64,000 nucleotides of DNA from positions 5,915,501 through 5,979,500 of the forward strand of contig NZ_CP020370.1 of the NCBI RefSeq assembly GCF_002813775.1, in the 5' to 3' direction. Below the pieces are notes generated by a model. It did not search any database. It had not been told where the DNA came from and was given only the letters and a program-made list of their open reading frames with translations. Both the position numbers and the translations under genes were made by a program. Positions 1-64,000 of the stretch are shown piece after piece. Each line of letters opens with the position of its first letter. The stretch's first letter is position 1. The stretch comes from Candidatus Thiodictyon syntrophicum (GTDB taxonomy: Bacteria; Pseudomonadota; Gammaproteobacteria; Chromatiales; Chromatiaceae).

Positions 1-168
1 GCGCTCGATGAGGGCGTTGACGCAGTAGTTGAGGCTGCCGACGCTGACGCCGAGGACCTCGGAGAGGTGCCGTTGGCTGGCCTGCGGTTGCTCCGAGAGG
101 TGCTTGAGCAGGCGGTAGCGCATGTCGTCGCTGAGGTGACGGCGGACCTTGATGGCGGTGTCGGACAC
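1..168 (-). CDS. EPS-associated MarR-type regulator, copy A (3' end outside window)
   Basis: This is the N-terminal 56 codons of a winged-helix regulator. It starts at a GTG (complement of 166-168) and runs off the left edge. The visible protein (VSDTAIKVRRHLSDD..., then the [23 protein letters not shown] helix-turn-helix) is the same as the complete copy at 2197-2580. The family is known from exopolysaccharide loci as EPS-associated MarR regulators. That it regulates EPS here is inference. Whether this copy is intact cannot be judged from the window. Confidence 0.75.
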   Translation of the reverse strand, partial: MSDTAIKVRRHLSDDMRYRLLKHLSEQPQASQRHLSEVLGVSVGSLNYCVNALIER

Positions 169-458
169 GCTACCGCCCTACCGTGTCGGGACGGTACTCG
201 GGGCTTGGGGGCCGGCCGGCCGGCGGGGCGGGCCGAGAATTCATAGGATGAACGGCGATATATGACACCACAGTAGATTAGGGTCGGTCAATGGGCAGTG
301 CGGGCGATCGGTGGATGCTGCTTGAATCTGTGATCGGGTTCGCACTCTGGGGCGTCATGTCGGCAGGGAGGCTGGCGGCCACGCACCCTGGCGGTCACCC
401 GTCGCGGCCGGGGGGCCGCTCCTACGGCGTCGGTGCGGGCATGGGCCTTGATCAAGAT
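1..458. repeat. 458-bp direct repeat, copy 1 (MarR 5' end plus leader)
   Basis: This stretch matches 2413-2870 almost base for base at a fixed offset of 2412. It includes the 5' part of the MarR gene, the conserved leader (tandem GGCCGGCC, then GAATTCATAGGATGAAC) and a hairpin of the GTCGCGGCCGGGGGGCCGC type. The match ends inside a TGATCA-core motif, where the two copies diverge. Confidence 0.85.
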
Positions 459-567
459 TCCGGCCGCTTGGGCTCGGCGGGTGCGTGGTCAGGCCATCTT
501 GGCCTGACACCTTCAGGGCTGGAAGCCCTGACTACGTACGGCGCTGGCCGGGATGATGATCAAGGCC
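444..567. repeat. Motif-bounded hairpin cassette, type 2, orientation 1
   Basis: A TGATCA-core motif at 444-465 and its inverted copy at 546-567 enclose two hairpins, CAGGCCATCTTGGCCTG and CAGGGCTGGAAGCCCTG. The same cassette lies in the same orientation at 20809-20932 and in the opposite orientation at 1786-1909. No coding sequence is seen. Confidence 0.75.
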
Positions 568-613
568 CGGGCCGGCCTCGATCGTCGTTCCGACCGGAAC
601 CGAGCCAACGCCC

Positions 614-686
614 GTAGGGTGCGCCGTGCGCACCCGGTAGCCTGTGAACTGCGCGGACGTTCCAGGTGCGCGCGGCGCACCCTACG
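614..686. repeat. Inverted repeat, GTAGGGTGCGC type
   Basis: The arms GTAGGGTGCGCCGTGCGCAC and GTGCGCGCGGCGCACCCTAC can form a long stem with a ~30-nt loop. The same hairpin class recurs at 35417-35507. This kind of sequence is a common intergenic repeat in gammaproteobacteria. It has no evident gene. Confidence 0.7.
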
Positions 687-929
687 CGTTCGTTGGCCGG
701 AGCGATGATCTAAGGCCTGCGGGCCTGGGCTTCGAGTCCGGCGGGCAGGTAGGCCGGCGAGCTTATGCGTGCTGTTGCGGAAGTTCTGGGCTTGATCATG
801 AGTCCGGCCGCGATGTGGCCGCGACGGATGTCACCCTCGAGGTGGCCGGAGTAGTGATCGCGGCCGACGTTCCGTACCTTGACCGGCCTTGGTCATCCTG
901 TCGGCCACCGAACTGACCGCGAGGCCGTT

Positions 930-988
930 GGTCCGCACAGCGGACGCTACGGAGCGCGGCCTTACCGTAGGGTCCGCTGTGCGGGCCA
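930..988. repeat. Inverted repeat, GGTCCGCACAGCGGAC type
   Basis: The arms GGTCCGCACAGCGGAC and GTCCGCTGTGCGGGCC are separated by ~25 nt. Near-perfect relatives are at 6502-6559 and 9391-9448. The surrounding gap (689-1048) holds further TGATCA-core motifs but no recognisable gene. Confidence 0.7.
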
Positions 989-1048
989 CTCGCCGCGGGC
1001 CGGAGTGATGATCATGGCCTTTGATCCAACCCTGGTCGATGACGGCGC

Positions 1049-1233
1049 GGCCTCGATCATCATTCCGGCCACCGGGAGCGCCGCACCCCAGTGCGGCGCG
1101 GCCTATCCGCAGAACGCAACGCCGCGGTCGCTCGCGAGGCCGCGCCGCACTGGGGTGCGGCGCTCCCGGCGTCCGCGCGGGCTTAAGCGCGTGCGCTCGC
1201 CGGTGCGGCTTGGCCGGGGTGATGATCAAGGCC
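1049..1233. repeat. Motif-bounded hairpin cassette, type 1, orientation 1
   Basis: A 185-bp unit is bounded by a TGATCA-core motif (1049-1070) and its inverted copy (1212-1233). Inside, the arms GGGAGCGCCGCACCCCAGTG and CACTGGGGTGCGGCGCTCCC span 1074-1167. Reverse-complementing the whole unit gives the sequence at 2857-3040 with only a few mismatches. Confidence 0.8.
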
Positions 1234-1254
1234 GACGGCGCATACGCCGTGGTT

Positions 1255-1358
1255 GGTGCTGCCGATACTGATGCCCAGTATTTCGGCCAGGTCGCGCTGG
1301 GTGGCTGGGGGTAGGCCGCCAGGTGCTTGATGACGCGATAGTGGCGCTTTTCGGTCAC
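1255..1358 (-). pseudogene. Degenerate MarR-type regulator fragment, divergent paralog
   Basis: The reading frame starting at 1358 (MTEKRHYRVIKHLAAYPQPP) matches the N-terminus of the EPS-associated MarR family. The rest of the helix-turn-helix (LAEILGISIGSTN-like) is only found after a frame change near 1300. The sequence diverges from the other copies in the window, so it is not a recent duplicate of them. It breaks off at a TGATCA-core motif near 1240. It is presumably non-functional. Confidence 0.5.
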
Positions 1359-1374
1359 GGCAGCGGGGGTTTGT

Positions 1375-1785
1375 CAGGCTACCGCCCTACCGTGTCGTGC
1401 CGGTATCTGTGGCGGGGGCTGATGACTACCTTGGGCACTGTACTTGTTCAGCGCCTGAATCTCATCATGGGACCATGAATGGCGGCCAATAATCAAGTCT
1501 GGGTCTTCAAGGGGATGCGATCCGAATTGATGTGGTCGTTGGCATTGGCGCTTGGCTTCGGCCTGGTCCAGGGCACTTGGGGTTTGCTGTTGGCCGCGGG
1601 CTGGGGTGGTGTTCTGCTTGCTGTTTCCGGCGCTTAAGGCGCGGGGCTGGCTGAGCGGTAGCGTCAGTGGCGCTGAGTTCCGGCATCCTGCCCTTGACTG
1701 CCGTGCCATTGTGCCGGCCGCTGGGAGCGCTGCACCCCAGTGCGGCGCAACGAGCTTGCTGGTGAGCGCGGCGGCGCGTCCCGCG
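1375..1785. other. Gap with no recognisable gene
   Basis: Open frames exist on both strands here, but none shows a family I recognise or a convincing ribosome binding site. The minus-strand stretch at about 1390-1530 is less GC-rich than its surroundings and could be a decayed gene tail. A half hairpin of the CACCCCAGTGCGGCG type lies at 1733-1748. Confidence 0.4.
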
Positions 1786-1909
1786 GGCCTTGATCATAGT
1801 CCCGGCTAGCGGCGTGCGTCGTCAGGGCTTCCAGCCCTGACGCTGTCAGGCCAAGATGGCCTGACTACGCACCCGGCGAGCCCAAATGGCCGGAATCTTG
1901 ATCGAGGCC
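1786..1909. repeat. Motif-bounded hairpin cassette, type 2, orientation 2
   Basis: The ends are a TGATCA-core motif (1786-1806) and its inverted copy (1888-1909). The two interior hairpins occur in reverse order and on the opposite strand compared with 444-567, so the whole cassette is inverted relative to that copy and to 20809-20932. Confidence 0.75.
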
Positions 1910-2088
1910 CGTCCCGCGGGTCGGCTGGGGGCTTCGAGCATTGATCCGGCGGATCCCGGCTGGCGCTCGTCGCGGCCGGGGGGCTGCTCCTACGGCGTGG
2001 GAGCGGGCCCCCGGGCGCGACGGGTGGCTGCGACGATGATCAAGGGCAGTTGGGCCTTGATCATCGTGCCGGCATCGGCCCCGGCAAT

Positions 2089-2155
2089 GTAGGTCGCCCT
2101 TCAGGGTGATCGCCCGGCAGCACGGGGGGTCCGGTCGCCTTGAAGGGCGACCTAC
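2089..2155. repeat. Inverted repeat, GTAGGTCGCCCTTCAGGGCGA type
   Basis: The left arm GTAGGTCGCCCTTCAGGG pairs with the right arm ending GAAGGGCGACCTAC. The left arm also contains a short internal palindrome. A close relative is at 9497-9562 and a minimal form at 4348-4373. The interval 1910-2088 holds two more TGATCA-core motifs and a GTCGCGGCC-type hairpin. Confidence 0.7.
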
Positions 2156-2196
2156 ACCTGCCCGTGGCCGGGAGCATCCTGCGGGGCCGCTGACGG

Positions 2197-2580
2197 CTAA
2201 TCGCTGACGGCTTCCCCAGCGGGCGCTTGGGCGGCGGCGACCTCGGAGCGGAGTTGGGCGATCTCGTGTTCCAGCGCCTCATACTCCTCCAGCTTGCGCT
2301 GCAGAAAGCGCATGGCGATGCGGGTCTTGGCTTCGATGCCGCTGGGGGTCAGGAGGTAGGCGTAGGCGAGCTTGTTGTGGCTGTTCCGGAAGTTGGTGGC
2401 CTTGACCCAACCGCGCTCGATGAGGGCGTTGACGCAGTAGTTGAGGCTGCCGACGCTGACGCCGAGGACCTCGGAGAGGTGCCGTTGGCTGGCCTGCGGT
2501 TGCTCCGAGAGGTGCTTGAGCAGGCGGTAGCGCATGTCGTCGCTGAGGTGACGGCGGACCTTGATGGCGGTGTCGGACAC
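2197..2580 (-). CDS. EPS-associated MarR-type transcriptional regulator, copy B (intact)
   Basis: This complete 127-residue winged-helix protein begins at GTG (2578-2580) behind a GGTAGGGCGG stretch. The winged helix covers about residues 10-80, with the recognition region [25 protein letters not shown]. It ends in a short coiled coil ([22 protein letters not shown]). The family is associated with exopolysaccharide clusters. Its target here is unknown. It has no partner gene downstream on the minus strand, only hairpin cassettes, unlike the copies at 10387, 12279 and 13914. Confidence 0.85.
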   Translation of the reverse strand: MSDTAIKVRRHLSDDMRYRLLKHLSEQPQASQRHLSEVLGVSVGSLNYCVNALIERGWVKATNFRNSHNKLAYAYLLTPSGIEAKTRIAMRFLQRKLEEYEALEHEIAQLRSEVAAAQAPAGEAVSD

Positions 2581-2870
2581 GCTACCGCCCTACCGTGACG
2601 GGACGGTACTCGGGGCTTGGGGGCCGGCCGGCCGGCGGGGCGGGCCGAGAATTCATAGGATGAACGGCGATATATAACACCACAGTCGATTAGGGTCGGT
2701 CAATGGGCAGTGCGGGCGATTGGTGGATGCTGCTTGACTCTGTGATCGGGTTCGCACTCTGGGGCGTCATGTCGGCAGGGAGGCTGGCGGCCACGCACCC
2801 TGGCGGTCACCCGTCGCGGCCGGGGGGCCGCTCCTACGGCGTCGGTGCGGGCATGGGCCTTGATCATCAC
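2413..2870. repeat. 458-bp direct repeat, copy 2
   Basis: This is the second copy of the 1-458 repeat. It overlaps the start of MarR copy B and extends upstream through the leader into a GTCGCGGCC hairpin. The match to copy 1 ends within the TGATCA-core motif at 2857-2877. Confidence 0.85.
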
Positions 2871-3040
2871 CCCGGCCACGCCGCACCGGCGAGCGCACGC
2901 GATTAAGCCCGCGCGGACGCTGGGAGCGCCGCACCCCAGTGCGGCGCGGCCTCGCGAGCGACCGCGGCGTTGCGTTCCGCGGATAGGCCGCGCCGCACTG
3001 GGGTGCGGCGCTCCCGGTGGCAGGAGTGATGATCAAGGCC
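2857..3040. repeat. Motif-bounded hairpin cassette, type 1, orientation 2
   Basis: This 184-bp unit has inverted terminal TGATCA-core motifs and a large GGGAGCGCCGCACCCC hairpin. It is the reverse complement of 1049-1233, including the asymmetric spacer (GCCGCACCGGCGAGCGCACG). The orientation difference is therefore real and not an effect of internal symmetry. Confidence 0.8.
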
Positions 3041-3296
3041 CGGAAAGGCCGTGATCGTTAATCCGGCCAGATCCCGGCTGGCACTCGTCGCGGCCGGGGG
3101 GCTGCTCCTACGGCGTCGGAGCGGCCCCTGGCCGCGACGGGTTGCTGCGACGACGGGTGGCCGGAATCGTGATCAAGGCGCGGCCGGGCCGCGCTGGGGT
3201 GCGGCGCTCCCGGTTGTTCGGCCTGACGGCTGAGCGGCACGCCCCGCTGAGCGCAGGTCGCTGGTCCGCACGGCGAACCCTGCGGGTTGGCGCGTG
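3041..3296. repeat. 3' flank shared by the two DUF4351 nuclease copies
   Basis: This block lies directly downstream (minus strand) of the nuclease gene at 3297-4277. It recurs at 17893-18102 behind the second nuclease copy. It contains two TGATCA-core motifs and a GTCGCGGCCGGGG hairpin. In the second copy most of that hairpin is missing. The end adjoining the gene retains a GGTCCGCAC-type half hairpin. Confidence 0.75.
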
Positions 3297-4277
3297 TCAG
3301 TGGAGCACCTCGTCGAGGGTCTGGGCGGTCAGGATTAGGTCGGACCATTCCAACAGGGTCTCGGGGTCGGCGCCCGCGATGCGCTCGCGCACCGCGTCGG
3401 TGGGCGGACCGAACTTGCGGGCGATCTGGCGCAGGAGGATGGCGACCTCGCCCTCTTTGCGGCCCTCTTTGCGGCCCTCTTTGCGGCCCTCTTTGCGGCC
3501 TTTCTGAATCCCGATGCGCTCGGCAGTGGTCACGTATTGCATGTGCTCGGCTTCCTCTATCGCTTGGATACAACGATGGTAGTCTTCTTCCAAGGCGTCG
3601 GGCAACGCTAACACCCAGTCGATAAAGGCGTAAAGGCTCAAGATGTCGTCGCGCTCCAGCCCCCGTCGATAGAGTCGGCGGGTCAGGCCGATCTTGTGTG
3701 CGAGGCGCGCGGGCGGGTCGCGGCGGGTGGCGATGGCCGCCAGGTGCGCCAACGCGACCAGCGCAAAGGGATTGGCGCTGGTCTCCAGTTCGGTCACTCG
3801 GTCGCGGTAGTCCAGCAGCTTGATGCTGGGGAACTCCAAGACCGCCCGGCAGCCCCACAGCGCCTGCTCGTAGCGCGCGGGGCGCCAGTCGGGATGATCG
3901 TCCGTCAGCACCACGAAGGTGGCGACCGGGCGGTTGTAGCGATCCGTCAGGCGCGAGTGGTAGGTGTACAGGCGCTTCGGGAAGTCCGCCTCCCGGTTGC
4001 CTTGCACCTCGGTATGGATCAATACCCAGGTCTCCGCTCCGCTGCGCCGCCAGACTTTGATCAGCTTGTCCACATGGCGGCGTCCCACGACCGCGCGCCG
4101 GGTGACCTTCTGCAGCTCTTTGTCGAGAAATTCATGCCCGCGCGACCAGTCGATCTCGGCGGCGGCCAGGGGGAAGAAAAACTCGAGGAACTGCCGATGC
4201 CAGCGGTCGAGCACGTCCTTCCAGGGCGTGTCGTAGTCGGCGCGCCGGGCGGTGGACGGGGGTGGTTGTTTCGGCAT
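3297..4277 (-). CDS. Rpn-like PD-(D/E)XK nuclease/putative transposase with DUF4351 tail
   Basis: This 326-residue protein starts at ATG 4275-4277 (MPKQPPPSTARR). Its core has VDKLIKVWRRSGAETWVLIHTEVQG, a D...E-x-Q pattern as in Rpn-family recombination-promoting nucleases. A basic linker of four EGRK units at about residues 260-278 leads into a DUF4351-like tail (LLRQIARKFGPPTDAVRERI...TLDEVL). The protein is ~95% identical by eye to the one at 18103-19047, mainly differing in linker length. The cellular role of the family is not settled, but Rpn proteins cut DNA and raise recombination. The gene stands alone, with cassettes on both sides. Confidence 0.8.
   Translation of the reverse strand: MPKQPPPSTARRADYDTPWKDVLDRWHRQFLEFFFPLAAAEIDWSRGHEFLDKELQKVTRRAVVGRRHVDKLIKVWRRSGAETWVLIHTEVQGNREADFPKRLYTYHSRLTDRYNRPVATFVVLTDDHPDWRPARYEQALWGCRAVLEFPSIKLLDYRDRVTELETSANPFALVALAHLAAIATRRDPPARLAHKIGLTRRLYRRGLERDDILSLYAFIDWVLALPDALEEDYHRCIQAIEEAEHMQYVTTAERIGIQKGRKEGRKEGRKEGRKEGEVAILLRQIARKFGPPTDAVRERIAGADPETLLEWSDLILTAQTLDEVLH
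3451..3498. repeat. 12-bp tandem repeat encoding EGRK
   Basis: Four near-identical units of CCCTCTTTGCGG lie inside the nuclease gene. They keep the frame and lengthen a charged linker. The paralog at 18103 has a single unit at this place, so copy number differs between duplicates. Confidence 0.85.
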
Positions 4278-4298
4278 TGGTTGGGTGATGAGCGACGC

Positions 4299-4386
4299 GG
4301 CCTTGATCATGACTCCGGCCGCCCGGGCGGCGGTTGGTGCCCCGCTGTAGGTCGGCCTTCAGGCCGACCTACAAACCGGTGGCCGG
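4299..4386. repeat. Hairpin cassette whose right-hand motif is split by the intron
   Basis: A TGATCA-core motif at 4299-4320 is followed by the hairpin GTAGGTCGGCCTTCAGGCCG (from 4350) and then by GGCCGG at 4381-4386. Removing 4387-5217 joins that GGCCGG to GATTATGATCAAGGCC (5218-5233). This recreates an inverted motif nearly identical to the one at 20911-20932. Confidence 0.8.
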
Positions 4387-5217
4387 GTCGGGTAGCCAGG
4401 CGACGTTACCGCCACCCAGCCCCCTAAGAACCGTGCTTGCGACTTTCACCGCACACGGCTCAAGCCTTGATAAGCCCCAGTGACAGAGCCGGCCGTTCGG
4501 CCTTCGCGATACCAATTTGCAGCCCTCGTACCGTTCGGTGTACCTTGGCGTGCGCCAATCCACTTTGCAGTCGGTGGCTGCACCAATAGCAGAAGCTATC
4601 ATCATTTGCTTTGCCGCCGTTGTGAGAGTTCTACAAATGTTCTCGCGATTCAAGACCAACTGGAAGTCTGCCCCCTTTCGGGTGAAGCAATGTTTCAGCC
4701 CCTATCCGCGTCGTTACAACCCGGCGTTCGCTTTCTCCAGTCTCCTTTACCCGCCTCCCCAACAGTTCCTCTTGCGATTCACCTGCCCTCAGTTGGGCGG
4801 CAAGACGGGCTTACCACGTTCCGCATAAATGACAGAGAGGGTTAGGTGTCGACTCTAACTCGGTGGAGCAACATTCTCGTGCGATCAATAATTAAGATCG
4901 CATCCTGTCCACTTGCCTTTTGGCCACTGCCTATCAGCATCTTTGGCAGTTTCTTGATCACGGGTCTTATGTCGATTCACATGTGTTCACCATACCTCTC
5001 AGCCTAGCCTCCTACCGCATGATGCTTGCAGTGTTGGTCGCCCTCACGGGCTCGTCTTACCCTTTCGGGCGGAGTACATTGTCAGAGCAGCTTCACACCG
5101 GACCGTTACCAGTCCCGCATGTGCTCTTAGGCTACGACGGGAGAAACCGTCGGTTCTATCAGGTCGCATCCAAGCGACCGCCAGTAGAACAATCACTTAC
5201 GCGACTTCGTGTCGCAC
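4387..5217 (-). mobile_element. Group II intron without reverse transcriptase ORF
   Basis: Read on the minus strand, the element begins GTGCGACACG (5217 downward), the bacterial group II 5' consensus. It ends ...GGCTACCCGAC at 4387. A canonical 34-nt domain V is at 4461-4428. Domain I candidates fit: a TGATCAAG (4960-4953) complementary to exon CTTGATCA, and AATTAT (4893-4888) in the loop of a GCGATC/GATCGC hairpin, matching five of six bases of exon ATAATC. They are the right order for EBS2 and EBS1. At 831 nt it is too short to hold a maturase, and no RT motif is seen. Mobility would need a protein supplied in trans. The base composition is clearly more AT-rich than the flanks. Confidence 0.85.
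4428..4461 (-). ncRNA. Group II intron domain V
   Basis: The 34-nt hairpin starts GAGCCGTGTGCGGTGAAAG and ends TCGCAAGCACGGTTC on the minus strand. It has the GAAA tetraloop and the paired GAGCCGTG/CACGGTTC arms of domain V. It is followed by a domain VI-like stem up to the 3' splice site at 4387. Confidence 0.88.
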
Positions 5218-5342
5218 GATTATGATCAAGGCCGCTGATGGCTGCTAGCGGACGGCTGAAAGCCGCTAGCCTGGCCCCGGGGTGCAGCGGCGGCAGCGTC
5301 CGTACCGACCCCGGCCAACAGCCTCCGCGGGGTAGTCAGCAC

Positions 5343-6305
5343 TCAATGGTCACGACGGGGGTGTTGCGTCAGCCAGGCTTCGATGATCGCGGGATCGAGA
5401 CCTTCCAGCCGGTCCTCGGGGGCGAGCCCGCGCAGGCGCTCCTCCAGAAGGAGCCCGAGCAGGCGCTCCTCGGGGGTGAGTTCGCGCAGCCGATCCTCTG
5501 CCACCAGGCGATCCAGGAACATCTTCAGGTGCTTGGGGTCGCTCAGGACGTCCTCCATCAGGTCCCGCATCGCTTCGCGTTTGAAATCCTCAACGGTGTA
5601 AGCCATGTCGGTCTCCAGGCCAAAGTCTTTGGCCAGTTGGTCGCGCAGGAAGATGCCGATACTGCTGCGCGGACGATAGTGGGTCAAGCCGTACTGGGTT
5701 TGAGCGCTGGCGTGTGCAAAGAGTCCCCAAGGGGCGTTGCGCGGCTGCTTTGCCAAGCTGTCCAGCACGATGAGGCGCACCGGTAGTGCGCCCACCGCAA
5801 GATCATAGACCCCGGGACAGGCGGTCGCGCGACAGGTGCCGACCGGCAGTTGGCGCATCAGTTGGCGCGGCTGGCGGGTGGCGACGGCGTAGCGGCGAAA
5901 GTCGCGCGCCGGCAGCAGCGGGTAGGCGCCGGCGGGTTCGGCCAGCGACTCATCCGCCGTTCGTGCGCCGCGGTGGGCGGCGCGCAGCGAGGCTAGTTTA
6001 CGATAGGTCACGTAGTGGCTGATGAGTTCTTCCAGCGCCCAGGCATTGAACGGCTCGGCCGCGGATTTATAGCTCAGCAGGTTGTGGGCGGCCAGATTGT
6101 CAAAGCCATCGGGGAGCCCGTTCACGGCCTCTGGATCGGCGGCCGCACCCGCCGCGCCGCGCCGTTCGATGATGAGGATGTCGAGTCGTTGGCTCTTCAA
6201 CGACAACTCCTCTTCCATGGCCACCGACCAGGGGCGGCCGACGAACAGGTCGGTCAGCAGGATGCCGAGCCAGCGGTGCCAGGGTTTGGGAGGGCGTTTG
6301 TCCAC
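5343..6305 (-). CDS. Rpn-like protein with 9-residue LAPEERLRG repeats, short form (3 units)
   Basis: The 320-residue protein starts at GTG 6303-6305 (VDKRPPKPWHRWLG), the start shared by the other copies. The N-terminal ~200 residues contain RLDILIIERR...HNLLSYKS, which may be a PD-(D/E)XK nuclease core. The identification is by pattern only. A second conserved block (AYTVEDFKREAMRDLMEDVL) leads to three degenerate 9-residue repeats and the tail LDPAIIEAWLTQHPRRDH. This copy lacks an adjacent MarR partner. Upstream are hairpin cassettes, so a promoter is not evident. Confidence 0.65.
   Translation of the reverse strand: MDKRPPKPWHRWLGILLTDLFVGRPWSVAMEEELSLKSQRLDILIIERRGAAGAAADPEAVNGLPDGFDNLAAHNLLSYKSAAEPFNAWALEELISHYVTYRKLASLRAAHRGARTADESLAEPAGAYPLLPARDFRRYAVATRQPRQLMRQLPVGTCRATACPGVYDLAVGALPVRLIVLDSLAKQPRNAPWGLFAHASAQTQYGLTHYRPRSSIGIFLRDQLAKDFGLETDMAYTVEDFKREAMRDLMEDVLSDPKHLKMFLDRLVAEDRLRELTPEERLLGLLLEERLRGLAPEDRLEGLDPAIIEAWLTQHPRRDH
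5400..5480. repeat. 27-bp coding tandem repeat, 3 units
   Basis: Units encode LTPEERLLG, LLLEERLRG and LAPEDRLEG. They are the most diverged and fewest of the five arrays in the window. Confidence 0.75.
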
Positions 6306-6782
6306 GGATGGCGTTTGGTCGCGGGCCTCGATCACAATTCCGGCCACTGCCAACGCGCAGTACCGTGGGGTGGACAAGCACAGCGCGGCCCACCAACGGC
6401 GGCGCGGGATTCGGTGGACTTCGCTCCCGCTCGTCCACCCTACCGGCCTCCGTTTGGGCCTTGGTCATAAACTTGGCCACCTCGCGTTCTGCGCGGTTGT
6501 TGGTCCGCACAGCGGACCCTACGGATCGCGGTCTTACCGTAGGGTCCGCTGTGCGGACCAGCGGATGGGCGGGCCGATCGCGACCGACCGGAACGACGAT
6601 CAAGATCGTCAGTAATCAAGAGGCTATCAGGGACAGACCACGTTTAGTTGCGGGGCAGCGCGGGCGTTTCAGCCTCGGAGAATAGGCCCGGTCTGGGGTG
6701 CATCGGCCGTCCCCTGTGGCAGCAAAGGCCGCAAGGTCAGGTCTCCCATCGCACGCTTGATTTGTCCCGGCATTCGGCGGAT
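6306..6782. repeat. Intergenic hairpin cluster
   Basis: TGATCA-core or related motifs occur near 6321-6346, 6455-6477 and 6582-6606. Between the last two is the near-perfect inverted repeat GGTCCGCACAGCGGACCCTA / TAGGGTCCGCTGTGCGGACC at 6502-6559. No gene is recognised between 6606 and 6782. Confidence 0.65.
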
Positions 6783-7793
6783 TCATCGCCCGTCGGTCTC
6801 CGCGAAGACCTCCTCCAGACGGGTGGCGGTGAGCACCCGCGCGGACCAGCACCGTAGGGCGTCGGCGTTGGCCTGTTGCACGCGCTTGGTCACCGCATCG
6901 ACGGGTGGGCCAAACTTGAGTGTGAGCAGTTGCAACAGGATCGCCGCGGCTTCTTCCTGACGCCCTTCCTGACGCCCTTCCTGACGCCCTTCCTGACGCC
7001 CCTCCTGACGCCCCTCCTGGATCCCTTCTTCCCGTGCTTCCCGCAACAGCGTGATCTCATCGCGCACCGCGCGCTCGCGCACGAAGGCCAGGCGCCTCGC
7101 CTCCTCGTCGGCGCTGAGCCGACGGACGCGGCTCAGCGCCGCTTGAATCGGGGGATGTTGGATCGCGGCCATCGTGATCTCCTCGCGCCAATGCTCGAAA
7201 AACGTCACCCAGGCCGACAGCGGCCCGGCAGCCAGCCCCAATCGATCGGCCTTGCGCAGTTCGATCAGGTTCAGTTGCAGCAGACGCCCCAAGGTGACCT
7301 CGGGCTGTCCTTGGTCACGCATCTCGAAGCGCCATACCGCTTGCCCGCACTGCGCGGGGGTGGCGTCGAACAGATCGAAGTCCAGCAGATGGATTCCGAC
7401 CGCGGCGCGTAGTTCCCCATAGTCCTCGCCTGCGACCAACTGCCGGCTCAGGGTGCGCGCGAGATAGAACAGCCCGCGCTGGCGCCAGGCGCCATGGCGA
7501 CGGATCTGGATCTCGACGTTGTAACAGTGGCCCGCGGCATCGCGCGCGAGCACGTCGAGGATGATGTACTTGCCGCGCAACTCTTCCGCGTTGATGGTGG
7601 GGTTCAGCACCTCCACCGCCGTGATCTGGGGCAGGTCCGGGCGCAGGTCGTTGATCAGGGCCACCAACAGGTCGGGATCCTCGCCGAACAGCCGCTTGAA
7701 GACATAGTCATTCTTGGGGTCGAGCAGCTCCGGCGCGGGGTTGGGTCGCCCGGTGCGCAGGTCAAGGTGTCTCCCAGACTGTTGGTTCGACAT
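6783..7793 (-). CDS. Rpn family recombination-promoting nuclease/putative transposase
   Basis: This 336-residue protein opens with NDYVFKRLFGEDPDLLVALIND, typical of PD-(D/E)XK family transposase domains. The catalytic pattern appears as YIILDVLARDAAGHCYNVEIQ (D...E-x-Q). A run of five to six QEGR units (about residues 255-280) separates the core from a DUF4351-like tail (ILLQLLTLKFGPPVDAVTKRV). It belongs to a different Rpn subfamily from the genes at 3297 and 18103 but has the same architecture. Upstream on the same strand is the wecB remnant at 7810-8099. Confidence 0.85.
   Translation of the reverse strand: MSNQQSGRHLDLRTGRPNPAPELLDPKNDYVFKRLFGEDPDLLVALINDLRPDLPQITAVEVLNPTINAEELRGKYIILDVLARDAAGHCYNVEIQIRRHGAWRQRGLFYLARTLSRQLVAGEDYGELRAAVGIHLLDFDLFDATPAQCGQAVWRFEMRDQGQPEVTLGRLLQLNLIELRKADRLGLAAGPLSAWVTFFEHWREEITMAAIQHPPIQAALSRVRRLSADEEARRLAFVRERAVRDEITLLREAREEGIQEGRQEGRQEGRQEGRQEGRQEEAAAILLQLLTLKFGPPVDAVTKRVQQANADALRCWSARVLTATRLEEVFAETDGR
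6953..7018. repeat. 12-bp tandem repeat encoding EGRQ
   Basis: Five to six units of CTTCCTGACGCC (two later ones CTCCTGACGCCC) occur inside the nuclease gene at the same linker position as the EGRK repeat of 3297-4277. Two nuclease subfamilies thus carry unrelated 12-bp repeats with a similar peptide product. Confidence 0.8.
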
Positions 7794-7809
7794 ATAAAGA
7801 AACGGGGCT

Positions 7810-8099
7810 TGAAAAACGACATTCGCTCAGAATAAGCGCGGACTCGATGGCTTCGAGCATGCGGCCGGTCATGGCGCCGTGGGACAGGCAGGCAATCCCG
7901 AGGTGATGGTCCGGGCGCGGGATGTCGAGTTGCGCAAAGAAGACATCGGACATGCTGGCGTCGAAGTGCTGGCCGGTGTGGACGATGACCTCGCGGATGG
8001 GCGGGGCTGCCCGGCCGCATTCTGCTCACGAATGGCGCGGCTGACCGTGGCGGCCTTGATGAACTGGGGACGGGCGCCGATGACGGTGAGGATCTTCAT
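7810..8099 (-). pseudogene. wecB: UDP-GlcNAc 2-epimerase, N-terminal fragment
   Basis: From 8099 the frame reads MKILTVIGARPQFIKAATVS, the unmistakable N-terminus of WecB/MnaA epimerases. A frameshift near 8010 moves the match to another frame (MSDVFFAQLDIPRPDHHLGI...GRMLEAIESALILSE). The match then stops near 7810. About 95 of ~370 residues remain, so the gene is dead. Intact WecB makes UDP-ManNAc for polysaccharide synthesis, so the fragment marks a former polysaccharide gene. Confidence 0.85.
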
Positions 8100-8193
8100 G
8101 CGTTAGGGATTCTTGGCTTGGCCAATGGTCGCGGCGGGCCGGCGAGCGTCGGCGGGTTCACCCCGGGGAGGCACTCCCACTGGCTCCCCGGCC

Positions 8194-8596
8194 TCAGTGT
8201 CCGGTCCGCTGGAGCCAGGCTTTGATCTGTTCGGGATCCATCGCCCGCAGGATCTCCTCCGGCGGCAGGCCGCGCAGGCGGTCTTCGGGCGCGTAGCGTT
8301 TGAGTACCTCCGCCGGATCCAGGCCGTGCAGGCGCTCTTCGGGGGGCAACTTCTGCAGCAGGCCGGCGCGCAGGGTCGCTTGCTCCTCCGGTGTCAGCCA
8401 TGGGTCCGTCAGCATCAGGCGCAGGGTGTCGAATTTGAAATCGTCGACGGTGTAGGACATGTCGGTCAGATCCGGTCGATGCACTTGTGCGATAAGTGAC
8501 GTCGTGGCCGATCAGTTCATCCACGGCCCAGGCATTCAGGTCCGTCAGGGCCATGCCGAACAGGCGGTGCGAGGGCGTGGGGGCGTCGCGGTGCAT
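8194..8596 (-). pseudogene. Decayed Rpn-like repeat protein, remnant 1
   Basis: One frame has SHRLFGMALTDLNAWAVDELIGHDVTY, resembling the N-terminal domain block LLSYKSAAEPFNTWALEELISHYVTY of the 9-repeat proteins. Another frame from 8484 gives TDMSYTVDDFKFDTLRLMLTDPW, the VDDFK block, and ends with degenerate PEERLHGLDPAEVL repeats and ...IKAWLQRTGH. The middle of the gene is deleted and the frame is shifted. Confidence 0.6.
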
Positions 8597-8784
8597 CAGG
8601 GGTCGGCTGGCGTCGGGCGATCAAGAGGGCTTGCTGGGGTGATCGCGATGATCCGCCTCAGTGCCCGGGAAAGATCTACCGACGTCTAGGGGCGACTGAA
8701 GTCACCCCTACAGCCGCGCTGTCGGGATGTTTGTTCCTGAGAAGCGCTTTAAGTCCGATAGCCCGCCAGGCGATCTCTGTCGAT

Positions 8785-9100
8785 CCCCTGAGTGTCCGGT
8801 TCGCTTGAGCCAGGCTTTGATCAGGTCGGGATCCATCCCGCGCAGGATGTCTTCCGGCGGGAGGCCGCGCAGGCGCTCTTCGGGCGTATAGCATTTGAGT
8901 ACCTCCGTCGGATCAAGGCCGTGCAGGCGCTCTTCGGGGCTCAACTTCTCCAGCAGGTCGGCGCGCAGGGTGGCATGGTCCTCCGGTGTCAGCCATGGGG
9001 CGTCGAGCATCACGCGCAGGGCGTCGCGTTTGAAATCGTCCACGTTGAAGGACATGTCGGTCAGCTCCGGTCGATGCACTTGTGCGATAGGTGACGTCAA
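8785..9100 (-). pseudogene. Decayed Rpn-like repeat protein, remnant 2
   Basis: This is a paralog of remnant 1 (TDMSFNVDDFKRDALRVMLDAPW, then PEERLHGLDPTEVLKCYTPEERLRGL and IKAWLKRTGH). The N-terminal domain is absent and the usual stop after RTGH is lost, so the open frame runs on to 8708. The two remnants share a ~20-residue lead-in (IAQVHRPELT) not seen in the long proteins. Confidence 0.55.
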
Positions 9101-9212
9101 CAGCTTACAGGATTCGCCACCAGTGTCCGTGCCTCACCCCAACCGACGGCATTGCGATGTTCTCGGGTTCGGAGCGAACACTTTCCCAAACTCAGTGCGG
9201 CGCGATCTCGCA

Positions 9213-9600
9213 AGCAGCCTTGATCATCGTTCCGGCCGCCTCGGGCCGGAGTCCAAGGCTTCAGCCTTGGATGTAAAGGACCAAGGCTGAAGCCTTGGAG
9301 TCCAGAAGGTGGCCGCTGGCCGGGACGATGACCAAGGCCGTCGCGGGCCTTGATCATCATCCCGGCCACTGTGCTGCCCGCGAGGCTGTTGGTCCGCACA
9401 GCGAACCCTACGGATCGCGGACTGACCGTAGGGTCCGCTGTGCGGACCGAGCGCGGCCGACCGGAACGGTGATCAGGGCTGCGGCCACAGGCCTGTGTAG
9501 GTCGCCCTTCAGGGCGACCGCGCCACCGCGATGTCCGCGGGCGCCCTGAAGGGCGACCTACACCGACAGGGCATGGCGGCGGACATGATGATCAAGGCCG
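9213..9600. repeat. Intergenic hairpin cluster
   Basis: Five TGATCA-core motifs (near 9215, 9317, 9347, 9461 and 9581, in alternating orientation) separate three hairpins. These are CCAAGGCTTCAGCCTTGG / CCAAGGCTGAAGCCTTGG at 9244-9300, the GGTCCGCACAGCG inverted repeat at 9391-9448, and the GTAGGTCGCCCTTCAGGG inverted repeat at 9497-9562. The alternation of motif and hairpin is clearest here. Confidence 0.75.
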
Positions 9601-9638
9601 ACTCCCGTTACTCCTTCGACGAGGCGGCGGTGATCGCC

Positions 9639-10379
9639 TCATAACGCTTGCACCTCCAGCGAGTCGCCGTAGGTCTCGATCCCCAGGCGCTCCGCTACCT
9701 GGCGCGCCCGGGCGTCGATCATCGGGGAGATCACGATCAGGCGGTTGGCGGTGCGCTGGTGTCGCTGCTCGTAAAACCGGGCTTTGCGCTCGAAGATGTA
9801 CATCCCGGCCTTGTCGATGGACGACTTCAGTTCGCAAATCAACAGCAGACCGTTTTGGATAATGACGTCCAGTTCAATCTGGTCGGGCCGCCCGAACACG
9901 GTACCCTGGTCGTCGTATTCGTTGACGTTGAGTACCTTTACGCCGAAGTTCTTTTCCAGAATGCCGGCCAGCGCGTCGCGGAACGCCTTCTCCGATTGCA
10001 GGCCCCAGCGCGACCCGAGCGCGCCGATGCTGCGGTCATGGCGCTGCGCCTGGGCCATGATTTCCTCGTGAATGCGCTTGAATTCTTCGCGCTGCTCCGC
10101 CTGATGCTGGTCCCACTTGCGGTTTTGTTCGTCCCACTTGCGGTTCTGTTCGTCCCACTTGCGGTTTTGTTCGTTTTTATACTCGTCCCACTTGCGGGCG
10201 CCTTCCTCCCGATCGCGGCGCAGTTCCGCCAGGAGCTCGTAGAACCGGTCTTCGGTTGCCGCCCGCCCGGCATACTCCTGGCGGGTCAAATCCAGAATGT
10301 AGCCGCGAAACTCCGGATCCGTGCGGATGATTTCCGGTAGCTCACGTCTGATCGTGTCTTTCAGCGCTTGGGTGTTCAT
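9639..10379 (-). CDS. DUF3782-type PD-(D/E)XK nuclease-like protein
   Basis: This 246-residue protein starts at ATG 10377-10379. Its N-terminal helical part contains the 7-residue unit EQNRKWD three times (about residues 69-89) and a coiled coil (EQREEFKRIHEEIMAQAQR). The C-terminal domain has PDQIELDVIIQNGLLLICELKSS, a clear D...E-x-K nuclease motif. The family is common next to other PD-(D/E)XK proteins in Chromatiales and cyanobacteria, with no assigned function. It lies 7 nt downstream of MarR copy C (10387-10812) and probably shares its transcript. A deleted copy is at 21057-21382. Confidence 0.8.
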   Translation of the reverse strand: MNTQALKDTIRRELPEIIRTDPEFRGYILDLTRQEYAGRAATEDRFYELLAELRRDREEGARKWDEYKNEQNRKWDEQNRKWDEQNRKWDQHQAEQREEFKRIHEEIMAQAQRHDRSIGALGSRWGLQSEKAFRDALAGILEKNFGVKVLNVNEYDDQGTVFGRPDQIELDVIIQNGLLLICELKSSIDKAGMYIFERKARFYEQRHQRTANRLIVISPMIDARARQVAERLGIETYGDSLEVQAL

Positions 10380-10386
10380 CTGGGTT

Positions 10387-10812
10387 TCACGCCACGGGGT
10401 AAGTGCTGACAGGGACCGTCGCTGACGGCTGATCGCTGACGGTCTCTCCGAGGGGCTCTTGGGCAGCGGCGACCTCGGAGCGGAGCTGGGCGATTTCCTG
10501 CTCCAGCGCCTCGTGTTCCTCCAGTTTGCGCTGCAGGAAGCGCACGGCGATGCGGGTCTTGGCCTCGATGCCGCTGGGGGTCAGGAGGTAGGCGTAGGCG
10601 AGCTTGTTGCGGCTGTTCCGGAAGTTGGTGACCTTGACCCAGCCGCGCTCGATCAGTGCGTTGATGCAGTAGTTGAGGCTGCCGACGCTGACGCCGAGGA
10701 CTTGCGAGAGTTGCCGTTGGCTGGCCTGCGGTTGCTCCGCGAGGTGCTTGAGCAGGCGGTAACGCAGGTCGTCGCTGAGGTGACGACGGACCTTGATTGG
10801 GGTCTCGGACAC
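10387..10812 (-). CDS. EPS-associated MarR-type transcriptional regulator, copy C (intact)
   Basis: This 141-residue protein starts at GTG 10810-10812 (VSETPIKVRRHLSDDLRY). The winged helix (about residues 10-80) and C-terminal coiled coil are complete. The C-terminus is 14 residues longer than in copy B (EPLGETVSDQPSATVPVSTYPVA). It is followed after 7 nt by the DUF3782 nuclease, so the two form a likely operon. This is the best preserved regulator-plus-partner unit in the region. Confidence 0.85.
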   Translation of the reverse strand: MSETPIKVRRHLSDDLRYRLLKHLAEQPQASQRQLSQVLGVSVGSLNYCINALIERGWVKVTNFRNSRNKLAYAYLLTPSGIEAKTRIAVRFLQRKLEEHEALEQEIAQLRSEVAAAQEPLGETVSDQPSATVPVSTYPVA

Positions 10813-11045
10813 GCTACCGCCCTACCGTGACGGGACGGTACTCGGGGTTTGGGCGCTGGCCGGCCGGCGGGGTGAGATCTACATTCACGGGGTGAACACT
10901 GTTGCATGGGACCACACTGAGCGGGGGGCGGTCAAGCTGGGAAGAGCAGTCAGCGGTTAGGTGTCAGCTGTCAGCTATCAGCTATCAGAAGAACACGGAC
11001 CGCTGAGAGCTGATCGCTGACGGCGCTTTCTTGGATCGTCAGCAG
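10813..11045. repeat. Conserved MarR leader plus AGCTGAT-rich tail
   Basis: The leader just upstream of MarR contains TACCGTGACGGGACGGTA and GGCCGGCCGGCG. It then continues into a stretch of overlapping TCAGCTATCAGCTATCAG and CAGTCAGCGGTTAG words. This tail borders the 3' end of the next nuclease gene (11046). The same leader-plus-tail junction occurs at 12617-12866 and 16200-16432. Leaders at 14304 and 19143 have a different distal half. Confidence 0.75.
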
Positions 11046-12278
11046 TCAATGGTCATGACGGGGATGTTGCTTCAGCCAGGCTTCGATGATCGCGGGATCG
11101 AGACCTTGCAGCCACTCCTCGGGCGCGAGTCCGCGCACCCGTTCCTCGGGGGCGAGCCCGCGCAGCCGCTCCTCGGGCGCGAGCCCGCGCAGCCGCTCTT
11201 CGGGCGCGAGCCCACGCAGCCGATCCTCGGGGGCAAGGCCGCGCAGCCGCTCCTCGGGCGCGAGGCCGCGCAGGCGCTCCTCGGGCGCGAGTTCGCGCAG
11301 CCGATCCTCGGGGGCGAGCCCGCGCAGCCGATCCTCGGGGGCAAGGCCGCGCAGCCGCTCCTCGGGGGCAAGGCCGCGCAGCCGCTCCTCGGGGGCAAGG
11401 CCGCGCAGGCGTTCCTCGGGGGCGAGCCCGCGCAGCCGCTCCTCAGGGGCGAGTTCGCGCAGCCGATCCTCTGCCACCAGGCGATCCAGGAACATCTTCA
11501 GGTGCTTGGGGTCGCTCAGGACGTCCTCCATCAGGTCCCGCATCGCTTCGCGTTTGAAATCCTCAACGGTGTAAGCCATGTCGGTCTCCAGGCCAAAGTC
11601 TTTGGCCAGTTGGTCGCGCAGGAAGATGCCGATACTGCTGCGCGGACGATAGTGGGTCAAGCCGTACTGGGTTTGATCGCTGGCGTGTGCAAAGAGTCCC
11701 CAGGGGGCGTTGCGCGGCTGCTTTGCCAAGGTGTCCAGCACGATGAGGCGCACCGGTAGTGCGCCCACCGCAAGATCATAGACCCCGGGACAGGCGGTCG
11801 CGCGACAGGTGCCGACCGGCAGTTGGCGCATCAGTTGACGCGGCTGGCGGGTGGCGATGGCGTAGCGGCGAAAGTCGCGCGTCGGCAGCAGCGGGTAGGC
11901 GCCGACGGGTTCGGCCAGCGGCTCATCCGCCGTTCGTGCGCCGCGGTGGGCGGCGCGCAGCGAGGCCAGCTTACGGTAGGTGACATAGTGGCTGATGAGT
12001 TCTTCCAGCGCCCAGGCATTGAACGGCTCGGCCGCGGATTTATAGCTCAGCAGGTTGTGGGCGGCCAGATTGTCAAAGCCATCGGGGAGCCCGTTTACGG
12101 CCTCTGGATCGGCGGTCACACCCGCCGCGCCGCGCCGTTCGATGATGAGGATGTCGAGTCGTTGACTCTTGAGCGACAACTCCTCTTCCATGGCCACCGA
12201 CCAGGGGCGGCCGACGAACAGGTCGGTCAGCAGGATGCCGAGCCAACGGTGCCAGGGTTTGTGGGGGCGTTTGTCCAC
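11046..12278 (-). CDS. Rpn-like protein with 9-residue LAPEERLRG repeats, longest form (13 units)
   Basis: This 410-residue protein starts at GTG 12276-12278. The N-terminal domain (about residues 1-205), with RLDILIIERR and HNLLSYKS, may be a PD-(D/E)XK nuclease. A linker block (RSSIGIFLRDQLAKDFGLE, AYTVEDFKREAMRDL) precedes 13 repeats of 9 residues and the tail LDPAIIEAWLKQHPRHDH. The repeats should form an amphipathic helical or solenoid rod. The gene directly follows a MarR copy whose 3' end it has replaced (junction near 12293). Related proteins have been annotated only vaguely in databases, and the function is unknown. Confidence 0.7.
   Translation of the reverse strand: MDKRPHKPWHRWLGILLTDLFVGRPWSVAMEEELSLKSQRLDILIIERRGAAGVTADPEAVNGLPDGFDNLAAHNLLSYKSAAEPFNAWALEELISHYVTYRKLASLRAAHRGARTADEPLAEPVGAYPLLPTRDFRRYAIATRQPRQLMRQLPVGTCRATACPGVYDLAVGALPVRLIVLDTLAKQPRNAPWGLFAHASDQTQYGLTHYRPRSSIGIFLRDQLAKDFGLETDMAYTVEDFKREAMRDLMEDVLSDPKHLKMFLDRLVAEDRLRELAPEERLRGLAPEERLRGLAPEERLRGLAPEERLRGLAPEDRLRGLAPEDRLRELAPEERLRGLAPEERLRGLAPEDRLRGLAPEERLRGLAPEERLRGLAPEERVRGLAPEEWLQGLDPAIIEAWLKQHPRHDH
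11103..11453. repeat. 27-bp coding tandem repeat, 13 units
   Basis: Thirteen in-frame units encode LAPE(E/D)RLRG with few substitutions. Third-base differences (GGGGGCAAG versus GGGCGCGAG) create two or three sub-types arranged in blocks, as expected from local duplication and gene conversion. Confidence 0.9.
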
Positions 12279-12616
12279 GGATGGCGGAGCTGGGCGATTT
12301 CCTGCGCCAATGCCTCGTGTTCCTCCAGTTTGCGCTGCAGGAAGCGCACGGCGATGCGGGTCTTGGCCTCGATGCCGCTGGGGGTGAGGAGGTAGGCGTA
12401 GGCGAGCTTGTTGCGGCTGTTCCGGAAGTTGGTGGCCTTGACCCAACCGCGCGCGATCAGTGCGTTTACGCAGTAGTTGAGGCTGCCGACGCTGACGCCA
12501 AGGATCTCGGAGAGTTGCCGTTGGCTGGCCTGCGGCTGCTCCGAGAGGTGCTTGAGCAGGCGGTAGCGCAGGTCGTCGCTGAGGTGACGGCGGACCTTGA
12601 TTGGGGTGTCGGACAC
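12227..12616 (-). pseudogene. MarR-type regulator copy D, 3' end replaced by nuclease gene
   Basis: The frame starts at GTG 12614-12616 and is intact through ...EEHEALAQEIAQLR (about residue 110). It then crosses directly into the start of the nuclease gene in a different frame, giving the tail HPWTNAPTNPGTVGSASC. The winged helix is complete, so a DNA-binding product is still possible. What is lost is the short C-terminal end of the family. The identical junction occurs in copy E. Confidence 0.75.
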
Positions 12617-12866
12617 GCTACCGCCCTACCGTGACAGGACGGTACTCGGGGCTTGGGGGCCGGCCGGCGGGGCGAGATCAACATTCATGGGATGAACATT
12701 GTTGTATGTAACCACACTGAGCGGGGGGCGGTCAAGCTGGGAAGAGCAGTCAGCGGTTAGCAGTCAGCGGTTAGCAGTCAGCCGTCAGCGGTCAGCTATC
12801 AGAAGAACACGGATAGCTGATAGCTGAAAGCTGATCGCTGACGGCGCTTTCTTGGATCGTCAGCAG
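12617..12866. repeat. MarR leader and repeat tail, no gene
   Basis: This is the same arrangement as 10813-11045: leader with GGCCGGCGGGGCGAGATC, then CAGTCAGCGGTTAG repeated, then TAGCTGATAGCTGAAAGCTG. The tail length differs from the other copies. Confidence 0.7.
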
Positions 12867-13965
12867 TCAATGGTCATGACGGGGATATTGCTTCAGCCAG
12901 GCTTCGATGATCGCGGGATCGAGACCTTGCAGCCGCTCCTCGGGGGCGAGCCCGCGCAGGCGTTCCTCGGGCGCGAGCCCGCGCAGCCGCTCCTCGGGGG
13001 CGAGTTCGCGCAGCCGATCCTCGGGGGCAAGGCCGCGCAGCCGCTCCTCGGGGGCAAGGCCGCGCAGCCGCTCCTCGGGGGCAAGGCCGCGCAGGCGTTC
13101 CTCGGGGGCGAGCCCGCGCAGCCGCTCCTCAGGGGCGAGTTCGCGCAGCCGATCCTCTGCCACCAGGCGATCCAGGAACATCTTCAGGTGCTTGGGGTCG
13201 CTCAGGACGTCCTCCATCAGGTCCCGCATCGCTTCGCGTTTGAAATCCTCAACGGTGTAAGCCATGTCGGTCTCCAGGCCAAAGTCTTTGGCCAGTTGGT
13301 CGCGCAAGAAGATGCCGATACTGCTGCGCGGACGATAGTGGGTCAAGCCGTACTGGGTTTGAGCGCTGGCGTGTGCAAAGAGTCCCCAAGGGGCGTTGCG
13401 CGGCTGCTTTGCCAAGGTGTCCAGCACGATGAGGCGCACCGGTAGTGCGCCGACCGCAAGATCATAGACCCCGGGGCAGGCGGTCGCGCGACAGGTGCCG
13501 ACCGGCAGTTGGCGCATCAGTTGGCGCGGCTGGCGGGTGGCGACGGCGAAGCAGCGAAAGTCGCGCGTCGGCAGCAACGGGTAGGCGCCGGCGGGTTCGG
13601 CCAGCGACTCATCCGCCGTTCCTGCGCCGCGGTGGGCGGCGCGCAGCGAGGCCAGTTTACGATAGGTCACGTAGTGGCTGATGAGTTCTTCCAGCGCCCA
13701 GGTGTTGAACGGCTCGGCCGCGGATTTATAGCTCAGCAGGTTGTGGGCGGCCAGATTGTCAAAGCCATCGGGGAGCCCGTTCACGGCCTCTGGATCGGGG
13801 GGTCACACCCGCCGCGCCGCGCCGTTCGATGATGAGGATGTCGAGTCGTTGACTCTTGAGCGACAACTCCTCTTCCATGGCCACCGACCAGGGGCGGCCG
13901 ACGAACAGGTCGGTCAGCAGGATGCCGAGCCAGCGGTGCCAGGGTTTGGGAGGGCGTTTGTCCAT
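12867..13965 (-). pseudogene. Rpn-like 9-residue-repeat protein with G-run frameshift (8 units)
   Basis: The start here is ATG 13963-13965 (MDKRPPKPWHRWLG). The N-terminal frame runs to about 13803 and the rest of the protein continues in another frame from 13784 to 12867. The break lies in a run of six G at 13797-13802, where the related copy at 17469 has five G. All downstream sequence is well conserved with 8 repeat units, so the frameshift is probably recent, or switchable by slippage. It is preceded by MarR copy E. Confidence 0.8.
12924..13139. repeat. 27-bp coding tandem repeat, 8 units
   Basis: Eight units of the LAPEERLRG-encoding repeat. The last unit is LAPEERLQG, where the 11046 and 16433 copies have LAPEEWLQG. 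Confidence 0.85.
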
Positions 13966-14303
13966 GGATGGCGGAGCTGGGCGATTTCCTGCGCCAATGC
14001 CTCGTGTTCCTCCAGTTTGCGCTGCAGGAAGCGCACGGCGATGCGGGTCTTGGCCTCGATGCCGCTGGGGGTGAGAAGGTAGGCGTAGGCGAGCTTGTGG
14101 TGGCTGTTCCGGAAGTTGGTGACCTTGACCCAGCCGCGCTCGATCAGTGCGTTGACGCAGTCGTTGAGGCTGCCGACGCTGACGCCGAGGACCTCGTAGA
14201 GTTGCCGCTGGCTGGCTTGGGGTTGCTCCGCGAGGTGCTTGAGCAGGCGGTAACGCAGGTCGCCGCTGAGGTGACGACGGACCTTGATTGGGGTCTCGGT
14301 CAC
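13914..14303 (-). pseudogene. MarR-type regulator copy E, 3' end replaced by nuclease gene
   Basis: This has the same chimeric structure as copy D: a complete winged helix from GTG 14301-14303, then at AQLR a direct switch into the nuclease start in another frame (HPWTNALPNPGTAGSASC). It carries substitutions not seen in the other copies (LYEVLGVSVGSLNDCVNAL, LSGDLRYR). The two chimeras thus share one junction but are not a very recent duplication. Confidence 0.75.
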
Positions 14304-14874
14304 GCTACCGCCCTACCGTGTCGGAACGGTACTCGGGGTTTGGGGGCTGGCCGGCCAGCGGGGCAGGCCGAAAATTCATGGGATGAACGTTGGTGAATGA
14401 GACCACAGTGGGCATGGGTTAATCAATGCGCATCGCGGGAGGGCCGGTGGGTGCTGCTTGGAAGTGTGATCGGGTTCGCAATCGGTTGTCGCTGTGCGCC
14501 AGCAGTTCCACGTTTGGACGGCAGCGCGCGGCCTTTCGTGGATGCGGCGCGCGCGACGTGCCCGCTCCCTCGCATCGTGGGGCGCGCCTTATAAACCCTA
14601 CAGCAGGGCGAATTTCGGAGGGTGAATCAGCATCGCGCCTCCACCATCGGCCCCGTCGCCGGCACGCTGGCGGTTGCGCCCGCCCAAGTTTGAACCTGCT
14701 AGCCGTGCGCTGCGGCCGGCATCCGTGGGACCCACCCTCAAGTAGTCGGCTGGGCGGTGGCGTGAGGGCCACCGTGGGCGGGCAGGCGGACCGTGGACGT
14801 TGGGCCTCTTTCGTCGGCCAAACGAGGCTTCGGCAGGGGTGGGTGCCGGCACGGCGCCGGGTGCCGGTCAACTT
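14304..14874. other. MarR leader followed by a gap without recognisable gene
   Basis: The first ~190 bases are the MarR leader (GGCCGGCCAGCGGGGCAGG...GTGATCGGGTTCGCAATC). The rest shows open frames on both strands caused by high GC, with no recognisable domain. The plus strand carries CCCTACAGCAGGGCGAATTT and a GTGGGACCCACCC pairing, which may be parts of old hairpins. Confidence 0.5.
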
Positions 14875-14954
14875 GCGTCGTCGAAGACCTCGGCGAGGGT
14901 CTGGGCGGTCAGGATCCGGTCGGACCACTCCAACAGCGTCTCGGGATCGCTCAT
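14875..14954 (-). pseudogene. DUF4351 C-terminal fragment
   Basis: Starting at ATG 14952-14954 the frame reads MSDPETLLEWSDRILTAQTL, the last ~26 residues of the nuclease family at 3297 and 18103 (DPETLLEWSDRILTAQTLDEVL). It overlaps the stop of the HEPN gene as ATGA. Only the tail of the nuclease is left. Confidence 0.7.
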
Positions 14955-15346
14955 GTCTCATCTGCCGCGATCTTGATGCTCGCCCACTCATGTAATGTCT
15001 TCACGATCGCCATGGCATCCGCGTCCTTGATCCAAATTGTCTCCGTGCTTTCATACCGAAGCGCAACGGCGTATGGGTTGAGGCAGCGTAGCACGTCACC
15101 AGAAACAGGAACGGCGATGTGTTGCTCAACAGCCAGATCGAATAGCCGTTCGAGATCATGCGTCCGCTCAACCCGAGCCCCATGGCGAACCAGCACGGCC
15201 TTGATGAGTTTTTCGCAGGCTTGCTGCGCGAGAAACCCAAGGGTTTCATGGGGGGCGCGTCCAGTGCCGAGAAGCAATTCAAAGGATAGCCGATCCCTGG
15301 TGGCGGCACGCAATAGTTGGCGGGCCTCATCAAGCGGCGCGTTCAT
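14951..15346 (-). CDS. HEPN domain protein, putative toxin of an MNT/HEPN pair
   Basis: This 131-residue all-helical protein starts at ATG 15344-15346. It has the HEPN features FLAQQACEKLIKAVLVRHG and RTHDLERLFDLA. The context (its start overlaps the end of a small nucleotidyltransferase by 17 nt) is the classic two-gene MNT/HEPN toxin-antitoxin arrangement, with the antitoxin gene first. HEPN toxins are RNases with an R-x4-6-H motif. RVERTH (about residues 58-63) fits that pattern formally, but a second typical RxxxxH near the C-terminus is not evident, so activity is uncertain. Confidence 0.8.
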   Translation of the reverse strand: MNAPLDEARQLLRAATRDRLSFELLLGTGRAPHETLGFLAQQACEKLIKAVLVRHGARVERTHDLERLFDLAVEQHIAVPVSGDVLRCLNPYAVALRYESTETIWIKDADAMAIVKTLHEWASIKIAADET

Positions 15347-15653
15347 ACAGCACCTTGCCGCCTCTCACCGCATCGGAGACCGGTGATGTCTGCCAATTCT
15401 TCCGTCGCTCGAATTCATTCAGTGGATAGATGAGAAGATCGACACCCGTTCCCACCGACCCAATGGCGCCACGCAAACGGCCATATTCTTCAGCGAAGTT
15501 GGGCACGTCCTCTTCCACGACGAGGAGGTCAAGATCGGAGGTGTCTTTGGCATCGCCTCTCGCGTAGGATCCAAACAGGATGACCTTGAGAGGTGAGTGG
15601 GCTACACCAATGAGACGATCGACCGCAGATTGAATGATTTGTGCGTCTAACAT
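15330..15653 (-). CDS. MNT-type nucleotidyltransferase, putative antitoxin
   Basis: This 107-residue minimal nucleotidyltransferase starts at ATG 15651-15653. The signature [20 protein letters not shown] (residues ~27-46) carries G-S and D-x-D, with a third acidic residue likely at VDLLIYP. Such enzymes modify partner HEPN toxins with AMP and thereby neutralise them. The partner gene overlaps downstream. The base composition is less GC-rich than the surrounding repeats, consistent with acquisition. Confidence 0.88.
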
Positions 15654-15732
15654 CGGGAAGTCCTCAGTGAGCGGCTGGTGTCACGTCTTTTCTGTTGAAC
15701 CAGGGTAGTCATCGTCATCGAGAAGCGGCGCG

Positions 15733-15799
15733 GGGCCTTGGTCATAATTCCGGCCACCCGGCATCGTAGGGTGGACAAGCCCAGTGCAGTCCACCACGG
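15733..15799. repeat. TGATCA-like motif and GTAGGGTGGACAAGC half hairpin
   Basis: The motif variant CCTTGGTCATAATTCCGG (15738-15755) has TGGTCA in place of TGATCA. It is followed by GTAGGGTGGACAAGCCCA and CAGTCCACCAC, the two arms of a short hairpin. It sits between the MNT gene and the galE fragment. Confidence 0.6.
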
Positions 15800-15901
15800 G
15801 TGGCGCTCGTCGATCAGCAGCCGTTCCGGTACGCCGTAGGTGGCGCAGGTGCTGGAGAACACCAGCCGCTCCACCCCGCCGGCGCGCAGGGCGGGCAGCA
15901 T
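15800..15901 (-). pseudogene. galE: UDP-glucose 4-epimerase internal fragment
   Basis: The minus strand reads [20 protein letters not shown] then [15 protein letters not shown], matching the segment of GalE that carries the catalytic S-S-T/C motif before the Y-x3-K. About 34 residues remain. The fragment is spliced onto MarR copy F at 15902-15905 and on the other side meets a hairpin. It is certainly non-functional. Confidence 0.75.
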
Positions 15902-15904
15902 ATT

Positions 15905-16199
15905 CCTCCAGTTTGCGCTGCAGAAAGCACATGGCGATGCGGGTCTTGGCCTCGATGCCGCTGGGGGTAAGGAAATAGGCGTAGGCGAGCTTGTTGCGGC
16001 TGTTCCTGAAGTTGGTGACCTTGACCCAGCCGCGCTCGATCAGTGCGTTGACGCAGTCGTTGAGGCTGCCGACGCTGACGCCGAGGATCTCGGAGAGTTG
16101 CCGTTGGCTGGCCTGCGGTTGCTCCGAGAGGTGCTTGAGCAGGCGGTAGCGCATATCGTCGCTGAGGTGTCGACGGACCTTGATTGGGGTATCGGACAC
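15905..16199 (-). pseudogene. MarR-type regulator copy F, truncated at a galE fragment
   Basis: The copy starts at GTG 16197-16199. It is intact through ...[12 protein letters not shown], then passes into the galE fragment out of frame (open frame to 15681). The helix-turn-helix is complete ([23 protein letters not shown]). The coiled-coil tail is lost. Confidence 0.75.
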
Positions 16200-16432
16200 G
16201 CTACCGCCCTACCGTGACGGGACGGTACTCGGGGCTTGGGGGCTGGCCGGCCGGCGGGGCGAGATCAACATTCACAGGATGAACACCGGTGTATGGGACG
16301 ACACTGAGCGAGGGGCGGTCAAGCTGGGAAGAGCAGTCAGCTGTCAGCTATCAGAAGAACACGGACCGCTGATAGCTGATAGCTGATCGCTGAGAGCTGA
16401 TCGCTGACGGCGCTTTCTTGGATCGTCAGCAG
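16200..16432. repeat. MarR leader and AGCTGAT tail, no gene
   Basis: Leader as at 10813-11045. The tail reads TCAGCTGTCAGCTATCAG... and TAGCTGATAGCTGATCGCTG, with more AGCTGAT-type units than at 11046. Confidence 0.7.
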
Positions 16433-17638
16433 TCAATGGTCATGACGGGGATGTTGCTTCAGCCAGGCTTCGATGATCGCGGGATCGAGACCTTGCAGCC
16501 ACTCCTCGGGCGCGAGTCCGCGCACCCGTTCCTCGGGGGCGAGCCCGCGCAGCCGCTCCTCGGGCGCGAGCCCGCGCAGCCGCTCTTCGGGCGCGAGCCC
16601 ACGCAGCCGATCCTCGGGGGCAAGGCCGCGCAGCCGCTCCTCGGGCGCGAGGCCGCGCAGGCGCTCCTCGGGCGCGAGTTCGCGCAGCCGCTCCTCGGGG
16701 GCGAGCCCGCGCAGCCGATCCTCGGGGGCAAGGCCGCGCAGCCGCTCCTCGGGGGCAAGGCCGCGCAGGCGTTCCTCGGGGGCGAGCCCGCGCAGCCGCT
16801 CCTCAGGGGCGAGTTCGCGCAGCCGATCCTCTGCCACCAGGCGATCCAGGAACATCTTCAGGTGCTTGGGGTCGCTCAGGACGTCCTCCATCAGGTCCCG
16901 CATCGCTTCGCGTTTGAAATCCTCAACGGTGTAAGCCATGTCGGTCTCCAGGCCAAAGTCTTTGGCCAGTTGGTCGCGCAGGAAGATGCCGATACTGCTG
17001 CGCGGACGATAGTGGGTCAAGCCGTACTGGGTTTGAGCGCTGGCGTGTGCAAACAGTCCCCAGGGGGCGTTGCGCGGCTGCTTTGCCAAGGTGTCCAGCA
17101 CGATGAGGCGCACCGGCAGTGCGCCCACCGCAAGATCATAGACCCCGGGGCAGGCGGTCGCGCGACAGGTGCCGGTCGGCAGTTGGCGTAACAGTTGACG
17201 CGGCTGGCGGGTGGCGATGGCGTAGCGGCGAAAGTCGCGCGCCGGCAGCAGCGGGTAGGTGCCGGCGGGTTCGGCCAGCGGCTCATCCGCCGTTCGTGCG
17301 CCGCGGTGGGCGGCGCGCAGCGAGGCCAGTTTACGATAGGTCACGTAGTGGCTGATGAGTTCTTCCAGCGCCCAGGTGTTGAACGGCTCGGCCGCGGATT
17401 TATAGCTCAGCAGGTTGTGGGCGGCCAGATTGTCAAAGCCATCGGGGAGCCCGTTCACGGCCTCTGGATCGGGGGTCACACCCGCCGCGCCGCGCCGTTC
17501 GATGATGAGGATGTCGAGTCGTTGGCTCTTCAACGACAACTCCTCTTCCATGGCCACCGACCAGGGGCGGCCGACGAACAGGTCGGTCAGCAGGATGCCG
17601 AGCCAGCGGTGCCAGGGTTTGGGAGGGCGTTTGTCCAC
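16433..17638 (-). CDS. Rpn-like protein with 9-residue LAPEERLRG repeats (12 units)
   Basis: This intact 401-residue protein starts at GTG 17636-17638. Its architecture is the same as at 11046-12278: possible PD-(D/E)XK domain, AYTVEDFKREAM block, repeat rod, LDPAIIEAWLKQHPRHDH tail. The array is one unit shorter and one block (EDRLRE) differs. Upstream is a short fragment reading KHLSEQPQA, the core of a MarR copy, embedded in hairpins (about 17760-17795). Thus a regulator once stood here too. Confidence 0.7.
   Translation of the reverse strand: MDKRPPKPWHRWLGILLTDLFVGRPWSVAMEEELSLKSQRLDILIIERRGAAGVTPDPEAVNGLPDGFDNLAAHNLLSYKSAAEPFNTWALEELISHYVTYRKLASLRAAHRGARTADEPLAEPAGTYPLLPARDFRRYAIATRQPRQLLRQLPTGTCRATACPGVYDLAVGALPVRLIVLDTLAKQPRNAPWGLFAHASAQTQYGLTHYRPRSSIGIFLRDQLAKDFGLETDMAYTVEDFKREAMRDLMEDVLSDPKHLKMFLDRLVAEDRLRELAPEERLRGLAPEERLRGLAPEERLRGLAPEDRLRGLAPEERLRELAPEERLRGLAPEERLRGLAPEDRLRGLAPEERLRGLAPEERLRGLAPEERVRGLAPEEWLQGLDPAIIEAWLKQHPRHDH
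16490..16813. repeat. 27-bp coding tandem repeat, 12 units
   Basis: Twelve in-frame units. The 3'-terminal block (LAPEERVRG, LAPEEWLQG) matches the 13-unit array, so the two differ by internal gain or loss of units. Confidence 0.88.
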
Positions 17639-18102
17639 GGATGGCGTTTCGTCGCGGCGGGCGGTGGCAAACGGCGCTGGTCATCAACCCGGCCGTCTCG
17701 CGATCTGCACGGCGGTTGGTTCGCACAGCGAACCCGACGGATCGCGCTCGCGGGCTGGCCTGCGGCTGCTCCGAGAGGTGCTTGAGCTGTAGGGTACGCA
17801 TCGCGTACCCAGCGCCAGCGGTTACGGTGGCCTGGCGGGTACGCGATGCGTACCCTACGCGCTCTGCGTCAACCCATCCGTTCTGATCGCACCCGGAAAG
17901 GCCGTGATCGTTAATCCGGCCAGATCCCGGCCGCGACGGGATGCTGCAACGATGGGTGGCCGGAATCATGATCAAGGCACGGCCGGGCCGCGCTGGGGTG
18001 CGGCGCTCCCGGTTGTTCGGCCTGACGGCTGAGCGGCAGGCCCCGCTGAGCGCAGGTCGCTGGTCGCTGGTCCGCACAGCGGACCCTACGGGCTGGCGCG
18101 TG
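17639..18102. repeat. Hairpin cluster between two nuclease genes
   Basis: It contains a half hairpin GGTTCGCACAGCGAACCC (17719-17736), a MarR scrap (GGCCTGCGGCTGCTCCGAG) and the inverted repeat GTAGGGTACGCATCGCGTAC / GTACGCGATGCGTACCCTAC at 17790-17861. TGATCA-core motifs near 17900 and 17957 follow. From 17893 it matches the flank at 3041-3296, with an internal hairpin mostly deleted. Confidence 0.7.
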
Positions 18103-19047
18103 TCAGTGGAGCACCTCGTCGAGGGTCTGGGCGGTCAGGATCCGGTCGGACCATTCCAACAGGGTCTCGGGGTCGGCGCCCGCGATGCGCTCGCGCACGG
18201 TGTCGGTGGGCGGACCGAACTTGCGGGCGATCTGGCGCAGGAGGACGGCGACCTCGCCTTCTTGGCGGCCTTTCTGAATCCCGATGCGCTCGGCAGTGGT
18301 CACGTATTGCATGTGCTCGGCTTCCTCTATCGCTTGGATACAACGATGGTAGTCTTCTTCCAAGGCGTCGGGCAACGCTAACACCCAGTCGATAAAGGCG
18401 TAGAGGCTCAAGATGTCGTCGCGCTCCAGCCCCCGTCGATAGAGTTGGCGCGTCAGGCCGATCTTGTGTGCGAGGCGCGCGGGCGGGTCGCGGCGGGTGG
18501 CGATGGCCGCCAGGTGCGCCAACACGACCAGCGCAAAGGGATTGACGCTGGTCTCCAGTTCGGTCACTCGGTCGCGATAGTCCAGCAGCTTGATGCTGGG
18601 GAACTCCAGGACCGCCCGGCAGCCCCACAAGGCGTGCTCATAGCGCGCGGGGCGCCAGTCGGGATGATCGTCCGTCAGCACCACGAAGGTGGCGACCGGG
18701 CGGTTGTAGCGGTCCGTCAGGCGCGAGTGGTAGGTGTACAGGCGCTTCGGGAAGTCCGCCTCCCGGTTGCCTTGCACCTCGGTATGGATCAATACCCAGG
18801 TCTCCGCCCCGCTGCGCCGCCAGACTTTGATCAGCTTGTCCACATGGCGGCGTCCCACGACCGCGCGCCGGGTGACCTTCTGTAGCTCTTTGTCGAGGAA
18901 TTCATACCCGCGCGCCCAGTCGATGTCGGCGGCGGCCAGGGGGAAGAAAAACTCGAGGAACTGCCGATGCCAGCGCTCGAGCACGTCCTTCCAGGGCGTA
19001 TCGTAGTCGTCGCGCCGGGCGGTGGGCGGGAGTGCTCTTTTCGGCAT
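18103..19047 (-). CDS. Rpn-like PD-(D/E)XK nuclease/putative transposase with DUF4351 tail, copy 2
   Basis: This 314-residue protein starts at ATG 19045-19047 (MPKRALPPTARRDD). It is a close paralog of 3297-4277. The same motif VDKLIKVWRRSGAETWVLIH...EVQG and the same DUF4351-like tail (LLRQIARKFGPPTDTVRERI) are present. The linker has only one KGRQEG unit. Its start is spliced directly to a 31-codon MarR fragment (copy G), so it may be transcribed from the MarR leader. Confidence 0.8.
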   Translation of the reverse strand: MPKRALPPTARRDDYDTPWKDVLERWHRQFLEFFFPLAAADIDWARGYEFLDKELQKVTRRAVVGRRHVDKLIKVWRRSGAETWVLIHTEVQGNREADFPKRLYTYHSRLTDRYNRPVATFVVLTDDHPDWRPARYEHALWGCRAVLEFPSIKLLDYRDRVTELETSVNPFALVVLAHLAAIATRRDPPARLAHKIGLTRQLYRRGLERDDILSLYAFIDWVLALPDALEEDYHRCIQAIEEAEHMQYVTTAERIGIQKGRQEGEVAVLLRQIARKFGPPTDTVRERIAGADPETLLEWSDRILTAQTLDEVLH

Positions 19048-19142
19048 CGGCTGGCCTGCGGCTGCTCCGCGAGGTGCTTGAGCAGGCGGTAGCGCATGAC
19101 GTCGCTGAGGTGGCGACGGACTTTGGTTGGGGTGTCGGACAC
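19048..19142 (-). pseudogene. MarR-type regulator copy G, 31 codons
   Basis: From GTG 19140-19142 the frame reads VSDTPTKVRRHLSDVMRYRL and LKHLAEQPQAS. It then joins the nuclease start out of frame, before the helix-turn-helix. No DNA-binding product can result. The leader upstream (19143 onward) is still complete. Confidence 0.8.
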
Positions 19143-19375
19143 GCTACCGCCCTACCGTGACGGGACGGTACTCGGGGTTTGGGGGCTGGCCGGCGGACGG
19201 GGCGGGCCTAGCATTCATAGGGTGAACGGCGATAAATGAGACCGCAGTCGATAAGGTTCAGTCAACGGGCAGTGCGGGCTATCGGTGGATGCTGCTTGAA
19301 CCTGTAATCGGGTTCGCAATCTGGGCCGTCATCTGAGAGCTGATCGCTGACGGCGCTTTCTTGGATCGTCAGCAG

Positions 19376-19822
19376 TCAATGGTCATGACGGGGATGTTGC
19401 TTCAGCCAGGCTTCGATGATCGCGGGATCGAGACCTTTCAGCCGCTCCTCGGGGGCGAGCCCGCGCAGGCGGTCCTCGGGCGCGAGCCCGCGCAGGCGTT
19501 CCTCGGGCGCGAGCCCGCGCAGGCGCTCCTCGGGGGCGAGTTCGCGCAGCCGATCCTCTGCCACCAGGCGATCCAGGAACATCTTCAGGTGCTTGGGGTC
19601 GCTCAGGACGTCCTCCATCAGGTCCCGCATCGCTTCGCGTTTGAAATCCTCAACGGTGTAAGCCATGTCGGTCTCCAGGCCAAAGTCTTTGGCCAGTTGG
19701 TCGCGCAAGAAGATGCCGATACTGCTGCGCGGACGATAGTGGGTCAAGCCGTACTGGGTTTGAGCAGGCGGTGGCGCATTGCCGCTGAGGTGAGGACGGA
19801 CTTTGGTTGGGGTCTCGGACAC
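19376..19822 (-). pseudogene. Chimera of 12 MarR codons and the 3' half of a 9-repeat protein (4 units)
   Basis: The start (VSETPTKVRPHLSGN, GTG 19820-19822) is MarR copy H. Within 20 codons it switches in frame to AQTQYGLTHYRPRSSIGIFL, the middle of the Rpn-like protein, and continues through AYTVEDFKREAMRDL, four repeats and LDPAIIEAWLKQHPRHDH. The putative nuclease domain is missing. As the fusion is in frame, a 148-residue rod-like protein might be made. Confidence 0.7.
19433..19540. repeat. 27-bp coding tandem repeat, 4 units
   Basis: Four units (EERLRG, EERLRG, EDRLRG, EERLKG cores) in the chimeric gene. Confidence 0.85.
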
Positions 19823-20286
19823 GCTACCGCCCTACCGTGACGGGACTCGGGACTCGGGGCTTGGGGCTTGGGGCTTGGGGGCTGGCCGGCCGACGGGGCG
19901 GGCCGAGCATTCATGGCGTGAACACAGGTGTATGGAATCACACTGGTCAAGGGTTAGTCAATCTCCATTGTGGGATCAGCAATGCCACATTGGGCAACCC
20001 GCCGTTACCGAGGCTCACTCGAGCTTCGCCCCCTAGCAGCGGGCAGCGCGCGCTCGGCGGCGGTTAAAGCCCCAACGGAGCGATACCTACCAGCCCGGGG
20101 CAACGCCCTGGGTGTTGGTCGGTTCTTCGTTGAGCCCGATACCCAAGGCGCTGCGCCTTAAGCTGCTGGCTCATGCGGCCAACTGTGTGGTTGGCCTACG
20201 CTTGGCCAGCACAGGTGGTTGATTCAGATTGGGGGGCTTTCCTGGCAAATGAGGGTGCCAAAAAATCCGCCCCATGAGCCTAAGGG
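19823..20286. other. MarR leader, GGGGCTTGGGGCTTGG microsatellite and unassigned hairpins
   Basis: The leader of copy H contains a local GGGGCTT triplication near 19855-19880. Further right are CCCGGGGCAACGCCCTGGGTG (20094-20114, short hairpin) and GGCCAACTGTGTGGTTGGCC (20178-20197, short hairpin). No gene was recognised before the DUF29 gene ends at 20287. Confidence 0.5.
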
Positions 20287-20778
20287 TTAAAGATTTATTG
20301 GGGTTCCAGCGACTTGGGGGAAAAAATCCTCGTCCAGGATCTGCTCCACCGAGTATGGGCAATCTGCTGGGAAGGTGTCGGCAGCGACATTGGTTTCTCT
20401 GCTTGCCAGGCGGCGGGCTTCGGTGTAGGCATCTGTCATTGCGGCTTGCAGGGACGATTTCAGGCTGGGAACCTTTTTCAACAGGAATAGAAGTTGGGCG
20501 CGCTGCTCAATGATCGTGTTGCGCCAGCTTTTCGCCTCGAATTCTTTCCATCGTGCAGTCAACGTCTCCAATTGAAATTGCCACTCTAGCAGATGGGCAA
20601 TCAGGATAATAAAACGGCTTTCCAGCTCACGCAGGTTGCTCTTTCCCATATCTTCGAGCTCCGCGATAAGATGCTCAACGTCGAGCGCGTGGGTCAAGCC
20701 TTGCTTTAACAGAAAGACCTGACCTTCGGCCCAGGCGTTGACGTCCTGCTCATAGAGTCCGGCGTTGTGGTTCATCAT
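20287..20778 (-). CDS. DUF29 family protein
   Basis: This 163-residue protein starts at ATG 20776-20778 (a second ATG follows directly). It has the DUF29 features LYEQDVNAWAEGQVFLLKQG, a central helix HLIAELEDMGKSNLRELESRF and a C-terminal DCPYSVEQILDEDFFP. Length fits the family (~150). DUF29 proteins are frequent in cyanobacteria and purple sulfur bacteria near mobile DNA, and their function is not known. Codon usage is less GC-rich than the nuclease genes. Confidence 0.85.
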   Translation of the reverse strand: MMNHNAGLYEQDVNAWAEGQVFLLKQGLTHALDVEHLIAELEDMGKSNLRELESRFIILIAHLLEWQFQLETLTARWKEFEAKSWRNTIIEQRAQLLFLLKKVPSLKSSLQAAMTDAYTEARRLASRETNVAADTFPADCPYSVEQILDEDFFPQVAGTPINL

Positions 20779-20808
20779 TCTTTGCTCGGTAGCGGCCGTC
20801 GCGTTGAG

Positions 20809-20932
20809 GGGCGTCGATCAAGATTCCGGCCGCTTGGGCTCGCCGGGTGCGTAGTCAGGCCATCTTGGCCTGACACCGTCAGGGCTGGAAGCCCTGACTA
20901 CGCACGGCGCTGCCGGGATTATGATCAAGGCC
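20809..20932. repeat. Motif-bounded hairpin cassette, type 2, orientation 1, second copy
   Basis: It is collinear with 444-567: left motif, CAGGCCATCTTGGCCTG, CAGGGCTGGAAGCCCTG, right motif ending GGGATTATGATCAAGGCC. This right motif equals the sequence restored when the group II intron is removed at 4387-5217. Confidence 0.75.
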
Positions 20933-21056
20933 GCGCGGGAGGGCCGGACGGTGGGCGGAGGTGGTTCTTTCGGCATCGGCTGGGTGCTAAGCGACACAAC
21001 TTCGCCATCGTTGATGAAAGATAGGGCGATGTCCGCGGCGGATTCATCCAGACCCC
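20933..21056 (-). pseudogene. Start fragment of a DUF4351 nuclease gene
   Basis: The minus strand reads STQPMPKEPPPPTVRPSR, matching the region around the start codon of the nuclease at 4277 (ITQPMPKQPPPSTARR). Only ~50 bp remain, between a hairpin cassette and the deleted DUF3782 copy. Confidence 0.55.
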
Positions 21057-21382
21057 TCATAACGCTTGCACCTCCAGCGAGTCGCCGTAGGTCTCGATCC
21101 CCAGGCGCTCGGCCACCTGGCGCGCCCGGGCGTCGATCATCGGCGAGATCACGATCAGGCGCTGCGCCTGGGCCATGATCTCCTCGTGAATGCGCTTGAA
21201 TTCTTCGCGCTGCTCCGCCTGATGCTGGTCCCACTTGCGGTTTTGTTCGTCCCACTTGCGGGCGCCTTCCTCCCGGTCACGGCGCAGTTCCGCCAGGAGC
21301 TCGTAGAACCGGTCGTCGGTTGCCGCCCACCCGGCATACTCCCGGCGGGTCAAATCCAGAATGTAGCCGCGAAACTCCGGGA
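21057..21382 (-). pseudogene. DUF3782 nuclease copy with large internal deletion
   Basis: It matches the gene at 9639-10379 from PEFRGYILDLTRREYAG through a single EQNRKWD unit and EEIMAQAQR, then jumps to LIVISPMIDARARQVAERLG and the original C-terminus. About 100 residues, including the D...ELK catalytic segment, are gone. The 5' end (first ~25 codons) is also missing. The junction falls in a GGCG shared by both break points. Confidence 0.8.
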
Positions 21383-21383
21383 A

Positions 21384-21859
21384 AGTAGGAAACTCCAGTT
21401 ATTTTACCTTCGGCAAGGACACCCGTTACTCCTTTCCTGGCAGCGGCGTACTGTTTGCGCTTCGTTGCCTGCGGCACGAGGAGCAAGCCCGATCAAGTGA
21501 CGCTCCCGGACACGCTACCGCCATACCGTGACATATGACGATACAGGGCGGGGCGGCTCGCCGGGCCTGGCTGCGCTATTGGCTCAGTTCATGGACATCC
21601 AAATCCTGCTCAACCGGCGCGCACCGCTCCAGCGGCAACGCTATGGCGCTGGCCCGGGTCTGCGGTCGGGCGTCTTCCGGCGCGCTGCAGGGCGTATCCT
21701 GTTGCCGGGCGGCACGCAGTCCCACAGGCCGCGGCCACCTTGACGTCGTTACGGCCGCGATGGCCGATCGGCGGCGGGTGCGCGGCGCGCATCTTCCGCA
21801 GGAACGCAATGGCATCGCGGTGGTCGGAACGATGATCGAGGATGAAAGAACAAAGCGCT
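21384..21859. other. Gap with a decayed MarR leader
   Basis: At 21505-21531 CGGACACGCTACCGCCATACCGTGAC-like sequence is the remains of another MarR start and leader. Left of it (21400-21500) is a moderately AT-rich stretch without a recognised gene. At 21820-21840 a poor TGATCA-type motif precedes the end of wecA. Confidence 0.45.
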
Positions 21860-23029
21860 CTACTCGCTTTCCTGTCTGCTGCCGTATGTCCATGGCAGCC
21901 TCAGCAGGGATCGATGCCATTTCTTGTCGGTATCGCTCGGGCGTAGTGATCGGCGACGATCCTGGCCGATGACCGGCGAGTTCGGTGGCGGGAGCATCGT
22001 GGTTGTGATTCTGTAATACAGCAGAAAAAGACCGACGAAGGCATAGAATCCCAGACAGCAGGGCAAGTCCAGCCGGTCGGCCAGAACGCCTAGTCCACCG
22101 GTCAAGAAGGTGAGCGCCAACAGCACGCCGGTGACCTGGCCATCCGTCAAGCCGCGGCCCAGCAACAGATGGTGCAGGTGCTGGCGGTCTGCGACGAACG
22201 GGTTGCTCCCGGAGCGCAGGCGGCGGACCATGACCGTCAGGGTGTCCAATAGCGGTAGGGCCAGAATCCATACCGCAGTGATCGGTGTCATCACCGCTTG
22301 CTCCCCCTGGGACAGGTGGATCAGAAACCAACTCAGGACGAAACCGAGCATGGTGCTGCCGGCATCGCCCATGAAGATGCCGGCTCGGGCGCGCCAGGGA
22401 TGGCGCAGGTTGAAGGCCAGAAAGCCCACGATGACCATGGCGAGGACCAACAGGGCACCGATATCCCCTGGGTGGCGCGCGTGCGTACTCAGGCACAGCA
22501 CGAGCAGCCAGCCGCCGGCGATCAGCCCCGAACCACCCGCCAAGCCATCCAACCCGTCGATCATGTTGAAGGCATTGATCACGCCGACCACGGCGAACAG
22601 CGTGAACAGCACCGCCCAGTCGCCGAGGCTGAATTGGCCCAACCCGAACAGATCGCCCAGATTGCCCAGCACCACATCGCTTCCCAGCGCCATCAGCAGG
22701 ACGGCGGCGGCCTGAAACAGAAAGCGCGTGGAGGCCCGGCTGGAGCGCAGATCGTCATAAAGACCAAGCAGCGTCAGCATGACCGTGCAGATCAAGAGGA
22801 CCCGCCAGTCGTGAGGCTTGTCCGGCAGCAGCAAGATGCCGACGCAGAAGGCGACGCACATGGCCACCCCCCCGACCAGCGGCACGGGATGCAGGTGGTG
22901 TTTGCGGGTAGAGGGGTGGTCCACCCAGCCCAGTGCCCGGGCCGGGGGCCTCAGCACGGCAATCAGGCCGACCGTGAGCAGGAAACTGCCCGGGAATACC
23001 AAATCCGCGAACCAACTGGGCGCACTCAT
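21860..23029 (-). CDS. wecA: WecA-like undecaprenyl-phosphate sugar-1-phosphate transferase
   Basis: This 389-residue polytopic membrane protein of the MraY/WecA family starts at ATG 23027-23029 (MSAPSWFADLVFPG). It couples a sugar-1-phosphate from a UDP-sugar to undecaprenyl phosphate and so starts polysaccharide chains at the inner face of the membrane. Visible motifs are DHPSTRKHHLHPVPLVGGVA, LGLYDDLR (the Mg-binding D-D), NAFNMIDGLDGLAGG, GIFMGDAGS and DRQHLHH. About ten hydrophobic segments are present. It lies downstream of the split ligase gene on the same strand. The C-terminal tail after HRSLLRL is unusual and may be repeat-derived. Confidence 0.88.
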   Translation of the reverse strand: MSAPSWFADLVFPGSFLLTVGLIAVLRPPARALGWVDHPSTRKHHLHPVPLVGGVAMCVAFCVGILLLPDKPHDWRVLLICTVMLTLLGLYDDLRSSRASTRFLFQAAAVLLMALGSDVVLGNLGDLFGLGQFSLGDWAVLFTLFAVVGVINAFNMIDGLDGLAGGSGLIAGGWLLVLCLSTHARHPGDIGALLVLAMVIVGFLAFNLRHPWRARAGIFMGDAGSTMLGFVLSWFLIHLSQGEQAVMTPITAVWILALPLLDTLTVMVRRLRSGSNPFVADRQHLHHLLLGRGLTDGQVTGVLLALTFLTGGLGVLADRLDLPCCLGFYAFVGLFLLYYRITTTMLPPPNSPVIGQDRRRSLRPSDTDKKWHRSLLRLPWTYGSRQESE

Positions 23030-23594
23030 GAACTTTCTATACTCCTGTACGACGACGACTGACGGCTGTCGGAGACCAAGTCCTGAAGGGATTGTTCTGA
23101 TTCTCCGGTGGAATCGCAAAGACCGGCGGCGCTCGGCCGCTCTTCTCGCCGGGCGCCGCCGGGCGGCGGATGCGGCGCGCGGCCGCGCGGCGCGGTTGGT
23201 GAAAAAAAACGCCGGCCAGAAAGGCCGTGAACAGCGCGTTGGCCGGGACTCGCAGGTTGTAGTCCACCAAGGTATGCAGCATCATCAGCAGCAAGGCCGT
23301 GCCTGCTCCAGCCTGGACGAAGCGGAACCTCGTCCATTCCCCGCTCTGCCATACCCGCCCCCACTGGCGCAGATAGAACAGCAACCAGACGGCAACCAGT
23401 ACGGCCGCGATCAAGCCGAATTCCAGCAGCCATTCCAAATAATCATTGTGGGCGCGGTTGATGGTGACGCCCGGCATCGTGAGCGGGTGGAACCGCCGCA
23501 GCACATCGAGGAACGTACCCGCACCGCTTCCCAACGGAAAGAACTCGCCGATGGCCTGCACGGTGGCGTCGAATACCGTCCAGCGCCCATCCTC

Positions 23595-24757
23595 GGCACT
23601 GGTTCAGTTTAATTCCTGTTTACAAGACATTGAAATATATGTAATATATCTAGTTCGGCGCGGGTTTCCGTCACTTTTTGAATAAGTGAGAACTTCTTGA
23701 ACGGACAATGGACATGCCCTCATTGCAATTCACAGAATTGTCGGCATCACAAGACGTATCAAACCGGTCATAACGGTACGCGTTTGCTGTGGCGATGTCA
23801 AAGTTGCAATAGGCTCTTTTCCGAGACCAAAGCCACCCTTATCGAGGGGCTCAGGAAACCGACCAGCTTCATCATTCAAGTGCTCAAAACGCGCACTGAG
23901 GGGATCGGCTTGAACGCCGCCTGCCGGGCCTTCGCGATTGCGAAGAATACGTTGCTCCTATGGGAGCGTCGCCTGGCCGATTGCAAGGATGTGCTGGTCA
24001 TATATGCCCTGACGCACACCTTTATTGAGCAACTGATCGAAGGTGATGAGCTTTATACGAAAGTGAATAGGAATGTCCCCCCGGAGGATTGTGAAGGCTG
24101 GACGATCGTACTGATGGAAAGGGCAAGTCGATTTATCTGGGCGCTTCAGTGCGGGAAAAAGGATCGCAGCCTATTTTCATATGCCATACAAATACTTAGA
24201 GATGTCATCCTGCGTACTGGCGATGTCACTCTAGTCACCGACGGGGAACGTCGGTATGGCAATCTCCTGTTTGAAATTTGCCACGAAGTATTGCGAACCG
24301 GAAAACGCGGCCGCCCACCGAAAGTGCTTCGTCGCGGTGTGAAGGTGCGCCTTAAGAATAAAGGGAAAGGAACTGATAGAACGGGGCACTCGCGTCCCAA
24401 ATACGAAACCCCTCATCCGGAGCATCCAGAAACCGATCAAGATGTGACGCCAGCCGATATTCATGCTAATCATTTGGAAGCATCGAACGCTTCATTTCGG
24501 CGAAAGAATTCTGCTTATCGCCGCCGAACGAATACGTACGCGAAGAGCATTTCTGGTTTGCAAAGAACATTGGATATGTTGTGGATTGTCCATAACTTTA
24601 TTCGCAGCCACTTCACGACAAAACAGGTTCCTGCGGTGGCTCTGGGGATTCTCCAGCAGGGACTCTCGTGGGATGAGGTCCTTAGAGTTCGACAGCCCAG
24701 GTTATAAAAATACTACAAAAACATAAGGATAAGGAAGAACCAAACTGAACCAGTGCC
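23595..24757 (+). mobile_element. IS1-like insertion sequence, 1163 bp
   Basis: Terminal inverted repeats are GGCACTGGTTCAGTTT at the left and AAACTGAACCAGTGCC at the right. Perfect 8-bp target duplications CCATCCTC flank it (23587-23594 and 24758-24765). The GGnnnTG end and an 8- to 9-bp duplication fit the IS1 family; IS1595 is the main alternative. Its base composition is far less GC-rich than the host gene, and the perfect ends point to a recent insertion. Confidence 0.9.
23697..24707 (+). CDS. IS1-like transposase
   Basis: This 336-residue transposase has an N-terminal zinc-binding motif (CPHCNSQNC...C..C, residues ~7-37) and a DDE-type catalytic region. Candidate acidic residues are in EGDELYTKVN, LVTDGERRYG and the later HLEASNASFRRKNSAYRRRT segment. 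The ORF may begin upstream of the first ATG in an alternative start, as the end of the IS lies 100 nt away. It reads antisense to the interrupted ligase gene. Confidence 0.85.
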   Translation: MNGQWTCPHCNSQNCRHHKTYQTGHNGTRLLWRCQSCNRLFSETKATLIEGLRKPTSFIIQVLKTRTEGIGLNAACRAFAIAKNTLLLWERRLADCKDVLVIYALTHTFIEQLIEGDELYTKVNRNVPPEDCEGWTIVLMERASRFIWALQCGKKDRSLFSYAIQILRDVILRTGDVTLVTDGERRYGNLLFEICHEVLRTGKRGRPPKVLRRGVKVRLKNKGKGTDRTGHSRPKYETPHPEHPETDQDVTPADIHANHLEASNASFRRKNSAYRRRTNTYAKSISGLQRTLDMLWIVHNFIRSHFTTKQVPAVALGILQQGLSWDEVLRVRQPRL

Positions 24758-26409
24758 CCATCCTCGAACGGGTCAGCATAGGCGAACCGGTTCCATATCG
24801 GCACCAACCCGATCAGGCTGGCCAACCCAACCCCGGCGGCGGTGAAAGTGCCAATCAGGCCGTAGGTGTTACGCCCGCCCAGTCGGTAGGAGAACATCAG
24901 GCTACTTAGAAGAATCCCGAGCATCGCCAGACTTATACCTGCGCGGGACCGGGTAAAAATCAACCCCAGCAAGATGGCAATCGAGCTCGCCCCTAAGGCC
25001 GCGGTCTGGTTGATCCGGGCTACACCGAAGCGCGCTATCCATTGACGAAGCGTAGGTTTGCGTCGGCCATGAGGTCTGCCGGCGTGCGGGGGGCGACCGT
25101 GCCCGACCGTGGCCGCCAACAGGGCCAGGCCGACCGGCAGCGCCATTTCCAGCAGGCCAGCCAGGTGATTGCGATTCCGGTAGGTACCGGTGGCGCTGTC
25201 GGTCATCAGGGTGTTGCCGTACTGGATCAGCCCCAGTAGCGCCTCACCGGTGGCAATCCCCAAGAACACCAGCACCAATACCAGCAATCGCTCCCGGTCG
25301 AGCCGCAGCACGGCCAAGAACATGGCCAAGGGTGGCAGCAGCGTAAGCCACGCGGCCTCGGTGGTCGTCGGGATCAGCGAGATCGCCCGCCAGTTGAAAC
25401 CGTCTTCGGTGTCACCCGCGAGCCGCAGCGCCTCGGCATAGAAGGCGCGCCCCGGCAGTTCTGACCATAGCTCGAACGGTAACGGCACCAACTGAAACAG
25501 GGGCAGGAGAAACAGCAGCAGCAAGAACAGGAGCGCCGGACGGGACGGCCGTCCGGGGTGGCCGACCGGTCCGGTCCGGCCATCTTCCGACCCGGCCGCC
25601 GCCGCTTGCCGGGGCATGAACAGGCCCGCCAGTAGCGCCACCGCCGCCAATTCCATGATCATCAGCGGCACCGGTCGCCATGTGCCCAGAAATAGCGGCG
25701 CGTACACCAGCAGCAGCGCGAGTCCATAAAACAGTGCCGCATCCTGGGCAGTGGCGTGATGAATACCCGAGGGCCCGTGCGGTGTGAGTGCCCCGCTCAT
25801 ACAGCGATCGGAGGGGCGATTGGCGGGTCGGTGAAGGGGGCATCCGCGCCGCTCCCGGCGCAACCCCCAGGCGTCACCGACGCCCAGGACCGAGCCGTGG
25901 CGCGGGTCGCCGTACCGATTGCTACGTCGTCCCCCAGAGCGGCCGACGCTAGCCAAACAATCCCAAGCATCTTAAGTCGTCCTCTAAATCCCTAATTCTA
26001 GTTTTTCTCTTATCAGTCTAGGATGCTCCCCGGGTCGTCGCCAAGTTAAGGTTTGTAAAATGCCGACCTGGGGAGGCATTAGGCAACGATTAGTTTGAAG
26101 ACCTTGGTCATGGTCCCGGCCACTTAGCGGCGCGATCCGCAGGACCAAGGCTGACGCATTGGACGTCCGCAGAGCACCTATGGTCGGAGCCCTGATAATT
26201 GTTCGGGCCATCAGCCCTCGCGGTGCGGAGCACCGGATAAATCCGCATTGCGTTTCCGTGATCCTGAGCCTCCTGCGATCAGCCCGCGGGTTACCGATGC
26301 GGGCTACTGTCTATCCGGCTGTTGCCACGGGGTACGAGCAAAACTGATGTGATCTCGGTGACGACGTAGGGTGGATAAGCGCAGTGCATCCACCAGCATC
26401 GCCGATGCC

Positions 26410-26575
26410 TTAAAAACAGCTCACTGATAAGTTGAACAAGTCCATTAGCAGTGCTGGCCGGGGCGTTGTCGTTGTCGTAATCGAGGTTATCGTAGCGCCT
26501 CGAACTCTTTTGCACACCAAACTGCATCGCTTCTCCAAATTATGACAACGATTACGAAAACGACAACGATTGCGC
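26410..26575. repeat. GTTGTC element, copy 1
   Basis: The segment CACTGATAAGTTGAACAAGT and a later AGGTTATCGTAGCGCC flank short GTTGTC units. Much of it recurs at 61331-61420. A GACAACGATTACG segment at 26540-26570 could pair with the GTTGTCGTAATCG at 26467-26480. Confidence 0.65.
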
Positions 26576-26687
26576 TGTGTTTAACTTGCTCTTGACTCGT
26601 CACTTAAAAGCTGGTGGATGCGGCGCGCCGAAGCGCCGTGCCCGGTCCGGGGCGCTGTGCCGCGCGCAGCCTTGATTGACGATGACA

Positions 26688-26746
26688 CCCGTCGCGGCCT
26701 GGGGGCCGCTCCTACCGCGTAGGAGCGGCCCCCAGGCCGCGACGGG
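26688..26746. repeat. Perfect 28-bp palindrome with 3-nt loop
   Basis: The arm CCCGTCGCGGCCTGGGGGCC... pairs completely with the second arm ending GCGACGGG, leaving only CGC unpaired. Related but imperfect hairpins of the GTCGCGGCC type occur at about 400, 1970, 2810 and 3085. Confidence 0.85.
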
Positions 26747-26841
26747 TTGCCGTGTAGCCCGAGTTATGATCAAGGGCGCGCCTTATCCAACCTTACGACG
26801 GGCGATTTCGCCGGCCACACCCCTATTTTACCCCCTTCGTG

Positions 26842-27735
26842 TCAGGGTGCGCACCGCGCCGCGGTGCTCCGGGCCTCGGTGCGCCGGGCAGCGGACAGGC
26901 CAAAGAGGCCGATGAGCGCGAGCGCGAGCGAGCCTGGGGCGGGGGTGGCGAAGACCTGGACATTGATATCGCTTGAGTTACCCCAAACGCACTCGGGGTC
27001 GCTAGCGCTGTCGCAGTCATACCAGTCCCCGTAAAATCCAGCAGTCATATTAATAAAGGTGAAAAAGTCATCAGCATCCTGTTGCGGACTATTGCTGAGG
27101 GCCGCATTCGATGCGTGATTCGACCAGGGAAGTGTCGTCAAGGCCGCGGCGTCGACACCGAATACTATCCAGTCGCCCGGGGTGACGACCCAATTGAGAT
27201 TCTTGAAATCGACTTGCCAGATCTGGGACCAGGTGCCGCTTTGACCCTGGTAGTCGTCGTTTGGAGCGGTTGCGTCCTGGTACAGCACCCGCGTGAATGT
27301 GATGTCGTTGTTGCTGGTATTCCCGGAGATCGTACCAGCCTTATTGATGGCCCAGGTCGCCGGATCGTTTCCCAGGTTGCTGTAGAGGTCGGCATAGAGT
27401 GTAATCGACGAGTACAGGCTACCCAGGGTGTCGCTGCCGGCAAGCGGGATGGCGGGCGACCAGGTGCGGATGGTGTCGATGGTCCACTGCTGATCGACAG
27501 GCATTTGGAAGGTATCGCCGGTAATAAACGACTGCCCCCCCGCGGTGTAACCGCTCCAATCGACGTTACTCCGGTTGACGCCGGCGCTGATATTGAGATT
27601 CGGTGTCGTCAGGTTAGCGACGGGCAACCCGCGGTCCACCACCAAGGTGGCCACGGCCTGTGCCGATCCGGTTGCACCAATCCCGAGCAGTAACGAGAGA
27701 CCAAGCGGTGCGAAGGCAGTTATACTCAATCTCAC
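26842..27735 (-). CDS. PEP-CTERM-like exported protein
   Basis: This 297-residue protein starts at GTG 27733-27735 behind a strong GAGGAAGG site. It has a signal peptide (residues 1-27, LGLSLLLGIGATGSAQA), a beta-rich body without a known domain, and at the C-terminus TPAPGSLALALIGLFGLSAARR. That is a PEP-CTERM-type sorting signal (motif, transmembrane helix, basic residues) with PAP for PEP. Such proteins are processed by exosortase and are typically secreted with an exopolysaccharide. No exosortase gene is in the window. Confidence 0.8.
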   Translation of the reverse strand: MRLSITAFAPLGLSLLLGIGATGSAQAVATLVVDRGLPVANLTTPNLNISAGVNRSNVDWSGYTAGGQSFITGDTFQMPVDQQWTIDTIRTWSPAIPLAGSDTLGSLYSSITLYADLYSNLGNDPATWAINKAGTISGNTSNNDITFTRVLYQDATAPNDDYQGQSGTWSQIWQVDFKNLNWVVTPGDWIVFGVDAAALTTLPWSNHASNAALSNSPQQDADDFFTFINMTAGFYGDWYDCDSASDPECVWGNSSDINVQVFATPAPGSLALALIGLFGLSAARRTEARSTAARCAP

Positions 27736-27843
27736 GGCGGTCCTTCCTCAGTTAGTTAGAGACGGCGTTCTAAAGTGCTAAAGACATACCGGGGTTTTTC
27801 CGACGCCGACGACGTAACCCACGGCAGCCCCGGAGGACCGCGG

Positions 27844-28227
27844 TCACCGCGACAAATTTCCGCCCTCGGGAGGCGGCGGCGTGGTGGGCGGACGGGGCTT
27901 TTTTACCGGTGCGGAGCTGGTCTGCACCTTCGCCTGCCCGGTGCTGCACTGATTTGCGGCACCGATGGTGAGTGTGCTGTTGGCCGGGATCGTCACGCGG
28001 CAACCGCCCGGGTACTCGATCGTCAGCGATGCACCGGCGGGCGCGGCGATCCGATCACCCGGGTAGAGCGACAGCTTGCTCTGCGCCGAGACCGTCGCCG
28101 TGGTCTGAGTGACCAGCGGCTTCCCTTGCGATTGGACCACCACGGCCGACGCGGTCGCGGCCCCGGCGGTGACGCCGTAACCCGCCAGTACCAGGGCGAA
28201 TCCGACCGCTGCGCCTGATATCTTCAT
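27844..28227 (-). CDS. Small exported FecR-like protein
   Basis: This 127-residue protein starts at ATG 28225-28227 behind a perfect AGGAGGAG site. It has a signal peptide (LVLAGYGVTAGAATA). The body LSLYPGDRIAAPAGASLTIE and GGCRVTIPANSTLTIG resembles the conserved strand pattern of FecR/PQQC-like domains. The C-terminus is proline-rich (KKPRPPTTPPPPEGG). Comparable small proteins accompany PEP-CTERM/EPS genes. The function is unknown. Confidence 0.65.
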   Translation of the reverse strand: MKISGAAVGFALVLAGYGVTAGAATASAVVVQSQGKPLVTQTTATVSAQSKLSLYPGDRIAAPAGASLTIEYPGGCRVTIPANSTLTIGAANQCSTGQAKVQTSSAPVKKPRPPTTPPPPEGGNLSR

Positions 28228-28371
28228 TTTTTCTCCTCCTTTGCGCGGCACTGATTTTCTCATAGAATAACCAAAGACAGACACCGGCACCGTAAAAAAT
28301 TTGTTAAGGGCGTCACCCGATGTCAGGCCATGGGCCGGAACCGGTCGCGTCCCGCCCGGCGGCGCGGGGCA

Positions 28372-29628
28372 TCAACCCCGGCGGCTGATCGCCAGGTCGT
28401 CGAACCAGACCCCGCCCTGGCCATCGGGACCGCTGCCGACGCGCTCCCCGTGTTCCAGCCGCAACACCTGGAGCGGGCAATCCGTAGCCGGCACCTCGAA
28501 ATCCAGTCCGAAGACCTGCCAGTCGTCCCTGCCGATGAAGGGCTCGGTCATCGCCAGTGGGCGCGGCTCCGGCCAGTCACAACCGACCATCCAGCGCAGG
28601 CCGTCCCCGGGTGAGAGCCCGTCCGGACGCACCCGGCCCTGGAGCCGATAGCGTCCGGGATCGAGGAACAGCGGCTGCAGGACGTGCCGAAAACGGGCCG
28701 GGCGGCCGTCGAAGGCCACGTGCAGGGCGCGTCGGCCGTGGGTCCCGTAGGTCTGGACCGTTTCTACTGTGACCCCGGGGGGCGGCTTGATCCTCCAGTC
28801 GAATCCGATCCCGGTGATGGGTAGGTCGAAACTGCCGTTGTACAGGTGTCCCAACCCCCGTCGGGCCGGTTCGTCCAGCCCTTCCAGCCAGGCGAGATAG
28901 GCCTCCCGCCAGCGGCCCTCCTTCCATAAGCGGTCCAGGTAGACGCCCTGTTCGTCCGCGGTCGGTAAATCCTGGCCGCGGTTGCGGGCCTGGTAGAGGA
29001 AGATCACCGTCTCCACGCGCGGCTCCTGCCGCGCCGCGTGGGCGAAAAAGCGCCCCCACCAGTCGGGCGGCCGGTCCAGGAAGGGCTGCAGCAGCGGGCG
29101 GGTGGCCGGGTCCTCGGCGAACGCGAGCAGCCGCGGGAAGAGTTCGGCCGTCGACGCGGGCCGGTTGCGCAGTAAGGCGCTCCAACGCTGCAGGCCCAGG
29201 TCCGGCCGGTCTTGGGTGAACCAGAAGTTGGCCGAGCGCGCCAGCGCCGGGATCCGCATCGGACCCAGGAGGTCAGCGATCTCAGCCAGGGCGAGCGCCT
29301 CCGGCCGTCGGTCGGCCGCGACCCACAGGTCCGCGAGGGCGAAATAGGCCAGGCCGTCGGTGGGGTCGCCCCAGATTGACGCCTGTAGTAGGGAGGACGC
29401 GACGGCGGGGGCCTTCTCGATCATGGTCTCGGCCCGCTGGTAGAGCGCCGCCGGATGGTTGGGGCGCCAGCGCAACGCGGCCACAGCCGCATCCGGTGTT
29501 CGCTGATCCGCGTAATAGTCGGCCAGTCCGACGACCAGGATGCGCCAGGTCAGGACCCCGAGCAGCAAGCCGAGGGCGGCGCGCCGCAGCGGGTTCCAGA
29601 AGAGATACGGGGGGTGCGGTTCGTTCAT
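28372..29628 (-). CDS. Membrane-anchored helical-repeat protein of the EPS locus
   Basis: This 418-residue protein starts at ATG 29626-29628 (MNEPHPPYLFWNPLRR). One N-terminal membrane segment (AALGLLLGVLTWRILVVGLA) is followed by TPR-like helices (about residues 45-260; NHPAALYQRAETMIEKAP, GLAYFALADLWVAADRRPEA). A C-terminal beta domain (about 265-418) has the pattern of carbohydrate-binding modules: GLGHLYNGSFDLPITGIGFD then WMVGCDWPE and VWFDDLAI. I do not recognise a named family. It probably acts in the periplasm in polysaccharide assembly. Confidence 0.65.
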   Translation of the reverse strand: MNEPHPPYLFWNPLRRAALGLLLGVLTWRILVVGLADYYADQRTPDAAVAALRWRPNHPAALYQRAETMIEKAPAVASSLLQASIWGDPTDGLAYFALADLWVAADRRPEALALAEIADLLGPMRIPALARSANFWFTQDRPDLGLQRWSALLRNRPASTAELFPRLLAFAEDPATRPLLQPFLDRPPDWWGRFFAHAARQEPRVETVIFLYQARNRGQDLPTADEQGVYLDRLWKEGRWREAYLAWLEGLDEPARRGLGHLYNGSFDLPITGIGFDWRIKPPPGVTVETVQTYGTHGRRALHVAFDGRPARFRHVLQPLFLDPGRYRLQGRVRPDGLSPGDGLRWMVGCDWPEPRPLAMTEPFIGRDDWQVFGLDFEVPATDCPLQVLRLEHGERVGSGPDGQGGVWFDDLAISRRG

Positions 29629-29978
29629 GCTCGCGGTGCGAATCGCCGGTTCCGACTCCGTAGGAGATGCCCAGCGGCCGCCGCCATGACCATGGGACCT
29701 TGCCGCGGGCAGGGGTAACGTCAAGATGCGACCTTACGGCCAAGGCTCGTCTTCTCTGTCGCTGGCCGTTGACGCCGATCGCAGTTGTCCCTGAGGGTTG
29801 CTCAAGGCTGCCGACCGCCAGCCCGAACAGCCACCGCCACTGGGGAGGATACGGCATCCCCGGTGCCCTGGGCAAATTCGGTATGGCCGTTGACTCTTTA
29901 TATTTTGATGTTCGGCGTATAGTTGTGCGGCCAGAGGGCGTGATGCGTCCACGTTGCGGGGTGATAGGTGAGCAATTT

Positions 29979-30782
29979 ATGGTCGATCTGCATTCGCATC
30001 TCTTGCCCGGCGTCGATGACGGCGCGCCCGATCTGACGACGGCGCTGGCGATGGCGCGTCTGGCGGTGGCCGACGGCATCGCGGTGATGGCCTGCACCCC
30101 GCATATCTACCCGGGTCTGTATGAGAATCAGGGTCCCGCCATCCGCCGGGCGGTAACAGAGCTACAAGCGCATCTGGACGAGGCCGACATCGCGCTGCGG
30201 TTAACCTGCGGGGCCGATACCCATCTGGCGCCGGACTTGGTCGCAGGCCTGCGCTCCGGACGGGTACCAACCCTGCACAACAGCCGCTATTTTCTGTTGG
30301 AACCGCCCCATCACGTTGCCCCGCCCCGCCTGGAAGAAACCGTGTTCAACCTCCTGACCGCCGGTTATGTGCCGATCATCACCCATCCGGAGCGCTTGGA
30401 TTGGATCGAAGACCGTTACGCGGCCTTGGTCGAGTTGGCGCGACACGGCGCCTGGTTGCAGGTCACGGCGGGCAGTCTCACCGGCCGCTTTGGTGCCGGC
30501 GCCCGGTATTGGGCCGAGCGTCTGCTGGATGAGGGCTGGGTGCACATTCTGGCGACGGATGCCCATGGCGTCGACCGCCGCCCCCCGCTGCTGGCCGAGG
30601 GCCGACGCGCGGCGGAACCTTGGGTGGGGGCGGCCGAAGCCTTGCAACTGGTTGCGACACGACCGCGTGGTATATTGGAAGATAGCGATCCTGCAACGCT
30701 GACCGCGGCCTTGGGTCTGGTCGGCGTCGTCGCGCCGTCGGCGGGCCGGTCGTGGCTGCGAAAATTGTTCATCCATCGTTGA
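29979..30782 (+). CDS. CpsB/CapC-type tyrosine-protein phosphatase (PHP domain)
   Basis: This 267-residue PHP-fold enzyme dephosphorylates the tyrosine autokinase of capsule systems. Metal-binding motifs are visible: DLHSHLLPGVDDG at the start, CTPHIYPG (residues ~41-48), GADTHL, IITHPER and TDAHGVDRR. The ATG at 29979 starts exactly at the family's conserved N-terminus (MVDLHSH). The in-frame ATG at 29943 is an alternative. It is the first gene of the plus-strand EPS export unit, and its substrate is most likely the Wzc-like kinase two genes downstream. Confidence 0.9.
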   Translation: MVDLHSHLLPGVDDGAPDLTTALAMARLAVADGIAVMACTPHIYPGLYENQGPAIRRAVTELQAHLDEADIALRLTCGADTHLAPDLVAGLRSGRVPTLHNSRYFLLEPPHHVAPPRLEETVFNLLTAGYVPIITHPERLDWIEDRYAALVELARHGAWLQVTAGSLTGRFGAGARYWAERLLDEGWVHILATDAHGVDRRPPLLAEGRRAAEPWVGAAEALQLVATRPRGILEDSDPATLTAALGLVGVVAPSAGRSWLRKLFIHR

Positions 30783-30832
30783 ATTTCATGTTAATTAGGC
30801 GCATTGGTCCGTGGGGTACCGCGGTCCGTGCC

Positions 30833-31645
30833 ATGGATCAGAGGTTAGCGCGGTTGTCCGGCAAGACAGGTCGAGGGTTCGTTATTTCATCACTTGCAAG
30901 GTGGTTCGTACGCGCGGCGCCCTGGGCCCTGGCGCTCGCCCTCGTCGGCTGTGCCAACACCGGCCAGCGGGCCGGGGATGCGGGAGGCGCCGTCGCGTCG
31001 GCGAACCCTCAGGCCGCATCCAAGGCCCGAGTGTCGAACGTCGCCGACAATCCGGGCCTCACCGCCGCGGGTAACGTACCAGGCGCCCAGGATTATTTGA
31101 TCGGACCGCAGGATCTGCTCAAGATCGAGGTGTATGGGGTCGAGTCACTGAACCGCTCGGTGCGGGTCAACGCCACCGGTCAGATCGTCCTGCCGCTGAT
31201 CGGCCTGGTCCAGGCGGCCGGCCTGACCAGCGAGCAACTGGCGTCCGCAATCGCCGCCCGGCTCGCCAAGGACTATCTGCAGAACCCGCAGGTCATTATT
31301 TTCATTGAGGAATATACCAGTCAGCGGGTCACCGTGATCGGCGCGGTCAAGGCCTCGGGAGTTTATCCGGTCAAGGGTCGAACGACCCTGATGCAGGCGG
31401 TGGCCGGCGCCGGCGGCCCCTCAAGCGTGGCGAATACCAAGTCGGTCAGAATCATGCGCAACAGACCTGACGGCACGCGCTATATTGAGGAGTTCAATCT
31501 GACCGAAATCCGCGACGGTCGCGCTCCCGACCCCGAAATCCTGGGCGAGGACGTGATCCTGGTAGACAGCTCCATCGTGAAGGATACCGCCAAGCAGATG
31601 TTCGAGTTCGTTTTCCCGTTCGCGGTGGTCGCCACTTTCTTCTAA
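30833..31645 (+). CDS. Polysaccharide export outer-membrane lipoprotein (Wza-like)
   Basis: This 270-residue protein has a lipobox (ALALVGC, residues ~34-40 from ATG 30833). ATG 30788 is an alternative start. The Poly_export domain follows (DYLIGPQDLLKIEVYGVESL...ITGQIVLPLIGLVQAAG), then an SLBB domain (RVTVIGAVKASGVYPVKG, TLMQAVAGAGG). Wza-type proteins form the outer-membrane channel for capsule or EPS. The C-terminal hydrophobic helix (FEFVFPFAVVATFF) fits the membrane-spanning helix. It is 6 nt upstream of the kinase gene. Confidence 0.88.
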   Translation: MDQRLARLSGKTGRGFVISSLARWFVRAAPWALALALVGCANTGQRAGDAGGAVASANPQAASKARVSNVADNPGLTAAGNVPGAQDYLIGPQDLLKIEVYGVESLNRSVRVNATGQIVLPLIGLVQAAGLTSEQLASAIAARLAKDYLQNPQVIIFIEEYTSQRVTVIGAVKASGVYPVKGRTTLMQAVAGAGGPSSVANTKSVRIMRNRPDGTRYIEEFNLTEIRDGRAPDPEILGEDVILVDSSIVKDTAKQMFEFVFPFAVVATFF

Positions 31646-31651
31646 GATGCG

Positions 31652-33979
31652 ATGAACGCACCCGACCTGCCGATCGCGGCCGATCACCGCTTGCTCCCGC
31701 CGGAGCGCGCCCCGTTGGAGCGCCCTTACGGTGTCCCCCTCCAGGCGCCGTCGGCACAATCCCTGGGGCTCGAGGAGGAGCCGGAAGGCGAGGGATTGGA
31801 TCTGCGCGAGTTGTGGCAGGTCGTACTCAAGCGCCGCTGGACCATCGTCGTGGTCACCCTCATTGTGGTCGCGACCATGATGACCAACACCTATCTGGAG
31901 ACCCCGATCTACCGTGCCGACCTGACGCTGCAAATCGACAGCGAGGATATCAAGGTGGTGACGATAGGCACGCCGGTCGATACCGCCACCGGCGGCCAGG
32001 ACTACCTCCAGACGCAGTACGAATTGCTCAAGAGCCGCAGCCTGGCCCAGCGGGTGGTCGAACAGATGGGCCTGAACGACCGCCCGGCGGCAGCGCCCCC
32101 CACCCCGCCCTCGTGGCTTACCCAGGCGAAGCGCTGGCTGGCCGGCTTACTGGCCCGCGGCGACACCGACCCGGTGGTCACGCCTGAGGCGGGGGCTCCA
32201 GACCCGGCCGCGGACAGCGCCCGGCTGGAGGGCGCCATCAGCGGCTTACTTGGCGGTCTGACCATTACGCCGGTGCGCAACTCCCGGCTGGTGCGGCTCT
32301 CATACGCCAGCCCCAACCCGGTGCTGGCGGCGGCCATCCTGAACAACCTGGCCAAGAGCTATATCAACCTGAATCTCGAGCGGCGCTTCGACTCCACCAC
32401 CTATGCCCGCAATTTTCTGCAGGAAAGGCTACAGCAGGTCAAGACCAAGCTGGAGGAATCGGAACGGGAGCTGGTCGAGTTTTCGCGCCGGGAAGAGATC
32501 ATCTCCGTCGATCAGAAGGAGAGCATCATCACCGGAAATATGACCGCGGCCAGCGCCGCCTTGATCGATGCCAGCAAGAAGCGGATGGCGGCCGAGTCGA
32601 TCTACCGACAGATGGAGCGCACCCGCGGCCAGGGGCTGGCGGCGGTGCTCGACAGCACGATCATCCAGGACCTCAAGCAGACCAAGGCCAAACTCGAGGC
32701 ACAGTACCAGGACAATCTCAGCACCTACAAGCCGGCCTTTCCGGAAATGGTGCAGTTGCGCAACCAGATCAATCAGATCGATGCCACGATCGATCAGGAG
32801 ATCGACAACATTCGGGCCGCGATCACCGGCAACTACGAGGCCGCCAAGGCCGAAGAGGGAATGCTGCGCGCCAACCTCGAGCGGATGAAACAAGAAGTGC
32901 TGTCGCTGCAGGGCCGCAGCATCCCGTTGAACATCCTGCGCCGCGAGGCGGATACAAATCGTCAGCTCTACGAGGGCCTGCTGCAGCGTTACAAGGAAGT
33001 CGGGGTTACGGCGGGGATCGGCACCAACAACATCTCAGTGGTGGACGAGGCCAAGGTGCCGTCCGCGCCCTTCACGCCGAACCCGCGGAAAAACGGGCTG
33101 CTGGCACTGGTGCTCGGTGTACTGGGTGGTGTCGGCCTGGCCTTCCTGTTTGAGCGCCTCGATGACAGCTTCCGCCGCCCCGAGGAACTGGAGAAACTGC
33201 TGGGTCTGCCGATGTTGGGTATCATCCCGAGTTCCCCCAGGGTCACTGCCGAGGGCCGCGCGATTGCCCTGGTCGGCCACGACGACCAGCGCTCGGCCTT
33301 CGCCGAGGCCTACCGCTCGGTACGCACCGCCCTGCAGTTCTCCACCGCGACCGGCGTACCGCGACTGCTGACCGTGACCAGCGCGATCAATGGTGAAGGG
33401 AAATCAACGACTGCGCTCAGCCTGGCGATCCAGTTCGCCCAGGCCGGCAAGCAAACACTGCTGATCGAGGCCGACTTGCGCAGGCCCACGATCCACGGGT
33501 CCCTGCGACTCGACAATCAGACCGGCCTGACCAACTACCTGGCCGGCGGGGAGGCGCAGCCGGTCGACATTACCCGGCCTACCCATATCCCCAACCTGTT
33601 TGCCATCCCGTCGGGACCCCTGCCGCCCAACCCGGCCGAGTTGCTGGCCTCGGCCCGAATGGTTGAGTTGCTCTCCCTGGCCGCTGAAAGGTTTGATCAG
33701 GTGATCCTGGACAGTCCGCCGCTACTCGGTCTTGCCGACGCGCTGATCATCGGCAATCTGTGCCAGGGCACCTTGCTGACGGTGGAGGCGGGCAGCACCC
33801 CGCGCGGTTACGTCGTGGGTGCGGTCAAACGTTTGCGCACGGCGCGAGTGCCCCTGCTGGGCTCGATCCTGACCAAGCTCGAGGCCCGCGCGGGCGGCTA
33901 CGGCTACTATCGCAGTTACTATTATTATCAGCACAGCGGCTATTACGGCGACAGCGAGGCAAAAAAGCTGTCGGGGTAG
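31652..33979 (+). CDS. Wzc-like polysaccharide co-polymerase/tyrosine autokinase
   Basis: This 775-residue inner-membrane protein has a Wzz domain with a first membrane segment (WTIVVVTLIVVATMM, residues ~65-80) and a long periplasmic coiled coil (about 250-440). A second membrane segment is in NGLLALVLGVLGGVGLAFLF. A cytoplasmic BY-kinase domain follows: Walker A SAINGEGKSTTA at ~576-587, Walker A' LLIEADLRRP at ~603, Walker B VILDSPP at ~683. The C-terminal tyrosine cluster GGYGYYRSYYYYQHSGYYG is the autophosphorylation site. It controls chain length with the Wza-like lipoprotein and CpsB-like phosphatase. Confidence 0.92.
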   Translation: MNAPDLPIAADHRLLPPERAPLERPYGVPLQAPSAQSLGLEEEPEGEGLDLRELWQVVLKRRWTIVVVTLIVVATMMTNTYLETPIYRADLTLQIDSEDIKVVTIGTPVDTATGGQDYLQTQYELLKSRSLAQRVVEQMGLNDRPAAAPPTPPSWLTQAKRWLAGLLARGDTDPVVTPEAGAPDPAADSARLEGAISGLLGGLTITPVRNSRLVRLSYASPNPVLAAAILNNLAKSYINLNLERRFDSTTYARNFLQERLQQVKTKLEESERELVEFSRREEIISVDQKESIITGNMTAASAALIDASKKRMAAESIYRQMERTRGQGLAAVLDSTIIQDLKQTKAKLEAQYQDNLSTYKPAFPEMVQLRNQINQIDATIDQEIDNIRAAITGNYEAAKAEEGMLRANLERMKQEVLSLQGRSIPLNILRREADTNRQLYEGLLQRYKEVGVTAGIGTNNISVVDEAKVPSAPFTPNPRKNGLLALVLGVLGGVGLAFLFERLDDSFRRPEELEKLLGLPMLGIIPSSPRVTAEGRAIALVGHDDQRSAFAEAYRSVRTALQFSTATGVPRLLTVTSAINGEGKSTTALSLAIQFAQAGKQTLLIEADLRRPTIHGSLRLDNQTGLTNYLAGGEAQPVDITRPTHIPNLFAIPSGPLPPNPAELLASARMVELLSLAAERFDQVILDSPPLLGLADALIIGNLCQGTLLTVEAGSTPRGYVVGAVKRLRTARVPLLGSILTKLEARAGGYGYYRSYYYYQHSGYYGDSEAKKLSG

Positions 33980-34035
33980 AGGGCAAGCGAGCGGGTGACT
34001 GAACGGTTTCGCCATCATCAGATCAGGATCGGCGC

Positions 34036-34566
34036 ATGAAAACTTGGAGTGTGGTCTTCACCAAACCCCGACAGGAAGCCGTCGCCCGGGAGAACCTCGC
34101 GCGACAGGCCTTTCTGCCCTACCTGCCGATGCTCAAGCAGCCCAAGCGTCTGCGCGGGCGGTGGGTCGAGGTGGTCGAGCCCCTGTTTCCGCGTTACCTC
34201 TTCGTGGCGCTGGATTTCGGCGTGCAGGATCTTTCGCCAATCCGCTCGACGCTCGGGGTCGTCGATCTGGTGCGCTTCGGCCCGGAGCCCGCGACCGTGC
34301 CGGAGGGGATCGTCGAATCGTTGATGGCCGCCGAGGACCCGGCCGCGGCCTGTCATCTGGTTCGCGCCGAGCCGTTTCAAAAAGGCGATCGGGTGACCAT
34401 TGCCGCGGGACCCTTCGCTGGTATCGAAGCGATCTTCGAGGCGCCAACGGGGAAGGGGCGGGTTGCTGTCCTGCTCGATCTGCTGGGCCGGGTCGCCCGC
34501 GTGCAGATCGACCGGAATCACATCGTCTGCGCACCGAGCACCTCGCAGCCCGCCGGACCGGCGTGA
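34036..34566 (+). CDS. rfaH: RfaH-like transcription antiterminator
   Basis: This 176-residue NusG paralog has an N-terminal NGN domain (WSVVFTKPRQEAVARENLAR...PLFPRYLFVALD) and a C-terminal KOW domain (FQKGDRVTIAAGPFAGIEAI). RfaH binds paused RNA polymerase at ops sites in long polysaccharide operons and prevents termination. The start ATG 34036 follows AGGATCGGCGC. Its place at the end of the EPS unit supports a role in this locus. I did not find an ops-like GGCGGTAGCGTG element upstream of wza, but the MarR leaders contain GGCGGTAGCGTG (complement), which is the ops consensus core. Confidence 0.85.
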   Translation: MKTWSVVFTKPRQEAVARENLARQAFLPYLPMLKQPKRLRGRWVEVVEPLFPRYLFVALDFGVQDLSPIRSTLGVVDLVRFGPEPATVPEGIVESLMAAEDPAAACHLVRAEPFQKGDRVTIAAGPFAGIEAIFEAPTGKGRVAVLLDLLGRVARVQIDRNHIVCAPSTSQPAGPA

Positions 34567-34781
34567 CCCCGAACGATGGCGCGGCGCATCCATCGCTCGA
34601 CGAGCCGCGCGCGGCCAGGCACCGCGGCGCGCGGTGCCAATTCCACGCCTCGCGCCGCCGGAACCGGCTACACTGGCGGGGTCCGGACCCAGGCAGTCCA
34701 ACGGCACCGACGCACGGGGCGGGGTTGCGATCCCCGGCGGGCGGCGCGACCGACCGGGGCCATCCGCTGAGAGCAAGACCC

Positions 34782-35384
34782 ATGCACAGACCCGTCCTGG
34801 CTACCGCGTTCCTGACCCTGCTGCTGAGCGGCTGCGGCTCCTTTCTGCCCGGCCATATCGGCGGCATTGTCACCTATGTCTCGCCCGACGATTACGCCGA
34901 GCGCCTCTGCGCCCATGTGGACCTGGAGAGCTATCCGTCCTGTGTGAGCCATGTCCTTGACTATTTCGAGGAGCCGAAGGCGGAGGATATCCCGGTGACC
35001 GAGGTCACCTCGGGGCCCTTCGCCGTCGCGATGGACAACCAGCTCTATCTGGGCACCTACCAGGGTGGGCTCTTCAGATCCAACTTCCGGGTGACCAGCG
35101 GGCACAAGGCCTGTCGGGGCGCCTACAGCGCCTACACCGGATCGCGCGACGCGATCTACGACGTCTACTGCAACGACGGCCGCGCCGGCTGGGCGGCGAC
35201 CATCCGGGATCAGTCCGGCAGTAACGGCATCGGCCAACTGACGCTGAGCGACGGCACCAAGGGCGAGATCATCTTCGGCTATGCCGCCCTGGGTCGCGCC
35301 AGGCCCTATCCCTGGGGGGACGTCTGGCGGCCGCGGCCGGGGCAGACAGGTCCGGCGCCGCGGTCGGCGTTCGAGGTCGACTAG
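34782..35384 (+). CDS. Hypothetical lipoprotein
   Basis: This 200-residue protein starts at ATG 34782 (MHRPVLATAFLTLLLSGCGS), with a clear lipobox LLSGC at residues ~14-18. The mature part has no recognised domain and contains several cysteines (RLCAHVDLESYPSCVSHVLD, CRGAYS, YCNDGRAGW). It ends with a proline/arginine-rich tail. The DNA between rfaH and this gene (34567-34781) looks non-coding. Confidence 0.7.
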   Translation: MHRPVLATAFLTLLLSGCGSFLPGHIGGIVTYVSPDDYAERLCAHVDLESYPSCVSHVLDYFEEPKAEDIPVTEVTSGPFAVAMDNQLYLGTYQGGLFRSNFRVTSGHKACRGAYSAYTGSRDAIYDVYCNDGRAGWAATIRDQSGSNGIGQLTLSDGTKGEIIFGYAALGRARPYPWGDVWRPRPGQTGPAPRSAFEVD

Positions 35385-35416
35385 TACCGCGCAGCGCAAG
35401 TCGTCAGACCACGGGC

Positions 35417-35507
35417 GTAGGGTGCGCCGAGCGCACCTTCCAAGGCTGCGGTTGAACGAAACGTCGTGAGCCTGGGCCGGCGCCCCGGTGCGCGCGGCGC
35501 ACCCTAC
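35417..35507. repeat. Inverted repeat, GTAGGGTGCGC type, second copy
   Basis: Arms GTAGGGTGCGCCGAGCGCAC and GTGCGCGCGGCGCACCCTAC surround ~50 nt. The remaining intergenic DNA to 35754 shows no gene and no clear promoter. Confidence 0.7.
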
Positions 35508-35754
35508 GGGTACACGCTTTTTCCAAAGGTCCGAGCAGTTCCTTCCGGGTGTACTAGGGGCTTGACGCCGGTTCTTGAGCCGGGTGCAGCCCCGCAGGCG
35601 CCGGACCTGCCGGCGCGAGGCCGGGCACTGGCTGTCGTCACCCCTTGTAGTCTCCACCCGGGGTTTCAATATTGGACGGACGTCGGACAACTGCCCAAGG
35701 CAGTTGTGGGATCCGTTCATCCGACAGCATTTATCAACAGCAGGGGGGGTCGCG

Positions 35755-37098
35755 GTGTCACCAACATCGATCGGGGTCGTCGGGGGCGGAATCGGGGGGC
35801 TGGCGGCCGCCTGGCTGTTGGATCGCCGCTACGAGGTCACCCTGCTGGAGGGCAACGACTACGTGGGCGGCCACACCAACACCCGGATGGTCCCGCACCC
35901 GGACGGCGACTTTGCGGTGGATACCGGTTTCATGGTCTTCAACGACCGCAACTATCCGCTGCTGTGCGGACTCTTCGCGCATCTGGGGGTCGCCTCCTAC
36001 CCGACCGACATGTCCTTCGCGGCGAGCATCGACGGCGGCCGGGTGGAGTACGCGGGGTCCGACTTCGGCGGACTCTTCGGGCAGCGCAGCAACCTGTGGA
36101 ACCCGGGCTTCCTGCGGATGCTGATCGACATCGCCCGCTTCAACCGGGCGGCCAAGGCCTTCCTCGACCGGCCGGCGGACGACACCCTGTCCCTGGGCGA
36201 TTTCCTGGACCGGGGACACTACGGCAAGCGCTTCGCCAGTCACTACCTGTTGCCGATGGCCGCGGCCATCTGGTCCTGTCCCACGCAGCAGATGCGCGCC
36301 TTCCCGTTCCTCTCCTTCGCCCGTTTCTTCAATAATCATGGGCTCCTGGACCTGGCAGACCGGCCGCAGTGGCGCACCGTCAGCGGGGGCAGCCGCAGCT
36401 ATGTGCAGCGCATGGTGGGGGAACTGCGCGGCACGGTGCGCACCAGTACGCCGGTGCGCCAGGTCAGGCGCACGGGCGGCGCAGTCGAGGTGGAGACCGT
36501 CGGCGGCGAGCGGCTGACCTTCGATCAACTGGTCCTGGGCTGCCACGGCGACCAGGCCCTGGCCCTGATCGCGGACCCGAGCCCCCTGGAGTCGGAACTG
36601 CTGGGCTGCTTCCAGACCAGGCTCAACCGGGTCTATCTGCACCGTGACCCGGCCCTGATGCCGCGGCGGCGCCGCGTCTGGTCCTCTTGGAACTACCTGC
36701 GCGGCGCGGCGGCGGACCCGGGCGCGTCCGTCACCCTGACCTACTGGATGAACAGCCTGCAGAACCTGCCCAAGGACACCGATGTCTTCGTCAGCCTGAA
36801 CCCGGCGCAGCCCCCGCGCGCCGATCTCATCATCGAGCAACTGGACTACCGGCACCCGGTCTTCGACGCCCCTGCCATCGCCGCCCAGGCGCGGATGCGC
36901 GAGATCCAGGGCCAGTCCGGGCTCTGGTTCAGCGGCGCCTGGCTGGGCTACGGCTTCCACGAGGACGGTCTGCGCGCCGCGGTCGAGGTGGCCGCGGCCC
37001 TGGGGGTGCCCACCCCCTGGCCCGACACCCGCACCCGTGCCCCGGCCCCCGCCGCCGGGAGTCCGGTCGGCGCCCGGCCCCAGCCGGCCCATTCATGA
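35755..37098 (+). CDS. FAD-dependent amine oxidase-like protein
   Basis: This 447-residue protein starts at GTG 35755 behind CAGGGGGGG. The N-terminal dinucleotide fold is IGVVGGGIGGLAAAWLLDRR with the second FAD contact LLEGNDYVGGHTNT. The central ISxxxxWSCPTQQMRAFPFLSF and the C-terminal GLWFSGAWLGYGFHEDGLRA complete the family pattern. With DUF1365 and a CFA-synthase-like gene it forms a widely conserved operon that modifies membrane fatty acids. Its exact reaction is not settled. The stop overlaps the next ATG. Confidence 0.88.
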   Translation: MSPTSIGVVGGGIGGLAAAWLLDRRYEVTLLEGNDYVGGHTNTRMVPHPDGDFAVDTGFMVFNDRNYPLLCGLFAHLGVASYPTDMSFAASIDGGRVEYAGSDFGGLFGQRSNLWNPGFLRMLIDIARFNRAAKAFLDRPADDTLSLGDFLDRGHYGKRFASHYLLPMAAAIWSCPTQQMRAFPFLSFARFFNNHGLLDLADRPQWRTVSGGSRSYVQRMVGELRGTVRTSTPVRQVRRTGGAVEVETVGGERLTFDQLVLGCHGDQALALIADPSPLESELLGCFQTRLNRVYLHRDPALMPRRRRVWSSWNYLRGAAADPGASVTLTYWMNSLQNLPKDTDVFVSLNPAQPPRADLIIEQLDYRHPVFDAPAIAAQARMREIQGQSGLWFSGAWLGYGFHEDGLRAAVEVAAALGVPTPWPDTRTRAPAPAAGSPVGARPQPAHS

Positions 37099-37862
37099 AC
37101 GCCGCCGCGGGACAACTCCTGTTCGGTCAGGTCATGCACCGCCGGTTCTTCCCGGTGCGCTATCGCTTCGTCTATCGGGTCTTCAGCCTGGTCCTGGATC
37201 TCGATCGGATCGGCGAACTGGCGGCCGGGAGCCGCTGGTTCTCCCATAACGGCTTCAACCTCTTCGCCTTCCATGATCGGGACCACGGCGCCGGTGACGG
37301 GACCCCCTTGCGGGACTGGCTGCTGGGGCAGGTCGCCCGGCTGGGTCTGACGATCCCGATCGAGCGGATCGCGATCCAGTGTATGCCGCGGGTTCTGGGC
37401 TATGGCTTCAACCCCATGACCCCCTGGTTCTGCTATGGCCCCGATGGCGCGCTGGTGGCGATCCTGTGCGAGGTCCACAACACCTTCGGCGAGCGCCATG
37501 GCTATCTGCTGCACCAGCAGGGCGCGCCGCTGCAGTGGCCGGTGAGCCAGTCCCGCGCCAAGGGCTTCCACGTCTCGCCCTTCGTCGGGATGCAGGCGGA
37601 CTACCGCTTCCGCTTCACCCGCCAGGGCGAGGAGTCGAATGTGGTGATCCACGAATACGAGGACGGCAAGCTGATGCTGGTCGCGGCCCAGCGCGGCACC
37701 CTGCGCCCGTTCACCGACGCCAACCTGCTGCGAGCGGCCCTGGCCTTCCCCTTACTGACGTTGAAGGTCGTCACCATGATCCACTGGCACGCGCTCAAGA
37801 TCTGGCTGGGCGGCGCCACCTATTTCCCCAAGCCCATGCCGCCCCGGGAGGAAGTCACCTGA
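37095..37862 (+). CDS. DUF1365 family protein
   Basis: This 255-residue protein's ATG (37095) overlaps the previous stop as ATGA. The family motifs are HRRFFPVRYRFVYRVF, CMPRVLGYGFNPMTPWFCYG, EVHNTFGERHGYLL and KGFHVSPFVGMQADYRFRF. It always accompanies the FAD oxidoreductase and the cyclopropane-synthase-like methyltransferase, so a role in lipid modification is inferred. The stop overlaps the next start. Confidence 0.88.
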   Translation: MNAAAGQLLFGQVMHRRFFPVRYRFVYRVFSLVLDLDRIGELAAGSRWFSHNGFNLFAFHDRDHGAGDGTPLRDWLLGQVARLGLTIPIERIAIQCMPRVLGYGFNPMTPWFCYGPDGALVAILCEVHNTFGERHGYLLHQQGAPLQWPVSQSRAKGFHVSPFVGMQADYRFRFTRQGEESNVVIHEYEDGKLMLVAAQRGTLRPFTDANLLRAALAFPLLTLKVVTMIHWHALKIWLGGATYFPKPMPPREEVT

Positions 37863-39274
37863 TGTCCGCCGAAGAAACGATCGATGCCCGACCCCTGACC
37901 AGCCGGACCCGACCGGCTGGTCTGTCACGCCTGTTCGCCGCCCTGTGTCGTCAACTCGCCTTCGGCAGCCTGCTGGTGCGCCTGCCCGGGGACCGGGCCG
38001 ACCTCTATCGCGGGCGCTTCGCCGGACCCGCGGGGGAGATCGTCATCGCGCGGCCCCTGCGCCTGCTGCTGCGCCTGCTGACCCGGGGCGACATCGGTTT
38101 TGCCGAGTCCTACATGGAAGGAGACTGGGAGACCCCGGACCTGCCGGGCCTCCTGGACGTGCTCCAACTCAACGAGGAACACCTGGGCGCCGGCCCCAAG
38201 GGGCTGCGCTGGTCCCGTCGGCTGGACCGCCTGACCCACCGGCTGCGCGACAACCGCCCCGGCATGAGCCGGCGCAACATCGCCCGTCACTACGATCTCG
38301 GCAACGACTTCTACCGGCTCTGGCTGGACCCGGGCCTGACCTACTCCGCCGCCCTGTTCGCGGACCGGGAGCGCGAATCACTGGAAACCGCCCAGGTCCG
38401 CAAGTACGCACGCCTGCTCGATGATCTCGACGCCCGGCCCGGCCAGCACCTCCTGGAGATCGGCTGCGGCTGGGGCGGGCTCGCCGAGGCCGCGGCCCGA
38501 CGCGGACTGCGCGTCACCGGCGTCACCCTGTCGCGGGAGCAGTTGGACTATGCCCAGGCGCGCATCGCCGCCGCGGGACTCAGCGACCGGGTGGAACTGC
38601 GCCTGCAGGACTACCGCGACATCCGCGGCCAGTTCGACCACTGCGTCTCCATCGAGATGCTGGAGGCGGTCGGCGAGGCCTACTGGCCCACCTATTTCCA
38701 GGCCCTGCGCCGCCTGGTGCGCCCCGGCGGACGCATCAGCCTGCAGGTCATCACCATGAACGAGGACGACTTCCTGCGTTACCGGCGCAGCGCCGACTTC
38801 ATCCAGCTCTACATCTTCCCCGGCGGCATGTTGCCCTCCCCGGAGCGCCTGCGCGCCCAGGCCGACGCCGCCGGCCTCACCCCCCTGCAAGAGCGCTGGT
38901 ACGGCGCCGACTACGCCGAAACCCTGCGCCGCTGGCGCCGCGCCTTCCATGACCAGTCGTCGGCGGTCGCGGCACTCGGCTACGACGCGCGCTTCCGCCG
39001 CATGTGGGACTACTACCTGGCCTACTGCGAGGTCGGCTTCGACAGCGGTGTGACCGACCTGCTCCAGGCCGTCTTCGAGGTCCCGGGACCGGAAGCGGCC
39101 GGACGACGCCTTAGCGCGGCTTTGCCTCAGACCGACGAGTCAGCGGCCACAAAGTCAGCATCAACGACCGTGCCGGCTGGTTGTAAATTGACAGGATTGA
39201 CAGGATTTCGCAGGATTGACAGGATTTGCAGACATGCCGATGACGGTAATCGTGTCCCTCTTAGATCCTGTTAA
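37862..39274 (+). CDS. cfa: Cyclopropane-fatty-acyl-phospholipid synthase-like methyltransferase
   Basis: This 470-residue SAM-dependent methyltransferase acts on unsaturated acyl chains of phospholipids. The SAM-binding motif LLEIGCGWGGLAE is at ~198-210. Also visible are ARHYDLGNDFYRLWLDPGLTYSA, CVSIEMLEAVGE and QLYIFPGGMLPS. The start overlaps DUF1365 by ATG/TGA. The last ~40 residues (after ALPQTDESAATKS) are atypical and read through an ACAGGATT repeat, so the original stop seems to have been lost and the protein extended. Confidence 0.88.
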   Translation: MSAEETIDARPLTSRTRPAGLSRLFAALCRQLAFGSLLVRLPGDRADLYRGRFAGPAGEIVIARPLRLLLRLLTRGDIGFAESYMEGDWETPDLPGLLDVLQLNEEHLGAGPKGLRWSRRLDRLTHRLRDNRPGMSRRNIARHYDLGNDFYRLWLDPGLTYSAALFADRERESLETAQVRKYARLLDDLDARPGQHLLEIGCGWGGLAEAAARRGLRVTGVTLSREQLDYAQARIAAAGLSDRVELRLQDYRDIRGQFDHCVSIEMLEAVGEAYWPTYFQALRRLVRPGGRISLQVITMNEDDFLRYRRSADFIQLYIFPGGMLPSPERLRAQADAAGLTPLQERWYGADYAETLRRWRRAFHDQSSAVAALGYDARFRRMWDYYLAYCEVGFDSGVTDLLQAVFEVPGPEAAGRRLSAALPQTDESAATKSASTTVPAGCKLTGLTGFRRIDRICRHADDGNRVPLRSC

Positions 39275-39302
39275 TCCTGAAAAATCCTGTTAATCCTGTC
39301 TA
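39188..39302. repeat. ACAGGATT inverted repeat element
   Basis: TTGACAGGATTGACAGGATT and CAGGATTGACAGGATTTGC at the left face GATCCTGTTAATCCTGAAAA and CCTGTTAATCCTGTC at the right. The units can pair over more than 30 nt. Elements of this kind are frequent between genes in gammaproteobacteria. The left arm is part of the cfa reading frame. Confidence 0.8.
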
Positions 39303-39369
39303 ATTTCTTGATTCTTGTCGATTGCCCGACTGGCATCGGAAATTGCGCCTCGCAGGACCAGACCCCACC

Positions 39370-40548
39370 ATGCACCCTACCGATCCGGTTCCGCACCCGG
39401 ACCCCGCCGCCGCCCACCACAGCGCCCGCCTGGGCGACCTGATCCGCGCCGGGATCGCCGCCGCCGGGGGTCTGCTGCCCTTCGATCGCTTCATGGACCT
39501 GGCGCTCTATGCCCCGGGGCTCGGCTACTACGTGGCGGGGGCGGCCAAGTTCGGGGCGGGCGGGGACTTCGTGACCGCGCCTCAGTTGTCCCCGCTCTTC
39601 GGCGGCTGCATCGCGGTCCAGGCGGCGCAGGCCTTGGAGCGGCTCGGTGGGGGCGACGTGCTGGAGTTCGGCGCCGGGGACGGCGCCCTGGCCGTCGCGG
39701 TCCTGACCGGCCTGGAACGTCTGGGCGCCCTGCCCGGCCGCTACCTGATCCTGGAGCCGAGCCCCGACCTGCAAGAGCGCCAGCGCGCACTGCTCGCCGC
39801 CCGGGTCCCGCATCTGGCCGGGCGCTGCGCCTGGCTCACCGGTTTGCCCAGTGCCCTGCGCGGGGTGGTCCTGGCCAACGAGGTGCTGGACGCGATGCCG
39901 GTCCACCGCTTCAGTATCGGCGCCGGGGGGGAGCCGCTGGAGCTCTGTGTGGGCGAGCGTGACGGGGCCTTGATCGAGGTCGAGGCCCCGGTGCGCTCCC
40001 CGGGCCTCACCGCGGCGATCACCGCCCTCCAGCACGCGGGGCTGGCCCAGACGCCGGGCTACACCTCGGAGATCAATCTGCGCCTGCACCCCTGGTGCGC
40101 CGCCCTCGGCGACTGCCTGGACGCGGGTCTGGTGCTGCTGATCGACTATGGCTACCCGGCGTCCGCCTATTACCAGCCGGACCGCACCATGGGCACCCTG
40201 ATGTGCCACTGGCGCCACCAGGCGCACGCCGACCCCTACCGTCACCTCGGCCTGCAGGACATCGGCGCCCATGTGGACTTCAGCGCCGTGGCCCAGGCCG
40301 CCCTGGCAGCGGAGCTGACCGTCGCCGGTTTTGCCACCCAGGCCCAGTTCCTGATCGGCTGCGGTATCGACCGGCTGATGACGGACGCTGCCGACGGCGG
40401 CGCGGCGGACCTGAACCTGGCGCAGGCGGTAAAGCAACTGCTGCTGCCCGCCGCCATGGGCGAGCGTTTCAAGGTGCTCGCCCTCAGCCGCGGACTCAGC
40501 GGTCCCTGGTGCGGGTTCTCCATGCGCGACCTGCGTGACCGGCTCTGA
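39370..40548 (+). CDS. MidA/NDUFAF7-type SAM-dependent methyltransferase
   Basis: This 392-residue protein starts at ATG 39370. The class I methyltransferase core has LEFGAGDGALAVAVLTGLER, LEPSPDLQERQR and VVLANEVLDAMPVHRF. Later motifs are LLIDYGYPASAYYQPDRTMG and DIGAHVDFSAVAQA. The mitochondrial member methylates an arginine of complex I subunit NDUFS2. Bacterial members are of unknown substrate. It starts ~95 nt after the cfa stop. Divergent and convergent hairpins lie on both sides. Confidence 0.88.
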   Translation: MHPTDPVPHPDPAAAHHSARLGDLIRAGIAAAGGLLPFDRFMDLALYAPGLGYYVAGAAKFGAGGDFVTAPQLSPLFGGCIAVQAAQALERLGGGDVLEFGAGDGALAVAVLTGLERLGALPGRYLILEPSPDLQERQRALLAARVPHLAGRCAWLTGLPSALRGVVLANEVLDAMPVHRFSIGAGGEPLELCVGERDGALIEVEAPVRSPGLTAAITALQHAGLAQTPGYTSEINLRLHPWCAALGDCLDAGLVLLIDYGYPASAYYQPDRTMGTLMCHWRHQAHADPYRHLGLQDIGAHVDFSAVAQAALAAELTVAGFATQAQFLIGCGIDRLMTDAADGGAADLNLAQAVKQLLLPAAMGERFKVLALSRGLSGPWCGFSMRDLRDRL

Positions 40549-40571
40549 TCCATCGATTCCCGCTCGCCTAC

Positions 40572-40692
40572 GCGGCCTCGATCATCATCCCGGCGACTGG
40601 GAGCGCCGCACCCCAGTGCGGCGCGATCTCGCAAACGACTGTAGCATCACCTGTTGCCGATAGGCCGGGCCGCACTGGGGTGCGGCGCTCCC
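40572..40692. repeat. Type 1 hairpin, isolated copy outside the accessory region
   Basis: A TGATCA-core motif at 40572-40594 is followed by the arms GGGAGCGCCGCACCCCAGTG and CACTGGGGTGCGGCGCTCCC. The second bounding motif is missing. One arm alone lies again at 42323-42355. Confidence 0.7.
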
Positions 40693-40748
40693 AGTCGGTC
40701 GGCCTGAAAGCCGACCCTCAAGCCTCGGTGGCCGGCTGGCACACAGCC

Positions 40749-41198
40749 TCAGGGCGCGACGCGCGCGAGCGCATACCGGCTGCTGCGACCGCCCCCGGGC
40801 AGGCTGGTCAAGGCGCCCATCTGGGGTAGAGCCGCCAGGTCGCGGGGCGCGGTCGTCTTTGAGCAGCGGGCGATGCCGACATAGTTCCCGGCGGTCATCC
40901 CGCCCTCGAACCCGGCCGGACCCGCGGTGAACATCCGACCAACGACCTTGTGCCGGCGCTCGTTGAGCCGGTCCCGGTAAAGATCGAAGTAGCGCGCCTG
41001 CTCGACCACCAAATCGATCCGGGCGCGGGCGATCACCTGGGACCTGAGCACCAGTGCCTCCTGGCGGTCGGCGACGGCCAGGCGCGCCGCGCCGCCCGCA
41101 AGTTGCGCGGCCCGGTGGCGATACCCCGCGACGGCCGCGCCGAGGCGGTCCGCATCGAAGCTGAAGGTCGGCCAGTCGGGCCCTTGCCAGATCCACAT
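40749..41198 (-). pseudogene. Fic family protein lacking the catalytic core
   Basis: The frame from ATG 41196 starts MWIWQGPDWPTFSFDADRLG, the DUF4172 domain found at the N-terminus of Fic AMP-transferases. It ends with GPAGFEGGMTAGNYVGIARCSKTTAPRDLAALPQMGAL...GGGRSSRYAL, the C-terminal winged helix. Joining happens at ARYFDLYRDRLNERRHKVVG. The whole Fic fold with HPFxxGNGR (~200 residues) is gone, yet the frame is kept. It cannot AMPylate. A residual DNA- or protein-binding product is possible. Confidence 0.8.
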
Positions 41199-41378
41199 GA
41201 GCCGATTATATGAGCCGACTATATGAGCCGATTATTGAGGCTATTCGGCTCAGCCTGGCGCCGGAACCGGTCGTCAATCAGGCAATCCAAGATTCCCCGG
41301 CGGACCCTATGGCGGATGCGCTACCCTTACCCACCCCACCGATCCGGTTCGCTGCCCCCTGACCCCGGCCACTGCCCC

Positions 41379-42173
41379 ATGCCCATCCTCGATCTGGCAG
41401 GCTTCCTGCTCACCGGCGTCCTCTCCGGACTGCTCGCCGGTCTCTTCGGCGTCGGCGGCGGTGCCATCATGGTGCCGGCCCTGATCCTGCTCTTCGCCCA
41501 CCTGGGGATCGGCGAGGACTGGGGTCCGCACCTGGCCGTCGGCACCTCGCTCGCGGCCATCGTCGGCACCGGGGCCGCCTCCGCGCTGGCCCACCAGCGG
41601 CGCGGCGCCGTGCGCTGGGATCTGGTGCTCGGCCTGGCGCCGGGGATCGTGCTGGGGGCCTGGGCGGGTGCCGCCATCGCCGGGTTCATGCCGGGGCTCT
41701 GGCTCAAGCGCCTGTTCGCCGCCTTTCTGTGTTACGTGGGGGTGCGCATGTTGATCCCGGGCCGGGCGACCGGGCATCGGCCCCTGCCCGGCAAGGCGGG
41801 CCTCTGGGCCGTCGGCGGCGGCATCGGCGCCCTGTCCGCGCTGGTCGGGATCGGTGGGGGCACCATCACCGTGCCCTTCCTCGCGCGCTGCGGGCTCGAC
41901 CTGCGGCAGGCCGTGGGCACCTCGGCCGCCTGCGGGGTGCCGATCGCCATCGCCGGGGCCATCGGCTTCATGGTGGTGGGCTGGGGACGGGAGGGGTTGC
42001 CGGCCATGACCTCCGGCTTCGTCTACTGGCCGGCGGTGCTCCTGATGCTGGTCGCCAGTATCCCCACGGCACCGCTCGGCGCGCGCCTGGCGCACAGCCT
42101 GCCGGTGGCCGTGCTCAAGCGGGCCTTCGGCGTCCTGCTGCTGCTGATTGCGGCGCGATTGGCCTTTGGTTGA
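41379..42173 (+). CDS. TSUP family (TauE/SafE) membrane transporter
   Basis: This 264-residue protein starts at ATG 41379. About eight membrane segments form two halves, each with the family's glycine-rich hallmark: GLLAGLFGVGGGAIMVPALI and ALSALVGIGGGTITVPFLAR. TSUP proteins export sulfite, sulfoacetate or related anions, which would suit a sulfur-oxidising organism. The substrate cannot be told from sequence. The upstream ORF extension to 41223 has no ribosome binding site. Confidence 0.88.
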   Translation: MPILDLAGFLLTGVLSGLLAGLFGVGGGAIMVPALILLFAHLGIGEDWGPHLAVGTSLAAIVGTGAASALAHQRRGAVRWDLVLGLAPGIVLGAWAGAAIAGFMPGLWLKRLFAAFLCYVGVRMLIPGRATGHRPLPGKAGLWAVGGGIGALSALVGIGGGTITVPFLARCGLDLRQAVGTSAACGVPIAIAGAIGFMVVGWGREGLPAMTSGFVYWPAVLLMLVASIPTAPLGARLAHSLPVAVLKRAFGVLLLLIAARLAFG

Positions 42174-42386
42174 GGTCCGTCGGCACGATGGCTCGGCGGC
42201 AGCCGGGCAAGGGCGTTTGCCGATCGGTGACGGTGGGCAGCACGGGAACCTGATCCTGGCGCCCGGTCCGCGCAGCGGACCCTGCGCGGCTCTGATCAAC
42301 CCGCACCGCGGGAGTTATCTGCGAGATCGCGCCGCACTGGGGTGCGGCGCTCCCAGGCCGGGCCGGACTGGCAGTGAGGTCAGGGG
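42174..42386. repeat. Half hairpins, no gene
   Basis: GGTCCGCGCAGCGGACC (42269-42285) is a short hairpin related to the GGTCCGCACAGCGGACC class. CGCACTGGGGTGCGGCGCTC (42332 onward) is a single arm of the type 1 hairpin. TCTGATCAACCCG at 42292 is a poor motif. Confidence 0.5.
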
Positions 42387-42926
42387 TTAAAGACCTGGCG
42401 GCCCCGGCACAAGGTCCCCAGGCGACTCAAGCACCAGGACGAGGCCCGTCAGGCGCCTGAGATTCGTCGGCGCAGCGAAGGTCGAGAGGCGGCCGCGAAC
42501 CAGGACCGCGGTCGGCCGCCCGGCCCGGGCATCCGCGACCAGGCGCCGCAGCAGGGCGTCGCGCCCCGGGCCGTTGGGGACAATGACCGCGAACCCGTGC
42601 CCGAGCGCGTCATCCGCCGCGGACTTGAGGTCGAACCGCCAGGTGCCGGGGGTAGTTCCCTCGCCGCTCCAGTATTCCGCCAGGATCTCCCTGGCACCGC
42701 TATCCCCGTACAGGTTGCCGTGATCGACGAAGCCGCGGACCTCGATGCGTTGGCCGACCATCGCGCGCACGGCCCGCGGGTCCCGGGCGAAGCCGTCGCG
42801 GGCGATCTCCGCCGCAGCCTGGCCGCGCACCGGGGCGTCGCACCCGGCGAGGCCGAGCGCGAGGGCGAGGACCAGCAGGGCGGTTGCCCGGCAATCCGCA
42901 AGGCCGAGTCGCACGGCCCGCGTCAC
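42387..42926 (-). CDS. Hypothetical lipoprotein
   Basis: Starting at GTG 42924-42926 (VTRAVRLGLADCRATALLVL), this 179-residue protein has a lipobox ALGLAGC at residues ~22-28. The mature part contains AEIARDGFARDPRAVRAMVG, RIEVRGFVDHGNLYGDSGAR and GRLSTFAAPTNLRRLTGLVL, an OB-fold-like pattern. I do not recognise the family. The longer frame to 43259 is repeat sequence and unlikely to be translated. Confidence 0.65.
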   Translation of the reverse strand: MTRAVRLGLADCRATALLVLALALGLAGCDAPVRGQAAAEIARDGFARDPRAVRAMVGQRIEVRGFVDHGNLYGDSGAREILAEYWSGEGTTPGTWRFDLKSAADDALGHGFAVIVPNGPGRDALLRRLVADARAGRPTAVLVRGRLSTFAAPTNLRRLTGLVLVLESPGDLVPGPPGL

Positions 42927-43106
42927 TGACCGGCAACGCCCGGATTCCGGTCGGTTTCGCCGGCGGTCAGGGCGCGGGCAGCCAGAACCATTACAGAGAT
43001 TTTCATTATCTTCTTCACTTGCTTTGAGGGTGACATCCGGCGGGTTGCCGCAAGGCCGTGCGGCCGGCGTTATGATCGAGGCGGCACCGACCGGGCCCGG
43101 TAGATT

Positions 43107-43228
43107 GTAGGGTGGGCAAAGCGCAGCGTGCCCATCCCCCATACCTCGACGCGGCCCGGATGGGCACGCCCGAGCGACGCCACGACAGGTCCAGACCATC
43201 ACGCGCGGGCTTTGCCCCATCCTACGGC
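43107..43228. repeat. GTAGGGTGGGCAAAGCGCAG hairpin element
   Basis: GTAGGGTGGGCAAAGCGCAG at 43107 and GGCTTTGCCCCATCCTACGG at 43209 form the outer arms. Internal CGTGCCCATCCC and GGATGGGCACG form a second pairing. A weak TGATCG motif (43070) precedes it. Confidence 0.65.
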
Positions 43229-43325
43229 GTGCGCGCGACGACAGCAGTCTGGATCGCACCCCAGGTCCCCGCGGCCCCGCCCGGGCGACGGCACCGACAA
43301 CAGCGCAGACATAATGAGGCGATCG

Positions 43326-43817
43326 ATGAATCCTGCAACACCAGAACGGCCGGACTATGTGACCAGGCTGGAGGCGGCCTACGGCGGACCAAGCCAGTCA
43401 GGCTTCGGCAGTGCCGTGTTCCACGCAACACTCCCGGGCGGCGACGACCTGACCCAGGCGGCGCTGGCGCGGTACCGGACCTTCGTGGGTCCGCTCTGGG
43501 AGCGTTACGGGGAGGCGGCCTGGATGGGGCCGTGGCGGGCGGTCTATGCCCGCGCGCCGGGCGCGAACCCCGACATCGAGGCCGAGTTGCGGGGTATCGC
43601 CGACCGCGAAGCCCATCTGTCGGTGCCGATGATCCTCGACGACCTCGAGGGGGCCGACGCGGCCCGCGCCGCCTTGTCCGCCGCCTTCGACGACCCGGCG
43701 GTGACCGAGCTGCGGGTCTTCAATCTGGGCGACGGAGCGGCGATGACGGGGCTGCTGGTGGCCGGACGCCGTGGTGCCGACGGCGCGACCACCTGCCTCG
43801 TCTTCCTGATGGACTGA
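43326..43817 (+). CDS. Hypothetical protein
   Basis: This 163-residue protein starts at ATG 43326 with GAGG six bases upstream (ATG 43314 is possible). It is acidic and soluble, with helices around RLEAAYGGPSQSGFGSAVFH and ALARYRTFVGPLWERYGEAA and strands TELRVFNLGDGAAMTGLLVA and ATTCLVFLMD. No known domain is recognised. It is flanked by hairpins on both sides and stands alone. Confidence 0.6.
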   Translation: MNPATPERPDYVTRLEAAYGGPSQSGFGSAVFHATLPGGDDLTQAALARYRTFVGPLWERYGEAAWMGPWRAVYARAPGANPDIEAELRGIADREAHLSVPMILDDLEGADAARAALSAAFDDPAVTELRVFNLGDGAAMTGLLVAGRRGADGATTCLVFLMD

Positions 43818-44191
43818 GAGCGGCTTTCACGGTAAACGCCCGCCGCGCGGCGCCGCGCCCGCGCCCGCGCCCGGCCAGCCCTATCCTGACCGACCATCCC
43901 GACCGAGCCCGGCAGGCATCCCGGCGGACCGGCCCGCGGACATCCGTCCCACGGCGGTGGGGATACTCCCTAAGGTTTTTCCTTACAGGGAAGCACGGAT
44001 TACGTCCGGGCATCCCTTGCGATAACTTACCGCTGCACTAGGGGAGCCCCCGGCGGTCACCGGCGCACCACGACGGGGGCAGCACGGGCGGGCGCGGGGA
44101 GCCTGATTGAGACACCGGTATCGCCGGTTCCCGCGCGTCAATCCCCGACTGTCCGACCGCCTTCGCCGAACCACCCGGAGACACCGCACCG
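43818..44191. other. Intergenic region upstream of the PEP-CTERM gene
   Basis: No gene is seen. CCCTAAGGTTTTTCCTTACAGG (centred at 43980) can form a short hairpin with a T-rich loop, and the stretch 43970-44040 is less GC-rich, so the promoter of 44192 is probably here. Confidence 0.45.
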
Positions 44192-44881
44192 ATGAGACCG
44201 CAACCCACAGCACTGACCGTGCTCAGTCCGGCCCTGCTCGCCGCGGCCCTGTTGCCGCTCCCGGGCCTGGCCGCGCCGCTGACCAATGGCGACTTCGCGA
44301 CCGGCACCTTTGCCGGCTGGACCACCGACACCGACGGCGGCGGGACGCCGACGCCGCTGAGCCCGGACTTCCAGATCCTCGGCTCGCCCGGCAGCTATGC
44401 CGCCCGCCTGGAGGCCGATTACTACGCGACCCCCGGCAACACCGGCAGCACGGCCCTGGACCAGGTGCAATACGCCAACACCCTGCTCCAGGGGCTCGAC
44501 CTCACCGGCACCCCCGGCCAGCCCTTCGCGTTGAGCTTCGACTGGACCTTCGGCGGTCAGGAGACTGGCGCCCCGGACGAGAACGTCCAGATCGGTCTCT
44601 GGGACGGGACCAATTTTCACGGCGCCGACGGCAGCCTGGGCTTCCTGCTGACCCAGACCGCCTACGGCTCGGGCTCCCTCTCGGTGGCCTTGGACCCCTC
44701 GTTTTCCAATCAGCCGGGCTGGAGCATCGCCTTGCAGCTCAACTCGGGGAACAACGCCAACGGCTCTTACCTGCAGATCGCCAATGTCGAGGCGGTCCCC
44801 GAGCCCGGCCTGATCTTCCCGCTGGGGCTCGCCGTACTCGCCGGCGTCCGCCGCCTGCGCCGCCCGCGCCCGCGCACCTGA
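44192..44881 (+). CDS. PEP-CTERM sorting domain protein
   Basis: This 229-residue protein starts at ATG 44192. It has a signal peptide (LLAAALLPLPGLA), then a jelly-roll-like body beginning PLTNGDFATGTFAGWTTDTD, typical of exported carbohydrate-binding-like PEP-CTERM proteins. The C-terminus AVPEPGLIFPLGLAVLAGVR followed by RLRRPRPR is a textbook exosortase signal: VPEP, hydrophobic helix, arginine tail. It lies 25 nt upstream of the large repeat protein and is probably co-transcribed. Confidence 0.92.
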   Translation: MRPQPTALTVLSPALLAAALLPLPGLAAPLTNGDFATGTFAGWTTDTDGGGTPTPLSPDFQILGSPGSYAARLEADYYATPGNTGSTALDQVQYANTLLQGLDLTGTPGQPFALSFDWTFGGQETGAPDENVQIGLWDGTNFHGADGSLGFLLTQTAYGSGSLSVALDPSFSNQPGWSIALQLNSGNNANGSYLQIANVEAVPEPGLIFPLGLAVLAGVRRLRRPRPRT

Positions 44882-44906
44882 TCAACTCCCACGAGGAACC
44901 CAACCC

Positions 44907-47900
44907 ATGCGTATCCCCATCTTCCGACACTGGCTCGCCGCGGCCCTCGTCGCCGTCGTCGGCCTGTTGCAACTGCCGTCCACCGCCCGGGCCGACTGGG
45001 CCGATGCCAGCGGGTTTCTGAGCGTCAGCGCCACCCCGCGCGCGTTCGACATGGCGACCAAGCAGGTCTTCAGCTATGTCACCGTCACCAACAACGCGCC
45101 GGGTGCCGTGACCGGCCCGCTGCGCCTGGTCATCCCGACCAGCAACTTCACCGTGGTCGGTGCCGGCACCACCGCCGATGGCAAGCCCTATGTCAACCTG
45201 CCCAACGGGCTGGCCCAGGGCGCGTCGGCACGGGTGCGGGTGAGCTTCACCCAGCAGCGCGGGGCACTGACCTTCACCACCAGGCCCGAGCGCTACAGCC
45301 CCCCGACCGTCACCGCCGGCCTGCCGGGCACCGTCCCCGAAGGCACGCCGGTCACCGGCACCGCCCTGGTCAGCGGCGCCCAGGGTCCGCTGAGCTACCT
45401 CTGGACCCAGACCAGCGGCCCCGCCGTGGTCCTGACCGGCGACACCACCGCGACGCTGGGCTTCACCGCGCCGACCACCGGCGGCACCCCGACGACCTTG
45501 GGCTTCACCCTCGCCGTCACCGACGGCGTCGGCAAGACCACCACCGCGACCGCCAGCGTCAGCGTGCAGCCGAACGACATCGTCGTCGATGCCGGTACCG
45601 ACCGTCAGGTCTACGCCGGCCTGACCGTCTCACTGCACGGCACCGGCAGCGGCCCCGGCACCAGCGACATCTTCACCTGGACCCAGGACTCCGGCACCGC
45701 GGTCACCTTGACCAACGCCGGCACCGCCAATGCGGAATTCGTCGCCCCCGCCGTGACCGTGCCCACCAATCTGGTGCTCGAGCTCACCTACACCGACGGA
45801 CTGACGACCGGTACCGACCAGGTCACCATCGCGGTCCTGCCGCAGCCGACCCAGAGCAGCGCCAATGCCCCGCTGATCGTCGCCGGCGCCACCCAGCAGC
45901 AACCGCTGGTGCTGGTCGCCCAGCCCGGCGCCCAGGTGTCCGGCGGTACCACCGAGACCCTCACCGCGGTCGCGAGCGGCGGCGACGGCCACTACACCTG
46001 GGAGTGGAAGAAGCCCGTGCATACGGGCGGCGCCGCGTGCAACACCACCGACGGACCGGACGACGGGCCGCAGTTCCAGGTCACGCTGCCCGGCACCGGC
46101 ACCGGCCAGTGCGAGGCGGCCAACGTCACCTACAAGGTCGGTGTCATCGTCACCGACGGCGCGGGCCGCCAGGCCGAGGACGTGACCGACCTGTGGCTCA
46201 ATCACGCCGCGCTGCCGTTGACCATCCAGGCCCCGGCCGCCGCCGTGAGCGAAGGCCCCAAGCCCGCCACCGTCGCCGCCACCGCCAGCGGCGGCACCGG
46301 CCCCTACACCTACGCTTGGGTGCAGACCGGTCCTGAGACCTCGCCCGGCGTCCTCGATCCCGCGTACATAGTGACCCTGATCGACCCCACGACCACCACC
46401 CCGAGCTTCGTGCCCCCGCCGGTGAATCAGGACACCACCCTGACCTTCCGGGTCACCATCACCGACAGCACCAGCCCCACGCCCCTGAGCGCCACCCGCG
46501 ACATGAACGTCCTGGTGCGCAACGGCTTCGCGCTGACCCCAACCCTGCCCTTCAGCCTGCAGGTCCCGCCCGCCGTCAGCGTCATCGCCGGCACCCCGGT
46601 CAAGCTCGGCGCCGTCGCCAGCGGCGGCACCCCCGGCTACACCTGGAGCTGGGGCTGCACCGGCGGCACCGCCCCGACCCTGAGCGGCCAGACCACCAGC
46701 ACCCTGACCCTGACCGGCAACGCGGCTTCGGAGACCCTGACCTGCACCGTGCAGGCCACCGACAGCGCCGGCACCCCGGCCAGCAAGCAGGGCAGCGTGC
46801 AGGTCAACGTGCTCGCCACCCCGGGCCCCCTGCCGCTCGCGGTGCCCCCGATCCCGCGCATCTATGTCGATGAGGGCACCGCCGGCGTGACCGTCACCGC
46901 GGCCGCCACCGGCGGCACCGGGACCTACAGCTACAGTTGGGCCTTCGTCCCCAGCGGCGGTGTGAACAGCCTGACGCTCACCGGCGCCCTCACCAACGCG
47001 GTCCGCCTCGACGCACCCTTGGTCGATGCCCAGAGCGCCCTGAACCTGCAGGTGACGGTCACCGACGGGGCCAGCAGCGTCACCCGCGACGCCTGGGTGG
47101 TGGTCAACGACATCACCCCGCCGCTGGAGATCGCCTTGACCGGCGGACCGCTCACCGTCACCGCCGGGCAGACCGTGCATCTGGGCAGCGGACTGACCCC
47201 GCGCGGCGGTGTGGGACCCTACGTCTATAGCTGGTCCCAGACCGCGCCCGCGACGCCCGCGGTGGACATCACCGACGGCACCACCGGCAACCCGTCCATC
47301 GTCGCGCCGACGGTGACCGCGTCCACGCCCTTTACCTTCGCCATGACCGTCACCGACAGCGTCGGGCACAGTCAGACGGTCAGCGAGACCGTGACCGTCA
47401 ATCCGGCGGTGCCGAACTTGGCGGTTGTCGCCCGACTCCAGGGGATGGGGTCAGCGGGCACTGAGCTGTTCTTCAACCCGGGGCAGGCCGGGTCGATCAC
47501 CACCTCGCTGACCGCACCCGGCACGGGGCCCTACACCTACAAGTGGACACAAACCGCCGGCCCGTCCCTCGGCAACCTCGGCACCGGCGCGACCGCGAGC
47601 TTCACCGTGCCGGATGCGACCAGCACGGTAGCGGTCACGGTGCAGGTGAGCGTGACCGACAGCGGGGGCAAGGTCGCGTCCAGCAGCGTGGACTTCAACA
47701 TTCACGGGTTTCGCCCGGGCAAGCCGTGCGTCGTCTGCGGCGATCTCAACAAGCAGATCGCCTGCAACGACATGGAGTTGGTCATCGCGGATTTGACCCA
47801 GTGTCCCGACGCCACGCCGTACTGTATGAACGATATCGTCCAGAACGCCAGCTTGGATCCGGCCGTGGCCCAGTACAAGCGCTGCGTCGATGAGGTGGAG

Positions 47901-48059
47901 TGCGACAGCCTGTGGTACCAGGCGACCTCCGACGAGCCGTTGTGCCTGAATTTCGACCCGGCGAACGGTGAGGATACCTTGATCTGTCACCTCTGCTGCT
48001 GGGGCGACGCCTGCAACGTCGACACGGTCCCGCCGGTAGAGACGCTGTATCGGCCCTGA
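44907..48059 (+). CDS. Large secreted Ig/PKD-like repeat protein with cysteine-rich C-terminal domain
   Basis: This 1050-residue protein starts at ATG 44907 behind ACGAGGAA. It has a signal peptide (LVAVVGLLQLPSTARA). Six or more ~90-100-residue beta-sandwich repeats follow, each with the pattern Y.W.Q.SGP...TLTG...TPSFVAP...TLTFRVTVTDS, as in PKD/REJ-type Ig-like domains. From about residue 938 the composition changes: CVVCGDLNKQIACNDMELVI ... YCMNDIVQNASLDPAV ... CHLCCWGDACNV, with 11-12 cysteines in ~95 residues. No membrane anchor or PEP-CTERM motif is seen. It is probably a secreted adhesin or matrix protein. Confidence 0.85.
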   Translation: MRIPIFRHWLAAALVAVVGLLQLPSTARADWADASGFLSVSATPRAFDMATKQVFSYVTVTNNAPGAVTGPLRLVIPTSNFTVVGAGTTADGKPYVNLPNGLAQGASARVRVSFTQQRGALTFTTRPERYSPPTVTAGLPGTVPEGTPVTGTALVSGAQGPLSYLWTQTSGPAVVLTGDTTATLGFTAPTTGGTPTTLGFTLAVTDGVGKTTTATASVSVQPNDIVVDAGTDRQVYAGLTVSLHGTGSGPGTSDIFTWTQDSGTAVTLTNAGTANAEFVAPAVTVPTNLVLELTYTDGLTTGTDQVTIAVLPQPTQSSANAPLIVAGATQQQPLVLVAQPGAQVSGGTTETLTAVASGGDGHYTWEWKKPVHTGGAACNTTDGPDDGPQFQVTLPGTGTGQCEAANVTYKVGVIVTDGAGRQAEDVTDLWLNHAALPLTIQAPAAAVSEGPKPATVAATASGGTGPYTYAWVQTGPETSPGVLDPAYIVTLIDPTTTTPSFVPPPVNQDTTLTFRVTITDSTSPTPLSATRDMNVLVRNGFALTPTLPFSLQVPPAVSVIAGTPVKLGAVASGGTPGYTWSWGCTGGTAPTLSGQTTSTLTLTGNAASETLTCTVQATDSAGTPASKQGSVQVNVLATPGPLPLAVPPIPRIYVDEGTAGVTVTAAATGGTGTYSYSWAFVPSGGVNSLTLTGALTNAVRLDAPLVDAQSALNLQVTVTDGASSVTRDAWVVVNDITPPLEIALTGGPLTVTAGQTVHLGSGLTPRGGVGPYVYSWSQTAPATPAVDITDGTTGNPSIVAPTVTASTPFTFAMTVTDSVGHSQTVSETVTVNPAVPNLAVVARLQGMGSAGTELFFNPGQAGSITTSLTAPGTGPYTYKWTQTAGPSLGNLGTGATASFTVPDATSTVAVTVQVSVTDSGGKVASSSVDFNIHGFRPGKPCVVCGDLNKQIACNDMELVIADLTQCPDATPYCMNDIVQNASLDPAVAQYKRCVDEVECDSLWYQATSDEPLCLNFDPANGEDTLICHLCCWGDACNVDTVPPVETLYRP

Positions 48060-48195
48060 CCGGCGCCGCCCCGGACCCCGGAGCGGGTCCGGGGCGCTCC
48101 CGAATCGGCCCCAACCGCCCCGGGGCACGGCAGCCGCCGCGCCCCGGGGCACCCCACCCGACCCCCACCCCCCTGCAACCACCGAGGTCACGAAG

Positions 48196-48495
48196 ATGCC
48201 GACCAAAGACGAATACGCCGCCCGCCTCCAGGCCCAGCTCGACGAATGGCAGGGCGACCTTGAGGTCCTGCGCGCCAAGGCCGCCGTCGCCTCCGCCGAC
48301 GTGAAGGCCAAGGTCGATCTCCAGATCGCCGAGCTCAAGTCCCAATGGGACGAGGGCGCCGCCCGCCGCCAGGAGATCCTGGACGCCGCCGACGACCGCT
48401 GGGACGCACTCAAGGACGACGCCGACGCCAAATGGGAGGACCTAAAGACCGGCGTCGCCCATTCCATGGACCGCATCAAATCACTCTTCACCTGA
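48196..48495 (+). CDS. Small coiled-coil protein (sll1863-like stress protein)
   Basis: This 99-residue, wholly helical and highly charged protein starts at ATG 48196. The heptad-like sequence YAARLQAQLDEWQGDLEVLR and AKVDLQIAELKSQWDEGAAR continues to the C-terminal KTGVAHSMDRIKSLF. It fits the small sll1863-like coiled-coil family found in cyanobacteria and purple bacteria. It has no signal peptide. A GAGGTCACGAAG stretch precedes the start. Confidence 0.7.
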   Translation: MPTKDEYAARLQAQLDEWQGDLEVLRAKAAVASADVKAKVDLQIAELKSQWDEGAARRQEILDAADDRWDALKDDADAKWEDLKTGVAHSMDRIKSLFT

Positions 48496-48520
48496 CCGGC
48501 AGATCCGACACCCGTAGGTC

Positions 48521-48600
48521 GTAGGATGGGTAGAGCGCAGCGAAACCCATCCTCACACCGACCAAGCCGTAGGATGGGTAGAGCGCAGCGAAACCCATCC
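48521..48600. repeat. Two tandem GTAGGATGGGTAGAGCGCAG hairpins
   Basis: GTAGGATGGGTAGAGCGCAG followed by CGAAACCCATCC occurs at 48521-48552 and again at 48569-48600. Each copy is itself a hairpin (GGATGGGT/AACCCATCC). A third copy in the opposite orientation is at 48992-49022, so the gene at 48632-48943 is flanked by inverted copies. Confidence 0.85.
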
Positions 48601-48631
48601 ATCCAACCAAACCGCACGAGAAAGAACCGGT

Positions 48632-48943
48632 ATGACCCAAGCCTACCGCATCGCACCATTCGCCGCCGCCCTCGCCCTCGCCCTCGCACCCGCCGCCCAG
48701 GCCGCCAAACACGGCAGCAGCGAGGTCAGCGGCAACGCCAAAACCGCCTGTATGAGCGCGGTGAACGCCAATTACGGCGGCAAGGTGAAATCCGTGAAGG
48801 TGACACACAGCGACTTTTCCCAGGCCAACTCGACGGTCATGGTGAGCGCCATCGGCGTGCGCGGCGGCGCCACGACCGAGCATTGGAAATGCCTGGTCTC
48901 CAACGACGGCACTGTCCAGGAACTCAGCGTCGTCACCCATTGA
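48632..48943 (+). CDS. Small secreted protein, paralog of 49131-49445
   Basis: This 103-residue protein starts at ATG 48632. It has a signal peptide (FAAALALALAPAAQA) and a mature domain of ~75 residues with two cysteines likely to form a disulfide (AKTACMSAVNANYGG...TEHWKCLVSNDGTVQELSVV). The pattern A-x-x-A-C, V, S-x-(F/Y)-S, W-x-C, DG-x-x-x-x-L-S is shared with the gene at 49131. The function is unknown. Confidence 0.75.
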   Translation: MTQAYRIAPFAAALALALAPAAQAAKHGSSEVSGNAKTACMSAVNANYGGKVKSVKVTHSDFSQANSTVMVSAIGVRGGATTEHWKCLVSNDGTVQELSVVTH

Positions 48944-49130
48944 CCGCCCGTGGCGCTGGTGCCCAAGCGCTGAGATTGTGAAGGCGCCGATGATGGGTTT
49001 CGCTGCGCTCTACCCATCCTACGGGCTGGACCGGCCCGGTGCCCGGGTATGAGCACCGTCGCCCGCGGGCCGCAAAACCTATCGGCCGCGCGAATTGACC
49101 TAAGACCCCAACCACCATGAGCCTCCAACC

Positions 49131-49445
49131 ATGAAGCAACTCATCGCAACCGCAACCGCCGCCGCCCTGTCCCTGCTGGCCGGTTGCGTCGAATCCACCG
49201 GCGACACCCGCCCCGGCGGCGGGGCCGCGACCGGCACGCCGAGCCGCGCTGAACAGGCCTGCCTGCGCGACGTGACCCGCACCACCAACAACGCCAACGT
49301 CACGCTGCTGTCCTCCAGCTATTCGGAGGCGGGCACCCAGGTCGTCATCGGCGTCGGTCCGCAGAGGGCCCGCTGGCGCTGCATCGGCTATAAAGACGGC
49401 AGTACCGCCGACATCATGTCGCTGACCGACGAAGGGCGCCTCTGA
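49131..49445 (+). CDS. Small lipoprotein, paralog of 48632-48943
   Basis: This 104-residue protein starts at ATG 49131. It has a lipobox (LSLLAGC, residues ~13-19) and the same mature domain (AEQACLRDVTRTTNNANVTL...SSSYSEAGTQVVIG...ARWRCIGYKDGSTADIMSL). It is anchored to a membrane, whereas its paralog appears to be free in the periplasm or secreted. The two genes are a diverged tandem pair. Confidence 0.75.
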   Translation: MKQLIATATAAALSLLAGCVESTGDTRPGGGAATGTPSRAEQACLRDVTRTTNNANVTLLSSSYSEAGTQVVIGVGPQRARWRCIGYKDGSTADIMSLTDEGRL

Positions 49446-49503
49446 GAGGCGTCGATCGCCATGCGCATGGGTTTTCCCGCCCTCGCCGACGCGACGTGCC
49501 TTT

Positions 49504-49575
49504 CGTTGTCGTTGTCGTTGTCGTTGTCGTAATCGGAGAATCCGATAACGATTACGACAACGACAACGACAACGA
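49504..49575. repeat. GTTGTC/GACAAC hairpin, copy 2
   Basis: Four GTTGTC units followed by GTAATCGG face CCGATAACGATTACGACAAC and further GACAAC units. Together they form a stem of ~30 bp with a short loop around GAGAAT. It lies between the lipoprotein and the GlsB-like gene. Confidence 0.8.
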
Positions 49576-49635
49576 GAACCGAAGATCCTTGCAAGCCTCA
49601 TGGCTTGGAGACCAACCCCCCCACCGGAGACCCCT

Positions 49636-49890
49636 ATGGACCTCATCAGCCTCGCGATCTTTCTCGCCATCGGCGCCGTGGCCGGCTGGCTGGCCGGCGT
49701 CATTCTCAAGGGCGGCGGCTTCGGCCTGCTGGTGAATATCGTCATCGGCATCCTCGGTGCCGTCGTCGGCGGTTTCGCCTTCGGCCTGCTCGGCATCAGC
49801 GCCGGCGGCATCCTCGGGTCGATCATCACCGCCACCGTCGGCGCGGTGCTGCTGCTCGTCATCGTCGGGCTCCTTAAGAAGGCCGCCTGA
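49636..49890 (+). CDS. GlsB/YeaQ/YmgE family membrane protein
   Basis: This 84-residue protein starts at ATG 49636 behind CCGGAGACC. Three hydrophobic glycine-rich segments ([60 protein letters not shown]) are typical of this stress-related family, formerly called transglycosylase-associated. The upstream ORF extension is hairpin sequence. The stop overlaps the next ATG. Confidence 0.9.
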
Positions 49891-50087
49891 TGGGACCGGC
49901 GACCGCGATGAGGATTCGCCACATCGCCGCCGCGCTCACCCTCGCCGGGCTGGCCTGGGGGGCGCTCGCGGGCACCCAAGTGCCCCCCGCGCCACCCGTC
50001 GGCCCCGCCGCCGCCGTCCTGGGCGCGGCCATCGACACGACCGACCCCGAGGCACTGCGCGATGCCATCCTCACACCGCTCTCATAA
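49890..50087 (+). CDS. Very small exported protein
   Basis: This 65-residue frame has its ATG overlapping the GlsB stop (TGATG). A second ATG at 49908 (MRIRHIAAALTLAGLAWGAL) gives a better signal peptide. The short mature part is proline-rich (TQVPPAPPVGPAAAVLGAAI), then DPEALRDAILTPLS. No family is known. It overlaps the longest frame of the WD40 gene but not its likely start at 50128. Confidence 0.5.
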   Translation: MGPATAMRIRHIAAALTLAGLAWGALAGTQVPPAPPVGPAAAVLGAAIDTTDPEALRDAILTPLS

Positions 50088-50127
50088 GCGTGGCAATCTT
50101 GCCCGCCATCGGGCGGATCGCCTGACG

Positions 50128-53100
50128 ATGCGCATCACCAACAGAGCGGTCCACCCGGGGCCGCGTCGACCGGGGCTGGCCGATCGAACCTGGGTCGCGG
50201 CCCTGCTGCTCGGCGCTGCCGCGCTGTCGGCCGGCGAACCGGACGCGGCGACCCGGGCGGCCCTGTCCCTGGCCCACCAGGAGCGGGCCCTGGCGGTGCT
50301 GGCGACGGCGCGGGAGACGGGCGACGTGCAGGGCTTCCAGGAGGCCCTGTTGCAGGCCCTGGCGGCGCGGACCTTGACCCCCGGCGCCCTGACCGGGCTT
50401 GCAACCGGGCTGGGCGATGCGGCCTTCGCCCTGCGCTGGCGCTCGCCCGCACAGTGGCTCGGGGCGCCGGTCACCGCGGTCCTCTGGGCCCCGGGCGGGC
50501 GCTGGCTCGCCACCGCCAGCGGCACCGTGGTGCGCCTGTGGGACGGGCGCACCGGGACCGGGCCGGGCGCGCCCCTGGCGCGTCTGGACCTGGGCGGCGC
50601 CCAGGTGCGCGCGCTGGCCGTGAGCCACGACGGACGCCTGCTCGCCGCGGGCGGCGAGGACGGCCGGATTCGGCTCTGGTCGCTGGCCGGGCCCGCGGCC
50701 GAGCCGCCCGATCCGCGCCCCTGGGGCGCCGACTGGACCCTGGAGGCCGGCGTGCGCTCGCTCGCCTTCCGCCCGGACGGCACCCTGCTTGCCGCGGGGC
50801 GGGCGGACGGCGCGGTCGAACTCCTGGGGCTCACCCCGGGAGGCGGGACCCTCGAGCCCCGCGGCCGGCTGACGGACGGCACCGGGCGTGTCGGCACCCT
50901 CGCCTTCACGCCGGACGGGCGGCTGCTCGCGAGCGGCAGCGACGACCGCGCACTGCGTCTCTGGGACCTCTCCGGGGAGCCCGCGGCGGAGCCGCTCAAG
51001 GGCCGTCTGGTCCAGGGCGGCGGCAGTGTCTGGGCGGTGGCGGTGACGCCGGACGGGGCCTTGCTGGCGAGCGGTGCCGACGACGGCCGGGTGCGCCTGC
51101 TGGAACTGGCCACGGGCAAGGAGCGCCCCCCGCTGGGCGCGGCGCAGGAGCGGGAACGGGACGCCGGCGGGTCGCGGGTGCTGGCCCTGGCGGTCAACGC
51201 CGACGGCACCCTGCTTGCCGCCGGCGGCGAGGATGGGCGCATCCGCCTCTGGGACCCCCGGACCGCGACCCCGGACGCCGCCCCCCTGGCGACCCTGGAG
51301 AGCCCCGGCGGGCGGGTGCTTGATCTCGCCTTCGCCGCGGATGGGCGCCTCGCCGCCGGGAGCCTCTACGGCAGCGTACACCTGTGGGATCTCAGCGGCG
51401 GCCCCACCGCGGCGCGCCTGCTGACGGCGCCGGTGGGTCACACCGAGCGCGTGACGGCGGTGACCCTGAGCCCGGACGGCACCTTGCTCGCCAGCGGCTC
51501 GGCCGACGGCAGCGTGCGCCTGTGGGACCTGGCCGCCGGGACCGAGCGCGCGCGTCTTCCGACCGGCGGGACGGTCGCGGCCCTGGCCTTCGACCGCGAC
51601 GGCGGCCGACTCGCGAGCGGGACGGACCGGGGGGCGCTGCGCCTGTGGGACCTCGCGGACGGCGCCCCCCGGGTACGGGAGCTCGCGGCCGCCGGCAGCC
51701 GCCTGACCGGGCTCACCTTCACCGCGGATGGCGGGCTGGTCAGTGTCGCCGCGGACGGGGAGGTGCGACGCTGGGACCCGGCCACCGGGACCGCGCGGGC
51801 GCGCCTGGGCGGCGCTGGGGTTGGGGCCGGCGGCGGACCCGGGGCCCGGCTCGCCGTCGCCCCGGACGGCCAGCGTCTGGCCTGGGCGAAAGACGCCCGG
51901 GTGCAGGTCTTCAGCCTGCCCGAGGGACGCCGGTTGGCGGACCTCTCGGTCCCCGAGGAGCACGCCTATGCGCTGGCGTTTGCGCCCGACGGGGCGCGCC
52001 TGGCGGTCGGCACCGAAGAGGGGGCGCTGTGGCTGTGGGACCTGAGCGGCGCGGATGTCGGCGGGGACGGCGGCGAGCCGGTGCGGGTGCGGGCGGCGGC
52101 GGGACGCATCTTCTCGATCAGCTTCGCGCCCAACGCCACCCGGATCGCAACCGGCGCGGCGGACGGCGTGCGCCTGTGGGCGCTGGACGGCACCCGGCTC
52201 GCGGCCCCGCGCCCGCTCGCGCACCTGGCCGGGGACGCCGGCCGGGTCTATGCCCTGGCCTTCGACCGCGGCGGTACGCGGCTCGCCACCGGCTCCGAGG
52301 ACGGCAGCGCGGCCCTGTGGGACCTGCCGGCGGCGGGCGCGACCACTGTGCTGCACGGGCACCGGGGCCGGGTCTGGTCAGTGGCCTTCGATCCCGCCAC
52401 CGGCGCCCTGGCCAGCGGCGGGGCCGACGGCACCCTGCGCCTGTGGGACCCGGAGCAGGGCCGCGAGTGGGCACGCCTGGGCGGCGCGGGCCCGCGCACC
52501 AGTCCGGTCGCCTTCATCACCGACGGCACCACCGGCGGCCGCCTGCTCGCCGCGGGCAGTGAGGATGGCAGTCTGCGCCTCTGGGACCCGGCCGGCGGTG
52601 CCGAGCGGGCGCGGCTGGGGGGCGGGGCCGGACTCTTGTCCCGCTCGGGGCCGGCCGCGCAGTCCGGCAGGTCAGCGGGCCGCGCCGGATTGTGGGCACT
52701 GGCCGCGCGGCCCGACGGGCAGCGTCTGGCCAGCGGCGGTGAGGACGGCCGCCTGACCCTGTGGGACCTGGGCGGCGGGGCCGCGCGGGCGGGCGCCCTG
52801 GACACCCACGACAGCGGCGGCGGGCGCCTGCTGGCGCTGGCCTACCAGCCGGACGGGACCCGTCTGGCGAGCGGCAGCGAGGACGGGACCCTGCGCCTGT
52901 GGTCGGAAGCCCAGGGCCGGCTCGGGGAACCCCTGGCGCTGGGCCGCCACGGCGGGCGGGTGCTGGCGCTCGCCTATGCCCCGGATGGCGGGCTGCTGGC
53001 GAGCGGCGGGGCCGACGGCCGCGTGCAGCTCTGGGAGGCCGGGGTGACGGCCGCGGGGGCAGAGCCCCGCGCCCGTCTGGAGGTCGGCGACTGGGTCTGG

Positions 53101-53652
53101 GCGCTGGCCTTCCACCCCCGGGGCGGGCTCATGGCGGCGGCCCTCGGCGACGGTTCCGTCGGTCTGTGGGACCTGTCCGCCGGTCCCGCCGGGGTGCGTT
53201 CGCTCGGCCGCTGGCCGGCCGGGGAGGGCGTGCCGGGCGGGCAGGCCCTCACGGTCGCTTTCAGCCCGGATGGCCGGCGGCTCGCGGCCGGTACCGCCGA
53301 CGGTACGGTGCGCCTCTGGGACATCCGGGCCTTGCGCCTGCTGGCCGCCGCGCACCCCGCCGCCGACGGGACAGTCCCACCGCCGGCGCAGGCCCTGCAA
53401 CGACTGTGGCGGACGCGCCTGGAAGGATTCGAGCCCAGATTCGACACCTGGCCGCTGCCGGCACCACAAGGCGGTCAAGGCGAGACCGCGACCCTGGCGA
53501 ACCCTGGTCAGGGAGACGGCCGCGCCCGCGGCGCCCCTCTCACACCCCAGGACCTCGGGCCTCTTGCGGCGCCGCCCGGCGGCGCCCAGGACAAGCTCGA
53601 TCAGGTCCTGGATTGGATCGACACCCAAGGGGCGGCGCCCCAATCGGAGTAA
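50128..53652 (+). CDS. Giant WD40-repeat protein (about 21 blades)
   Basis: This 1174-residue protein starts at ATG 50128. The N-terminus has a hydrophobic segment (WVAALLLGAAALSAG) and a helical stretch (RALAVLATARETGDVQGFQE). Counting LWD-type blade ends (LWDGRTG, LWSLAGP, LWDLSGE ... LWDIRAL) gives 20-21 WD repeats, enough for three seven-bladed propellers. The hydrophobic N-terminus suggests export or anchoring, and no enzymatic domain is seen. It is 5 nt upstream of the TPR gene, so the two are surely one unit and may form a scaffold. Confidence 0.85.
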   Translation: MRITNRAVHPGPRRPGLADRTWVAALLLGAAALSAGEPDAATRAALSLAHQERALAVLATARETGDVQGFQEALLQALAARTLTPGALTGLATGLGDAAFALRWRSPAQWLGAPVTAVLWAPGGRWLATASGTVVRLWDGRTGTGPGAPLARLDLGGAQVRALAVSHDGRLLAAGGEDGRIRLWSLAGPAAEPPDPRPWGADWTLEAGVRSLAFRPDGTLLAAGRADGAVELLGLTPGGGTLEPRGRLTDGTGRVGTLAFTPDGRLLASGSDDRALRLWDLSGEPAAEPLKGRLVQGGGSVWAVAVTPDGALLASGADDGRVRLLELATGKERPPLGAAQERERDAGGSRVLALAVNADGTLLAAGGEDGRIRLWDPRTATPDAAPLATLESPGGRVLDLAFAADGRLAAGSLYGSVHLWDLSGGPTAARLLTAPVGHTERVTAVTLSPDGTLLASGSADGSVRLWDLAAGTERARLPTGGTVAALAFDRDGGRLASGTDRGALRLWDLADGAPRVRELAAAGSRLTGLTFTADGGLVSVAADGEVRRWDPATGTARARLGGAGVGAGGGPGARLAVAPDGQRLAWAKDARVQVFSLPEGRRLADLSVPEEHAYALAFAPDGARLAVGTEEGALWLWDLSGADVGGDGGEPVRVRAAAGRIFSISFAPNATRIATGAADGVRLWALDGTRLAAPRPLAHLAGDAGRVYALAFDRGGTRLATGSEDGSAALWDLPAAGATTVLHGHRGRVWSVAFDPATGALASGGADGTLRLWDPEQGREWARLGGAGPRTSPVAFITDGTTGGRLLAAGSEDGSLRLWDPAGGAERARLGGGAGLLSRSGPAAQSGRSAGRAGLWALAARPDGQRLASGGEDGRLTLWDLGGGAARAGALDTHDSGGGRLLALAYQPDGTRLASGSEDGTLRLWSEAQGRLGEPLALGRHGGRVLALAYAPDGGLLASGGADGRVQLWEAGVTAAGAEPRARLEVGDWVWALAFHPRGGLMAAALGDGSVGLWDLSAGPAGVRSLGRWPAGEGVPGGQALTVAFSPDGRRLAAGTADGTVRLWDIRALRLLAAAHPAADGTVPPPAQALQRLWRTRLEGFEPRFDTWPLPAPQGGQGETATLANPGQGDGRARGAPLTPQDLGPLAAPPGGAQDKLDQVLDWIDTQGAAPQSE

Positions 53653-53657
53653 GGCCC

Positions 53658-56549
53658 ATGGCGATCACTGGTTCCCCCCTCACCGCGCTCCTGTCGGCGG
53701 CACTGTTCGGTTTGGGTTTCTCCGTCAGCGCGTTGGCCGCGCCAACGCCCGAGCTTGCGGCGCCCGCGCCCCAGGCGACGCTATTGCAGGATCAGGCGCA
53801 GCAGGAGGATGAACAGGACTTCAACAGTCCCCTGACATCGGCGGCCCTGCTCGCGCGCGTGCGCGGCGACCTCGCGGTGGGTCAGGTCCGCGCGGCCATC
53901 GCCGGGCTGCGCCTGTTGCTGCACCAAGACCCGGCCAACCTCCAGGGCCTGCTCATCCTGGCCGACCTGCACCTGCTGATCCAGCGTGGGGCGGTGGCGG
54001 AAACCGCACTCAAACAGGCCGAACAGGCGGGGGTGCCGCGCGCGCAGGTCCTGACCAGGCTCGCGGAGGCCTACCTCCAACAGAACGACCCCCGGCGGGT
54101 ACTCGATGAACTGGCGGACCTCGCGGACCTGGAGCCGGACCTCTCCGCCCAGATGCTCGCCTGGCAGGCCCGCGCCCAAGTGGCCCTGGGGGATCGTGCG
54201 CAGGCCAGGGCACTCCTCGAGCGCGCCCTGACCCTGGTCCCGGATCAACCCTTGGTCCTGACCGACCTGGGGCGCCTGACCCTGCTCGAGGGCCGCCGCG
54301 ATGAGGCCCGCGCCACCCTGGACCGCGTCATCACGCTGGGGCGTGACACCCGGGAGGCCCACGCGATACTGGCTGAACTGGACCAGGCGCAAGGCCAGCC
54401 GGGCGCCGCCGAGAGGCATCTGGATGCGGCCCTGGAGCAGGCCCCGGAGCGCTGGCTCTACCGCTGGCGGCGGGCCATGGTGCGCATCGACCTGGACAAG
54501 TTGGCGGCGGCGGACGCGGACCTGCAAGCGGCGGCGGCGGTCTCCCCGGGGTTTGCCGGCCTGGACCTCGCACGCGCCCGTCTGGCCCTGGCGCAGGAGA
54601 ACCCCGCGGCGGCCATGCAGCACATCGACGCCTATCTGGCCGTAGTGCCCAAGGATCAGGCGGCCTTCCAGGTGGCCCTTCAGGCCGCCGCCGGGTTGGG
54701 CGACCCGGCGCGGCTGCGCAGCCTGGCGGAGCGGCTGCAGCGCGCGGCCCCGGACAGCCCGGGTCCGGTCATGATCACGGCGCAGGCCCGGCTGATCGCC
54801 GGGGATGCGCAGGGCGCCCTGGACACCCTGGAGCCGCTGGCGCGGCGCGAGGTCCCGGCTCCGGAGCTGACGCTCCTGCGCGCGCGTGCGCTGCGGGCAC
54901 TGGGGCGGCGGGATGAGGCGGGGGAGGTCGTCGTGCGGGCGCTGGAACGGTTTCCCCAGGACCCGCGGCTGCGTCTGTGGGAGGCCGAGTCGCTGGCGGA
55001 CCGGGGCGAGCGCGAGGCCGCCCTGAGGGGCGTGAACGCCATCCTCGCGAACAAGCCGCAGGACATTCCCGCGCGGATGTTGCGGGGGCGCCTGCTGGTG
55101 GAGATGGGGGTCCTGGACGAGGCGAGCCGCGAGGGGCGCAGCCTGATGGATGCCGTGCCCGGGGCCCCGGGCGGCTATCGCATCGTCGCCGCCGCGCTGG
55201 TCCTGGCCGGGGATGCGCAGGGCGCGCGGGCGGTCCTGAGCGAGGCCCTGGGACGCGTGCGCCCCCAGGCGGACCTGCTGGTCGGGCTCGCGCGCCTGGA
55301 GGTCGCCGCCGGGGACCTGAGCCCGGCACTCGAACACTACCGTGCGGCCCTGGCCCTGGAGCCGGACAACCTGGAGGCCATGGCCGGGCTGGCGCGTCAT
55401 GCCGCGGACGGCGAGGGCGGACTGGACATGCTGGAGCGGCTGGCCCAGGCCCTGCAACGTGACCAGGACAACCCGGTGCTGCGCGCCGAGACGATCGCCG
55501 CGCTGCTGGCCCGGGGCCAGTCCAAGGAAGCGGCCCGGGTGGCGGACGAGACCCCCATCGACCTGCGGCGCGACGCCCCCGAGGCCCTCGGCCGCGCGCG
55601 GGCCCTGGCGCTGCTCGCGGCGGAGCGGCCCGGGGACGCGCTGGGGGTGCTGGGCCCCCTGACCAGCGCCAACCCCCGGCAGGCCGAGCCGCGACTGCTC
55701 AGTGCCCGCGCCCTGGCCGCCTTGAAGGATCAGCGCGCGCAGGAGCAGTTCCTGGCCGGCTGGCGCCTGGACCCGGACGCACCCCTGGCGGCGGAGGTCT
55801 TGGACGACCTGCTTGCGATCCTGCCCGAGGGCCGGGCGCGGGAGCGCCTGATCACGGAGATGTCGCGCGTCCACCCGAATGCGCTCCTGGTGGAGGTGCT
55901 GCGGGCCCGGGTCGCGAGCGCGGCGGGGGCCTTGGCGCAGGCCGCGCGGCACTGGAAGGAGGTCAGGCGGCGGGAGCCGAAGCACCGCCGCTGGCTGCTG
56001 GAGTATCTGCGCACCCTGCTGGCCCTGGACCAGCGTGCCGAGGCGATCGTGACGGCCGACGCCTGGTTACGCGAGTCACCCAAGGACGCGGAGGTTGCGG
56101 TGCTGCTGGCCAATCACCTGTTCGAGCGGGGCGAGCGCGGACGCGCGGCCCGCTACTACCAGGATGTCCTCGCCTACCAGCCGGACAACCCTTTTGCACT
56201 CAACAATCTGGCGCTGGACTTCATGGGCACCAAGCCAGCCGCCGCCGTGACCTACGCGCAGCGGCTGCTGTCCCTCTTCCCCGCGCAGCCCAAGGTGCTC
56301 GATACCGTCGGGACGGTCCGGCTGGCCGTCGGCGACGGCACCGGGGCCGTGGAGGTCCTGAGCCGTGCCCACGACAAGGCCCCGTCGGACCCGCAGATCG
56401 CCTTCCACCTGGCCCAGGCCCTGGTCGCCGCCGCGGCCCCGGGGCGGGCACGCGAACTGCTGCGTCCGATCGTCTCCCAGGACTTTGCCGAACAGGGCCA
56501 GGCACGGGACCTCCTCGCCCGCCTCGAAGCGGGCGCGCCGGGCAACTGA
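53658..56549 (+). CDS. Exported TPR-repeat protein, PrsT-like
   Basis: This 963-residue protein starts at ATG 53658 behind GGAGTAAGG. It has a signal peptide (LFGLGFSVSALA), then ~20 tetratricopeptide units from residue ~55 on (ALLARVRGDLAVGQVRAAIA, VLTDLGRLTLLEGRRDEARA, ALNNLALDFMGTKPAAAVTY). Length and build resemble the PEP-CTERM-system TPR protein PrsT. The PEP-CTERM proteins in the window support this, but the match is by architecture only. A general scaffold partnering the WD40 protein is the alternative. Confidence 0.8.
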   Translation: MAITGSPLTALLSAALFGLGFSVSALAAPTPELAAPAPQATLLQDQAQQEDEQDFNSPLTSAALLARVRGDLAVGQVRAAIAGLRLLLHQDPANLQGLLILADLHLLIQRGAVAETALKQAEQAGVPRAQVLTRLAEAYLQQNDPRRVLDELADLADLEPDLSAQMLAWQARAQVALGDRAQARALLERALTLVPDQPLVLTDLGRLTLLEGRRDEARATLDRVITLGRDTREAHAILAELDQAQGQPGAAERHLDAALEQAPERWLYRWRRAMVRIDLDKLAAADADLQAAAAVSPGFAGLDLARARLALAQENPAAAMQHIDAYLAVVPKDQAAFQVALQAAAGLGDPARLRSLAERLQRAAPDSPGPVMITAQARLIAGDAQGALDTLEPLARREVPAPELTLLRARALRALGRRDEAGEVVVRALERFPQDPRLRLWEAESLADRGEREAALRGVNAILANKPQDIPARMLRGRLLVEMGVLDEASREGRSLMDAVPGAPGGYRIVAAALVLAGDAQGARAVLSEALGRVRPQADLLVGLARLEVAAGDLSPALEHYRAALALEPDNLEAMAGLARHAADGEGGLDMLERLAQALQRDQDNPVLRAETIAALLARGQSKEAARVADETPIDLRRDAPEALGRARALALLAAERPGDALGVLGPLTSANPRQAEPRLLSARALAALKDQRAQEQFLAGWRLDPDAPLAAEVLDDLLAILPEGRARERLITEMSRVHPNALLVEVLRARVASAAGALAQAARHWKEVRRREPKHRRWLLEYLRTLLALDQRAEAIVTADAWLRESPKDAEVAVLLANHLFERGERGRAARYYQDVLAYQPDNPFALNNLALDFMGTKPAAAVTYAQRLLSLFPAQPKVLDTVGTVRLAVGDGTGAVEVLSRAHDKAPSDPQIAFHLAQALVAAAAPGRARELLRPIVSQDFAEQGQARDLLARLEAGAPGN

Positions 56550-56571
56550 CGGCGGGCGGCGCGCGGGCGGT

Positions 56572-57210
56572 CTACTCCAGGGGTGCAATCCCGGCGCGGA
56601 TGGCGAAGCGCACCAGGTCGGGCACGTTGTCGATGCGCAGCTTCATCATGATGCGCGCGCGGTAGGTCTCCACGGTCTTGGCGCCGATCGCGAGTTGCGC
56701 GGCGATGTCCTTGGTGCGGCGGCCCTGGGCGAGCAGGCAGAGCACCTCGCGCTCGCGGGCGGTCAGGAGGGCCGCGTCGAGCTCGGCGCTGCGCTGCACC
56801 ACCGCGGCGCCCGTCGTGCAGAGCGCGGGGCTGACGAAGGTGCCGCCATCCATGACCGTCTCGATCGCCTGGATCAGCTCGGCGCTGGCCTCGTTCTTGA
56901 GTACGTAGGCCGCGGCCCCGGCGGCGAGCATGCGCCGCAGATAGTGCTCGTCGGCATACATGGAGAGCGCCACGATGCGGGTCAGCGGGACCGCCGCGCG
57001 GATCGCGGCGGCGGCCTCGATCCCGCTCATGACCGGCATGGCCACGTCGAGCACCGCCACGTCCGGGCGCTGCGCCTTGACCAGGCGGACCGCCGCGGCC
57101 CCGTCCGCGGCCTCGGCCACGACGCGCCAGTCCGGTTGGCGGGCAATGATGGCCGCCAGTCCCTCGCGGAACAGGGTCTGGTCGTCGCACAGCAGTAAGG
57201 TCAGTTTCAT
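56572..57210 (-). CDS. NarL/FixJ-type response regulator
   Basis: This 212-residue protein starts at ATG 57208-57210. The receiver domain (residues 1-120) has LLCDDQTLFREGL, phospho-acceptor D55 in VLDVAMPVMSG, and the T/S-K region (ALSMYAD, YVLKNEAS). The LuxR-type helix-turn-helix at ~149-205 reads LTAREREVLCLLAQGRRTKD and TVETYRARIMMKL. It is the last gene of the minus-strand operon and is surely the partner of the histidine kinase 60 nt upstream. Confidence 0.93.
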   Translation of the reverse strand: MKLTLLLCDDQTLFREGLAAIIARQPDWRVVAEAADGAAAVRLVKAQRPDVAVLDVAMPVMSGIEAAAAIRAAVPLTRIVALSMYADEHYLRRMLAAGAAAYVLKNEASAELIQAIETVMDGGTFVSPALCTTGAAVVQRSAELDAALLTAREREVLCLLAQGRRTKDIAAQLAIGAKTVETYRARIMMKLRIDNVPDLVRFAIRAGIAPLE

Positions 57211-57270
57211 TCCAGTCTCGTTGTGCGCGGCGCTGGGCCGCCGGTACGATCACTCGTGCGCACGGTGTCC

Positions 57271-58719
57271 CTACGGGCGGGCGTCTCCCTGGTCCGAGTG
57301 CGGCGCGGGCGGGCGCCTGCCCTTCGGAAACTCGCCCAGGACAGTGACCGGCAAACGGATACTGACCCGGGTCCCGGGGGCGAGCGCCTCGACGCTCAGG
57401 CTGCCGCCCAACAGGGCGACGCGCTCGCGCAGGCTGTAGAGTCCGAAGCCGGCCGCGGGACTTCCCGGTGCGCCGTCGCCGTCCGTGTCGAAGCCGATGC
57501 CGTCGTCTTCCACGCGCAGTTCGAGACCCGCGGCGGTGCCGGTGAGCCGGATCTCCCCGCGGGTCGCCCGCGCGTGCTTGATCAGGTTATACACCAGTTC
57601 GCGTGCGGCCCGGAACAGGATCACCGACAGGTCGCGGCCGAGCGGCGGCGTGTCGGCGCCGATGACACAGTGGATCGGGATGCCCCAGCGCACACGCGCG
57701 TTGGCCGCCAGCCACTCCAGGGCGGCCGGCAGGCCCCGCTGATGCAGCACGGGGGGGCTCAGCTCGAACTGGAGCGAGCGCAGCTCGCTGATCCCCTCGC
57801 GCAGCAGTTCCAGCCCCGTGGCCAGCATCTGTTCGGACTCGGCGTCGCGCTCGCGGCCGGCGGCATCGACCTGCATCTGTGCCAGGGCGAGCTTCTGCAT
57901 GGGGCTGTCGTGCAGTTCGCCGGCCAGCCGGGCGCGCTCGGTCTCCTCGACCAGGGCCATCTCGATGGCCAGGCGGCGCAGGCGCCGGTTGGCCAGGTCG
58001 AGTGCATCCGCGCGCTGCGCCAACTCGGATTCGCGGTGCTCGACCGCGTCCAGGACGGCATTGAACCCTTGCACCAGGGTTGCCAATTCCGGCCCGGCGC
58101 CGGGGTCGCGGATGCGCGCCGCGAAGGTCTCTTCGCCCGAGATCACACGGCTCTGCTCGGCCAGGGCCAGGATCGGGTCGCTGAGTCGGCGTTGCAGGCG
58201 CAACGCGAGTGCGAGTGCCGCGGCCAGGGTCAGGAGGGCGAAGAGTCCGGCAATCCACAGGTATTGGGCGAGTTGCCGGTTCAGTTCGTCAAGCCGGGCG
58301 TGAATCAGGATGTGGCCGACCGGACGGTCGTCGAAGCGCATCCGGTAGTCGACCCGCACCCGGGTCGCGAGCAGCCGGTGCAGACCCGCGGTCCGCGGGT
58401 CGTCCAGATCGGCCGCCTCCCGCTGCCAGCGCGCGACCTCGCGGCCCGCGGCGTCGTAGAGCAGGGCCTCGCGGATCTGGTATTCGCGCTCCAGGGTTGC
58501 GAGCTGACGCCGGGCGGTTTCGGGGTCGTCGAAGACCAGCGCGGAGACGCAGTTCTCACCGACCACCTGCGCGAGCACCTGCAGGTCGCGCAGCATGTGG
58601 TCGCGCATCAGCGTCAGGTCCATGACCATGGACAGCAAGGTGGCCAGCCCCAGGGGCGCCAACGTCATGAGCATCAGGGCCAGCATGACCCGGGTGCGGA
58701 TACTCTGCTGCCTGCTCAT
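57271..58719 (-). CDS. Sensor histidine kinase (NarX/UhpB-like, HisKA_3)
   Basis: This 482-residue membrane kinase starts at ATG 58717-58719, overlapping the YfiR stop. Two membrane segments (MLALMLMTLAPLGLATLLSM and YLWIAGLFALLTLAAALALA) enclose a ~130-residue periplasmic sensor (CHASE8-like: VVGENCVSALVFDDPETARR). A HAMP linker, the H-box ERARLAGELHDSPMQKLALA (His ~270), and an ATPase with ELVYNLIKHA, DDGIGF and GFGLYSLRERV follow. A YfiR-like protein encoded upstream may report to this sensor from the periplasm, as in YfiBNR. Confidence 0.92.
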   Translation of the reverse strand: MSRQQSIRTRVMLALMLMTLAPLGLATLLSMVMDLTLMRDHMLRDLQVLAQVVGENCVSALVFDDPETARRQLATLEREYQIREALLYDAAGREVARWQREAADLDDPRTAGLHRLLATRVRVDYRMRFDDRPVGHILIHARLDELNRQLAQYLWIAGLFALLTLAAALALALRLQRRLSDPILALAEQSRVISGEETFAARIRDPGAGPELATLVQGFNAVLDAVEHRESELAQRADALDLANRRLRRLAIEMALVEETERARLAGELHDSPMQKLALAQMQVDAAGRERDAESEQMLATGLELLREGISELRSLQFELSPPVLHQRGLPAALEWLAANARVRWGIPIHCVIGADTPPLGRDLSVILFRAARELVYNLIKHARATRGEIRLTGTAAGLELRVEDDGIGFDTDGDGAPGSPAAGFGLYSLRERVALLGGSLSVEALAPGTRVSIRLPVTVLGEFPKGRRPPAPHSDQGDARP

Positions 58720-59285
58720 CGCACGAGCTCCGCGACATCGTAGAGACGTGACGAGACCTTGAGGCCGCGGCCTTGAAGCGCCCGCGGGTCGATCGCGAAG
58801 CGCAGGCGCTCCCCTTCGCCCAGGATATCCGGCTTAAGGAAGAAGTTGATCGCGACGCCGTGCCCGACGAATCCCGGGCTGTCGCCGACCAGGAGGACGG
58901 GCCGGTCCGCGACTGCCTCCAGGATCGCGGGGAGCCTGGCCGCGGCCGCGGTGCCGACGAACAGGATGCGGGCGTCGCCGATCTGCGCCACCGCGTCCGC
59001 CTGCACGATGCGGATCGGCGCGGCGCCGACCCGTCGGCCTTCGCGTTCGAGCTGACGCAGGGCCGCGGCCAGCGGATCATCGCCGATGACCGCGATGACG
59101 AACGGGACCTCGGCCGCCTGACGCGGCCACTCGACGAAGCGGGTGAAGTTGTAGAGATAGGCGACCTTGAGACCGCGGGTCAGGTCCGCGCTCTCCCCGG
59201 CCGTCCCAGGCAGCGCGACACACGTCAGGCACAGCGCGAGCCACAGGGCTCGCCCGATGCGTCCGCGGGTCGGTGCGTCGAACAC
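58716..59285 (-). CDS. YfiR family (DUF4154) periplasmic protein
   Basis: This 189-residue protein starts at ATG 59283-59285, 7 nt after the TonB receptor stop. It has a signal peptide (WLALCLTCVALPGTAG). The family motif is LKVAYLYNFTRFVEWPRQAA, then FVIAVIGDDPLAAAL, ARILFVGTAAAARLP, GHGVAINFFLKPD and RLRFAIDPRALQGRGLKVSS. YfiR in Pseudomonas restrains a membrane diguanylate cyclase. Here no cyclase is adjacent and the partner is more likely the histidine kinase. Confidence 0.9.
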   Translation of the reverse strand: MFDAPTRGRIGRALWLALCLTCVALPGTAGESADLTRGLKVAYLYNFTRFVEWPRQAAEVPFVIAVIGDDPLAAALRQLEREGRRVGAAPIRIVQADAVAQIGDARILFVGTAAAARLPAILEAVADRPVLLVGDSPGFVGHGVAINFFLKPDILGEGERLRFAIDPRALQGRGLKVSSRLYDVAELVR

Positions 59286-59291
59286 CGGGCC

Positions 59292-61355
59292 TCAGAAGGC
59301 GTAGCCCAGGGTGAGCGTGACGACCCGCCCGGGTCCGATCAGCCCCCGGTCGAGGTCGGTGAGTTCGTTGGCGGGATAGCGAATCTCGGCGTTGAGCAGG
59401 TTGGAGACATGCAGGGATGCATAGGGTCCCTGCCCGGTCGGGTCCCAGCGCAGGTTGAGTCCGAGGTCCCAGTAGCCGGGGACCTCCTCGCCGATGCGCG
59501 CGACCAGCCCCTGCTCGGGTCCGGCGACGAAGTCCCAGTCCGCCTGCATGGGGGCGACGTAGTTCCCGTAGGCGGCGAAGGTCAGTGGGCCCCGGTGCCA
59601 GTCGGCCTTGAGCTTCGCGACCAGGGCCGGGGAATAGCCGGGGGCGAGGGGGCCCGCGGGGTCCTCCGTCCGCTGCCAGGTGAGGCTGGCACTCAAGTTG
59701 AGCGGGGGCAGGGGTCGGGCCTCGCCGATCAGCTCCAGGCCCAGGGTGCGCCAGCGGCCCGAGTTGTCGTCCTGGCTCAGGTAGAACCCGGTCCTCGGAT
59801 CGACCTGCTGGATGGTGCGCGCAAGCCCGCTCAGTTGGTTGTAGAAGACCCCGGCGTTGAGCATCCAGCGCGTGCAGGTCAGGGTGTAATTGGCCTCCCA
59901 GGTCTCGATACGCTCGGCCTCGGGCAGGTTGATCTGATCGGTATCTTGGGACGCGGTACCCCAGGCGAGTTTAAGCACCTGGCTCGGGCGGGGGCTCCAC
60001 AAGAGCGCGATCCGGCCGTTGACAGGCAGGGTGTCCTGGTTCGGGAAGGACAGTTGCCGAGGCCCTTGGCTGCGCCCCTGCTGCTTCGTCTCCCGGTAGC
60101 TGTCTGGCAGCAGGCTTAAGCGCAGGCCGCCGACCAGACGCAGCCGCGGGCCGGCCTGCCAACTGGCCTCGGCGAACAGGTCATGGGTGACGACCGGCTC
60201 CAGCCGGTCGATCTGGTCGATGAAGGGATAGAGGAATGCACGGTTGCGCACGTCGTAGAGCTTGAGCAGTCGGTAGCCGGCGATGGTGTCGAGCGTGGCA
60301 ACCGGGCGCCAGTGCAGATTGGCCTCGACCTCGAGGCGACGCGAGGACTGGTGTTGCTGGCCGTGGACCTCTGGCAGCAGCATATCGATCTGGTAGGCGT
60401 CATAGTGCTCGCTGCTGTAGATGCCGGTGATCCTCAGCCCCAGGTCGTCGCTGAAGCGATGCGCGTAGCCCAGCGAGGCGTGGAGGGTGTCCAGTTGGAT
60501 GCGGGTGCCCTCGTCGAAGGGCGGGGTCAAGGCGTAGATGCCCCAGTCGCGCCGGTTCAGACGCACCTTGGCCTGCCAGTCGTGCCACTGGGCCGAGACA
60601 TCGAGGCTCCCGAGGCGCAGGTCCTGGTCCCCGTCGATCCCAGCGTGCGCGCCGGGGTGGAGTCTGGCCAGTTGCGCGGGACTCAGCATGTCCGCGTAGG
60701 CCCCGTCCAGACCGTCCGTGCGGTAGGCGCCCAGGTTCAGCGAGACGAAGCCGACGGCGGAGGCGTTGCCGACGCGCGCGAAGACCTGTCCGCTGCGGCG
60801 GCTGCCCAGGCCGGCGGAGACCCGGGGGCCGTGGCGCTCGATCGCGTTAGTCACGACGTTGATGACGCCCTGGAAGGCGTTGTTGCCGTAGATCACCGAC
60901 ATGGGTCCGCGGATGATCTCGACCCGGTCGATGGACTCTACGGGGACATCCAGCCGGGCGATCTCGGTGGTGGTCAGGGTCTTCTGCAGCGCGGGGTGCT
61001 GGGGGATGCCGTTGACCAGGAATTGCACCCCGCCGCCGACCGCGCCGCGGGTGCCGACGAACCGGTCCTCGGTGTTGTCGAGCAGATAGAAGCCGGGCAC
61101 GCTGCGCAGCAGTTCCTCGAAGGTCACCCAGCCGTAGCGGGCGATCTCCTCGCGGGTGACGATGGTCACGCTGGCCGGGATGTCGCGGACCTCCTCCTCA
61201 CGCTTGCCGGCAGAGCGGATCTTCACCGCCAACAGGTCATTGAAGGGCAGGTCGAGCAGGTCGGCGCCGCGCGATGGTGCCGCCGGTACCGCGGCAAGGC
61301 CAGCCAGGACGAGCGCGCATAAGGAACGGTTCACTGATAAGTTAAACGAGTCCAT
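59292..61355 (-). CDS. TonB-dependent outer-membrane receptor
   Basis: This 687-residue protein has a signal peptide (LCALVLAGLAAVPAAPSRGA). A plug domain follows (EEEVRDIPASVTIVTREEIA, FEELLRSVPGFYLLDNTEDR, VESIDRVEIIRGPMSVIYGN, FQGVINVVTN), then a 22-strand barrel ending with RVVTLTLGYAF. The start is doubtful: ATG 61355 lies inside a dispersed repeat and no ribosome binding site precedes it. GTG 61334 (VNRSLCALVLAG) is an alternative. It is first in an operon with YfiR, kinase and regulator, an arrangement suggesting signal uptake coupled to sensing. Confidence 0.9.
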   Translation of the reverse strand: MDSFNLSVNRSLCALVLAGLAAVPAAPSRGADLLDLPFNDLLAVKIRSAGKREEEVRDIPASVTIVTREEIARYGWVTFEELLRSVPGFYLLDNTEDRFVGTRGAVGGGVQFLVNGIPQHPALQKTLTTTEIARLDVPVESIDRVEIIRGPMSVIYGNNAFQGVINVVTNAIERHGPRVSAGLGSRRSGQVFARVGNASAVGFVSLNLGAYRTDGLDGAYADMLSPAQLARLHPGAHAGIDGDQDLRLGSLDVSAQWHDWQAKVRLNRRDWGIYALTPPFDEGTRIQLDTLHASLGYAHRFSDDLGLRITGIYSSEHYDAYQIDMLLPEVHGQQHQSSRRLEVEANLHWRPVATLDTIAGYRLLKLYDVRNRAFLYPFIDQIDRLEPVVTHDLFAEASWQAGPRLRLVGGLRLSLLPDSYRETKQQGRSQGPRQLSFPNQDTLPVNGRIALLWSPRPSQVLKLAWGTASQDTDQINLPEAERIETWEANYTLTCTRWMLNAGVFYNQLSGLARTIQQVDPRTGFYLSQDDNSGRWRTLGLELIGEARPLPPLNLSASLTWQRTEDPAGPLAPGYSPALVAKLKADWHRGPLTFAAYGNYVAPMQADWDFVAGPEQGLVARIGEEVPGYWDLGLNLRWDPTGQGPYASLHVSNLLNAEIRYPANELTDLDRGLIGPGRVVTLTLGYAF

Positions 61356-61425
61356 TAGCGAATGCCTTCAGCGCCGTTGTCGTTGTCGTTGTCGTTGTCG
61401 AGGTTATCGTAGCGCCCCGGATTCT
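61331..61425. repeat. GTTGTC element, copy 3
   Basis: TCACTGATAAGTTAAACGAG, TCCATTAGC, several GTTGTC units and AGGTTATCGTAGCGCC correspond to the element at 26410-26575. The first codons of the TonB receptor frame (MDSFNLSV) are read from it. Confidence 0.7.
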
Positions 61426-61619
61426 CTCGCACACCAACGAACTCGAAGGCGAACCCCGCCCGGCGGCTGCCCATCCGCACCCGCTGCCCGCGCCCCCTCG
61501 GCCGCGCGCACCGACACGGCGGGCAGGCATAGGGCCAGCAAGAGCAAGACCCACGCGGGCCAGGGTCGGGACCGGGGGACGGCACAGGGCATCTGGTGTG
61601 ACATAGACTGGTGCACCAA
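61404..61619 (-). pseudogene. Signal peptide remnant of an exported protein
   Basis: The frame (best start ATG 61590-61592, MPCAVPRSRPWPAWVLLLLA) gives a convincing signal peptide ending SVRAAEG. After ~35 residues it runs into the GTTGTC element. No domain follows. It may be the 5' scrap of a gene cut off by the repeat, or chance. Confidence 0.35.
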
Positions 61620-61838
61620 CTGGATTCCCTACCTTGCGGTGAAGGATAGCCGATCGGGCCGGTCGGCGCAGGCGCGGGAGCGGCGGTCCGCCGCGAGGTG
61701 GAACCGGATCGCAGTTGCGTCATCTTCGTGAAAAACCTTGGCGCCTTTGCGCCTTGGCGTGAGAACTGCTCTTTCTGGGTTGACCGGAACCCTCGCCGGC
61801 GGCATCGTGACCGGGCACGTCCACGCCCGAGACCGACC

Positions 61839-63395
61839 ATGATTACCCGTAAGCTGCCGATCGGTATCCAGACCTTCGCGAAGATCCGCGAGGACGACTG
61901 TTATTACGTCGACAAGACGGGCTTCATCCGGCGACTGATCGCCGAGGGCAGTCAGTACTTCCTCTCCCGCCCGCGGCGCTTCGGCAAGTCGCTGTTGATC
62001 GACACCATCGCCGAGGTCTTCGCCGGCAACGAGCCGCTGTTCCGTGGGCTTGAGATCCATCCGCACTGGGACTGGTCGGTGCGTTTCCCGGTCATCCGGC
62101 TGAGCTTCGCCGAGGGCGTGCTGCACACCCGCGCGGGGCTCGGCGCCCGGATCGACGACCTGCTGCGCATCAACGCCGAGGCGCTCGAGCTGACCCTGCA
62201 TCCGGGGCTCGACGTGGCCGGCACCTTCGGCGACCTGATCCGCCGGGCGCAGGCCCGACACGGCCAACGGGTCGTGGTCTTGGTGGACGAATACGACAAG
62301 CCGATCCTCGACAATCTCACCGACCCCGAGGTGGCCCGCGAGATGCGCGACGGGCTGCGCAACCTGTATTCGGTCATCAAGGGCGCCGACGCGCACCTGC
62401 GCTTCGCCTTCCTGACCGGGGTCAGCAAATTCAGCAAGGTGAGCATCTTTTCCGGGCTCAACAACCTGCACGACATCACCGTGGTCCCGCACTATTCGGC
62501 CCTGTGCGGCTATACAGAGGCAGATGTGGATCAGGTCTTCGCCCCGGAACTGCCCGGGCTCGACCGGGCCGAGGTGCGCCGCTGGTACAACGGCTACAAC
62601 TGGACCGGGGAGGCGGTCTACAACCCCTTCGACCTGCTGTTGCTCTTTCAGGATCGGGTCTTCCGCTCCTATTGGTTCGAGACCGGCACCCCGACCTTCC
62701 TGGTCGAACTGCTCACCGCGCGCGGCTTCTTCACCCCGGACCTGGCCCAGTTGCACAGTTCCGAGGCCCTGCTGTCGGCCTTCGACGTGGAGCACATCGC
62801 CCCCGAGGCCCTGCTGTGGCAGACCGGCTATCTGACCTTCCACGGCTCGCGGCGCACCGGGGCGCGCATCGAGCACACCCTGGGCTATCCGAACCTGGAA
62901 GTGCAGACCGCGCTCAACGACGCCCTGCTCAAGGGCCTGATGGGCGACCCCATGGCCGCCGAGCGGGCGCAGAGCCGGCTCTACGACACCCTGGTCGGCG
63001 GCGATTTCGCGACCCTGCGCGCCCATGTGCAGGCCCTGTTCGACGCCATTCCCCATCACTGGCACGACAACAACCCCATCGCCCGGTATGAGGGCTTCTA
63101 TGCCAGCGTCTTCTACAGCCACATCGCCGCCCTGGGCCTGGACCTGACCCCCGAGGACGCGACCGTCCACGGGCGTATCGACCTGACGCTGCGCTTCGAG
63201 GCCCAAATCTGGCTGTTCGAGTTCAAGGTGGTGGAGCTCGCCCCCGCGGGTCGGGCGCTGCAGCAGCTCAAGGACCGCGGCTATGCGGACAAGTACCGCG
63301 CCCTGGGTCAGCCGATCCATCTCATCGGCATCGAATTCAGCCGCGAGCAGCGGACCCTGGTCGGCTTCGAGGTCGAGACCCTGGCGCCGGTCTGA
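61839..63395 (+). CDS. AAA-ATPase-like/PD-(D/E)XK (DUF1703) protein
   Basis: This 518-residue protein starts at ATG 61839 (MITRKLPIGIQTFAKIREDD). The N-terminal AAA-ATPase-like domain has YVDKTGFIRRLIAEGSQYFL, the P-loop-like SRPRRFGKSLLIDTI and VVVLVDEYDKPILDNL. The C-terminal PDDEXK_9 (DUF1703) domain has GRIDLTLRFEAQIWLFEFKV, with D...E-x-K. The family is abundant in bacteria rich in mobile DNA, and no function has been proven. The minus-strand shadow frame of almost equal length is an effect of GC content. Confidence 0.9.
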   Translation: MITRKLPIGIQTFAKIREDDCYYVDKTGFIRRLIAEGSQYFLSRPRRFGKSLLIDTIAEVFAGNEPLFRGLEIHPHWDWSVRFPVIRLSFAEGVLHTRAGLGARIDDLLRINAEALELTLHPGLDVAGTFGDLIRRAQARHGQRVVVLVDEYDKPILDNLTDPEVAREMRDGLRNLYSVIKGADAHLRFAFLTGVSKFSKVSIFSGLNNLHDITVVPHYSALCGYTEADVDQVFAPELPGLDRAEVRRWYNGYNWTGEAVYNPFDLLLLFQDRVFRSYWFETGTPTFLVELLTARGFFTPDLAQLHSSEALLSAFDVEHIAPEALLWQTGYLTFHGSRRTGARIEHTLGYPNLEVQTALNDALLKGLMGDPMAAERAQSRLYDTLVGGDFATLRAHVQALFDAIPHHWHDNNPIARYEGFYASVFYSHIAALGLDLTPEDATVHGRIDLTLRFEAQIWLFEFKVVELAPAGRALQQLKDRGYADKYRALGQPIHLIGIEFSREQRTLVGFEVETLAPV

Positions 63396-63437
63396 GTCGG
63401 GGTGAGACAGTGCAAGGATTCAGTGGAGATTGACCCA

Positions 63438-64000
63438 ATGCAAGAGCGCGTGCGCGACACCCTGCGCGACCTGATCCGGCGCTTCGGCTACAGCCTGACG
63501 GAAGACCCGTCCCGCTGCGGGCGTCCCCGACATCCACGGCTGGCCCGCGGCCAAGGTGCAGGACCTTCAGCGCGCGGCGGCGCGGGCGCTGGGGCTGCCG
63601 GTGGCTTTTCAAGACCCGCTGCGGACCCCGGTCAAGCCTACGGGCGGCGGTCTCTTGGCGAAGTTCATGGGGAAGGGAGAAACCATCAGCCAAGGCCCCG
63701 AGATGGTCATCATCCCCGCCGGCAGCTTCCTCATGGGCTCGCCCGAGGGAGAAGAAGATCGAGATAGCAAGGAAGGCCCGCAGCATCGGGTTACCATCGC
63801 GCGTCCATTCGCTCTGGGGCGTCATGCGGTGACCTTCGACGACTACGATGCCTTCTCTGCGGCCACCGGGCGGGACAAGCCCGCAGACTATAATTGGGGG
63901 CGTGGTCGGCGACCCGTCGTCTATGTATCCTGGGACGACGCGGTAGCCTATTGCCAATGGCTCTCGGGGCAGACCGGGCAGGGGTATCGCCTGGACGGAC
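63438..64000 (+). pseudogene. SUMF1/formylglycine-generating-enzyme-like gene, frameshifted and cut by the window end
   Basis: The start ATG 63438 reads MQERVRDTLRDLIRRFGYSL then TEDPSRC. The remainder continues in another frame from about 63515: VPDIHGWPAAKVQDLQRAAA, then MVIIPAGSFLMGSPEGEEDR, QHRVTIARPFALGRHAVTFD and YVSWDDAVAYCQWLS, the classic N-terminal half of an FGE-sulfatase/SUMF1 domain. The change of frame near 63515-63530 may be a true inactivation, a start further in, or a sequencing error. The C-terminal half lies outside the window. Confidence 0.7.

Follow-up and report, generated by a model that had tools for sequence, protein, structure and literature searches.

A group II intron lineage of the genus Thiodictyon that is very probably mobile and adapted to the terminal inverted repeats of a common MITE-like element

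The group II intron RmInt1 reportedly homes into the insertion sequence ISRm2011-2; like the introns of Thiodictyon described here, it represents a lineage residing in a transposable element, but its host is an autonomous IS and not the terminal inverted repeat (TIR) of a MITE. The closest precedent for the present locus is the set of TeI3/TeI4 introns (CL/IIB1) of Thermosynechococcus elongatus (Mohr et al. 2010, PMC2882425). According to the passages of that paper used here, ORF-less copies have arisen via one internal ORF deletion in domain IV and move with the proteins of sister introns, these proteins having been shown to act on other introns; in addition, the introns are grouped by EBS, many of them are intergenic, and the ORF-less family F4 (three introns) sits at a conserved site of the IS200-type element ISEL1. 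The broad type is probably shared with Thiodictyon, and ORF-less deletion forms are present in both. In contrast to the varied targets in T. elongatus, with one family of three introns in a transposable element as far as these passages go, 20 of the 21 5′ junctions read in Thiodictyon, from four genomes, share a single position within the TIR of a MITE that is non-coding, and, unlike in T. elongatus, the genome that carries the locus yielded no intact close RT. REP elements of Pseudomonas putida KT2440 harbour two of its nine group II intron copies (22.2%; Tobes and Pareja 2006, PMC1525189), the host being a short dispersed palindromic repeat as in Thiodictyon; the passage concerned gives no EBS/IBS mechanism, whereas the Thiodictyon introns point to EBS/IBS pairing. 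Class C introns, which use terminators and attC sites (PMC4424553, in the part used here), likewise have repeated non-coding palindromic targets with many landing sites, but belong to another class with another mode of recognition, the Thiodictyon target being apparently read by pairing with EBS1 and EBS2. For the sulfur bacterium Thiomargarita nelsonii, many group II introns and MITEs and a "MITEtron" are described in the part of PMC4853749 used here; there, a group I intron is the host of a MITE, whereas in Thiodictyon a MITE is the host of a group II intron. The presence of introns in IS elements or repeats is already known from these partial accounts (ISEL1 in T. elongatus; REP in P. putida). 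Among the titles and openings of abstracts searched, we found no description of group II intron homing to MITE ends and no earlier one of a genus-wide specialisation on a MITE TIR.

The window, that is the whole stretch of 64,000 nucleotides analysed here, was taken from the genome of Candidatus Thiodictyon syntrophicum (hereafter G000); the word "intron" is absent from the main text of the paper on "Thiodictyon syntrophicum" Cad16T (PMC5944118). We consider it highly probable that the intron in this window belongs to a mobile group II lineage specialised on the TIR of an abundant MITE-like element. Under this model, the intron RNA would recognise the TIR via EBS2-IBS2 (7 bp) and EBS1-IBS1 (5-6 bp) and would reverse-splice after TIR nt 16, reading inward; the window copy, which has lost its ORF for RT/maturase/HNH through an internal deletion in domain IV, would most likely owe its insertion to an intron-encoded protein working in trans, of the kind that an ORF-bearing sister still encodes in another Thiodictyon genome. 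The anatomy, the identity of the target, the repeated use of one TIR position, the EBS/IBS co-variation and the ORF deletion are established by the sequences; splicing of the intron, insertion by reverse splicing of its RNA and the action of protein in trans are what we infer by analogy with retrohoming, splicing and trans-action in T. elongatus, as given in the passages of PMC2882425 used here. The features of the window are as follows.

4387-5217, minus strand: complete ORF-deleted group II intron of 831 nt with the ends GTGCGACACG...CTACCCGAC, identified from full-length matches to Rfam RF02012 and RF00029, folding, and covariation in D1-D3.
5007-5153, minus strand: part of domain I matching RF02012 (125.3 bits, E 5e-26).
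4387-4463, minus strand: domains V and VI, matching RF00029 (67.5 bits, E 4e-11).
4489-4605, minus strand: remnant of the RT ORF start within domain IV, extending as far as the deletion junction, aligned to the RT start of the sister intron L069 and to the C2 relative; limits approximate.
4953-4960, minus strand: EBS2, TGATCAAG, of which GATCAAG pairs 7/7 with IBS2; loop co-varying with the 5′ exons in 35 introns.
4888-4893, minus strand: EBS1, AATTAT, in a hairpin loop, 5/6 pairs with ATAATC; loop co-varying with the 5′ exons in 35 introns.
5218-5233, minus strand: 5′ exon, TIR nt 1-16, GGCCTTGATCATAATC, with IBS2 at 5230-5224 and IBS1 at 5223-5218.
4381-4386, minus strand: 3′ exon, in which the TIR continues as CCGGCC, the sequence found with at most one mismatch at 12 of the 18 3′ junctions of the genus.
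4299-4310, plus strand: opposite TIR of the window element, GGCCTTGATCAT inverted, by motif match.
20911-20932, minus strand: uninterrupted TIR copy, agreeing with the predicted empty site at 21 of 22 bases.

Judged from its sequence, the minus strand of 4387-5217 is a full-length group II intron that has kept the features of a ribozyme. The matches to RF02012 (D1-D4 type 7; 5153-5007) and RF00029 (D5-D6; 4463-4387) cover the full models with scores above the respective Rfam cut-offs of 34 and 40 bits, and are the sole above-cut-off Rfam matches within the 64-kb window. Group II introns begin with the consensus GUGYG and end with AY, and the ends observed here are of this form (GTGCG at the 5′ end and GAC at the 3′ end). 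In domain V/VI, we take GAGCCGU to include the AGC triad and the A seven nt from the intron 3′ end to be the candidate branch point. The MFE z-score of the intron was -5.5, an equally good fold being obtained for none of 20 shuffles, and in an alignment of D1-D3 from the window intron and 23 relatives, compensatory change was detected in 106 of the 142 consensus pairs. The sequence-only reading had recognised the intron ends and domain V on the minus strand and had described the intron as ORF-less; both observations stand, D5 and D6 being present and the window copy being an ORF-deletion derivative, and the covariance match sought beyond domain V was obtained with the full-length domain I model RF02012, together with the D1-D3 covariation.

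The host of this intron is the dispersed repeat previously noted as a TGATCA-core motif, which by its sequence and arrangement is the TIR of a MITE-like element. The 12-mer GGCCTTGATCAT (at most 2 mismatches) matched at 46 places in the window, whereas shuffling gave 4.62 matches on average and never more than 10; 24 of these places show no more than a single mismatch, in agreement with the earlier estimate of about 25 copies. The sequence GGCCTTGATCATNNT is present in 122 exact copies in G000 and in 69-193 copies per genome in all eight genomes of the genus, the reversed-pattern control giving 0 in all eight including G000, and at most 40 copies were detected in any of 186 other genomes of the family (note that it is present at least once in 98 of the 194 genus and family genomes searched). 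Intron matches were found in six of the eight genus genomes; the two without such a match, G035 and G079, carry 73 and 193 copies of GGCCTTGATCATNNT, and thus the abundance of the TIR is independent of the intron. In the window and in the further regions analysed, the motif often forms inverted pairs, which are short and non-coding and mostly 124-185 bp in length. A pair was defined as two ends separated by 60-260 bp, each departing from the 12-mer at no more than 2 positions. We collected 27 such pairs, a few of them with an end in common, 11 from the window and 16 from 20 chosen regions, 10 of which had been chosen for a close TIR pair. A flanking direct duplication of 7-8 of 8 bases was identified for 9 of the 27, against 0.34 pairs on average (largest 4) with shuffled partners, and it was a perfect 8 bp for 6, three of these being from other genera (G049 twice and G002). 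Clear duplication is lacking in 18 of the 27 pairs and in the window's own element (4299-5233; 104 bp after removal of the intron), which is flanked by CCATCAGC and GCGTCGCT and not by an 8-bp duplication. A second intron copy in G000, copy A, lies between TIRs flanked on both sides by the same 8-mer GAATGCCA, the right TIR carrying 2 mismatches. The location of the TIRs at the outer ends and the duplications favour the MITE reading over REP/REPIN. The empty site had been predicted as the 22-mer GGCCTTGATCATAATCCCGGCC and claimed to exist uninterrupted at 20911-20932; the TIR copy is indeed there, on the minus strand (20932-20911), with 21 of the 22 bases, but its last base is A, so that it is not exact, and exact 22-mers of the GGCCTTGATCATAATCCCGGCC type occur elsewhere in G000 (L182, L183, L185 and L188).

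All 5′ junctions found in the genus were read (n=21; G000 3, G107 11, G156 6 and G168 1). The TIR 12-mer, with at most one mismatch, is located directly upstream and at a constant distance at 20 of the 21, in line with the sequence-only reading, which had named a shared exon motif in most copies as support for motif homing and insertion at unrelated sequences as its refutation. The single non-TIR junction is that of G107:C46 (L196), where the intron 5′ end lies at AGCGTAAGTTTTCGTT, the last six bases of which fit the EBS1 sequence AACGAT at five of six positions. Outside the genus, none of 34 relatives is inserted at this TIR, each having at least 6 mismatches of 12 at its register; these relatives were picked by hand for a readable 5′ end and an EBS2 anchor, near-duplicates and loci lacking these being excluded. 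On the other side of the intron, all 3′ junctions found in the genus were likewise read (n=18): CCGGCC is present with at most one mismatch at 12, with two mismatches at one (G107:C188), and is replaced by a different sequence at five, all from G142 and G168. At these five (L041, L147, L151 and L154 of G142, and L148 of G168), TGACC or AGACCCC is found about a dozen bases past the junction, and perhaps a second repeat served as target there; the 5′ ends of these five introns were looked for and not found, and the attempt to connect the junctions to such a repeat gave no result.

The sequences around the TIR-type junctions are diverse on both sides. The flanks that precede the TIR bear no relation to each other (at most 45% ungapped identity over 44 nt in any pair), and downstream, the 13 TIR-type 3′ junctions lead into about nine interiors, consisting of three related sets (copies A and B of G000; C402, C363 and C181 of G156; C188 and C343 of G107) and six singletons. 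The unrelated upstream DNA and the nine or so interiors argue for repeated homing, with repeated insertion at one TIR position across the genus. Most copies of the genus are cut by contig ends, and both junctions of one copy are visible for the window copy (hereafter W), A and B only. An alternative is that one MITE caught the intron once and the MITE-intron composite then spread by transposition, the common exon motif being a matter of common descent. Such passenger spread would account for the same TIR position at 20 of the 21 5′ junctions and for the related interiors of A and B (76 of 80 downstream bases shared, 95% ungapped), of the three G156 copies and of the two G107 copies, and with regard to these related interiors a few insertions may indeed not be independent. 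As the main cause, it was rejected on the number of interiors behind the 13 junctions and on the variation of the IBS1 end bases among the 21 5′ junctions (CGTT 7, AATC 4, AACT 3, AATT 3 and four singletons); in addition, a TIR split by an 831-nt intron should transpose poorly, and we hold the passenger model to be very unlikely. Repeated homing into the TIR is thus retained. The sites are consistent with the earlier idea of a safe harbour in which damage to genes is avoided, and MITE ends, near-identical to each other and represented by the 69-193 copies of GGCCTTGATCATNNT per genus genome, offer many landing places besides genes. Judged from 20 insertion sites, a guide matched to the end of a non-coding transposable repeat appears to provide a group II intron with many targets.

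The recognition of this target by base pairing was examined from the EBS loops. In W, 12 of 13 contiguous 5′-exon bases pair with EBS2 plus EBS1, and the segments assigned to EBS2 and EBS1 in the sequence-only reading were confirmed, in position and identity, by the 7/7 and 5/6 pairing and by the co-variation of exon and intron in relatives. For the set of 35 introns (the window intron and the 34 relatives, which are not fully independent), the longest pairing between loop and exon was 5.6 on average for EBS2, against 4.63 after shuffling, and 5.11 for EBS1, against 3.73, either value being reached by none of 5000 shuffles; for a few introns, the hairpin picked automatically as EBS1 is apparently not the right one, and the observed EBS1 value is reduced accordingly. 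If instead the palindromic nature of the target were recognised and not its sequence, as for class C introns at hairpins or terminators, the hairpins seen by eye in the MITEs could serve as landing sites. The contiguous pairing in W and the EBS/IBS co-variation across relatives both speak against it, and the RT of the sister intron L069 may do so too, with 697.3 bits (query residues 8-551) to its best solved relative, PDB 6me0_C, versus 94.6 bits to the IIC-type GsI-IIC RT (6ar1_A), in a comparison by score. Targeting of the class C type was rejected since 20 of the 21 5′ junctions share a single position of the TIR, where both EBS2 and EBS1 pair with the exon, and we regard it as extremely improbable. 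We take 6me0_C to be the T. elongatus TeI4h complex, of the IIB class, and by its sequence relationships the intron is probably of the IIB/chloroplast-like class.

Among the TIR-type introns, the EBS loops are visible in W, A, B and L069 only. The EBS2 sequence GATCAAG is common to all four, the diverged C2 relative in G000 carrying TATTTCG in its EBS2 loop, and the EBS2 of W fits the 21 5′ junctions of the genus at 7/7 positions in 19, at 6/7 in one, and at 4 in the non-TIR one. EBS1 is variable, AATTAT in W and A, AATGAT in B and AACGAT in L069, and for every one of the 21 exons, at least one of these three variants gives a 5/6 or 6/6 pairing (G-U allowed). The two differing positions of EBS1 lie opposite the two variable bases of the TIR (ATNNT); with four loops visible, this match is suggestive only. 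The three introns of G000 sit in AATC, AACT and AATT TIRs, and among the first 100 of 122 TIR sites listed for this genome, 44 were of the CGT type and 16 of the AAT type by eye. We tentatively propose, while considering it rather less than probable, that the intron lineage tracks its host repeat, EBS2 being fixed on the constant part of the TIR and EBS1 being retuned to MITE sub-families, and that ORF-less copies, parasitic on the MITE as well as on a protein made by another source, persist in more than one species. The TIRs form a natural series of targets differing at two IBS1 bases, useful for measuring drift of EBS1 versus drift of the target.

Domain IV of W contains the start of the RT frame and then jumps to the 3′ end of the ORF, and this deletion junction recurs in three copies of G156, in G107:C188 and in a partial copy, G127:C182. 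The sister intron L069, from an uncultured Thiodictyon (probably the same contig as G107:C11), carries an uninterrupted frame of 560 residues with RVT_N, RVT_1, GIIM and HNH, scoring 350.7 bits against the NCBIfam group II RT/maturase (cut-off 300); its 3′ exon is CCGGCC, whereas the contig stops short of the intron 5′ end and does not include the 5′ exon. In G000, 11 RT matches were detected, 10 of which were recovered by tblastn of the sister RT at E 1e-3. The tblastn matches included one of 79% over 157 residues (C2) and one of 37% over 73, the rest being 20-30% identical; apart from the C2 piece, the longer matches are 28-30% identical, and three of these longer matches lie in regions with D1D4-6 type introns. 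The match of the C2 piece breaks off near residue 172, next to a transposon, presumably IS66 from its ORF pattern, and the search for its missing half beyond the transposon gave a match of 24 residues only. Neither the RT matches nor the tblastn search with the sister RT revealed an intact close RT in the window's genome, and a cognate protein in G000 was rejected as a candidate, the sole close match being truncated and the other RTs distant. The related maturase that the sequence-only reading had suggested looking for was found in intact, ORF-bearing form in a sister species, but not in the genome of the window. In the part of a 2015 review used here (PMC4424553), one bacterial exception is named in which ORF-less introns occur in a genome without intact RT; G000 is a further bacterial case of ORF-less introns for which the searches described here revealed no intact close RT.

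G000 carries three full copies of the intron, W in the window, A (C1:2706774-2710131) and B (C1:5817135-5820492), together with one 5′ intron part on C2 (75% identical). The intron parts of A and B agree with W at 830 and 800 of the 831 compared bases, respectively, and both copies carry an IS91-type element of 2526 bp after intron base 283, with proteins of the Phage_integrase and Y2_Tnp/Zn_Tnp_IS91 types. This state of the copies bears on a further model, in which the homing took place in the past with a cognate protein since lost from the species, and the copies now neither splice nor move. The truncated C2 piece as sole close RT of G000, the 2.5-kb insert in two of the three full copies, and the single mismatch that W, A and B each show between EBS1 and the adjoining exon all agree with a relic, but W keeps the features of D1-D3 and D5-D6, and the 830/831 agreement of W and A indicates that decay is slight. 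We regard such a relic as a serious possibility, falling a little short of an even chance; for past events it is compatible with the preferred model of a lineage specialised on the MITE TIR, from which it differs in present activity only.

That A and B both stem from the movement of a single IS-loaded intron is disfavoured, the IS inserts being identical at 2526 of 2526 bases and the intron parts differing at 30 of 831. Given the identical inserts, the divergent intron parts and the many copies of the IS, it is likelier that the IS struck a preferred site on two separate occasions, with gene conversion of the IS as a possible alternative. The IS91-type element (for example L027, G000:C1:2707323-2709848) is present in G000 in 12 full-length, nearly identical copies. 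The four bases on its 3′ side, read for all 12, were GTTA in 8, GTTC in 1, GTCA in 1 and GATA in 2, the last being the intron copies. The core site of integrons is GTTRRRY, and from the similarity of the following bases to this sequence the element may target attC-like cores.

The repeat itself is strongly clustered in the window, 29 of the 46 matches (at most 2 mismatches) being located within positions 1-10000, in neighbouring, partly duplicated units. Several ORFs between the MITEs in the window's positions 1-12000 resemble, as we take it, PD-(D/E)XK/Rpn proteins. The ORF at 3297-4310 on the minus strand has its start codon inside the MITE TIR, where ATGATCAAGGCC reads MIKA, and contains a DUF4351-like stretch of 21.7 bits, under the Pfam cut-off of 25.
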